This document shows, piece after piece, positions 1 to 28,824 of a stretch of DNA of 28,824 nt; within the stretch, counting starts at the first letter, position 1; each line of letters opens with the position of its first letter. The notes below the pieces were generated by a model. It saw nothing but the letters and a program-made list of their open reading frames with translations. It made no database searches and was not told the origin of the DNA. Source of the stretch: a virus. The position numbers and the translations under genes were made by a program. The stretch covers positions 1 through 28,824 of IMG/VR virus record IMGVR_UViG_3300020203_000072, one strand, 5' to 3'.

Positions 1-357
1 GATGGGTGCTCAATCAGAGAAGCACTTATAGGAGATTTCTTTGTTTCGGTCTTACTTAAAAAAGAGAAGCTGCTGGAAAATGTTTTGCGCAATTACTTTG
101 TTGCTTCAATATCTTGTCCAACTCCGCACTTCGATCAAACGGTTTATAAGTACGACTCTAAGAAAGAAAGCATTCAGTTTTTGTGGGTTGTTCCAGATCA
201 GGAAACATGCCTTACGTTTAAAGAAAATAAACATATTATAGTTCCTGCAGAGCGTGGACTATTGCAATTTATATTAGATTATTATAATGGTAATCTGCAT
301 AAGGTTTGTAAGACCCAAAATGGAGAGACTATGAATCCTGGATCGTTATTATTATAG
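1..357 (+). CDS. Conserved phage protein, C-terminal part (gene cut by window edge)
   Basis: The reading frame is open from base 1, so only the last 118 residues are visible and the start lies outside the window. An internal ATG at base 85 has no good ribosome site and should not be used. The protein is soluble-looking and mixed alpha/beta, with no membrane segment, and contains CPTPHFDQTVYKYD and an FLWVVPDQETC stretch. It lies directly upstream of the small membrane gene and the scaffold. In phages with this capsid type such a gene normally sits between portal and scaffold, so a head-assembly role is inferred from position only. I do not recognise a catalytic motif. Confidence 0.7.
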   Translation, partial: DGCSIREALIGDFFVSVLLKKEKLLENVLRNYFVASISCPTPHFDQTVYKYDSKKESIQFLWVVPDQETCLTFKENKHIIVPAERGLLQFILDYYNGNLHKVCKTQNGETMNPGSLLL

Positions 358-368
358 GAGTAGAGTAA

Positions 369-578
369 ATGGATGTTAGAAGAAAGCCTGGAAGACCATT
401 TAAAGTAGCTACAGGAGTTCCAGTAAGAGTAGTTACAGATTTTCCAGTGTCACTAGATAAGCTAGAATCGTTACGTTTAAAAATTAAATGTATTTTGCAG
501 ACTGTTAGTATTGTTACTTTTGGAGTAGTGCTGGTAAGTGCTATAAATTTATTATCACAGTTTATATACTGTTTATAG
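369..578 (+). CDS. Small single-pass membrane protein
   Basis: This 69-residue protein has a basic, proline-containing N-terminus (RRKPGRPFKV), a short charged helix at about residues 29-40, and one hydrophobic segment at about 43-66 ending near the C-terminus. Start choice is supported by AGGAG at 356-360, eight bases before the ATG. It lies in the head operon, 11 bases after the preceding stop and 11 bases before the scaffold start. A single membrane span next to an endolysin gene two positions downstream would fit a holin or a small lysis accessory protein, but nothing in the sequence proves this. The charged N-terminus and lone span could equally be an unrelated membrane peptide. Confidence 0.6.
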   Translation: MDVRRKPGRPFKVATGVPVRVVTDFPVSLDKLESLRLKIKCILQTVSIVTFGVVLVSAINLLSQFIYCL

Positions 579-589
579 GAGCATGATAA

Positions 590-1510
590 ATGAGCAATAA
601 AAAAAGAGGACCTTCGGTTGAACAACGTGGTGATATTGAAATGCCACCATTAGATTACGTAATGCCTAAAGACTTAGGCGGATCAGGTGTGATTGAAACG
701 CCGCAAGAAATACAACAAGTGCATGATTACGCGCAAGATCAATCAATGGAGCAAGAAGAGCCAGAAGAGACGCAAGAAGTTTATTCAGAAGTAGAACAAG
801 AAGTTGAATTAGATCCCAGATCTACTCCTGATATTAAAAAACAGAAGACGCAGCAAGAAAACTTTAAAGAAGTTCGAATGGCTAAGGAGCGGGCAGAACG
901 CGAGCGTGATGCACTTATGTCTCAGATGCTCGACATGCAGTCTAAATTACAAGCGAACCAGCAAAATAACCAACAAGTCAAACAACCAATAGTTGAAGAG
1001 AGAGAGTGGTTTGATGACCTTGATCCAGAATCTTTAGTTGAAGGTAAGCAACTACAAAAAGTTGCCCAAGACTTTAAAGCAATGAAAAAACAATTACAAC
1101 AGCAACAAGCTCAATCTCAACAACTTGCTACTGAAGCAAAGATACGATCTCAGTACCCTGATTTTGATCAAGTGTTTAATTCAGGTACTATTACTAGTTT
1201 AAATGAAATGTATCCAGATGTTGCCAATGCTTTACGTGTTATGCCTGATGATTATAATAAGGCGACTGCTGCATATACTATGATTAAAAATCTTGGAATA
1301 TATAAAGGAAATGAAGTGAAAAAGCCTGCTTATGAATCAGATGTTTTAAAAGCTAAAGTTAACGCATCTAAACCTAGACCATTAACATCAGTTAATCCAC
1401 AACAAGGCGACAGCCCTTTGTCAAAAGCTAATGCATTTGCCAATGGTTTAACTAAAGAACTAAAAGAACAAATGCTAAAAGAAATGAATGAAGCTAGAAA
1501 AGGTCATTAG
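590..1510 (+). CDS. Probable capsid scaffolding protein
   Basis: A 306-residue, very hydrophilic protein. The first ~85 residues are acidic (runs of E, Q and D). Residues ~85-125 and ~150-185 are predicted coiled coil, with heptad-like KERAERERDAL and a Gln-rich KKQLQQQQAQSQQ stretch. The C-terminal third is a mixed helical region ending in a basic tail (KEQMLKEMNEARKGH). Acidic N-terminus, central coiled coil and short basic C-terminus are the usual layout of tailed-phage scaffolds, whose basic end contacts the coat. Position just before the major capsid gene agrees. The ribosome site AGGAG lies 10 bases before the ATG. No protease domain is seen, so the scaffold is probably released rather than self-cleaved. 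Family assignment rests on composition and context. Confidence 0.75.
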   Translation: MSNKKRGPSVEQRGDIEMPPLDYVMPKDLGGSGVIETPQEIQQVHDYAQDQSMEQEEPEETQEVYSEVEQEVELDPRSTPDIKKQKTQQENFKEVRMAKERAERERDALMSQMLDMQSKLQANQQNNQQVKQPIVEEREWFDDLDPESLVEGKQLQKVAQDFKAMKKQLQQQQAQSQQLATEAKIRSQYPDFDQVFNSGTITSLNEMYPDVANALRVMPDDYNKATAAYTMIKNLGIYKGNEVKKPAYESDVLKAKVNASKPRPLTSVNPQQGDSPLSKANAFANGLTKELKEQMLKEMNEARKGH

Positions 1511-1864
1511 ATGACTCTTCAGCAAAGACAAGCAACCTTTGCTTTCAATGTAGCCTTGTTAATAAACCATATCTTTGAGAGTAATCATTCAGTTACGTTT
1601 TCAGAAGCGTATCGTACTCCTGAACAAGCAGCACTTAATGCAAAGTCTGGTAAAGGTATACGCAATAGTCTCCATTGTAAAAGATTGGCTATTGATTTAA
1701 ATCTTTTTAATTCAGGCAGAAAATATTTAATCAAAAAAAGTGATTATGAGCCATTTGGAATCTACTGGAAAAGTTTAAATCCTGCTAATAGATGGGGTGG
1801 TGACTTCATTAAGCTTGGCGGTAAGATAGACGACTCGAATCATTTTGAGATGCAAGATAAGTAA
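1511..1864 (+). CDS. M15-family peptidoglycan peptidase (endolysin)
   Basis: This 117-residue protein has the metal-site pattern of the VanY/T5-type M15 peptidases: SEAYRTPEQ at 31-39, H55 in SLHCKRLAIDLNLF, D62 seven residues later, and D108-x2-H111 in DDSNHFE. The spacing H-x6-D and D-x2-H matches the zinc ligands and catalytic Asp of the phage T5 L-alanyl-D-glutamate endopeptidase family (established knowledge). It should cut the peptide stem of peptidoglycan for host lysis. There is no signal peptide or signal-anchor segment, so export would need a holin. The ATG follows the scaffold stop directly with no gap, so translation is probably coupled. It sits inside the head operon, between scaffold and coat, which is an uncommon place for a lysis gene. 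A virion-associated role is the alternative. Confidence 0.88.
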   Translation: MTLQQRQATFAFNVALLINHIFESNHSVTFSEAYRTPEQAALNAKSGKGIRNSLHCKRLAIDLNLFNSGRKYLIKKSDYEPFGIYWKSLNPANRWGGDFIKLGGKIDDSNHFEMQDK

Positions 1865-1896
1865 AACGTTTCATTAAGGACTCCCTCCTTTTTATT

Positions 1897-1931
1897 GTAG
1901 AGCGCTTATGATTCGGCGCTCTACTCTTTTT
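1897..1931 (+). terminator. Intrinsic terminator upstream of the capsid gene
   Basis: GTAGAGCGC (1897-1905) pairs perfectly with GCGCTCTAC (1916-1924), a 9-bp stem with a 10-nt loop, followed by TCTTTTT. A short T-rich stretch also precedes the stem. It separates scaffold/endolysin from the capsid gene, so partial termination could lower or uncouple their relative expression. No convincing sigma70 promoter was found between 1932 and 2133. Confidence 0.75.
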
Positions 1932-2090
1932 ATGTTGATTTGTTGTAAACCATTTTCCAAAATTCTTGCCTTCCATAAAAATATCCCTAATAATGTTGTT
2001 AAGCGTAATTCGAGAAGTCGCTTATCTCAAAAACTTCGGCGTAAAGATTCTCGCCAGATCATTCTAGACGTATTAAGATTTCGTCAATCT

Positions 2091-2133
2091 AAAGGACAAA
2101 ATAGTTATGTGTATTATATCCTAAGGACAAAAT
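2091..2133 (+). promoter_or_regulatory. Duplicated ribosome-binding leader of the capsid gene, with a 5-codon mini-ORF
   Basis: AAAGGACAAAAT (2091-2102) is repeated with one change at 2122-2133, directly before the capsid ATG at 2134. AAGGA at 2123-2127 has a 6-base spacing to that ATG. The first copy precedes ATG at 2107, which opens a mini-ORF reading MCIIS. Its TAA (2122-2124) overlaps the second ribosome site. The bases are plain to see; a coupling or leader function is inference. Confidence 0.4.
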
Positions 2134-3509
2134 ATGTCTATTACGACAACGAGTTCCTTAAAGTAGTGAGGAATTAAAATCTTTGGTAATTGACTTGGAA
2201 GCCCGATGGGGTGACAGGGGGCAAGCGTAATGGTAGCCTGATCGACTAAACCCAGAGACCCGCAAGGGATGCGATAGTCAGAACACGAACTATAAAATGA
2301 AATTCGTGAAGGAGATTCGAAGAAGTTTCCTCGCTGAGAAATCAGTCAGTAGATCGATTAGATCGAAGTAACAGAAATGACCGGCTCCAGTTCAACAGAG
2401 CTTTAGCTTCAAACTTTTGTCAGTTCCAGTTCCAAATATGATTCATTAGTAATATTGTGAATTTAAAACCTATCCTGATTGACTTGGACGGCCGACGGGC
2501 TAACAAGGGGCAAGTTTAAATACAGCCTGAACGACTTAGCGGATGGGGCTCGAAAGAGTATGCGAAAGTCTGAACTCTACGAATATATGAAGGTAGAGAG
2601 GGAGATCCGAAGAGGTTTCCCCGCCTAGCAATAGGTCATTAAAGTAACAGATTGAAGATCCCTGCGATGCTTAAACAAATGCCTCGTAATGGTGGTACAA
2701 CTCTGCGTATGCGTAGATACAATCCACTTGCAACAGCACTTGTTCCATTAGGAAACACTGGCGTTACTCCACCAGCTCAGCAATTAACAGCTGTTGATAT
2801 TGACGCTAAGATTTCATTTTATGGAAGTTACGTCATATTAAACGAGCAAGTAACGCTACAGTCGCAAGATCCAGTCTTGAATGAAGCGGCAGCTAGACTT
2901 GGCGTAAGTTTACGTCAAACTGAAGATGAGTTGACACGTGATATGCTTGCTTCAACAGCAGCATTTATCAACTGTACAGCTGGTGTAAATGGTGACAATC
3001 CAACTGAGCTTACTCGTTCAGATGTTGATGATGTAGTTCGTGCGTTACTTGGTAACGATGCTTACACAATCATGGATAACATCGAAGGTGAAGATAAATT
3101 TGGTACAGCTCCTGTTCGTGATGCGTATTTTGCGCTTTGCCATACAGATCTTACTAAAGATATGGATTCAGTTGATGGCTTTATCCAAAAGAACCAGTAT
3201 CCATCTCCTATGAATGCATTGCGTTCTGAGTGGGGTGCAATTGGTAACTTAAGATTCTTAGTTTCATCTATTGGATCAATCACTGCTAGTGCTTCAAACT
3301 TAGGCGCGAATGTGTATAACATTTTCTGCGTAGGTATGGAAGCTTATGCTTGTATCGAGCAAGATGGTTACAGCGCAAGCTTTATCTATCGTGCACCAAT
3401 GTATGATGGACCTTTAGCTCTTAATGCTTCTGTTGGTTACAAGTTCGCAGAAGTACCACGTATTCTCAATGACCTTTGGGTATTGAATCTACGTTGTACA
3501 TTAGCGTAA
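2134..3509 (+). CDS. Major capsid protein, N4-gp56 type, split by two group I introns
   Basis: Read as join(2134-2159, 2380-2446, 2655-3509), giving 315 residues. Exon 1 encodes MSITTTSSL; the last codon is split TT|A. Exon 2 encodes PAPVQQSFSFKLLSV and PVPNMIH. Exon 3 begins KIPAMLKQMPRNGG. The joined N-terminus restores the normal start of this coat family, where an SFSFKLLS-like helix, then PN-IHKIPAM and TLRMRRYNPLATA-VPLGNTG, run together. An unspliced reading stops after ten codons, or must begin at TTG 2652 without a ribosome site. AAGGA at 2123-2127 serves the ATG at 2134. The HK97-type coat forms the capsid shell. Later recognisable stretches include VILNEQVTLQSQDPVLNEAA, NIEGEDKFGTAPVRDAYFAL and FAEVPRILNDLWVLNLR. 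Splicing must be efficient because this is the most abundant virion protein. Exon boundaries are predicted from P1 pairing and reading frame. Confidence 0.92.
2160..2379 (+). ncRNA. Group I intron 1 in the capsid gene (220 nt, no ORF)
   Basis: P1: exon AGTTCCTT (2152-2159) pairs with GAGGAATT (2168-2175), with a T.G pair at the splice site. P3: TCTTTGGT (2180-2187) pairs with 2250-2258, one bulge. P7: GACTA (2244-2248) with TAGTC (2275-2279). P8: CCC (2259-2261) with GGG (2266-2268), closed by GCAA. A 3' hairpin CACGAA/TTCGTG follows P7. The 3' end reads GTAACAGAAATG, terminal G at 2379. The order P3-P7-P3'-P8-P7' is that of the group I core. At 220 nt it is close to the minimal size known for such ribozymes. 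No homing endonuclease is encoded. Confidence 0.88.
2447..2654 (+). ncRNA. Group I intron 2 in the capsid gene (208 nt, no ORF)
   Basis: P1: exon GATTCAT (2440-2446) pairs with GTGAATT (2457-2463), again with T.G at the splice site. P3: CCTATCC (2469-2475) with GGATGGG (2541-2547). P7: GACTT (2533-2537) with AAGTC (2566-2570). P8: CTC (2549-2551) with GAG (2556-2558), closed by GAAA. A 3' hairpin CTCTAC/GTAGAG follows. The 3' end reads GTAACAGATTG, terminal G at 2654. It shares TTGACTTGGA, GGGGCAAG, AGCCTGA, ATGCGA and GTAACAGA with intron 1, so the two are relatives. It joins codons for MIH and KIP without loss of frame. Confidence 0.88.
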
Positions 3510-3525
3510 TCGAGAAAAGAATATT

Positions 3526-4518
3526 ATGGATAATACAATCGTTCAACAAGGTCGATTTACAGCTACTGGATCTGCAGTAACTTTAGAGATTCGTTCAGAT
3601 GTAGATTGGATGGCGGTTTATAACGTCACTCAAGCTGCTGCTTCTCAAACTACAGCTGTTGGTGTTAAATACTACTGGCAGCGCGGTTTTCCTGCTGCTG
3701 CTAAATGGACTACATTTAAATCTAACGCAGCTAACGCAGCTAACTTAGATCAGTATATTACTTCAAGCGGATTTACTTTAGTTGATAGTTCTGTTCAAAC
3801 TCCTGGAGTTTTGAACGCTACAATTACAGCTATTTCTGCTGCAGCTATTCCAGTTGTTACTAATAGTGGAACAAACGGTTTATCTGCTGGTGATATAGTT
3901 CGTCTATTTAATGTTGCTTCTGCGCAACAAGTTGGTGGATTTGATTTCACAGTTGGTTATAACACATTAAGTGCTACTACTTTCTCTCTAGACTATATGC
4001 CTACTATTGTTGCAGGTACTACTGGTTCTTGGAGAAAAATTAACTTTGATCCAATTTTCTATCCACGTCGTCGTTATATTACAAAAATTACTGCAGCTCA
4101 AAATGCTGTTGTAACTATGTCTGTAACTCACGGTTACAAAGTTGGACAACAAGTTCGTATGGTTGTTCCTGCTGCATTTGGCATGATCCAAATGGACGGA
4201 CTATTGGCAACAATTACGGCAATCAATACAACAACTACATCTGGCAACTCAATTACTTTAGATGTTGATTCTTCAACATTTACTGCATTTGCTTGGCCTC
4301 TTTCTGCTGCTGTTCCATTTACAGCTGCTGAAGTAGTTCCAGTTGGTGAAGATACTGCATTCGCATTAAGTGCTGGTGTAGATATCTTAAGCGATGCTAC
4401 ATTGAACACTGCGTTTATTGGAATGGTTCTTGCTGGTGGTATAAATAACCCTGGTGGAGCTGCTTCTGACGTTGTTTACTGGGTAGCTGGTAAATCATTT
4501 AGCGTTTCAAACGCGTAA
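3526..4518 (+). CDS. Virion structural protein with a FCCH-like beta domain
   Basis: A 330-residue, Ala/Thr/Val-rich, beta-dominated protein with no membrane span and no catalytic motif. Residues ~195-250 (VTMSVTHGYKVGQQVRM, then a MDGLLATITAI stretch and SITLDVDSS) resemble the small beta-barrel often labelled ubiquitin-activating-enzyme FCCH domain in phage structural proteins. Residues ~94-150 look like a diverged copy (LNATITAISAA, SAGDIVRLFNV, FTVGYNTLSATTFSLD). It lies 16 bases after the capsid gene and is followed by a strong GC hairpin, fitting an abundant capsid-surface, decoration or neck protein. The ribosome site is weak (GAGAAAAG). The specific virion location is not known. Confidence 0.65.
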   Translation: MDNTIVQQGRFTATGSAVTLEIRSDVDWMAVYNVTQAAASQTTAVGVKYYWQRGFPAAAKWTTFKSNAANAANLDQYITSSGFTLVDSSVQTPGVLNATITAISAAAIPVVTNSGTNGLSAGDIVRLFNVASAQQVGGFDFTVGYNTLSATTFSLDYMPTIVAGTTGSWRKINFDPIFYPRRRYITKITAAQNAVVTMSVTHGYKVGQQVRMVVPAAFGMIQMDGLLATITAINTTTTSGNSITLDVDSSTFTAFAWPLSAAVPFTAAEVVPVGEDTAFALSAGVDILSDATLNTAFIGMVLAGGINNPGGAASDVVYWVAGKSFSVSNA

Positions 4519-4532
4519 TTAAGTAATTACAA

Positions 4533-4560
4533 TGTGCCCCCTTGAAATAGAGGGGGCACA
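4533..4560 (+). terminator. GC-rich hairpin after the structural gene, no U-tract
   Basis: TGTGCCCCC (4533-4541) pairs perfectly with GGGGGCACA (4552-4560) around a 10-nt loop. The bases after it (CTATATAAAGG) lack a T-run, so classical intrinsic termination is doubtful. A stable mRNA 3'-end or processing stem between the abundant upstream gene and the next gene is equally possible. Confidence 0.5.
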
Positions 4561-4576
4561 CTATATAAAGGATTTT

Positions 4577-5023
4577 ATGTCTAATTTAAACTCTCTGGAA
4601 TTGAACTCTGCAAAAAGCAAAGAAGGGTCTAAAGATTCTTTAAAGTTTCAACAAGCAGCACGTCCTTTTTTAACACGATCTAAAAAATTAACAAAAGAAG
4701 AAAAAGAAGTTATCGCTAAAGACCTTAAGGTTAAGCGAGATAAAGATCGTACGCCTGTTCGTGGAATATTTAAATATCACGAGTGCCCAGGAGGGTCTTT
4801 CGGATTTATGTTTAAAAAGTATGCAGAAGATCCGCTTGAAAAATATCAAATGATTGATGGTGAAGTTTATACAATTCCTCTTGGAGTTGCTCGACATTTA
4901 AATACAAATGTCTGGTACCCTGTTCATAAGTATCAAAGTAAAGATTCTGTACTGTCTTTCCAAGAAAAAGTAAGACGTACAAGTTTCCAAAGCTTAGAGT
5001 TTTCAGAAGAAGCTACGTTATAG
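4577..5023 (+). CDS. Conserved phage hypothetical protein (head/neck region)
   Basis: This 148-residue protein starts at ATG 4577 behind AAAGG. An upstream in-frame ATG at 4532 lies inside the hairpin and lacks a ribosome site. The N-terminal ~50 residues are charged and lysine-rich, probably helical or disordered. The C-terminal ~90 residues are a compact beta-rich region with FKYHECPGGSFGFMFKKY, DGEVYTIPLGVARHLN, VWYPVHKY and RTSFQSLEF. A protein of this pattern recurs beside capsid and connector genes in N4-gp56-type phages. I know no experimental function. A head-completion or connector role is inferred from position. Confidence 0.6.
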   Translation: MSNLNSLELNSAKSKEGSKDSLKFQQAARPFLTRSKKLTKEEKEVIAKDLKVKRDKDRTPVRGIFKYHECPGGSFGFMFKKYAEDPLEKYQMIDGEVYTIPLGVARHLNTNVWYPVHKYQSKDSVLSFQEKVRRTSFQSLEFSEEATL

Positions 5024-5045
5024 TAGCAAATTAAATGGAGGTTAC

Positions 5046-5648
5046 GTGTCTATCCTAGCAATTGAAAATCCTGTCTTTCAACGAGCGATGAGAGTTATAT
5101 CGTCCATTACAAACGATTATCCTGCTGTTGTTACAACTACGTTTGCCCATCAATATTTAGATGGACTTGTAGTCCGTTTGATTATTCCTAAAGGATACGG
5201 CATGACTCAAGCAAATCAATTGTACGCCCCTATTATCGTGACAGGTGATACTACGTTTACAATTGATGTTGATGCTCGATATTTTGATAAGTTTATAACA
5301 ACACTTATTGTTGATACAACTGATGGATCTGGTAACGCGAGTGGGAATATTTATTCTCAGGTTACAGTTGTTAATCAACCAGCTGCTGGACAGACATTTA
5401 CTATTGGCACTCAGGTATTTAATATTCCTTTTGGTGGTGGTGACTTAACAACAAGTGGTGCAGCATTAGGAACGTACAATATATCTACTGGTGCTTATAC
5501 ATTTACAGGTGCAAGTGCAAGCACTTCCATTGTATGGAATCCTATTAGCTTTCCCTATAATCAACAGTATCCTCAAACTCTGCCAACGGCTGAAAAGTCT
5601 GATACGCTACTGAACGCTACTCAAAATATCTTACCATTCAATAGTTAA
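5046..5648 (+). CDS. Neck/tail structural protein with FCCH-like and shared beta modules
   Basis: This 200-residue protein starts at GTG 5046, with GGAGG five bases upstream. Residues ~31-80 (FAHQYLDGLVVRLIIPKGYG, then ANQLYAPIIVTGDTTFTIDV) are a FCCH-like beta barrel. Residues ~115-166 (GQTFTIGTQVFN, YNISTGAYTFTGASASTSI) form a second beta module, near-identical in pattern to residues ~96-150 of the 837-residue protein encoded at 7334-9847. There is no signal peptide or membrane segment. The gene lies 11 bases before the putative head-tail adaptor. A neck or tail-assembly component is the likely role. Confidence 0.6.
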   Translation: MSILAIENPVFQRAMRVISSITNDYPAVVTTTFAHQYLDGLVVRLIIPKGYGMTQANQLYAPIIVTGDTTFTIDVDARYFDKFITTLIVDTTDGSGNASGNIYSQVTVVNQPAAGQTFTIGTQVFNIPFGGGDLTTSGAALGTYNISTGAYTFTGASASTSIVWNPISFPYNQQYPQTLPTAEKSDTLLNATQNILPFNS

Positions 5649-5659
5649 GGAGATTAGTA

Positions 5660-6733
5660 ATGGCAACACCTGATTCAATTTTATCAACATTAGATCAAAT
5701 CAAAGTTAAAGTCCGTAGACTTACTCGAAGTATGTCTGATTCTCAGCTGACTAATCAGCAGCTTGAAGACTACATAAATACATTCGTATTATATGACTTT
5801 CCTGAGCATCTTAGATTGTTCAACCTTCAAAAGACTTTTACATTCTTCACTGAACCATTTATTGATGTTTATGAATCAAATGATACTCCAACCAGTGTCT
5901 TTTATAACTTTAAGAATAAGTATTTAAATATAATGCCTCCTGTATATGTAGCAGGTCGGCAATCACTGTATATGCAGTCTAGAGAGCAGTTCTTTGGTAT
6001 TTATCCAATGACTAATAGTATTGCTTCTATTGGCACTGCTGGTAATGGTGCTATTGCATCATTCTCTGGATATATCAATACTCGTCAGGCAAATATTCCA
6101 GCAGGACTTGTTCAAGTTTTACTTCTTTTAAGAAATAATGTGTTGTTTAGTTCGCTTGATGTGAGCGGTAACAGTCTTGCTTTGATTGATTATCCTATAA
6201 GCTCATTGATTGGGAATTTGTATGTTCCTGGTAGCGCTCCAACTTCAACGACAACTCAGGATCCAATTAATTATATTAATTACACAACAGGTCAGTTTGT
6301 AATCACATTTAGTGCCGCTCCTGCATCAGGAGTGACAATAAATAGTCAGACAGTTTTAGTACAGCCAACTCTGCCACAATCAGTACTCTTTTATGATGGT
6401 AAGTTTACCATGAGACCAGTCCCTGATCAGGCCTATAGAGTTAATATGGAAGTAGCTGTAAGACCAACAGAATTGCTTTCAGGAACGCAAGCTCCTGAGC
6501 TGTCTGAGTGGTGGCAGTTGATAGCAATCGGCGCAAGTATCAAAGTTTTCCAAGACAGAATGGACTTAGAGAGTGTAAACTTGGTAATGCCTGAGTTCAA
6601 AGTTCAAATGAATTTAGTTAACAGAAGAACAATAGTTCAAAACACTACTCAAAGAACTACTACAATCTATCAGAATGAATCTGGTGGTGTGGGAGGTAGT
6701 GCTGCTGGTGGTGGATTCGGTAATACATTTTAA
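5660..6733 (+). CDS. Probable head-to-tail adaptor/connector protein
   Basis: A 357-residue protein. The N-terminal ~50 residues form a helical VRRLTRSMSDSQLTNQQLED and YINTFVLYDFPEHLRLF segment that I recognise as conserved in phage proteins encoded between capsid and tail-hub genes. The middle is beta-rich and includes a module at ~207-230 (NYTTGQFVITFSAAPASGVT) related to the beta modules of the neighbouring structural proteins. Residues ~275-320 are helical (LSEWWQLIAIGASIKVFQD), and the C-terminus is a Gly-rich tail. AAGGAG precedes the ATG. By position and architecture it would join the portal ring to the tail. The exact homologue (gp4-like or other) cannot be settled without structure comparison. 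Confidence 0.6.
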   Translation: MATPDSILSTLDQIKVKVRRLTRSMSDSQLTNQQLEDYINTFVLYDFPEHLRLFNLQKTFTFFTEPFIDVYESNDTPTSVFYNFKNKYLNIMPPVYVAGRQSLYMQSREQFFGIYPMTNSIASIGTAGNGAIASFSGYINTRQANIPAGLVQVLLLLRNNVLFSSLDVSGNSLALIDYPISSLIGNLYVPGSAPTSTTTQDPINYINYTTGQFVITFSAAPASGVTINSQTVLVQPTLPQSVLFYDGKFTMRPVPDQAYRVNMEVAVRPTELLSGTQAPELSEWWQLIAIGASIKVFQDRMDLESVNLVMPEFKVQMNLVNRRTIVQNTTQRTTTIYQNESGGVGGSAAGGGFGNTF

Positions 6734-6750
6734 AAATTAAAGGATAAATT

Positions 6751-7332
6751 ATGGCATACCAGGCGCAAAAGCCCCAGCCAACAGATGTTAAGAGCCAATC
6801 TCAAGCAGATTTACTAGGTAATTTTCAAGCACTAAGTCCTTTTGGAAATGGATTTGCAGATTTCACTGTTAAAGTAGCTACTCCAGCTATTGCTGCAAAC
6901 GATACAGGCCTTTATACACGCAATAATGCGACAACTGTTCAAAATGAGATGTATATTCAAAAAAGAACTAATAACGCAGACGCTCAAGTTCCTATGACTG
7001 CATCTAGTATAAATAATGTTGCTTCTTCAGTTAATATGCCTGGTTGGTCATATTTACCAAGTGGAATATTGATCAAATGGGGCAATATTGACATTGCGAC
7101 ATCCAATGTCAATGTGTACGTCAATGTTGACTCAATAAGCGGTGGACCAGCATTCACTAGAATATTTAATGTACAAGTAACTCCTTATTTTGGAACTACA
7201 TCAAGCCCATTATCTGCTGGTGTCCTTTTTCCTATAAACGCATGGACAGGAGCAAGTATCGGTATGTGGGTTAACTCAACAAGTGGAGCTGGCTCTGGTA
7301 AGGGTGTACAATATTTCGTTATAGGGGTCTAA
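6751..7332 (+). CDS. Tail protein with a fibre-type C-terminal domain
   Basis: A 193-residue protein. The N-terminal ~60 residues contain SQADLLGNFQALSPFGNGFA, a likely virion-attachment part. From ~95 onward, MPGWSYLPSGILIKWGNID followed by beta strands and a ...GVLFPINAW... turn matches the pattern of the gp53-like tail-fibre C-terminal domain seen in many phages (G-x-x-x-LPSG-L-x-x-WG, then FP-x-A). There is no enzymatic motif. The gene is preceded by AAAGG and followed after one base by the large tail gene, so the two are translated together. A small tail appendage or receptor-contact protein is likely. Confidence 0.6.
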   Translation: MAYQAQKPQPTDVKSQSQADLLGNFQALSPFGNGFADFTVKVATPAIAANDTGLYTRNNATTVQNEMYIQKRTNNADAQVPMTASSINNVASSVNMPGWSYLPSGILIKWGNIDIATSNVNVYVNVDSISGGPAFTRIFNVQVTPYFGTTSSPLSAGVLFPINAWTGASIGMWVNSTSGAGSGKGVQYFVIGV

Positions 7333-7333
7333 C

Positions 7334-9847
7334 ATGGCTCAAACAGATCGTTTTTATATTGGTATGGATCAGGCTGGGGCAAGTAAAAACACATCTTTAA
7401 AGCCTTTTGCAATTCCAGACAATGCTTATCAGTTGCTTAATAATGCATATGTATTTCGTGGACGAATACGAAAACGATTTGGTTCTATGCTTATGCAAGC
7501 TACAACTCCAGTGCCTGGATATGAAACGTTACAATCAAGACTTAAAATTAATATTGGATCGACTGATGGTGCTGGTGCTTTTGCACCAGGAACTGTTCCA
7601 GGAGATGTCTTTGCGATAGGGCAGTTATTTTCTATTGGTACTCAACTGTTTACGGTATATCAGACTGGAACTCCAGCTGCTATGTTATCTACTGGAGCTG
7701 GAACGGGTACTTATAATACTACCACTGGAGCATATACATTTGCAGGAACTTTAGCAGTATCAACTATCGTTTATTTTTACCCAGCTCTTCCAGTTATGGG
7801 ATTGATTACTAAAGAAGTAATAGCTATATCAAATGAAGAACTGATTGGATTTGATACAAGATTTGCATATAGATACGAAGTCACTGGCTGGGAACGTCTA
7901 GGAACAGCGGTTTGGAGCGGTGATAATGCTGATTTTTTCTGGGGCGCAAACTGGAATGGTCTTTTAAGATCTGATTATTATTTGTTTGTAACAAATAACA
8001 TTGAAGCTGACAGAATTAAATATTGGGATGGGACTACATGGACTACTATGAGTCCTATAGTTAACAATACTTCCAGAATTCATACAGCTCGAATCATTGT
8101 TCCATTTAAGGATCGTTTAGTTTTCTTAAATACAACTGAGTTTACAGAAACTGTAACTGGAAATCCTTATGGACCAACTAATGGAACTACTGGAAATTTA
8201 GGTGCAACAGTTATTACAGCTCCTCCAGGTGGATTTGCAATAGGTCAATCATTTATAGTTGGTACAACTATATTTACTATTGCTGATGTTGCTACTCCTG
8301 GAGCTCAACCTCTTACTGTTTCTGCTGTAAATAATACTGGTGCAGTTGCTTCTGCTACCTTTAATAACACCTCTTCAGAATTAATCATTACTGGTAACAA
8401 TACTAATCGTGGAGTTGGTGTTTACTTTTCTCCTGATGGAACAGTTGGAACTTCATATCGATATACGAATAGATGTCGTTATTCAGTAAACGGATCACCA
8501 GTTAATGTTAATTCGTTTTTAGAACTTACTGGTGGGTTTGGTGGTTATGTAGATGCTCCAACAAAAGAAGCTATAGTTACAGCTCAATTTCTAAAAGATA
8601 GACTTATTGTTTATTTTGAATCAAGTACATGGGAACTTGCTTATACTGCTAACCAAATACTTCCATTTGTATGGCAACAAATTAATACTGAATTGGGTGC
8701 TGAATCAACATTCTCTCAAGTTCCGTTTGATACGGTTGTTTTAGGAGTTGGGAACGTTGGTATACATGCTTGTAACGGATCAAACGTTGAGCGTATTGAT
8801 GATAAAATACCAGACGAAGTATTCAAAATTCATAATGATAGTAACGGTATTGAGCGAGTTGCTGGTATTCGAGATTATTATGTTGAAATGGTTTATTGGA
8901 GTTTTCCTGATCCAACAAGAAGTGATACATTTCCATTCAATAATAAAGTTTTAGTTTATAACTACAAGACTGGATCTTGGGCTATGAATGATGATTCTAT
9001 TACGGCATTTGGATATTATAATACAACGCCTAGTCAGCAAGAAACATGGGCAACAGATTTAACGACCTGGGAAACTGATAACTCTACATGGTTTGAGGGA
9101 GTAACTGTTCAGGGCAGATTTAAATCTGTTGTTGCTGGTAATCAAGAAGGGTATGTAGTTATTGTTAATCCAGATAAAAATAGAAATGCGCCAGCTCTTC
9201 AAATTACTAATGCAGTTATAACTGATATCCAAACAATAACGTTTACGGTTGTTAACCATAACCTTGAAGCAGGTTTTAATTCGTTTGGTGATTATATAGT
9301 ATTTGAAAGTGTTCAAGGTCTTGCTGGTCTTAATGGACTCATATTTCCAGTAGATACTGTTATTGATGCTAACACATTCAAGATTATAGTGACACCAGGT
9401 TCAGTAACTGGTTCTTACCTTGGTGGTGGAACCATAGCTCGAGTCTCGTCTATAGATATAGTAACTAAGCAATATAACTTCTATGCAAATCAAGGAGTTA
9501 ATGCTTCCATTAATAAAGTAGATTTCTTAGTCGATAAAACATCTGGTGGTCAAGTTACAATAGATTATTCGATTTCTTCTTCTGGTGAATCTTCATTATT
9601 CTTTGGTGGACTGAGTGGTGCCTTAGTTGGAACAGGTATTTTAGAAACAAGTCCTTATGATTTAGTACCTCTTGAGCAAACACAGGAACGTTTGTGGCAT
9701 CCAATATATCCAATGGCTAATGGTGAATGTGTTCAATTGAATATCTATATGACTGATGATCAATTAAGAAATCCTGCTATTGCATGGTCTGATTTTGAAT
9801 TACACGCTATGATTTTTAGTGCTACGCGCACAGGAAGGCTTCAATAA
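7334..9847 (+). CDS. Large tail-hub/DNA-stabilisation-like structural protein
   Basis: This 837-residue, beta-dominated protein starts DRFYIGMDQAGASKNTSL and FAIPDNAYQLLNNAYVFRG, then RIRKRFGS. A list of filled positions followed by RxRKR-G is typical of large podovirus tail proteins of the P22 gp10/stabilisation or nozzle type. Residues ~90-150 carry the GQLFSIGTQLF...TGAYTFAG module shared with the 5046-5648 product, and ~295-355 carry a related module (GFAIGQSFIVGTTIFTI). Central WxxW-rich segments (WSGDNADFFWGANWNG, WDGTTWTTM) suggest a beta-propeller. Residues ~615-680 include another FCCH-like barrel. The C-terminus has ATRTGRLQ. It probably closes the channel below the connector. The propeller assignment is inference. 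Confidence 0.6.
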   Translation: MAQTDRFYIGMDQAGASKNTSLKPFAIPDNAYQLLNNAYVFRGRIRKRFGSMLMQATTPVPGYETLQSRLKINIGSTDGAGAFAPGTVPGDVFAIGQLFSIGTQLFTVYQTGTPAAMLSTGAGTGTYNTTTGAYTFAGTLAVSTIVYFYPALPVMGLITKEVIAISNEELIGFDTRFAYRYEVTGWERLGTAVWSGDNADFFWGANWNGLLRSDYYLFVTNNIEADRIKYWDGTTWTTMSPIVNNTSRIHTARIIVPFKDRLVFLNTTEFTETVTGNPYGPTNGTTGNLGATVITAPPGGFAIGQSFIVGTTIFTIADVATPGAQPLTVSAVNNTGAVASATFNNTSSELIITGNNTNRGVGVYFSPDGTVGTSYRYTNRCRYSVNGSPVNVNSFLELTGGFGGYVDAPTKEAIVTAQFLKDRLIVYFESSTWELAYTANQILPFVWQQINTELGAESTFSQVPFDTVVLGVGNVGIHACNGSNVERIDDKIPDEVFKIHNDSNGIERVAGIRDYYVEMVYWSFPDPTRSDTFPFNNKVLVYNYKTGSWAMNDDSITAFGYYNTTPSQQETWATDLTTWETDNSTWFEGVTVQGRFKSVVAGNQEGYVVIVNPDKNRNAPALQITNAVITDIQTITFTVVNHNLEAGFNSFGDYIVFESVQGLAGLNGLIFPVDTVIDANTFKIIVTPGSVTGSYLGGGTIARVSSIDIVTKQYNFYANQGVNASINKVDFLVDKTSGGQVTIDYSISSSGESSLFFGGLSGALVGTGILETSPYDLVPLEQTQERLWHPIYPMANGECVQLNIYMTDDQLRNPAIAWSDFELHAMIFSATRTGRLQ

Positions 9848-9859
9848 ATAGGAGATACT

Positions 9860-10249
9860 ATGAAGCACATTTTGTTTTTAAGTCTCATGTTTTGTGGTTA
9901 CGCTTACTCTTCTCAGAAAGAAGATATTGATTGTAGGCCTTTTACTCGTTCTAATAACCAGTTGAATGTTAACCGTTCATATAATGAGCAACGAAGAGAG
10001 CATATACCCGAGTCTCCTTTGATACATAGTACATCTACTTCTTTAGCTAGTCAGAGAACTGACAGGGGTGCTGTAGATTTGCCCGGAGTTCCACGAATTA
10101 TAAGTGATGATAGTTCTGATAACAGTATAGCAAACGCTTCTCCTGTAATAAATGTTGCTGCTACTATTGCAGTCAAGACTGAAGCTGAATGTTGTAATTC
10201 AAGATGTTGTATTGATGAAGATACTAATTGTCGATGTGCAATTCAGTAA
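9860..10249 (+). CDS. Secreted Cys-rich small protein of unknown function
   Basis: This 129-residue protein has a clear Sec signal peptide: MKH, then ILFLSLMFCGYAYSS, with likely cleavage near residue 18. No lipobox precedes C12. The mature part is polar and probably disordered (Ser, Asn, Arg, Asp), and ends in a dense Cys cluster: CCNSRCCIDEDTNCRCAIQ. AGGAG lies six bases before the ATG, 12 bases after the large tail gene. A signal peptide in the middle of a virion operon is unusual. Candidate roles are a lysis/spanin-like factor, a superinfection or envelope-modifying moron, or a disulphide-knotted secreted factor. None can be chosen from sequence. The clustered Cys may instead bind metal. 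Confidence 0.6.
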   Translation: MKHILFLSLMFCGYAYSSQKEDIDCRPFTRSNNQLNVNRSYNEQRREHIPESPLIHSTSTSLASQRTDRGAVDLPGVPRIISDDSSDNSIANASPVINVAATIAVKTEAECCNSRCCIDEDTNCRCAIQ

Positions 10250-10260
10250 TTAAGTAAAAA

Positions 10261-10286
10261 TCCCAGGGGCTTAATAGTCCCTGGGA
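10261..10286 (-). terminator. Intrinsic terminator for the leftward gene at 10327-10887
   Basis: TCCCAGGG (10261-10268) pairs with CCCTGGGA (10279-10286). Read on the minus strand the stem is followed by TTTTTACTT, a normal U-tract. It lies just downstream of the minus-strand gene. The stem could also stop rightward transcription from the secreted-protein gene. Confidence 0.65.
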
Positions 10287-10297
10287 AAAGTAGTAAG

Positions 10298-10320
10298 TAT
10301 CCAAAAAAAAGGATATTTTT
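10298..10320 (+). terminator. Short hairpin plus T-run, possible rightward terminator
   Basis: TATCC (10298-10302) and GGATA (10311-10315) flank eight A residues and are followed by TTTTT. The stem is only 5 bp, so strength is doubtful. It faces the opposite hairpin at 10261-10286, making a convergent stop region between the two genes. Confidence 0.35.
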
Positions 10321-10326
10321 AGTATG

Positions 10327-10887
10327 TCATGCTTGTTTTAAATACTCAAGCACTACATAGCATACTGTGTAAGCTGATCTATCTATACCGGTTGTTATAA
10401 CTACAGACGTGTTAGTTGCTTCTAACTTTATATTTTCATTGAGTACTGGACTAGCAAATGGCAATGGAATGAAGCTTGTCTGGGTACTGTTTGTTGCTGC
10501 TCCATATATTCTTGTTATGGAGTATCCATTATCAACTTCTATGTTATGAGGAACAGTTTTAACGAGTGCGCCTCCAGGTAGTGCGCCAAAATCAATAGTT
10601 TTTCTAAATACTTGTCTAGGTTGAGGTTGTAGGGAGCTTGTTGAGTCTAGCCCTGGCGTTGGGAAATATAACTGGCCATTAATGATTTCTTGTAAGCTGT
10701 AGTAAGCAGTATCTTTTGTGTTGAGTACAATCTGCATGCTATTTACGTTTTGATAAAGTCGTACTAAGAGTTCCTTCAGTTTTGGATCTACATTTGTTGA
10801 TTGTAGTTGCTGCATGTCCCATATGAATGTGCTGGGAACAAATGATCCAAGATTAGCTTGGCTGTTATATGATTGATTGTTTGCCAT
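10327..10887 (-). CDS. Conserved phage structural-type protein, inverted in the late region
   Basis: A 186-residue protein. The N-terminal ~70 residues are helical (FIWDMQQLQSTNVDPKLKEL, LYQNVNSMQIVLN). From ~85 there is a beta domain with RQVFRKTIDFGALPGGA, KTVPHNIEVDNGY, TRIYGAATNST, FIPLPFASPVLNENI and YTVCYVVLEYLKQA. I recognise this pattern as a recurrent tail-associated phage protein of unknown detailed function. AGGAAA precedes the ATG on the minus strand. It is the only gene facing left between 1 and 14181, with its own terminator, so it is expressed as a separate unit, perhaps acquired or inverted. A tail-fibre or fibre-assembly role is possible. Confidence 0.6.
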   Translation of the reverse strand: MANNQSYNSQANLGSFVPSTFIWDMQQLQSTNVDPKLKELLVRLYQNVNSMQIVLNTKDTAYYSLQEIINGQLYFPTPGLDSTSSLQPQPRQVFRKTIDFGALPGGALVKTVPHNIEVDNGYSITRIYGAATNSTQTSFIPLPFASPVLNENIKLEATNTSVVITTGIDRSAYTVCYVVLEYLKQA

Positions 10888-10919
10888 TTTAAGTTTCCTA
10901 TTTTTTTATGCTTTACTAT

Positions 10920-10938
10920 ATGATTGGTATACTATCAT
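10920..10938. promoter_or_regulatory. Inverted repeat between divergent genes
   Basis: ATGAT (10920-10924) and ATCAT (10934-10938) flank a GGTATAC core in the 82-base gap between the leftward gene at 10887 and the rightward gene at 10970. A TATAGT box for leftward and a TATCAT box for rightward transcription overlap it. Operator or promoter function is inference. Confidence 0.3.
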
Positions 10939-10969
10939 GGTGAGAATTTAAATAATTAAGGAGTTTGTA

Positions 10970-11713
10970 ATGTTTGAATGGTTGACAGGTACTAATGATG
11001 TAACCAGGCAGAATAAAATAGTTACGCCAGGCCAAGAGAATATAATTAACCAAGCTGGCCAAATGGGTCTTAGGGGTCTACAGGGAGGCAGCTCAAGATT
11101 TGATCCAATTGCACAACAAGCTCAGGAGCAATTTTCTCAAAGGACTGTGCCTGGGATTGCTGAGAGATTTACTCAGTCTGGTGCTCAAAGATCTTCTGCT
11201 TTTGGCCAACAACTTGGACAAGCAGGGGCTGATTTATCAACAAATCTAGCTTCTATGGGATCACAATTTGGATTGCAAGAGCAAAAATTGTTTCAACAGC
11301 TTTTAGGTCTGGGGCTAACCCCACAGTTTGAAAACTATATTGAACAAGGAAATCCTGGTCTTGCTGGGCATCTTGGTCAATTCCTTCCTTTATTGGCTCA
11401 TGGTTTTGGTAGTGGTTTGTCTGGTGGTTTGTCTGGAGGAGTTAGTGATTTGTTAAAACTTCTTGGGATTGGTGGTCAGCAACCTGATAATCAATCAGCA
11501 GGACTCGTAAAAAGCTCTTTTAATGATCAACCTGCTAATAGAGGCTCAAATATTAGAAGTTCTTTCGGAAATGCTCCTACGCCTTCACTGTTAAGAAGTT
11601 TGTCAGGACAAGGAAGTCAAAATCAATACAATTTTAATTCACCTTTAAATTTCCCGTCAGACCCTGGATCAAGATTAAATATGTTAAATCTGTTATCAGG
11701 TCGATCTCAATAA
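10970..11713 (+). CDS. Probable internal virion/ejection protein
   Basis: This 247-residue protein starts MFEWLTGTNDVTRQNK. Residues ~43-105 (FDPIAQQAQEQFSQRTVPGI, FTQSGAQRSSAFGQQLGQAG) are a Gln/Ala/Ser-rich helical region that recurs in phage proteins encoded before internal-core or DNA-ejection genes. A Gly/Leu-rich amphipathic or membrane-active stretch (GHLGQFLPLLAHGFGSGLSG) lies at ~132-152. The C-terminus is polar and low-complexity. AAGGAG is eight bases before the ATG. It is the first of three tightly linked genes; the next begins 9 bases on. The series probably forms the proteins expelled with DNA into the host. Confidence 0.55.
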   Translation: MFEWLTGTNDVTRQNKIVTPGQENIINQAGQMGLRGLQGGSSRFDPIAQQAQEQFSQRTVPGIAERFTQSGAQRSSAFGQQLGQAGADLSTNLASMGSQFGLQEQKLFQQLLGLGLTPQFENYIEQGNPGLAGHLGQFLPLLAHGFGSGLSGGLSGGVSDLLKLLGIGGQQPDNQSAGLVKSSFNDQPANRGSNIRSSFGNAPTPSLLRSLSGQGSQNQYNFNSPLNFPSDPGSRLNMLNLLSGRSQ

Positions 11714-11722
11714 GGAATAATT

Positions 11723-12739
11723 ATGGCAATGCAAATAGTGAGAAATCCAAGCGCATCTAGTAGGTTTGCTCAATCATTGGGCGAAGGTTTACAAGCTTTA
11801 TCACAAAAAAAAATGGGTGAGATGCATCGTTCTAAAAATAAACAAATATTGCAAAAAGCTTTAAATGTTGATGAGAACACTGCTGAGCTACTTTCGCAAC
11901 TGCAAGAGAGCAATCCTTCTGGATTTCATAAAATATTAGGAATGCTTGGTGGTGGTTCTGATCCGCAACAGCAAATGGGTGGCCAACAAATTGGTCAAGG
12001 TTTAGAGCAAGGTAATCAACAACAGATGCAAGGCAATCAGGAGCCACAGCAACGATTTAACAGAATTATGCCACAAAAAGAGACTGCTAAAGAAGATGTA
12101 AGAAAGGAGATTGCTGACCAGGCTCGAATTGAACCGTTTCTTAAAGGTCAGTATGAAGATTTCAACATGTCTAAAAAGCTTAGTTCTAAAGCAAAATCCA
12201 TGCTAGCAACACTGAAAAAAAATAAGTCTATATGGCCAGGTATTGTCGGTGGAAAATTCCCTGAGACTTTTCATAGAAATGCTGATGTAAGAAAATACAT
12301 TGCTGATGGTGGTACATTGGTAACGTTGCTTGCTAATTCACGTAAAGGTCAACCAACCAATGCAAAAATAAGATTTGAGCAGCTTTCTAAACCTAATTTA
12401 GATCAACCGTGGGCAACTCAAAAAGCTCTCCTTGAAGATATTATTAAGGATACAGATTTAGTATTTGACACTAATAAAAACATTGAAAGAATTAGACGAG
12501 AGAATGGTGGTAAGTTTCCTGCTGATATTAGACAAAGAATACTTGAAGGTGGATTGGAAGCAGTTAATCCTAATGGTTCTGGAAGTAACGATGAAGGATA
12601 TCCAGACCCTGAATCGTATCCTATTGATAAAAAACTTAAAAAAGATGGTGTAACTATTATTAACACACCTGATGGATGGAAGAGAGTATATAAGACATAT
12701 CTTATTGACACACCTGATAAAGAGAAGAAGTTATCATGA
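11723..12739 (+). CDS. Probable internal virion/ejection protein
   Basis: This 338-residue hydrophilic protein has N-terminal helices (SRFAQSLGEGLQALSQKKMG), a Gln/Gly-rich linker at ~80-110 (QQQMGGQQIGQGLEQGNQQQ), then a charged helical domain (~120-270) with FLKGQYEDFNMSKKLSSKAK, FPETFHRNADVRKYI and ILEGGLEAVNP. The C-terminal ~45 residues have a short beta element (DGVTIINTPDGWKRVYKTY). There is no known catalytic motif or membrane span. The stop overlaps the next start by four bases (ATGA at 12736-12739), so the products are probably made in fixed ratio. Role inferred from operon position and composition. Confidence 0.55.
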   Translation: MAMQIVRNPSASSRFAQSLGEGLQALSQKKMGEMHRSKNKQILQKALNVDENTAELLSQLQESNPSGFHKILGMLGGGSDPQQQMGGQQIGQGLEQGNQQQMQGNQEPQQRFNRIMPQKETAKEDVRKEIADQARIEPFLKGQYEDFNMSKKLSSKAKSMLATLKKNKSIWPGIVGGKFPETFHRNADVRKYIADGGTLVTLLANSRKGQPTNAKIRFEQLSKPNLDQPWATQKALLEDIIKDTDLVFDTNKNIERIRRENGGKFPADIRQRILEGGLEAVNPNGSGSNDEGYPDPESYPIDKKLKKDGVTIINTPDGWKRVYKTYLIDTPDKEKKLS

Positions 12740-14181
12740 ATGGATGGCAAGAAGTTGAAGGTAATAATCCCTTAGATGTTAAAAGTTTAAATCCTGATCC
12801 ACGTTATTTAAAGTCTGGATTGACCAATGAGGGGGAGTTCTTGCTTGGACTTGGAACAAAAGCTGTTCAGGCTCCATTTAACCTTGCAAATGTGCCTATA
12901 AATATTTTAGAATCACTTGGATTTAGTAATAAGTCGAAGGAGGACCCTTTTGGTAAAAAAATTAATGACAGAGCGAGGGCAGCACTTCCAGAAAAGCTTA
13001 AACATCTAGCAGGTCCTCAGCCTGGTCCTAATGAGATAATCCAGCGAATTCCTCAACAAATACAAGATTCAGTTGATAGAATGTTTGGAAAAGAAGCTAC
13101 TGAGCCAAGTAATATGCTTAGCCAGGCTGCTCAGGCAACAGTTGGTAATCTACCATTACTTGCTCTTACTGGTGGAGGACTTACTGCTCCTAAGGTTGCA
13201 TTTGATTTAGTTGGTAGTTTTTTCCAAAATGGTGCTAAAGATCTTGGATACGGAGTTATGGGTCAAATTTTAGCTTCTTCTTTGGGACAGGCTGGATTTG
13301 GTAAATTTGCTGGATTATTTAAGGACTCTTTAAAGAACCCAGCAGTTATTAATGATTTTAAGGAAAGCCTATACGCTAAAGAATCAGAACTTGGAGAAAA
13401 GTTTGGTGTTTTAACGAAAGGGTTAAAAGCTGATATGAAATCTATTGGAGACAAGCTTTCTTCACAGTTTCCCCATAGGTATAAATTTCCTGGTCAAGCT
13501 TCCTCTAATATAGAGAACACTATAAAAGCCATGAATAACAGATTGCAACCAAAAATCATTACAGGAAAAGATCTTTATAAAATTCAAAAAGATCTTAATG
13601 ACGTTTATTTAAGGCCTACTTCTGTTGAGGGTAAATATTTTAATGATATTCGCGATGCTGTAACGAGTACTTTGAATAAGGCCTCAGAGAAGAAAACAGC
13701 ATGGGGTAATGCTTGGAAGGAAGCGGATAAGCTACATTCTCTTCAAAATTGGCAATCAGGTTTATCCTATGGATTAGATAAGATAGCGAGTAAAGGAAAA
13801 ATGGGGAAATTACTTAATAATAAAGTTGGAAAGTATGCTCTTGCGTTTATGTCAACAACAACGGATGTCTTAGATGCTGCAATTGAGCAAGGATATCGTC
13901 CTGCGTTATTATTAAATCATTTGAGTAAATCCAATGAAGGTCAGAAAGTTCTTGCGGACATTGTATCAAATAGCGCTGGTAGAAATATAAATGCTTTATC
14001 AAAATCTTTAAATGCATTTAATAAGATGGCTGATAAATTTGAATCTAAGCAGCCAAGCTCACCAAGCTTAACAGGTTTAACAGGTTCACGAGACTTAAAG
14101 GCATGGGAAAAGGCTTATGATAAGATGGCTGATCAATATGAATCTGATCAGCCAAGCTCCAATGGATGGGAAGATGCTTAA
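12736..14181 (+). CDS. Probable internal virion/ejection protein with membrane-active segments
   Basis: This 481-residue protein carries several long weakly hydrophobic, Gly/Ala-rich helices at ~135-205 (ATVGNLPLLALTGGGLTA, VMGQILASSLGQAGFGKFAG). These are of the type found in ejection proteins that cross the envelope. Residues ~210-345 are charged helical or coiled coil. The C-terminus holds a duplicated motif, NKMADKFESKQPSS and DKMADQYESDQPSS (~430-475). The N-terminus NGWQEVEG is echoed by NGWEDA at the very end. Translation is coupled to the preceding gene through an ATGA overlap. It is the last of the three-gene set and no lysozyme domain is seen. Confidence 0.55.
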   Translation: MNGWQEVEGNNPLDVKSLNPDPRYLKSGLTNEGEFLLGLGTKAVQAPFNLANVPINILESLGFSNKSKEDPFGKKINDRARAALPEKLKHLAGPQPGPNEIIQRIPQQIQDSVDRMFGKEATEPSNMLSQAAQATVGNLPLLALTGGGLTAPKVAFDLVGSFFQNGAKDLGYGVMGQILASSLGQAGFGKFAGLFKDSLKNPAVINDFKESLYAKESELGEKFGVLTKGLKADMKSIGDKLSSQFPHRYKFPGQASSNIENTIKAMNNRLQPKIITGKDLYKIQKDLNDVYLRPTSVEGKYFNDIRDAVTSTLNKASEKKTAWGNAWKEADKLHSLQNWQSGLSYGLDKIASKGKMGKLLNNKVGKYALAFMSTTTDVLDAAIEQGYRPALLLNHLSKSNEGQKVLADIVSNSAGRNINALSKSLNAFNKMADKFESKQPSSPSLTGLTGSRDLKAWEKAYDKMADQYESDQPSSNGWEDA

Positions 14182-14254
14182 TTCTTACCAGAGATTGACT
14201 CGATTATGAATACTATAAATTGAATTAAGGCAACTATAGCGCCACCGAATAGTC

Positions 14255-14866
14255 CTAGTAAGAAAAGAAATATAGTTGCCTTATGGTTTTAGTACTGAGA
14301 TCTCGATCACCATGATCTCCAATTATTTCGCCACCATCTTCTCCTAATAAAATACTAGACCTTTTTACTTCAATGAAAAGGCTTATTAGATAAGCAATGA
14401 ATAAGCCTATTGTAATATATCCGGGACTATTTTCACTGATGTATTGACCTAAACAAAAGGCAACTGTAGCGCCAACGAGTAATAAAACAAGAAGTCTAAT
14501 TGCATCATTGAAAAAATGAGTAATTTTTAATGCGTGCAGCTTTATCAGCATCATTTTAAGGTCCTTGCTGCGCTCCTCAACATCGTACTTCGACAGGGTT
14601 TTTTGTAGATCAATGCAATATGTAGCTCTACTGATTAGTGCTGATAAAAAAAGAGCTATAGCTACTATAACAAGTAGTACTGGTAAAATAACAAAGAGAT
14701 TTATTGAATAAGCATTGAATAAGATCATGATTACTCCTATTTGTAGACCAATGAAAATCGTAGCTCTACGGATTAGTGCTGATAAAAAAGGAGTTATAGC
14801 TGCTATAACAAGTAGTACTGGTAAAATAACAAAGAGATTTATTGAATAAGCATTAAATAAGATCAT
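14255..14866 (-). CDS. Multi-pass membrane protein made by tandem duplication
   Basis: This 203-residue protein has four to five hydrophobic segments. Residues 1-45 and 47-90 are near copies, each beginning MILFNAYSINLFVILPVLLV and containing FLSALI-RAT. The rest has a charged helix (LSKYDVEERSKDLKMMLIKL), then RLLVLLLVGATVAF and GYITIGLFIAYLISLFIEV. The duplication carried its ribosome site: AGGAGG precedes the first ATG (14866) and AGGAGT precedes the internal ATG (14728), so a shorter product may also be made. The C-terminus LYFFSY ends just where another frame encodes a further hydrophobic stretch, suggesting frame loss. Function unknown; an exclusion or holin-like role is speculative. 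Confidence 0.6.
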   Translation of the reverse strand: MILFNAYSINLFVILPVLLVIAAITPFLSALIRRATIFIGLQIGVIMILFNAYSINLFVILPVLLVIVAIALFLSALISRATYCIDLQKTLSKYDVEERSKDLKMMLIKLHALKITHFFNDAIRLLVLLLVGATVAFCLGQYISENSPGYITIGLFIAYLISLFIEVKRSSILLGEDGGEIIGDHGDRDLSTKTIRQLYFFSY

Positions 14867-14878
14867 GATTCCTCCTAC
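14603..14878. repeat. 138-bp tandem direct duplication (two copies)
   Basis: Copy 1 is about 14603-14740 and copy 2 about 14741-14878. They are nearly identical over the central stretch and differ by scattered substitutions elsewhere. The period is 138 bp, or 46 codons, so the frame is kept. The unit includes the ribosome site and the start codon of the membrane gene, so the ancestral gene began at what is now internal residue Met47. Confidence 0.85.
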
Positions 14879-14885
14879 AGGATTA

Positions 14886-14981
14886 TTAATATTGAAGTAT
14901 TGGTTTAAATAAAAAGTAAGTTGCTACTATTCCTATTGATAGAGACATACATTTAAGTACGATCTTGTTCGTTTTTGTCAT
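14886..14981 (-). CDS. 31-residue single-span membrane peptide
   Basis: ATG 14981 opens MTKTNKIVLKC, followed by MSLSIGIVATYFLFKPILQY and TAA at 14886-14888. On the minus strand AAGGA lies eight bases before the ATG. The N-terminus is basic and the remainder is one hydrophobic span, as in small phage membrane peptides. The start overlaps the end of the RHH repressor gene in another frame, and the stop lies about 20 bases before the next membrane gene, so the three probably form one leftward transcript. It may be a toxin, holin-like or regulatory peptide; nothing in the sequence decides. Confidence 0.45.
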   Translation of the reverse strand: MTKTNKIVLKCMSLSIGIVATYFLFKPILQY

Positions 14982-15132
14982 ACTGGTTTTCCTTAAGTAT
15001 TTGTTCATTTATGATAGACACTACATATTGCGTCATATTCATGTTGAACTTGTTTGATCGTTTCTTTAACTCGTTATGCAGTGATTCATTGATCCGCATA
15101 ATAAACATTTTTTCTTTACTTCTAACTTCCAT
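14953..15132 (-). CDS. Ribbon-helix-helix (Arc-like) transcriptional repressor
   Basis: A 59-residue protein using the ATG at 15132, eight bases after AGGAG. Starts further upstream lie in the promoter. The core fits the Arc/MetJ fold: strand KMFIMRIN (~8-15), helix LHNELKKRSNKF (~18-29), turn, helix TQYVVSIINEQIL (~33-45). RHH proteins bind operators as dimers through the paired strand. Its own promoter carries direct repeats (15158-15177) that would be natural binding sites, so autoregulation is likely. It is the first gene of a leftward unit with two membrane proteins, in divergent orientation to the tail-fibre genes, and may also affect them. Confidence 0.75.
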   Translation of the reverse strand: MEVRSKEKMFIMRINESLHNELKKRSNKFNMNMTQYVVSIINEQILKENQYDKNEQDRT

Positions 15133-15153
15133 GTTCATATCTCCTATACACAT

Positions 15154-15182
15154 AATATATACAATCATTTATACAATGTCAA
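15154..15182 (-). promoter_or_regulatory. Near-consensus sigma70 promoter with direct-repeat operators
   Basis: On the minus strand the -35 is TTGACA (15182-15177), the spacer is 17 bases and the -10 is TATATT (15159-15154). ATTGTATA occurs twice with a 12-base period (15165-15158 and 15177-15170), and a diverged third copy, TGTATA, lies at about 15150-15145. The repeats fill the spacer and -10 region, ideal for repression by the RHH protein encoded just downstream. Confidence 0.75.
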
Positions 15183-15211
15183 CTATTTCTTGCTTTATAC
15201 TTCTCGCTGTC

Positions 15212-15240
15212 TTTAAGTGTGGGTAGAAATTTTTTATATA
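15212..15240 (+). promoter_or_regulatory. Possible rightward promoter of the tail-fibre genes
   Basis: TTTAAG (15212-15217), a 17-base spacer and TATATA (15235-15240) precede the fibre gene start at 15259. The -10 is good but the -35 matches consensus poorly. Read-through or a phage-specific polymerase could serve instead. Confidence 0.3.
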
Positions 15241-15258
15241 ACCTTTATGGAGATACTT

Positions 15259-16830
15259 ATGGGTTCAAGAAGTAACAATGTTGGATATGGTTTAGATAAT
15301 GCGCTGCAAACATTAGCGCCTCAGCCAATCATTGCAAAAAGAAATCCAAAATCATCTGATGTTAGTTCATTGGGAACTCTTTGGGTAAACACACTGACTG
15401 ATGGATATTTTATCCTTACAACTGCTGGTAATTGGGAGCCACAAGGTACTTCTTCTTCTTCTGTAGCTTCTCTAGCTATTACTGGTGGTGCTGGTGATGT
15501 TTTAACTGTTGCTGCTGGTGGAGACACTGTTCTTGGTGGAACTCTTGATGTTGCTGGAGCTACTGTTTTAGCAGGAGCATTAACAGTTGCAGGTGCTATT
15601 ATAGCTAATGGAGACTTCGATCTGTCTTCTGCATCAGCTATTTCATTTATATCTACTGCTAACGCGTCTCCTTCTATTTTGCTTGAGACTAATGGTGGAA
15701 CAACTGAAGATCTAGAAATCCGAGTGACTCAGGGTACTAGCATTGATAGCTTACTTTTAGCAAGTGCTTCTGGTGGTATTAAGATTAGTTCTGGTATAGC
15801 TAATACTGATGCTATTAATTTAATAGCAAGTACTGGTGGATTTACAGTTGATGCAGGACTTACTTCAGCTATAAACGTTGTTGGTGCTGGACAAGATATT
15901 CAATTGAATGCAACTGGTGGATCAGTAGCTATCACTGCAACTGAATCTGTTGCTGGAGCTGTAACTATTAGCGCATCTGGTGCATCTGGTACTATTTTAC
16001 TTAGTGGTACTGCTGGAATTACAGCAGCATCAAATAACTCTACGATCTCTGTTCAGTCAGGAACTGGTGCTTTAAATATTTCTGCTGATGCTGCGGCGAC
16101 TACTGTATCGCTGGCTACGGGTGCAGGCGTTAAGGCCGTCACTTTAGGGTCTACTAACACAACTTCATCTACTACTGTTCAATCTGGTTCTGGCGCTTTA
16201 GATATTACTTCTGCTAATGGAGCCCTTGGTATCAATTCAGGTACAGGAACGATATCAATCTCTACAGATTCTACGGCTGCAATCGTAAACATTGCTACTG
16301 GTGCATCAGACAAGACAGCTCGTTTCGGTTCTATAGCTGGTGCGTCTCAAACAATTATTCAATCTGGTACTGCTGGTGTTCAAGTTACATCTGCAGGAAC
16401 TGGTGACATTACTCTAGCTAGTGCTGACACGGTATTAATTGATGCGGTTGGTGTGTTGGAATTGAACTCTTCGGCTGGTGTTATTGGCATTGGTAATGAT
16501 GCGGTTGCTGCTGCAATAAATATCGGCACAGGGGCATCCGATCGTGATATCACAATCGGAAACGTGACAGCTTCTACAACAATTGTATTAAATACTCCAG
16601 TTGGAACAAACGTTGTTGCTGCTAACGGACTGAGCGTTACAACTGCTGGTCGTGGATTGTCACTTCCTGGTGGGCTTCTTGTAATCTCTGGGGCAGGGTC
16701 ACCTAATACGGTAATTTCCGCAGCGCAAGGTTCTCTATATTTAAACTCTACTGGTAGTAGCGTATCTACTCGAGCGTATATCAATATCGATGGAATCACT
16801 GGGTGGACCGCGATAACTACGGTTGCGTAA
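15259..16830 (+). CDS. Tail fibre/spike protein with repeated beta structure
   Basis: This 523-residue protein uses ATG 15259, five bases after GGAG at 15250-15253. An earlier ATG at 15217 lacks a ribosome site. The N-terminal ~70 residues hold SLGTLWVNTLTDGYFILTTA, a motif common at the virion-bound end of such fibres. Residues ~75-470 are low-complexity Gly/Ala/Thr/Ser with recurring units such as IATGASDKTARFG, IGTGASDRDITIG and LATGAGVKAVTLG, expected to form a trimeric beta-helix. The C-terminus (QGSLYLNSTGSSVSTRAYI, then NIDGITGWTAITT) is a typical fibre end. There is no S74 chaperone or lyase motif. It probably contributes to receptor contact. It heads the fibre module. Confidence 0.75.
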   Translation: MGSRSNNVGYGLDNALQTLAPQPIIAKRNPKSSDVSSLGTLWVNTLTDGYFILTTAGNWEPQGTSSSSVASLAITGGAGDVLTVAAGGDTVLGGTLDVAGATVLAGALTVAGAIIANGDFDLSSASAISFISTANASPSILLETNGGTTEDLEIRVTQGTSIDSLLLASASGGIKISSGIANTDAINLIASTGGFTVDAGLTSAINVVGAGQDIQLNATGGSVAITATESVAGAVTISASGASGTILLSGTAGITAASNNSTISVQSGTGALNISADAAATTVSLATGAGVKAVTLGSTNTTSSTTVQSGSGALDITSANGALGINSGTGTISISTDSTAAIVNIATGASDKTARFGSIAGASQTIIQSGTAGVQVTSAGTGDITLASADTVLIDAVGVLELNSSAGVIGIGNDAVAAAINIGTGASDRDITIGNVTASTTIVLNTPVGTNVVAANGLSVTTAGRGLSLPGGLLVISGAGSPNTVISAAQGSLYLNSTGSSVSTRAYINIDGITGWTAITTVA

Positions 16831-16859
16831 AACAGCTTAAAAACAGTTAGATATTGTGG

Positions 16860-16883
16860 GGGGGCATTCTTATTGGTGCCCCC
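16860..16883 (+). terminator. GC-rich hairpin after the tail fibre gene, no U-tract
   Basis: GGGGGCA (16860-16866) pairs with TGCCCCC (16877-16883); the next bases are GATTTAAAATT. It resembles the hairpin at 4533-4560 in its C5/G5 core, also without a T-run. A partial terminator or mRNA end-stabiliser is possible. Confidence 0.45.
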
Positions 16884-16905
16884 GATTTAAAATTAAAGGG
16901 AAATT

Positions 16906-17238
16906 ATGATAACTAATACATTTGTTAGAGGTAAGTTTGATACTGCTCGAGAAGCTGCATTTGGAGCAATCACTTCTTCGTTTACTCAAGTTGGTACTGC
17001 ATTTGAATCACCATTTAGTATTTATTATGTTCAGAACTTTACTGATCAATTAATGGATTTTTCAATTAGCTTTCAAGGATTAACGACAGTATTCACATTA
17101 GCGCCTAATGGTATAATTTGTGGAGATATGATTTCAAATTCACTTTTGATAGCTGTTGGAGAATCTATCTGGGTTAAAGCTCGAGGTTCACTTCCTGCTT
17201 CTGGATTTGTACAATTCTCTGCTGTTACACCCATTTAA
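16906..17238 (+). CDS. Small tail/fibre-associated structural protein
   Basis: This 110-residue protein begins MITNTFVRGKFDTAREAAFG. The middle is beta-rich (FSIYYVQNFTDQLMDFSISF, TTVFTLAPNGIICGDMISN) and the end is VKARGSLPASGFVQFSAV. No membrane span or catalytic motif is seen. The fold suggested by alternating hydrophobics is a single beta-sandwich. AAAGG precedes the ATG. It lies between two fibre genes with 12-75 base gaps, in keeping with a fibre adaptor or small virion appendage. I do not recognise a named family. Confidence 0.55.
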   Translation: MITNTFVRGKFDTAREAAFGAITSSFTQVGTAFESPFSIYYVQNFTDQLMDFSISFQGLTTVFTLAPNGIICGDMISNSLLIAVGESIWVKARGSLPASGFVQFSAVTPI

Positions 17239-17250
17239 GTAGGATAAATT

Positions 17251-17718
17251 ATGTCATTTATTTTAAATCCACTTAGTTCAGTTATTCCTATTGGTGGGGT
17301 AGCCTCAATTGCTGCTGACTCTGGTTCAGCTGTACCAGTAGTTGGTGTAATCAATATAGTAGGCGCTGGTGGTATTACCACAAGTGCTGCAGGTAGCACA
17401 GTAACTATCACTGCTGGTGCCAGTTTAAATTATACTGTGGTAAATGTATCCACGAGTCCTTATGTAGCATTATCTACTGATCAAGTTATATCTGTTGATT
17501 CAACTGGTGGCGCAAGAACAGTTCAGTTGCCTAATGCTCCTGCTACGGGAAGATGGTTTACTGTAAAAGATAGCGCTGGAACGGCTGGTACAAATAATAT
17601 AACTGTTACAACTGTTGGTGGTGTAGTGCTACTTGATGGAGCTGCTACATTTGTTATGAACTCTGCGTATCAAAGTGCAACGGTAATATTTAACGGTACT
17701 AAATATTTAATAATTTAG
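17251..17718 (+). CDS. Tail fibre-like beta structural protein
   Basis: This 155-residue protein has a Ser/Gly/Val-rich N-terminus (GAGGITTSAAGSTVTITAGA) and a C-terminal beta domain: YTVVNVSTSPYVALSTDQVI, VDSTGGARTVQLPNAPATGR, FTVKDSAGTAGTNNITVTTV and SATVIFNGTKYLII. The second part matches the general pattern of phage fibre-tip beta domains that recur at the ends of fibres (RTVxLPxAPxxGxxFxVKDxxGxAxxNxITV). There is no enzyme motif. The next gene follows after 16 bases behind a leader that is repeated before the following fibre. Confidence 0.6.
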   Translation: MSFILNPLSSVIPIGGVASIAADSGSAVPVVGVINIVGAGGITTSAAGSTVTITAGASLNYTVVNVSTSPYVALSTDQVISVDSTGGARTVQLPNAPATGRWFTVKDSAGTAGTNNITVTTVGGVVLLDGAATFVMNSAYQSATVIFNGTKYLII

Positions 17719-17734
17719 AAAATAGAGGCTTAAT

Positions 17735-18988
17735 ATGAGCTATAAAAGAGTTAGCCCAACGCCTGTCATAGAGGGTGGCACTGGTGCTCAAACACTTACA
17801 GGTGTCTTAACAGGCAATGGAACTGGTGCCATTACAGCCAACGCAGTGACTCAGTTTGGCACAGTTATTGCTGGAGCAAGTAATGCACTTTCATCAGTTG
17901 CTCCGTCTGTTACCATTGGAGTCCCATTAATATCGCAAGGTGCTGCTGCTAATCCAGCGTATGGAACAGTGGTTGTTGCTGGTGGTGGTACTGGTGCTCA
18001 AACACTTACGGGTGTCTTAACAGGCAATGGAACTGGTTCTATAACAGCCAACGCAGTGACTCAGTTTGGCACAGTTATTGCTGGAGCAAGTAATGCACTT
18101 TCATCAGTTGCTCCGTCTGTTACCATTGGAGTCCCATTAATATCACAGGGTGCTGCTGCTAATCCAATATATGGAACAGTGGTTGTTGCTGGTGGTGGTA
18201 CTGGTGTAACCACTATGACGACTGCATTTGCTCCTGTATGTGCTGGAACTACAGCTACTGGTTCATTACAGGTTGCCTCAACGGGAATTTCTACGAGTGG
18301 TAATGTTCTTACGAGTACTGGTGCGTCATCACTTCCTACGTGGCAAGTTCCTGCTGGTGGTGGGTTTGCGAGTATTGTCTCTCGAGTTTTCACTAGTAGT
18401 GGAACGTATACCCCAACAGCTGGTATGAAATTTTGTATTGTTGAGGCACTTGGTGGTGGCGCAGCTGGTGGTGGAACAGCTGGTGCAGGTAACCATGGAG
18501 CTGGTGGTGGTGGAGCTGGTGGATATTGCAGAAAAGTAATTTCTGCTGCTGATATTGGCGCCTCTCAGGTCGTTACTATTGGTGCTGGTGGAGTCGGAGT
18601 TGTTAATACTACTGGTGGTAATGGTGGTAATACTACATTTGGAGCGATACTTACTGCAAATCGTGGACTTGGAGGTCTTCCAAGTACTAGTAGCGGAGTA
18701 GGTGCTCGTGGTGGAGATGGCGGTACAGCTACTGGGGGAGATGTTAACGTCACTGGGCAATTAGGAGATAACGGTTTTGCTGCTACTGGGGCAAGTACTC
18801 CTTATATGGGTGGCAATGGAGCAAACACTATGTATGGATCGGGAGGATTCGGAGGGTACCTTGCAGTCAATCGGGGTGATGGAACGTTGTACGGATCGGG
18901 CGGCGGAGGAATCGGGAGTAATGGTGCCTCTGGTGTAGGTGGTGGCTTAGGTACAGCAGGTATTGTAATTGTTACCGAGTATATTTAG
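17735..18988 (+). CDS. Tail fibre with internal 70-residue duplication and Gly-rich tip
   Basis: This 417-residue protein begins MSYKRVSPTPVIEGGTGAQT, a start shared with the next fibre. Residues ~15-154 are two near-identical 70-residue repeats, each with LTGVLTGNGTG, ANAVTQFGTVIAGASNALSS and VPLISQGAAANP. A linker with LTSTGASSLPTWQVPAGGG follows, then a ~210-residue Gly-rich C-terminus: VFTSSGTYTPTAGMKFCIVE, GGGGAGGYCRKVISAADIGA and ending GIVIVTEYI. This tip is paralogous to that of the 20471-21814 product. Gly-rich tips in T4-like adhesins form polyglycine sandwiches with receptor-binding loops (established knowledge), so this end may be the adhesin. Ribosome site AGAGG. Confidence 0.75.
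   Translation: MSYKRVSPTPVIEGGTGAQTLTGVLTGNGTGAITANAVTQFGTVIAGASNALSSVAPSVTIGVPLISQGAAANPAYGTVVVAGGGTGAQTLTGVLTGNGTGSITANAVTQFGTVIAGASNALSSVAPSVTIGVPLISQGAAANPIYGTVVVAGGGTGVTTMTTAFAPVCAGTTATGSLQVASTGISTSGNVLTSTGASSLPTWQVPAGGGFASIVSRVFTSSGTYTPTAGMKFCIVEALGGGAAGGGTAGAGNHGAGGGGAGGYCRKVISAADIGASQVVTIGAGGVGVVNTTGGNGGNTTFGAILTANRGLGGLPSTSSGVGARGGDGGTATGGDVNVTGQLGDNGFAATGASTPYMGGNGANTMYGSGGFGGYLAVNRGDGTLYGSGGGGIGSNGASGVGGGLGTAGIVIVTEYI
17778..18197 (+). repeat. 210-bp tandem duplication in the fibre gene
   Basis: CTGGTGCTCAAACACTTAC starts at 17781 and again at 17991 with one following change. The same junction (CTGGTG) recurs at 18201 before diverging. The period is 210 bp, 70 codons. The copies are almost identical, so the event is recent or maintained by recombination. 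Confidence 0.9.
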
Positions 18989-19004
18989 AAAATAGAGGTT
19001 TAAT

Positions 19005-20468
19005 ATGAGCTATAAAAGAGTTAGTCCAATGCCTGTCATAGAAGGTGGTACTAACGCTACTTCAATGACTAATACAGATGGCGTTGTTTTTTTTAATGGA
19101 ACAAGTCTTGCTACGACAGCTGTTGGAACTGCGACTCACGTTTTGACGAGTAATGGCGCTGGAAATGCTCCAACGTTTCAAGCTGGTGGCGGTGGTGGTG
19201 GTGGAATTACAACTATTACTGGTAATACTGGTTCTGCTACTGGAGCAAACGTTACTTTAACTGGTGGTACTTCCGGTGCTATATTTACTGGATCTGGTTC
19301 AACTGTAACTGAAAGTTTTGACTTTCTTGCGTTGCCTGCAACTACTTCAACTAATGGACAAGTTAGAATTGGTGGAAATACTATTCTTCATGCATATGGT
19401 ATTAATAATATTTATGCAGGACATCTATCGGGCAATTACACTCTTACTGGCCAGATTAATTCTTGCCTTGGAAATTGGTCATTAAGAAATGCTACAACTG
19501 GTGGTGGTTCAGTTGCTGTCGGTTTTAATGCAATGGGTGAAGGAGTATTGACGGGTAATTTTAATTCTGCTGTTGGTGTTGGTTCATCGAAGTCTATGAC
19601 TTCAGGCACTGGCAATTGCTCATTTGGATATGAAGCTTTGGCCCAACAAACTGTAGGATCGGTCCACGTAGCTATTGGCCAAAGTGCTTTGTCTAGACTT
19701 GTTGGTGGATCAGATGGAAGTATAGGTATTGGATTTCAAGCAGGTGTTTCTCTTACTACTGGACAGGGTATATCTATTGGATTTCAAGCTATGGGTAATA
19801 CTGGTGCAAGTGCCACTGGAATTAACAATATCGCAATTGGTTATCAGACATTGTATTTTGCTAGTTCGGGTGAATACAACGTCGCAATTGGAACATTCGC
19901 TTTACTTGATCTTAGAACTGGTAGAAGGAATATTGCGATAGGTGCAAGCCATGCTGGTTTTAACTATAACACTAGTGAGAGCAATAATATTTTATTGAAT
20001 AATGCCGGAATAATTGCAGACTCTAACACATTACGCATTGGTAGTGCAACCGGTGCTGGTGATGATCAACTTAACAGGTCATTTATTCATGGTATTCGTG
20101 GTATAACCACTAGTGTAAATGATGCGATTGCAGTTCTTATAGATAGTGCTGGTCAACTTGGTACCGTATCATCATCTATTCGCTACAAGGAGAACGTTGT
20201 TGATATGGGTGATGCAAGTTCACCTGTGTTATCGCTTCGTCCGGTATCGTTTGATTTTATCGGTAAACCGTCATATAAAAAACAAATTGGTTTGATTGCA
20301 GAAGAAGTTAAAGAGATTATGCCAGATCTTGTTGTTCATAATATTGATGGTGAAGTTGAGTCTGTTAAGTATCATGAACTTCCGATATTACTTTTAAATG
20401 AATTACAAAAAGCTATTAAACGTATTGAACAGCTTGAAGCAAAACTGTCTTCAAACTGTAAAGGGTAA
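19005..20468 (+). CDS. Tail spike/fibre with YadA-like head repeats and S74 chaperone
   Basis: This 487-residue protein shares its first 15 residues with the preceding fibre. Residues ~165-350 contain about ten YadA-head-type repeats (SVAVGFNAM, HVAIGQSAL, SIGIGFQAG, NIAIGYQTL, NVAIGTFAL), predicted to form a left-handed beta-roll trimer. The C-terminal ~98 residues are a Peptidase_S74 intramolecular chaperone: S390-S-I-R-Y-K395 gives the Ser/Lys dyad spacing known from endosialidase tails, followed by LSLRPVSFDFIG, IGLIAEEVKEIMPDLV and a C-terminal coiled coil (LLNELQKAIKRIEQLEAKL). It should trimerise the fibre and then cleave itself off before S390. The autotransporter-like head is an adhesin-type module. 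Confidence 0.88.
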   Translation: MSYKRVSPMPVIEGGTNATSMTNTDGVVFFNGTSLATTAVGTATHVLTSNGAGNAPTFQAGGGGGGGITTITGNTGSATGANVTLTGGTSGAIFTGSGSTVTESFDFLALPATTSTNGQVRIGGNTILHAYGINNIYAGHLSGNYTLTGQINSCLGNWSLRNATTGGGSVAVGFNAMGEGVLTGNFNSAVGVGSSKSMTSGTGNCSFGYEALAQQTVGSVHVAIGQSALSRLVGGSDGSIGIGFQAGVSLTTGQGISIGFQAMGNTGASATGINNIAIGYQTLYFASSGEYNVAIGTFALLDLRTGRRNIAIGASHAGFNYNTSESNNILLNNAGIIADSNTLRIGSATGAGDDQLNRSFIHGIRGITTSVNDAIAVLIDSAGQLGTVSSSIRYKENVVDMGDASSPVLSLRPVSFDFIGKPSYKKQIGLIAEEVKEIMPDLVVHNIDGEVESVKYHELPILLLNELQKAIKRIEQLEAKLSSNCKG

Positions 20469-20470
20469 CT

Positions 20471-21814
20471 ATGGCGAATCGTAAACCTTTATCGTATCTG
20501 GGAATAGCTCAGCCTACTCCTCCAAATCAAGTAGTAAGTGATCGTTCGCCAACTGCTAATGATTATCAAGGATTTAACATTGGTGACAGGTGGGTTGTAC
20601 CTACAGGTTTAATTGCTCCTTCTCAGCAAGAATGGATCTTGATGAGTAAGGCTCAAAACCAAGCTGTATGGGTTGATGTTATTGCTGGTAATTCGCCAGC
20701 AACGTATAACGATCATGAGTTATTAGTTGGTACAGGAACAACTACTATTCACACTATTGGTAATGCAGCTGCTGGACTTCCATTGTTGAGTCAAGGTGTT
20801 TCGGCTGACCCATCTTATGGTGTACTGGCTGTGCCTGCTGGTGGAACTGCTAATTCTTCTTTTGCTGCTTTTACTCCTATAATTGGAGGAACAACAGCGA
20901 CTGGAGCTTTGCAATCAGTTGCATCTTTAGGAGTCTCTGGTCAAGTGCTCACAAGTAATGGTGCAGGAGTTGCTCCAACATTCCAAGCTGCTGGTAGTGG
21001 TGTCTTGCCAGTCCCTGGTGGTGGTACTGGAGATACGAGCTTTACTGCTTATGCTGTTGTTACGGGTGGTATCACATCGGTTGATCCTTTGCAGACTGTT
21101 GCTTCATTGGGAACTACAAATCAAGTTTTAACTTCTCAGGGAGCTGGATTGTTGCCAATTTGGGCAAATAATGAAGCTGGTACTGGATTTACAAGTATCG
21201 TCTCTCAAGTTTTTACTGGTAGTGGAACGTATACCCCAACAGCTAATATGAAATATTGTATTGTTGAGGCGGTTGGTGGTGGCGGTGCTGGTGGTGGAAC
21301 AGATGGTGCTGGTAATCATGGAGCTGGTGGTGGTGGAGCTGGTGGGTATTGTAGAAAAGTAATTTCTGCTGCTACTATTGGCGCCTCTCAGGTCGTCACT
21401 ATTGGTGCTGGTGGAGTTGGAGTTCCTAATTCTACTGGTGGTAATGGTACTAATACTACATTTGGGGCGATACTTACTGCTTCTGCTGGGCTTGGAGGAC
21501 CTCCTAGTATTCTTGCTAGTGGTCGCCCTGTTGTCGGCGGCGTTGGTGGTGCAGCCGCTGGTGGAGATGTTAACGTTCCTGGACAAGCAGGAGGTAATGG
21601 TATGTCTGCTCCTGCTATAAATTCACTTTATATGGGTGGTACTGGTGGAAACACTATGTATGGCAATGGAGGAGTTGGAGGTTTTGTAGGTATTTCTCCT
21701 AGTGTCGGAATTGGATATGGATCTGGTGGTGGAGGAATTGGTTCATTAGGTCTTTCTACTGCTGGTGGTGCAAATGGTACATCAGGTATTGTAATTGTTA
21801 CGGAATACGTTTAA
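20471..21814 (+). CDS. Tail fibre with Gly-rich adhesin-like tip
   Basis: This 447-residue protein has a distinct N-terminus with FNIGDRWVVPTGLIAPSQQE and AQNQAVWVDVIAG, likely the virion-binding domain. The middle (~85-230) has repeats of the type SLGVSGQVLTSNGAGVAPTF and SLGTTNQVLTSQGAGLLPIW, each with a GGT...T...PLQ.VA pattern. The last ~210 residues (VFTGSGTYTPTANMKYCIVE, GGGGAGGYCRKVISAATIGA, GIVIVTEYV) are paralogous to the tip of the 17735-18988 fibre, also at the DNA level. It starts two bases after the S74 fibre stop. Two fibres with one type of tip but different shafts suggest alternative receptor-binding proteins or a branched apparatus. Confidence 0.75.
   Translation: MANRKPLSYLGIAQPTPPNQVVSDRSPTANDYQGFNIGDRWVVPTGLIAPSQQEWILMSKAQNQAVWVDVIAGNSPATYNDHELLVGTGTTTIHTIGNAAAGLPLLSQGVSADPSYGVLAVPAGGTANSSFAAFTPIIGGTTATGALQSVASLGVSGQVLTSNGAGVAPTFQAAGSGVLPVPGGGTGDTSFTAYAVVTGGITSVDPLQTVASLGTTNQVLTSQGAGLLPIWANNEAGTGFTSIVSQVFTGSGTYTPTANMKYCIVEAVGGGGAGGGTDGAGNHGAGGGGAGGYCRKVISAATIGASQVVTIGAGGVGVPNSTGGNGTNTTFGAILTASAGLGGPPSILASGRPVVGGVGGAAAGGDVNVPGQAGGNGMSAPAINSLYMGGTGGNTMYGNGGVGGFVGISPSVGIGYGSGGGGIGSLGLSTAGGANGTSGIVIVTEYV
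21187..21814 (+). repeat. Dispersed copy of the Gly-rich fibre-tip sequence (partner 18363-18988)
   Basis: The two ~627-bp segments align throughout. For example GTGGAACGTATACCCCAACA, then GCT, and later GGCGCCTCTCAGGTCGT are identical in both. Divergence is concentrated in the middle of the tip (about 18660-18800 against 21480-21620), where receptor-contact loops would be expected. Confidence 0.75.
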
Positions 21815-21828
21815 TAAATGGATTTTAT

Positions 21829-22011
21829 ATGGGATCTGTTTTTTTTAAGATTGTACTTATTATAATTGCTCTTTTGTCTGCTGGTGGAGCAAAGTATGCT
21901 CTTAAGATGCCAAATGATAATCCTATTGAGCAAGTGGCTGAGAAAGTCATTAAGGATCAGACTGGACTTACTGTTGATTTGTCTGCAGAAATTGACGGAT
22001 CTATTGATTAG
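21829..22011 (+). CDS. Small single-span membrane protein at the end of the fibre operon
   Basis: This 60-residue protein has an N-terminal membrane span at about residues 4-21 (FFKIVLIIIALLSAGGA), then KYALKMPNDNPIEQVAEKVI and TGLTVDLSAEIDG. A short peptide of this pattern (K-P-DNPIE...E..I...TGL..DLS) occurs near lysis or tail genes in many phages and is annotated only as hypothetical. The start is 14 bases after the fibre stop. A holin, spanin-like or membrane-anchored lysis accessory role is possible. The endolysin itself is far away at 1511-1864. Confidence 0.6.
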   Translation: MGSVFFKIVLIIIALLSAGGAKYALKMPNDNPIEQVAEKVIKDQTGLTVDLSAEIDGSID

Positions 22012-22031
22012 ATGCATATTTATGGTGATAG

Positions 22032-22078
22032 TTAACTAATAATGTTTTTCTCTCCAGCTAAGGTTAAAAACTAGTTAA
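22032..22078 (+). terminator. Long interrupted hairpin at the end of the rightward fibre operon
   Basis: TTAACTA (22032-22038) pairs with TAGTTAA (22072-22078), and inside it GTTTTT (22044-22049) pairs with AAAAAC (22066-22071), with a 5-nt bulge. The stem is AT-rich and not followed by a T-run. It is first of three stem-loops in the convergent gap. Confidence 0.35.
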
Positions 22079-22084
22079 TAAAAA

Positions 22085-22119
22085 GCCCTTAAGAGATATT
22101 ACCAGTATCTTTTAAGGGC
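22085..22119 (-). terminator. Strong terminator of the leftward recombination operon
   Basis: GCCCTTAAGAGATA (22085-22098) pairs with TATCTTTTAAGGGC (22106-22119), 14 bp with one G.T. On the minus strand it is followed by TTTTTATTAACT. It would stop transcripts from the 22181-25985 operon before they enter the fibre genes. Confidence 0.75.
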
Positions 22120-22123
22120 ACGT

Positions 22124-22153
22124 CTAAAAAGCCAAACTATGCAAGCTTTTTAG
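22124..22153 (-). terminator. Second stem-loop of the convergent terminator region
   Basis: CTAAAAAGC (22124-22132) pairs with GCTTTTTAG (22145-22153), a 9-bp stem with a 12-nt loop. It lies between the last leftward gene and the main terminator, and could work in either direction because both arms carry A/T runs. Confidence 0.4.
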
Positions 22154-22180
22154 TTTCAGTAAGTACGTTGTATACGTTTT

Positions 22181-22366
22181 TTAGTTGTCGGTAATAGCAA
22201 ATGTTTCATACACTTTGCTTTCTTTTATAAGTTTTTTTGTAGGTTTTTTTGCAAGTTCTTTTTTATGCAATAAACCAATAAAAGGAAGGTTAAATATTAT
22301 GAATATGGTTAGTATAGAATATTGAATTCTAAATAGCTTTTTAAGCATCTCTCTAATTGATATCAT
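22181..22366 (-). CDS. Small basic single-span membrane protein
   Basis: This 61-residue protein begins MISIREMLKKLFRIQYSIL, with a membrane span at ~15-33 (YSILTIFIIFNLPFIGLL), then a very lysine-rich tail (HKKELAKKPTKKLIKESK). Its ATG overlaps the preceding stop (TAATG), so it is translationally coupled and needs no strong ribosome site. It is last in the recombination operon. No family recognised. The position suggests an accessory function unrelated to the annealase. Confidence 0.5.
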   Translation of the reverse strand: MISIREMLKKLFRIQYSILTIFIIFNLPFIGLLHKKELAKKPTKKLIKESKVYETFAITDN

Positions 22367-22602
22367 TATCTACCCAATATATTGTCTACTTCTTCTTTAA
22401 TAACATCACTTCCAACGCAATTAGTAAATGTTCCAATGAATAGCCATTTTGGTTGTTCGTCTTCATGTTTATTTATCTGCACATACAGTTCAAAATCATC
22501 GCCTATTGAAACTTTACATGCGGTACCATATGAACATTCATCAAATGAAGATGGTGCGCTATGCCTTAAAATTATCGCTTCGTCATTACTCATAGGTTTC
22601 AC
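22366..22602 (-). CDS. Small soluble hypothetical protein
   Basis: 78 residues from a GTG at 22602, or 75 from ATG 22593 (MSNDEAIILRH); neither has a strong ribosome site. The sequence is acidic, with a likely beta core: CKVSIGDDFELYVQINK and PKWLFIGTFTNCVG, ending KEEVDNILGR. There are three Cys but no CxxC motif. It lies seven bases after the annealase gene and overlaps the next gene. I do not recognise it. Co-transcription with ERF suggests a small recombination accessory or regulator, which is inference only. Confidence 0.5.
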   Translation of the reverse strand: MKPMSNDEAIILRHSAPSSFDECSYGTACKVSIGDDFELYVQINKHEDEQPKWLFIGTFTNCVGSDVIKEEVDNILGR

Positions 22603-22609
22603 TTCTTTT

Positions 22610-23233
22610 TTATTTTGGTTCTAGGTTAATAAGTTCTCTGATTCGTGCCATTCCTCTAAGGAATGATGATTTTGGCATTTCGCTTAAATTGTCTATGTTA
22701 ACGCTTGTTAGGATACGTTGTTTGATGCTTGGGTGTTTTTCTAGTTCGTATTCTAGTTGTTCAAGTTGTTCTTTGGATATTTTTTCTGCAATAACATTTT
22801 GAGTGTATGGTTGTTGTGCGATATGTCGTGCTGGTTCGCTAGCGGCATTACCATCATCATCTTCGCCAACTACAACACCAATAAGGGATGTGTAGCACAT
22901 ACGTTTTAGGTAAGTGTTATAGCTGCTTAATGATTGTACGTCTTGCTTTTGTGGGTTGTGCATTGCTTTTGATTTGATCCATTGGCCACTGGAATGGAGC
23001 AGCATGGTAATTAAGAATGAGACATTGTGTTCATCGACTACTGGTGATTGAATCACGCTGAGTCCGTACTTACTAAGTGCTGGTCTTGATGCGGCTATGA
23101 TTGCTTCAAGGTCTGCATAAGAGCTTTTGAAGAATGGATTCTTTTGGTTTTTCCCTGCTACTGTCATTTCGCCTTGGGCTTTAGATAATGCTGTAGCTAA
23201 TTCGTTTATGTTTTCTGACATTAATTGTGACAT
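22610..23233 (-). CDS. erf: ERF-family single-strand annealing protein
   Basis: A 207-residue protein. The ERF core runs from ~8 to ~130: ELATALSKAQGEMTVAGKNQ, KNPFFKSSYADLEAIIAASR, ALSKYGLSVIQSP, then ITMLLHSSGQWIKSKAM, QSLSSYNTYLKRMCYTSLIG and VVVGEDDDGNAA. This follows the family order (KAQ, NPFFKS-YADL, GL-V-Q, L-H-SG-W, DDDGN). ERF proteins form rings that anneal complementary single strands in phage recombination and genome circularisation (established knowledge). The YNTYLKRM segment replaces the more usual TYARRY, a mild divergence. The C-terminal ~70 residues are a helical tail (EQLEQLEYELEKHPSIKQR). AGGAAC precedes the ATG. It is encoded with a ComM-type helicase two genes upstream. 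Confidence 0.9.
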   Translation of the reverse strand: MSQLMSENINELATALSKAQGEMTVAGKNQKNPFFKSSYADLEAIIAASRPALSKYGLSVIQSPVVDEHNVSFLITMLLHSSGQWIKSKAMHNPQKQDVQSLSSYNTYLKRMCYTSLIGVVVGEDDDGNAASEPARHIAQQPYTQNVIAEKISKEQLEQLEYELEKHPSIKQRILTSVNIDNLSEMPKSSFLRGMARIRELINLEPK

Positions 23234-23240
23234 ATTGTTC

Positions 23241-24311
23241 CTATAGTCCTAGAGACTTGTTAATTTCATCTAACATCTTAAGCATTGCTTCATCGCTGTC
23301 TAAGTTTTCTGATGATTCTTCGATATATTCTTTTTGTTTCATTTTTTTGTTTACATACAGTGCAACTGAGGATGCTGACATCCCAAGTTTTTTTGCGATA
23401 TCAACATATGACCAATGTAATTTAAATAGTTTTATTGCTTCATCAACTTTGCTTTGATCAAAACGAGGCATGGAAACTCTATCAATTCCTAATTTTTTTA
23501 TCCCAGCTGCTATAAAACTTATTACATTAGTAGAGGTTTTAAATTTTTCTGCTATTTCTCGTCTTGATAGTTTTGAGTTTTTTATAAGGTGACTAATCTC
23601 CATCATTTCTTCTTTTGTTAAAGAAAAGTCTTTTATTTTTCTGACTACTAATTCATTGTGATCGCTGTCTATGCTAATGCATTTAGGATTACATTTATTG
23701 ATGTAGGTATACTTGTTTTGATACATATTATCTTCAAATTTTTTATGCAGTTCGTAATTAAACTTAAATGCTAATACTGTTTTTAATCTTTTTTCATGAA
23801 AAACTGGGCGTTTGTATTTTTTGTCAAATGTACCATTCCATATAAGGCAGTTGCTTTCTGTATCATTTGCGCAATATTTTTTAAATCTACACACAGTGGA
23901 ACAAGCTTTTAAAACTCTCCTTGATGAACCTTCGCAAATTTTGTTACAAATGTCGCAGTTAACAATTGTTGTTGCATCTTGGTACGACTTTTTTCTGCAT
24001 GATCTTGAGCAATATTTTTTATCTGCTCTTCCATTGGTCATGGCATTGCCACACATTAAGCATAATAATACTGGAGCTCTACACTTCTTTCTGCGTTCCG
24101 ACTTTTTTCTGCATGATATTGAGCAATATTTTTTATTTGAACTTCCACTGGTTATGACATTGCCACACATTAAGCATGGTAATAATACTGGAGCTCTACA
24201 CTTCTTTCTGTATGTCGACTTTCTTCTGCATGATATTGAGCAATATTTTTTATTTGAACTTCCACTGGTTATGGCATTGCCACACATTAAGCATTTGGTT
24301 TCACTTTCCAT
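23241..24311 (-). CDS. Tandem zinc-finger protein with degenerate HNH-like and HTH domains
   Basis: A 356-residue protein. Four C-x2-C-x13/14-C-x3-C fingers: C7/10/24/28, C46/49/63/67, C84/87/101/105 and C119/122/137/141. The first three are near copies (CLMCGN...KKYCS-SCRKKS). Residues ~154-222 resemble the CW-W-G...HR-AYEL...C-NP-C-NP-HL core of phage HNH endonucleases (NCLIWNGTFDKKYKRPVF, FKFNYELHKKF, NKCNPKCISIDSDHNELVV), but the usual first catalytic His is not evident. Two HTH-like segments follow: LSRREIAEKFKTSTNVISFI and SYVDIAKKLGMSASSVALYV. A DNA-binding homing-endonuclease derivative, possibly nuclease-dead and repurposed, fits best. Its ATG abuts the ComM stop, so the two are coupled. 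Confidence 0.65.
   Translation of the reverse strand: MESETKCLMCGNAITSGSSNKKYCSISCRRKSTYRKKCRAPVLLPCLMCGNVITSGSSNKKYCSISCRKKSERRKKCRAPVLLCLMCGNAMTNGRADKKYCSRSCRKKSYQDATTIVNCDICNKICEGSSRRVLKACSTVCRFKKYCANDTESNCLIWNGTFDKKYKRPVFHEKRLKTVLAFKFNYELHKKFEDNMYQNKYTYINKCNPKCISIDSDHNELVVRKIKDFSLTKEEMMEISHLIKNSKLSRREIAEKFKTSTNVISFIAAGIKKLGIDRVSMPRFDQSKVDEAIKLFKLHWSYVDIAKKLGMSASSVALYVNKKMKQKEYIEESSENLDSDEAMLKMLDEINKSLGL
24071..24304 (-). repeat. 117-bp tandem duplication encoding zinc fingers 1 and 2
   Basis: The stretch beginning CTGGAGCTCTACACTTCTTT at 24071 recurs at 24188, a 117-bp period (39 codons), with few differences. The third and fourth fingers are older, diverged copies. Recent finger gain at the DNA level is the simplest reading. 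Confidence 0.85.
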
Positions 24312-25838
24312 TTATTTCTCATACTTATACATAATGGCTTCGGTGATATGTTTTACTTCTATTTTATCTGATCCATCTATATCAGCTATGGTGCGTGATA
24401 GCTTTAACACTTTATGGTAAGCACGCATTGATAAGTTTAGTCGAGTAAATGCTTTCTGAATGATTATTTCTGCTTCTGGTGTTAGTGTGCAGAACTGTTC
24501 TATGTCGTTGATATTCATGTTGCTATTGCTCTTGGCGTAACCAAATCTCTTGTTCTGGGTCAAGATTGCTTTGTCGACGCCAGCTTTTAGTTCTGTAGCG
24601 CTAATGGATGATGAGATTACTTTGTTGGTTGCTTCTGTATAGTCCAGGGTTTTAACGCCAATACGCATATCAATACGATCAAGCAATGGTCCTGATAATT
24701 TACTTTGATATAAGTTGACCTTGGATGGTGAGCACTTGCACTGTTTAAGTTTTTCTCCATAAAAACCGCATGGGCATGGATTGTATGCAGCCACAAGTAA
24801 GATGTCTGTTGGGAATTGAATTGATTCTTTGGCTCGTGCGATATTGATGTGTTTATTTTCGATAGGTTCTCTTAAGGATTCTAGTGACTCTTTTGAGAAC
24901 TCAGTAATTTCATCAAGGAACAATATACCGTTGTGAGCGAGGCTTATTTCCCCGGGAACTATGTATGCTCCGCCCCCGATAAGAGCTGTTCGTGTAGTGG
25001 AGTGATGAGGGCTTCTAAAAGGTCTATCTGCTATGATGTCTTTACCATCTAGTTTTCCGCCAACGGAATATATTTTTGTAGTCTGTATAATTTCATCAAA
25101 TCTCATATCTGGCATGATAGTTATTATGCATTTAGCCAGCATAGTTTTACCTGATCCTGGAGATCCACTAAATATAATATTATGTTTACCGGCTGCTGCT
25201 ATTTGAGCTGCTCTTTTGGCATAGTTTTGGCCTTTGATGCTATCAAATGAAAGGGAGTTGTCTTTTTGTTTTTTGATGAATGCGTTTAGATCAACTTTAG
25301 TTGGCTTTGTAGTAAGTTTTCCAGTGACCGTTTCAAATATTTCTTTTAAGTGAGATAAGCCGATAACTTCAACATCTTTAATGAGTGCTGCTTCTTGGCT
25401 GTTTCCGACTGGTAGAATGATTCGTTGTTTACCAAGTTTTAATGCGTCACTAGAAATAGCTAGTACTCCTTTGATGGGGTTAATGGATCCATCAAGGGAT
25501 AGTTCTCCAATAATAATAGAGCTATTGAGGTAAGAGTCAGATAGTCCTAGTGCGCCAATAGATTTGAGTATTCCAAGAGCAATTGGTAGGTCGAAAAGAG
25601 TACCTTCTTTTCGCAGTGATGCTGGGCTAAGATTAACTGTTATTTTATGGTTGGGTAATATGAAGCCATTATTCTTAAGTGCTGTTGTGATTCGTTTGCG
25701 ACTCTCTCTTATAGCAGTATCTGGTAGTCCAACGATAGTGAACTCACTTCTTGAGCTACTTTCATCAAAATCTACTTCTACAGTTACAAGGTGCGCGTTC
25801 ATTCCGGATATGGTAGCTGAGTATATTTTTGTATGCAT
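24312..25838 (-). CDS. comM: ComM/YifB-family AAA+ branch-migration helicase
   Basis: 508 residues, full length for the family. The N-terminal Lon-protease-like domain (~1-170) has FTIVGLPDTAIRESRKRI and KITVNLSPASLRKEGTLFDL. The Mg-chelatase-type AAA+ core has Walker A GSPGSGKT (225-232), RPFRSPHHSTTRTALIGGG (272-290), Walker B ILFLDE (305-310), the zinc-type cluster CPCGFYGEKLKQCKC (355-369) and LLDRIDM with R388. The C-terminal helical lid ends AYHKVLKLSRTIADIDG. ComM is a hexameric branch-migration helicase acting in natural transformation of bacteria (established knowledge). Finding it between phage genes, upstream of ERF in one operon, suggests a phage strand-exchange module. All key residues are intact. 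GAAGG lies eight bases before the ATG. Confidence 0.93.
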   Translation of the reverse strand: MHTKIYSATISGMNAHLVTVEVDFDESSSRSEFTIVGLPDTAIRESRKRITTALKNNGFILPNHKITVNLSPASLRKEGTLFDLPIALGILKSIGALGLSDSYLNSSIIIGELSLDGSINPIKGVLAISSDALKLGKQRIILPVGNSQEAALIKDVEVIGLSHLKEIFETVTGKLTTKPTKVDLNAFIKKQKDNSLSFDSIKGQNYAKRAAQIAAAGKHNIIFSGSPGSGKTMLAKCIITIMPDMRFDEIIQTTKIYSVGGKLDGKDIIADRPFRSPHHSTTRTALIGGGAYIVPGEISLAHNGILFLDEITEFSKESLESLREPIENKHINIARAKESIQFPTDILLVAAYNPCPCGFYGEKLKQCKCSPSKVNLYQSKLSGPLLDRIDMRIGVKTLDYTEATNKVISSSISATELKAGVDKAILTQNKRFGYAKSNSNMNINDIEQFCTLTPEAEIIIQKAFTRLNLSMRAYHKVLKLSRTIADIDGSDKIEVKHITEAIMYKYEK

Positions 25839-25840
25839 TA

Positions 25841-25896
25841 TTTACGCCTTCTTTTTAGTAGGTCTAAATTTACGCCTTCTTTTTAGTAGGTCTAGT
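25841..25896. repeat. 28-bp tandem direct repeat at the ComM start
   Basis: TTTACGCCTTCTTTTTAGTA with a following GGTCTA occurs at 25841-25868 and 25869-25896; 26 of 28 bases agree. A 28-bp period shifts the frame, so the upstream small gene reads the two copies as different residues (LLKRRRK and RPTKKKA). The copy nearest ComM supplies its ribosome site. Confidence 0.85.
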
Positions 25897-25985
25897 TCTA
25901 GACAAACAGCTGAGCAAAATAGACGTTGTTCATCTATTGGTGATGAACATGTTAGACAATGAGATGTTATTGTTGATGGTTGCAT
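25842..25985 (-). CDS. Stand-alone small zinc-finger protein
   Basis: 47 residues from ATG 25985 (AAGAGAA upstream); an earlier in-frame ATG at 26027 overlaps the promoter. It contains HCLTC-x10-CSAVC, the same C-x2-C...C-x3-C treble-clef pattern as the four fingers of the protein two genes downstream, then a strongly basic tail (LLKRRRKFRPTKKK). It is first in the operon and stops three bases before the ComM start. It may bind DNA or a partner. The basic tail was lengthened by the 28-bp repeat. Confidence 0.55.
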   Translation of the reverse strand: MQPSTITSHCLTCSSPIDEQRLFCSAVCLELDLLKRRRKFRPTKKKA

Positions 25986-26022
25986 AGTCGTTCTCTTTTT
26001 ATTGGGTTTACTTACTAATATA

Positions 26023-26051
26023 ATCATAACATGTATTGATGTGATTGTAAA
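26023..26051 (-). promoter_or_regulatory. Leftward promoter of the recombination operon
   Basis: On the minus strand TTTACA (26051-26046), a 17-base spacer and TATGAT (26028-26023) match the sigma70 boxes in five of six positions each. It lies 38 bases upstream of the small zinc-finger gene start. Confidence 0.65.
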
Positions 26052-26072
26052 CTATTTAAAACAGTGTATGAT
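26045..26072 (+). promoter_or_regulatory. Rightward promoter of the early operon, overlapping the leftward -35
   Basis: TTGTAA (26045-26050), a 16-base spacer and TATGAT (26067-26072) precede the Cro-like gene. Its -35 shares 26046-26050 with the leftward -35, so the two promoters compete. The similar stretches TGTATTGATGTGATTGTA (about 26032-26049) and TGTATGATGTTTGTA (26065-26079) are candidate operators for the regulator encoded at 26105. Confidence 0.6.
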
Positions 26073-26104
26073 GTTTGTAGTGAATTAACTTAAGCGAGGA
26101 AAAT

Positions 26105-26305
26105 ATGTTGAATTTTAGAGATGTGAGCGATTCATTGTGGGATCGATTAAAAGCTGTGATCAAGAGAGACAAGGGTAGTTTAGAGTCGGTAGCAAAGGGT
26201 ATTGGTATATCCATTACGGCGTTACGAACGTTTATGACTGGTGCTAGATTGCCTCAAACAAAAACGATTGCAAGAATAGAAGAATATTTACAGTTAAAGG
26301 AGTAG
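26105..26305 (+). CDS. Cro/C1-type helix-turn-helix regulator
   Basis: 66 residues. The HTH runs from ~20 to ~62: GSLESVAKGIGISITALRTF gives helices 2 and 3, then MTGARLPQTKTIARIEEYLQ. This is the compact single-domain Cro-type fold with no dimerisation or cleavage domain. The ribosome site GAGGA is five bases from the ATG. It is first in the rightward operon and next to two back-to-back promoters, so it likely represses one or both. No integrase or cleavable CI-type repressor is visible, so lysogeny is not supported by the window. The 183 bases that follow (26306-26488) hold no recognisable gene, only the hairpin at 26436. Confidence 0.8.
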   Translation: MLNFRDVSDSLWDRLKAVIKRDKGSLESVAKGIGISITALRTFMTGARLPQTKTIARIEEYLQLKE

Positions 26306-26435
26306 CGAGGATATTCGATAGTTCTTGCTAAGAACCCATTGGAAGCGTAACCTTACGGTTGTATAAAGAAAAAGCCCCAGCGTTAGCTAGAGCTATTCTT
26401 TGATTGAAAGTTTTAACTAATCAACCCCTTTGATC

Positions 26436-26459
26436 ATCTAAGAGCAACAATTCTTAGAT
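26436..26459 (+). terminator. Hairpin between the regulator and the repeat-rich gene
   Basis: ATCTAAGA (26436-26443) pairs with TCTTAGAT (26452-26459) around an 8-nt loop. No T-run follows, so it may be an attenuator, a protein-binding site or an mRNA stem. Confidence 0.35.
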
Positions 26460-26488
26460 AATCGATTGTAAATCCCCACAAGGAATTA

Positions 26489-26710
26489 ATGAGCAGCCCT
26501 AAAAAAAATCAGTCATGGAAGTCAATAAAAAACTCCAAAAGAGTTAGTCATGAAAAACTAGTAATATCAATGAAATCAATGAAATCAATGAAATCAATGA
26601 AATCAATGAAAATCAGTGATAACAATGAAAAACTAGTGATGTCAATGAGTAAACCAAAAGAGTTGGTAGTGAAGTCAATGAGCAACCCAAAAGGAGCCAT
26701 TCATGAATAA
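26489..26710 (+). CDS. Low-complexity basic protein or iteron region
   Basis: 73 residues, extremely rich in Lys, Ser and Met, with SMKSMKSMKSMKSM in the centre and the duplicated phrases EKLV.SM and KRV/KELV. AAGGA precedes the ATG by five bases and the stop overlaps the next gene start by eight bases, both suggesting real translation. On the other hand the protein repeat simply reflects a 9-bp DNA iteron, so the selected feature could be the DNA, for example an origin. No fold or homologue recognised. Confidence 0.4.
   Translation: MSSPKKNQSWKSIKNSKRVSHEKLVISMKSMKSMKSMKSMKISDNNEKLVMSMSKPKELVVKSMSNPKGAIHE
26566..26610. repeat. Five exact 9-bp iterons (ATCAATGAA)
   Basis: ATCAATGAA is repeated five times without error at 26566-26610. 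Degenerate copies continue downstream (AATCAGTGA, GTCAATGAG twice). A longer repeat, ATGAAAAACTAGT plus RATRTCAATGA, occurs at about 26550 and 26626. The cluster lies directly upstream of an HTH initiator-like gene, the usual place for a replication origin. Confidence 0.7.
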
Positions 26711-27473
26711 CTATAAGCTCAAAAAAGCCTTTTGGCAAGGTATAATTTCAAAGCTCACTGAGAAGCAGCGTCTTTGTTTAGATTACATGGTGAAATTGTT
26801 TACCTTTTTTAATTGTATTTTTGTTTCACAACAAGCAATAGCAGATTGTATTGGCTTATCTCGTAAAACGATTAATGAATATATTAAGTTATTTTGTGAG
26901 ATGGGATTGATTCAGAAGTTTCGTCGTTTTTGCAAGAGCTTTAAAAAATCTAACGTGTATAAATTCTCAAGTATCTTTACTCGGTTTAAGGATGCTCTTT
27001 CTTTTTATCTTCCATCGTTGAAGGGACTTAAAAAAACTCCTTTGTACGCTGATCAAACTCAAAAGGTTACACTAAGTATTAAAGGAAGTAATAACACTAT
27101 CCAAACAGAACAGAATATTAACAAAAACTCTTCAATTCTTCCCTCTTCCCCCGGTTTTTTAAACCAAGGTGTGCTTTATGTATTACCTGCAGTCGATATT
27201 GCGTCATCTTATTGTGAAAAGTATTACTTTCAGCAGCAGGTTGGTTGTGATTTGACGTCTTCTCATGCAAAATTAACCGAAGATCAGTGGGATGAGATTT
27301 TTGATCCAGCTCCCAAGTTTACTGTTATGGAGCTATCAGATTGGTATAAAGAAGAAATGAAAACGCTAAAAAGGTTGAAAGAGGAGTTGTATGAATCAGA
27401 CATTATCGCAGCAGCATGCAGCGAAGTTTCTACGGTTGAACTTATGGGGCCAGATTGCTATTACAGTTTTTAG
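26703..27473 (+). CDS. HTH replication-initiator-like protein
   Basis: A 256-residue protein. The N-terminal ~100 residues form a winged HTH: ISKLTEKQRLCLDYMVKL, then FVSQQAIADCIGLSRKTINE and YIKLFCEMGLIQKFRRFCKS, followed by basic KSFKKSNVYKFSS. This is the HTH_36/Rep-type arrangement common in phage and plasmid initiators and in replication O-like proteins. A polar linker (~120-150, NNTIQTEQNINKNSSILPSS) leads to a C-terminal acidic helical region (TEDQWDEIFDPAP, WYKEEMKTLKRLKEELYESD) that may recruit a helicase. AAAGGAG precedes the ATG. It lies just after the iteron cluster. Its last 83 bases overlap the next gene. Confidence 0.65.
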   Translation: MNNYKLKKAFWQGIISKLTEKQRLCLDYMVKLFTFFNCIFVSQQAIADCIGLSRKTINEYIKLFCEMGLIQKFRRFCKSFKKSNVYKFSSIFTRFKDALSFYLPSLKGLKKTPLYADQTQKVTLSIKGSNNTIQTEQNINKNSSILPSSPGFLNQGVLYVLPAVDIASSYCEKYYFQQQVGCDLTSSHAKLTEDQWDEIFDPAPKFTVMELSDWYKEEMKTLKRLKEELYESDIIAAACSEVSTVELMGPDCYYSF

Positions 27474-27978
27474 TAATGAAGCAATAGAATATGGCATTAG
27501 CCAATGTAAATTATTTAAGGATGCTAAGAACCAGTTTGCCTATTTTCATTCGCAGGCGCGTCAGCATTGTATTAAAAATGGTGTATCTCTTAACTACACC
27601 CGATGCTATGACCTACAACAACAGCATAATATGCCAGCTAGTATAGATATAAGTTCGTCTAAAGATCTTATTGATGAAACGATGCCTAAAGTGGTGCAGG
27701 AATTACAACAAACTAAGTTCTATTCGCATAAGGAAATAGTTCTTGACCATAATGAGCAGTGTCGACAGTGGCATGACATGGTAGTTAATTGGAATGCTGT
27801 TGTTGATGTGAAAAAGAAGTGTGCTAAAGGATATGAGTTAACGTATCCAGGTTATTTGAGTTGGATGAGCAAGATTCCATTATCTACCTTGTTGGATCAA
27901 GACCTTCCAGATACACTGCTATATATAGATGAATCAAAGACTACGTTACTTGATGCAATTAATAGCTTAAGGAAGTAA
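27391..27978 (+). CDS. Unknown replication-region protein
   Basis: This 195-residue, mostly helical soluble protein starts at ATG 27391 behind AGAGGAG, inside the previous gene (83-base overlap in another frame). Stretches include HAAKFLRLNLWGQIAITVFS, NQFAYFHSQARQHCIKNG, MPKVVQELQQTKFYSHKEIV and YPGYLSWMSKIPLSTLLDQD. No Walker, nuclease or zinc motif is present. Between an initiator-like protein and RusA, a helicase loader or replication accessory is the first guess, but this is context only. The stop overlaps the RusA start by one base. Confidence 0.6.
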   Translation: MNQTLSQQHAAKFLRLNLWGQIAITVFSNEAIEYGISQCKLFKDAKNQFAYFHSQARQHCIKNGVSLNYTRCYDLQQQHNMPASIDISSSKDLIDETMPKVVQELQQTKFYSHKEIVLDHNEQCRQWHDMVVNWNAVVDVKKKCAKGYELTYPGYLSWMSKIPLSTLLDQDLPDTLLYIDESKTTLLDAINSLRK

Positions 27979-28367
27979 TGAAGATATTTATTATACCTGG
28001 GGACCCCACACCACTTGCTCGGCCACGATTCTCTCATAAAAAGATATATGACTCGCAAAAGAATCTAAAACTCATTGCATCTCTGAATGTTCAACAGCAA
28101 CAAAGCAATGATCCGCTTCTTCAAGGAGCTCTTCAACTAGATGTAACATTCTATATGAAGGCGCCAGCATCAATATCAATCAAACGAAGACAACTACTCT
28201 ATGGAACTAATCACATATTTAAACCAGACCTAGATAACTTAATAAAATTCATATGCGATATATGTAACAACGTGACATATGAAGATGATTGTATTATATC
28301 CGTTATAAACGCTAAGAAAACATACGATGAAAATCCAAGGACCGAATTTACATTGAGAAATATATGA
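27978..28367 (+). CDS. rusA: RusA-type Holliday junction resolvase
   Basis: A 129-residue protein. IPGDPTPLARPRFSHKKIYD (6-25) matches the family N-terminal P-P-x-x-RPR pattern. HIFKPDLDNLIKFICDICN (79-97) gives D84, D86 and K90, and YEDDCII gives D103/D104, together the acidic metal site and lysine of RusA nucleases. RusA cuts four-way junctions as a dimer (established knowledge). In phages it removes branches before packaging, which agrees with the next gene being a likely terminase subunit. The start overlaps the previous stop by one base (TAATG) and the stop overlaps the next start (ATGA). Confidence 0.88.
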   Translation: MKIFIIPGDPTPLARPRFSHKKIYDSQKNLKLIASLNVQQQQSNDPLLQGALQLDVTFYMKAPASISIKRRQLLYGTNHIFKPDLDNLIKFICDICNNVTYEDDCIISVINAKKTYDENPRTEFTLRNI

Positions 28368-28824
28368 AAAAGGACAGTAAAGACATTAAACATACAATTA
28401 AAGCAACTAAGCAGTCAAAGAACTATCGAAAACCTATGGATTCAAACACTGCAGTATGGGTTGAAGAGTATTTAAACTTCTTTACAGGTAAGATGCAACC
28501 AGTTCCTGAAGCCTTCTTAGATAAGCTAGCAGAAGAGCTTATAAACTATGCGGAGACAACAGAAGTGCTTCGTATTGAATGGTTCTTCACTAAGAAAAGA
28601 ATGCTTCCGCTGAGTGGACGTAATTGGGCTAAGCGTTATGAAAGGTTTGGAGAAGCATATAAATCAGCTCAGTTTATAATAGGGATGAGAAGAGAACAGA
28701 TGGCACTCACAAGAGACATATCAGATTCCCTTGTTTTAAAGTCTCTTTATAAGTTTGACCCAATGTATGCAGAGATCAGACAAGATGATATTGACGTGAG
28801 AAAAGAAATTGCAAGTATAGCTGA
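28364..28824 (+). CDS. Probable terminase small subunit (cut by window end)
   Basis: The frame is open for 153 codons to the window edge. It begins MKKDSKDIKHTIKATKQSKN, basic and probably disordered, then a helical region: VWVEEYLNFFTGKMQPVPEA, FLDKLAEELINYAETTEVLR, FFTKKRMLPLSGRNWAKRYE and MRREQMALTRDISDSLVLKS. The short HTH-like segment followed by DSLVLKSLYKFDPMYAEIRQ fits small terminases, which bind DNA and start packaging, but no signature motif is conclusive. It follows RusA with a 4-base overlap and would precede the large terminase on the missing segment. Confidence 0.5.
   Translation, partial: MKKDSKDIKHTIKATKQSKNYRKPMDSNTAVWVEEYLNFFTGKMQPVPEAFLDKLAEELINYAETTEVLRIEWFFTKKRMLPLSGRNWAKRYERFGEAYKSAQFIIGMRREQMALTRDISDSLVLKSLYKFDPMYAEIRQDDIDVRKEIASIA

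Follow-up and report, generated by a model that had tools for sequence, protein, structure and literature searches.

Exonucleases and resolvases are known components of phage annealase systems; P22 Erf and lambda Red/Rap are examples of annealase modules. Phage branch-migration helicases of the T4 UvsW type belong to superfamily 2. ComM is a hexameric AAA+ branch-migration helicase that bacteria use in natural transformation, where the known protein acts on RecA-made D-loops. ComM is an MCM relative that catalyzes 3-strand branch migration in vitro; its recruitment and loading are stated to be open (PMC11612176). DprA, the transformation RecA loader, consists of SAM, Rossmann, and C-terminal winged-helix domains (PMC7314969), and the SPP1 G35P annealase module includes a Holliday-junction resolvase (PMC3485210). 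The literature searched contained no mention of a phage recombination system with ComM, in agreement with the initial annotation of the locus described here, which knew of no such system built on ComM.

A phage locus with comM beside an annealase gene

We analyzed a stretch of 28,824 nt of phage DNA, hereafter the window (IMGVR_UViG_3300020203_000072, positions 1-28,824). The same phage is present in IMG/VR as a second, circularly permuted record of 37,022 bp (G001; 99.6-99.8% identity) with an exact 127-bp end repeat. Relative to G001, the window is without 8,080 bp (terL, portal, and others). Gene order is equal in both records, and comM sits mid-genome in the circularly permuted 37-kb G001. 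The genes relevant here are as follows.

22181..22366, minus strand: 61-aa small ORF, possibly the end of the leftward unit (overlaps the 78-aa gene by 1 bp)
22366..22602, minus strand: 78-aa conserved protein after erf, starting with GTG (homologues in the same position across the lineage)
22610..23233, minus strand: erf, 207-aa ERF-family single-strand annealing protein (PF04404, 67.8 bits; PHROG_2324, 8.9e-40)
23241..24311, minus strand: 356-aa Zn-finger and HTH DNA-binding protein, candidate ComM partner (HTH_24, E=1.6e-5; PHROG_1271, 3.7e-8; PHROG_8, 1.5e-6)
24312..25838, minus strand: comM, 508-aa YifB/ComM-family AAA+ branch-migration helicase (TIGR00368, PDB 8RXD, motifs)
25842..26027, minus strand: 61-aa Zn-ribbon/treble-clef protein (ZnR61), first gene of the leftward unit (PF09889 DUF2116, 28.3 bits versus a cut-off of 26.8)
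26105..26305, plus strand: 66-aa HTH protein, putative repressor, at the divergent promoter region (PF01381, 21.1 bits, just under the cut-off of 23)
26703..27473, plus strand: DnaD-like/replication-initiator protein (PHROG_186 DnaD-like helicase loader, 3.4e-7)
27978..28367, plus strand: rusA, RusA-family Holliday-junction resolvase, divergent unit (PF05866, 84 bits; PHROG_140, 4.5e-31)

As first annotated, ERF, a Zn-finger protein, and an intact ComM are encoded by three minus-strand ORFs in one leftward unit, with RusA in the neighboring rightward unit. Both ERF and RusA exceed their curated Pfam cut-offs (25 and 22.8 bits, respectively). The leftward genes are tightly packed: 3 bp separate ZnR61 from comM, the Zn-finger gene begins straight after the comM stop (0 bp), and gaps of 7 bp precede both erf and the 78-aa gene. 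Homologues of the 78-aa protein follow erf in L043, L044, L159-L163, and L165-L167; the 61-aa ORF at 22181..22366 has no family match. Based on spacing and conservation, we infer that the leftward unit is an operon. A promoter scan gave no excess over shuffled sequences.

As in the P22 Erf, lambda Red/Rap, and SPP1 G35P modules, a single-strand annealing protein and a junction resolvase are encoded in the early region. In contrast to these modules, the window also encodes a hexameric branch-migration helicase with a partner, and no 5'-3' exonuclease or other single-strand source was recognized in the genome. The earlier claim that annealing, branch migration, and resolution would be complete is therefore too strong. 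Like the T4 UvsW-type helicases, ComM would be a phage-encoded branch-migration motor in recombination; however, those superfamily 2 enzymes are unrelated to the AAA+ ComM hexamer.

ComM and its candidate DNA-binding partner

The window ComM passes the curated NCBIfam model TIGR00368 (548.7 bits versus a cut-off of 362.4), and four other phage ComMs score 445-554 bits. It is full-length, with the domain order PF13541 (20-146), PF01078 (198-401), and PF13335 (414-505); Pfam scores are 287.8 bits for Mg_chelatase, 135 for ChlI, and 88 for Mg_chelatase_C. This corresponds to a Lon-like domain, an AAA+ domain with an embedded CxC...CxC, and a Mg-chelatase C-terminal domain. Walker A, Walker B, sensor 1, GPLLDRID (with the DRID arginine), and LSMR (with the sensor-2 arginine) are all intact, and 86 of 88 near-universal residues in the alignment blocks are kept. 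Conserved residues are also retained across phage ComMs of only 40-55% identity. The sequence matches the ComM structure 8RXD (E=5.8e-107), which is also the top Foldseek match (E=4.7e-32), with MCM ranked after ComM; the AlphaFold models are of modest confidence (pLDDT 64 and 62) and served only as support. In L049 and L202, whose ComMs are 75% identical, dN is about 0.20 and dS is above 3 (saturated); a dN so far below dS indicates long-term maintenance of ComM. Domain order and catalytic motifs are thus common to the phage protein and to ComM/YifB of transformation (TIGR00368; Vibrio cholerae, Legionella pneumophila, PDB 8RXD). Whereas the latter is chromosomal and its pathway RecA-mediated, the phage copy lies beside an ERF or RecT annealase and a dedicated DNA-binding partner.

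In seven phages, a downstream DNA-binding gene abuts or overlaps comM, and the Zn-finger gene of the window occupies the equivalent position. Its product has cysteine-rich N-terminal repeats (Pfam DUF2116 treble clef, E=0.009, below cut-off) and helix-turn-helix regions; a PDB search returned chance matches only. The initial description of this protein as HNH-like is doubtful: PHROG_1271 matches over the Cys-rich N-terminus, and there is no Pfam HNH match even at E<=5.

Four of the seven coupled phages, and L045 with a divergent arrangement, instead have a partner that joins a serine-recombinase DNA-binding region to a DprA-type winged helix. PF07508 is found in the partners of L049, L202, L205, L045, and L201 (two copies). 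For the winged helix, one L201 copy matches PF17782 (DprA_WH, 33.5 bits), and a profile of the partner C-terminus matches 12 of 12 Dependentiae DprA proteins (best 1.7e-15; hhalign 98.5%). The domain is present in L201, L045, and L205, more weakly, via the partner alignment, in L049 and L202, and was not found in the partners of the window, L043, or L044. No partner has a Pfam match to the DprA Rossmann domain (PF02481), which the serine-recombinase region replaces, and the partners are therefore not DprA. The predicted fold of the partner body matches serine-integrase DNA complexes (for example, 4KIS). Large serine recombinases (PF07508; 4KIS, 6DNW) share the "Recombinase" DNA-binding domain, with or without a Zn ribbon, but their catalytic resolvase domain is missing from the phage partners, which have no Pfam match to it and an N-terminal region too short to contain it. 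Among all loci compared, strong partner homologues (E<1e-40) occur only beside comM.

Origin and distribution of comM in the phage lineage

At least 418 portal relatives in IMG/VR belong, together with this phage, to an uncultivated lineage. We found seven further members with comM (L043, L044, L205, L049, L202, L045, and L201), and the ORF is intact in all eight phages. L043 and L044 keep the order comM-X-erf-small gene; because this order recurs although their ComMs are only 52% identical to that of the window, it is beyond chance. L205 has comM-partner-p71-p93-recT with 8-17-bp overlaps throughout. RusA is next door in the window, L043, L044, L202, and L205. The proximity of comM to erf, recT, or rusA, which the initial annotation had suggested searching for, therefore recurs in phages. 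The arrangement is variable: comM is divergent from erf in L049 and L202, about 8 kb separate it from an ERF-like gene in L201, and no annealase was seen on the L045 fragment.

We rejected the idea that comM is conserved in all relatives. At least 23 relatives with ERF have no comM, and the portal tree requires at least four comM changes. It follows that comM is accessory to the core ERF/RusA module and that this route works without it; a system "built on ComM", as initially worded, is better described as ERF and RusA core genes of the lineage with comM as an add-on. Matches in the phages collection did not yield named phages with ComM, being faecal scaffolds without annotation, records of bacteria, or truncated copies. 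IMG/VR matches L203, L204, L206, and L055 were placed outside the lineage, as they are without its portal.

Dependentiae are a phylum of bacteria that live as intracellular parasites of protists. In the comparison with bacterial copies proposed at the outset, all eight phage ComMs fall inside the Dependentiae ComM clade (support 100/99), and an AU test rejects a phage-free Dependentiae clade (p=0.008). They form two phage-specific groups on long branches, evolving faster than the host proteins. On this phylogeny, comM is of Dependentiae origin, and the phage host is probably a member of this phylum. A one-origin tree for five phage ComMs was not rejected (p-AU 0.19), and we therefore do not claim independent captures. 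No portal homologue was found in 101 Dependentiae genomes; this search had no positive control and is therefore weak evidence of a lytic habit.

A proposed recombination machine and its alternatives

An intact host-type ComM beside an annealing gene and a DNA-binding partner suggests a phage recombination machine of an undescribed kind. With moderate confidence, we propose that these uncultivated tailed phages, whose hosts are probably Dependentiae, took host ComM into or beside their early recombination unit, where it acts with ERF or RecT, the partner, and RusA. Based on homology and context, ComM is most likely a branch-migration motor on annealed joints, recruited by the partner. The pairing of one helicase with different annealases (ERF; RecT in L205) supports a phage recombination role. 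We infer the joint action of these proteins and the following order of steps. In replicating or terminally redundant phage DNA, ERF (RecT in one relative) would anneal complementary single strands. The partner encoded directly after comM, whether the Zn-finger/HTH protein of the window or the catalysis-free serine-recombinase region with DprA-type winged helix of five relatives, would then mark or open the joint and help to load ComM. ComM hexamers would drive branch migration, so that the heteroduplex grows and a short annealed joint becomes stable; placing ComM on ERF-annealed joints is an extrapolation from the RecA-made D-loops described for transformation. Lastly, RusA would cut the resulting four-way junctions to give packageable concatemers. 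ERF and RusA would be the core, and ComM with its partner an optional processivity module.

More tentatively, the transformation pair DprA-ComM may have been rebuilt as a compact phage machine fed with ERF- or RecT-annealed DNA. Its purpose-made loader would combine the DprA winged helix with a serine-recombinase DNA-binding region or, as in the window, would be a Zn-finger protein. If so, the winged helix is the part of DprA that recruits ComM, which would answer how ComM is loaded.

Alternatively, comM may be a captured host gene (a moron or auxiliary gene) acting on host transformation or repair, for example by rivaling or boosting host ComM and so changing how extracellular or phage DNA is recombined; the early operon alone would then explain its position next to erf. 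We consider this unlikely, though not negligibly so. The genes are host-type, 94 of 101 Dependentiae genomes encode a ComEC-type competence protein, and comM is optional in the lineage and variable in position. However, comM recurs within or next to the annealase unit, where the annealase is of two different kinds, and its phage-specific partner has most of DprA replaced by a recombinase DNA-binding region; no ORF matching both partner parts was listed in the Dependentiae genomes searched.

It is improbable that ComM is instead a replicative or restart helicase, loaded at the origin by the DnaD-like protein or the DNA-binding partner. This would fit its relationship to MCM (seen in the Foldseek ranking and in PMC11612176), the presence of a DnaD-like initiator in a phage with no recognized replicative helicase, and the resemblance of the partners to site-specific DNA binders. 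However, the comM-less sisters G148 and G115 have an equal gene plan, so a phage helicase is not required for replication, and comM occurs more often with annealase genes than with the DnaD-like gene.

We give very little weight to comM being a passenger, acquired by chance, now undergoing loss and with no role in the phage: the patchy distribution and long, fast branches would be expected, but the eight intact ORFs, the conserved residues of the window copy, the low dN between L049 and L202, the two phage-specific groups, and the coupled partner genes argue otherwise. Lastly, a chromosomal comM fused to a phage contig by assembly or a provirus is next to impossible: comM is a known integration site for mobile elements and many other IMG/VR matches are found at the ends of contigs or next to an integrase, but the chromosomal junction considered by the initial annotation is excluded by the circular 37.0-kb G001, by the equal gene order of two records, and by the seven further members with comM.

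For the proposed phage machine, the recurrence of comM provides natural sets of ComM and annealase for in vitro work. The coupled partner genes are concrete candidates for ComM recruitment and loading, left open by structural work (PMC11612176). The lineage also connects phages genetically with Dependentiae, with good support; our literature search found no described phage of this phylum.

The comM unit in the window

The comM, Zn-finger and erf reading frames of the initial annotation are all present on the minus strand at the positions it gave, with RusA on the opposite strand as it had stated. Gaps between successive leftward genes are +3, 0, +7, +7 and -1 bp.

Genes of the comM-erf unit and rusA in the window
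24312-25838, minus strand: comM (508 aa; Mg_chelatase, ChlI and Mg_chelatase_C matches; TIGR00368 passed)
23241-24311, minus strand: Zn-finger protein gene (356 aa)
22610-23233, minus strand: erf
22366-22602: conserved small-protein gene after erf
27978-28367, plus strand: rusA

The closest solved structure to this ComM is Legionella ComM (8RXD, E=5.8e-107). The Zn-finger gene contains a tandem duplication (23985-24294; period about 114 bp, 92% identity), so the number of fingers has recently changed. The conserved protein directly after erf (60-98 aa throughout the lineage, with no family match) is a candidate annealase partner. Between the divergent units lies a low-complexity ORF with (KSM)n repeats (26489-26710).

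A chromosomal junction at the comM operon, the alternative raised in the initial annotation, is ruled out by G001, a second IMG/VR record (37,022 bp) of the same phage that is circularly permuted and 99.6-99.8% identical, and by the terminase, portal, major head protein, tail and fibre genes around comM; the window is itself a virus record. G001 ends in an exact 127-bp repeat, the trace expected when the assembled genome is circular or circularly permuted. Elsewhere in the window, we observe a 138-bp repeat pair (14602-14877, 93% identity) extending into a 203-aa minus-strand ORF beside an Arc-like repressor, and a fibre cluster (17735-21814) with Gly-rich domains and a Peptidase_S74 chaperone that is mosaic among relatives.

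comM within a large phage lineage

The phage belongs to a large, uncultivated lineage: IMG/VR contains at least 418 relatives of its portal protein, of which 80 were kept (67-99% identical), and among named phages the best portal relatives reach only about 25% identity. The lineage plan comprises a leftward unit with erf and the conserved small protein as last genes and a divergent rightward unit of HTH, DnaD-like, RusA, TerS-like, TerL and portal genes. Full-length comM occurs in eight phages (window/G001 and loci L043, L044, L045, L049, L202, L205 and L201; L049 and L165 are one record). Portal homologs are present in G001, L044, L045, L049 and L205, and in L201 at 43-46%; L202 is tied to the lineage by TerL, and L043 by RusA, TerS-like and ERF. 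In L164 (8-1488), L044's phage has a portal gene divided between two ORFs, by either a frameshift error or an insertion.

Searching other phages for comM next to erf or recT, as the initial annotation had suggested, revealed adjacency to erf in L043 and L044, which share the window's order of comM, partner, erf and small protein, and proximity to recT in L205 (comM, partner, two small ORFs, recT; PF03837, 102 bits). In L049 and L202, comM is the first gene of the unit divergent from erf; the L045 copy sits between the DnaD-like gene and terL, with a Band 7/SPFH-domain protein (8498-9292) separating comM from terL; and L201 has a weak ERF-like gene at a distance of about 8 kb from comM. We conclude that comM is an accessory to the core ERF/RusA module: PF13541 has no match in at least 23 relatives that carry ERF, both the window and L044 have sisters without comM (nearest to the window, G148, with TerL 74% and ERF 56%; nearest to L044, G115, with ERF 68% and TerL 70%), and comM presence requires at least four changes on the portal tree.

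Partner proteins and the origin of phage ComM

In seven phages comM adjoins a downstream gene for a DNA-binding partner, abutting it in the window and overlapping by 4-17 bp in the others. The window, L043 and L044 encode partners of the Zn-finger or Zn-ribbon kind; those of L043 and L044 share 27% identity, and neither shows similarity to the window's. In L049, L202, L205 and L201 the partner carries the serine-recombinase "Recombinase" domain (PF07508) without the catalytic domain; L045 has this type too, divergent beside comM.

Serine-recombinase/DprA-type partner regions
L201: 11523-13552
L205: 11514-12119
L202: 4223-5308
L049: 11505-12596
L045: 5737-6726

The C-terminus of this second type is a DprA-type winged helix (PF17782, 33.5 bits in L201). 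A profile from six partner C-termini matched 12/12 Dependentiae DprA proteins (best 1.7e-15); the reverse profile found L201, L045 and L205, with L202 marginal and L049 below threshold; and hhalign gave 98.5% for partner C-termini against DprA. When 87 Dependentiae genomes were searched, the recombinase half matched serine recombinases (roughly 500 aa) and the winged-helix half matched DprA, each a gene of its own, and none of the listed matches covers both. Strong homologs of this partner type (E<1e-40) occur only beside comM among all loci examined. DprA loads RecA in transformation, and its C-terminal winged helix is reported to be important for loading in Deinococcus (PMC7314969).

The nearest cellular ComMs are those of Dependentiae (matches in 90/101 genomes, some fragments only; best 59%). 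The suggested phylogeny against bacterial copies (65-72 sequences) places all phage ComMs, the window's included, within the Dependentiae clade (support 100/99), and an AU test rejects a Dependentiae clade excluding them (p=0.008). The window ComM groups with seven Dependentiae, L043 and L044 in a clade of ten rows (99-100/99-100); L201, L205, L049 and L202 form a second phage group (99/98), and a test on five phages does not reject a single common origin (p=0.19). Near-universal ComM residues are retained at 86/88 positions in the window and 76-84 in four other phage copies tested; between L049 and L202, dN is 0.20 and dS 3.2, which is saturated. comM has been in phages for a long time and evolves under purifying selection. 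We infer from the gene's origin that the host is probably a member of the Dependentiae; a portal search of 101 Dependentiae genomes, run without a positive control, found no prophages of the lineage.

A proposed ComM-assisted recombination pathway

In the open-access literature searched, we found neither a phage recombination system with ComM nor a described Dependentiae phage. The known kind of system is the phage annealase module, from which the window's differs by ComM.

Other viral contigs carry ComM-like genes. One (about 41% to E. coli) belongs to another element type, on contigs of 72-74 kb (L208:9529-11869, L212:9529-11437); a gene of a "DNA repair protein" PHROG comes before it and, in L208, an SSB gene comes after it. 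The L208 Walker A reads GSGRT (Lys to Arg), so this protein may be ATPase-dead. In two Evtepia phages, PV036445.1 (58270-59169; recorded as a complete genome) and PV036427.1, ComM is truncated at the C-terminus and comprises residues 1-308. Viral contigs of 95-100 kb (L055:9806-11443, L209:9986-11473) encode divergent ComM-like proteins (about 31-36%), and that of L055 has a residue other than Arg at the DRID arginine position.

ComM drives branch migration on three-strand junctions in vitro, and its recruitment and loading are described as open (PMC11612176). No exonuclease was recognised in the phage genome, so replication or host enzymes may supply the single strands. Building on the observed domain content, gene order, coupling and conservation of the ComM module, we propose that ERF or RecT, the partner, ComM and RusA would act jointly and in sequence: ERF or RecT would anneal strands, the partner would recruit ComM, ComM would extend the joint, and RusA would resolve it, thereby feeding concatemer formation.
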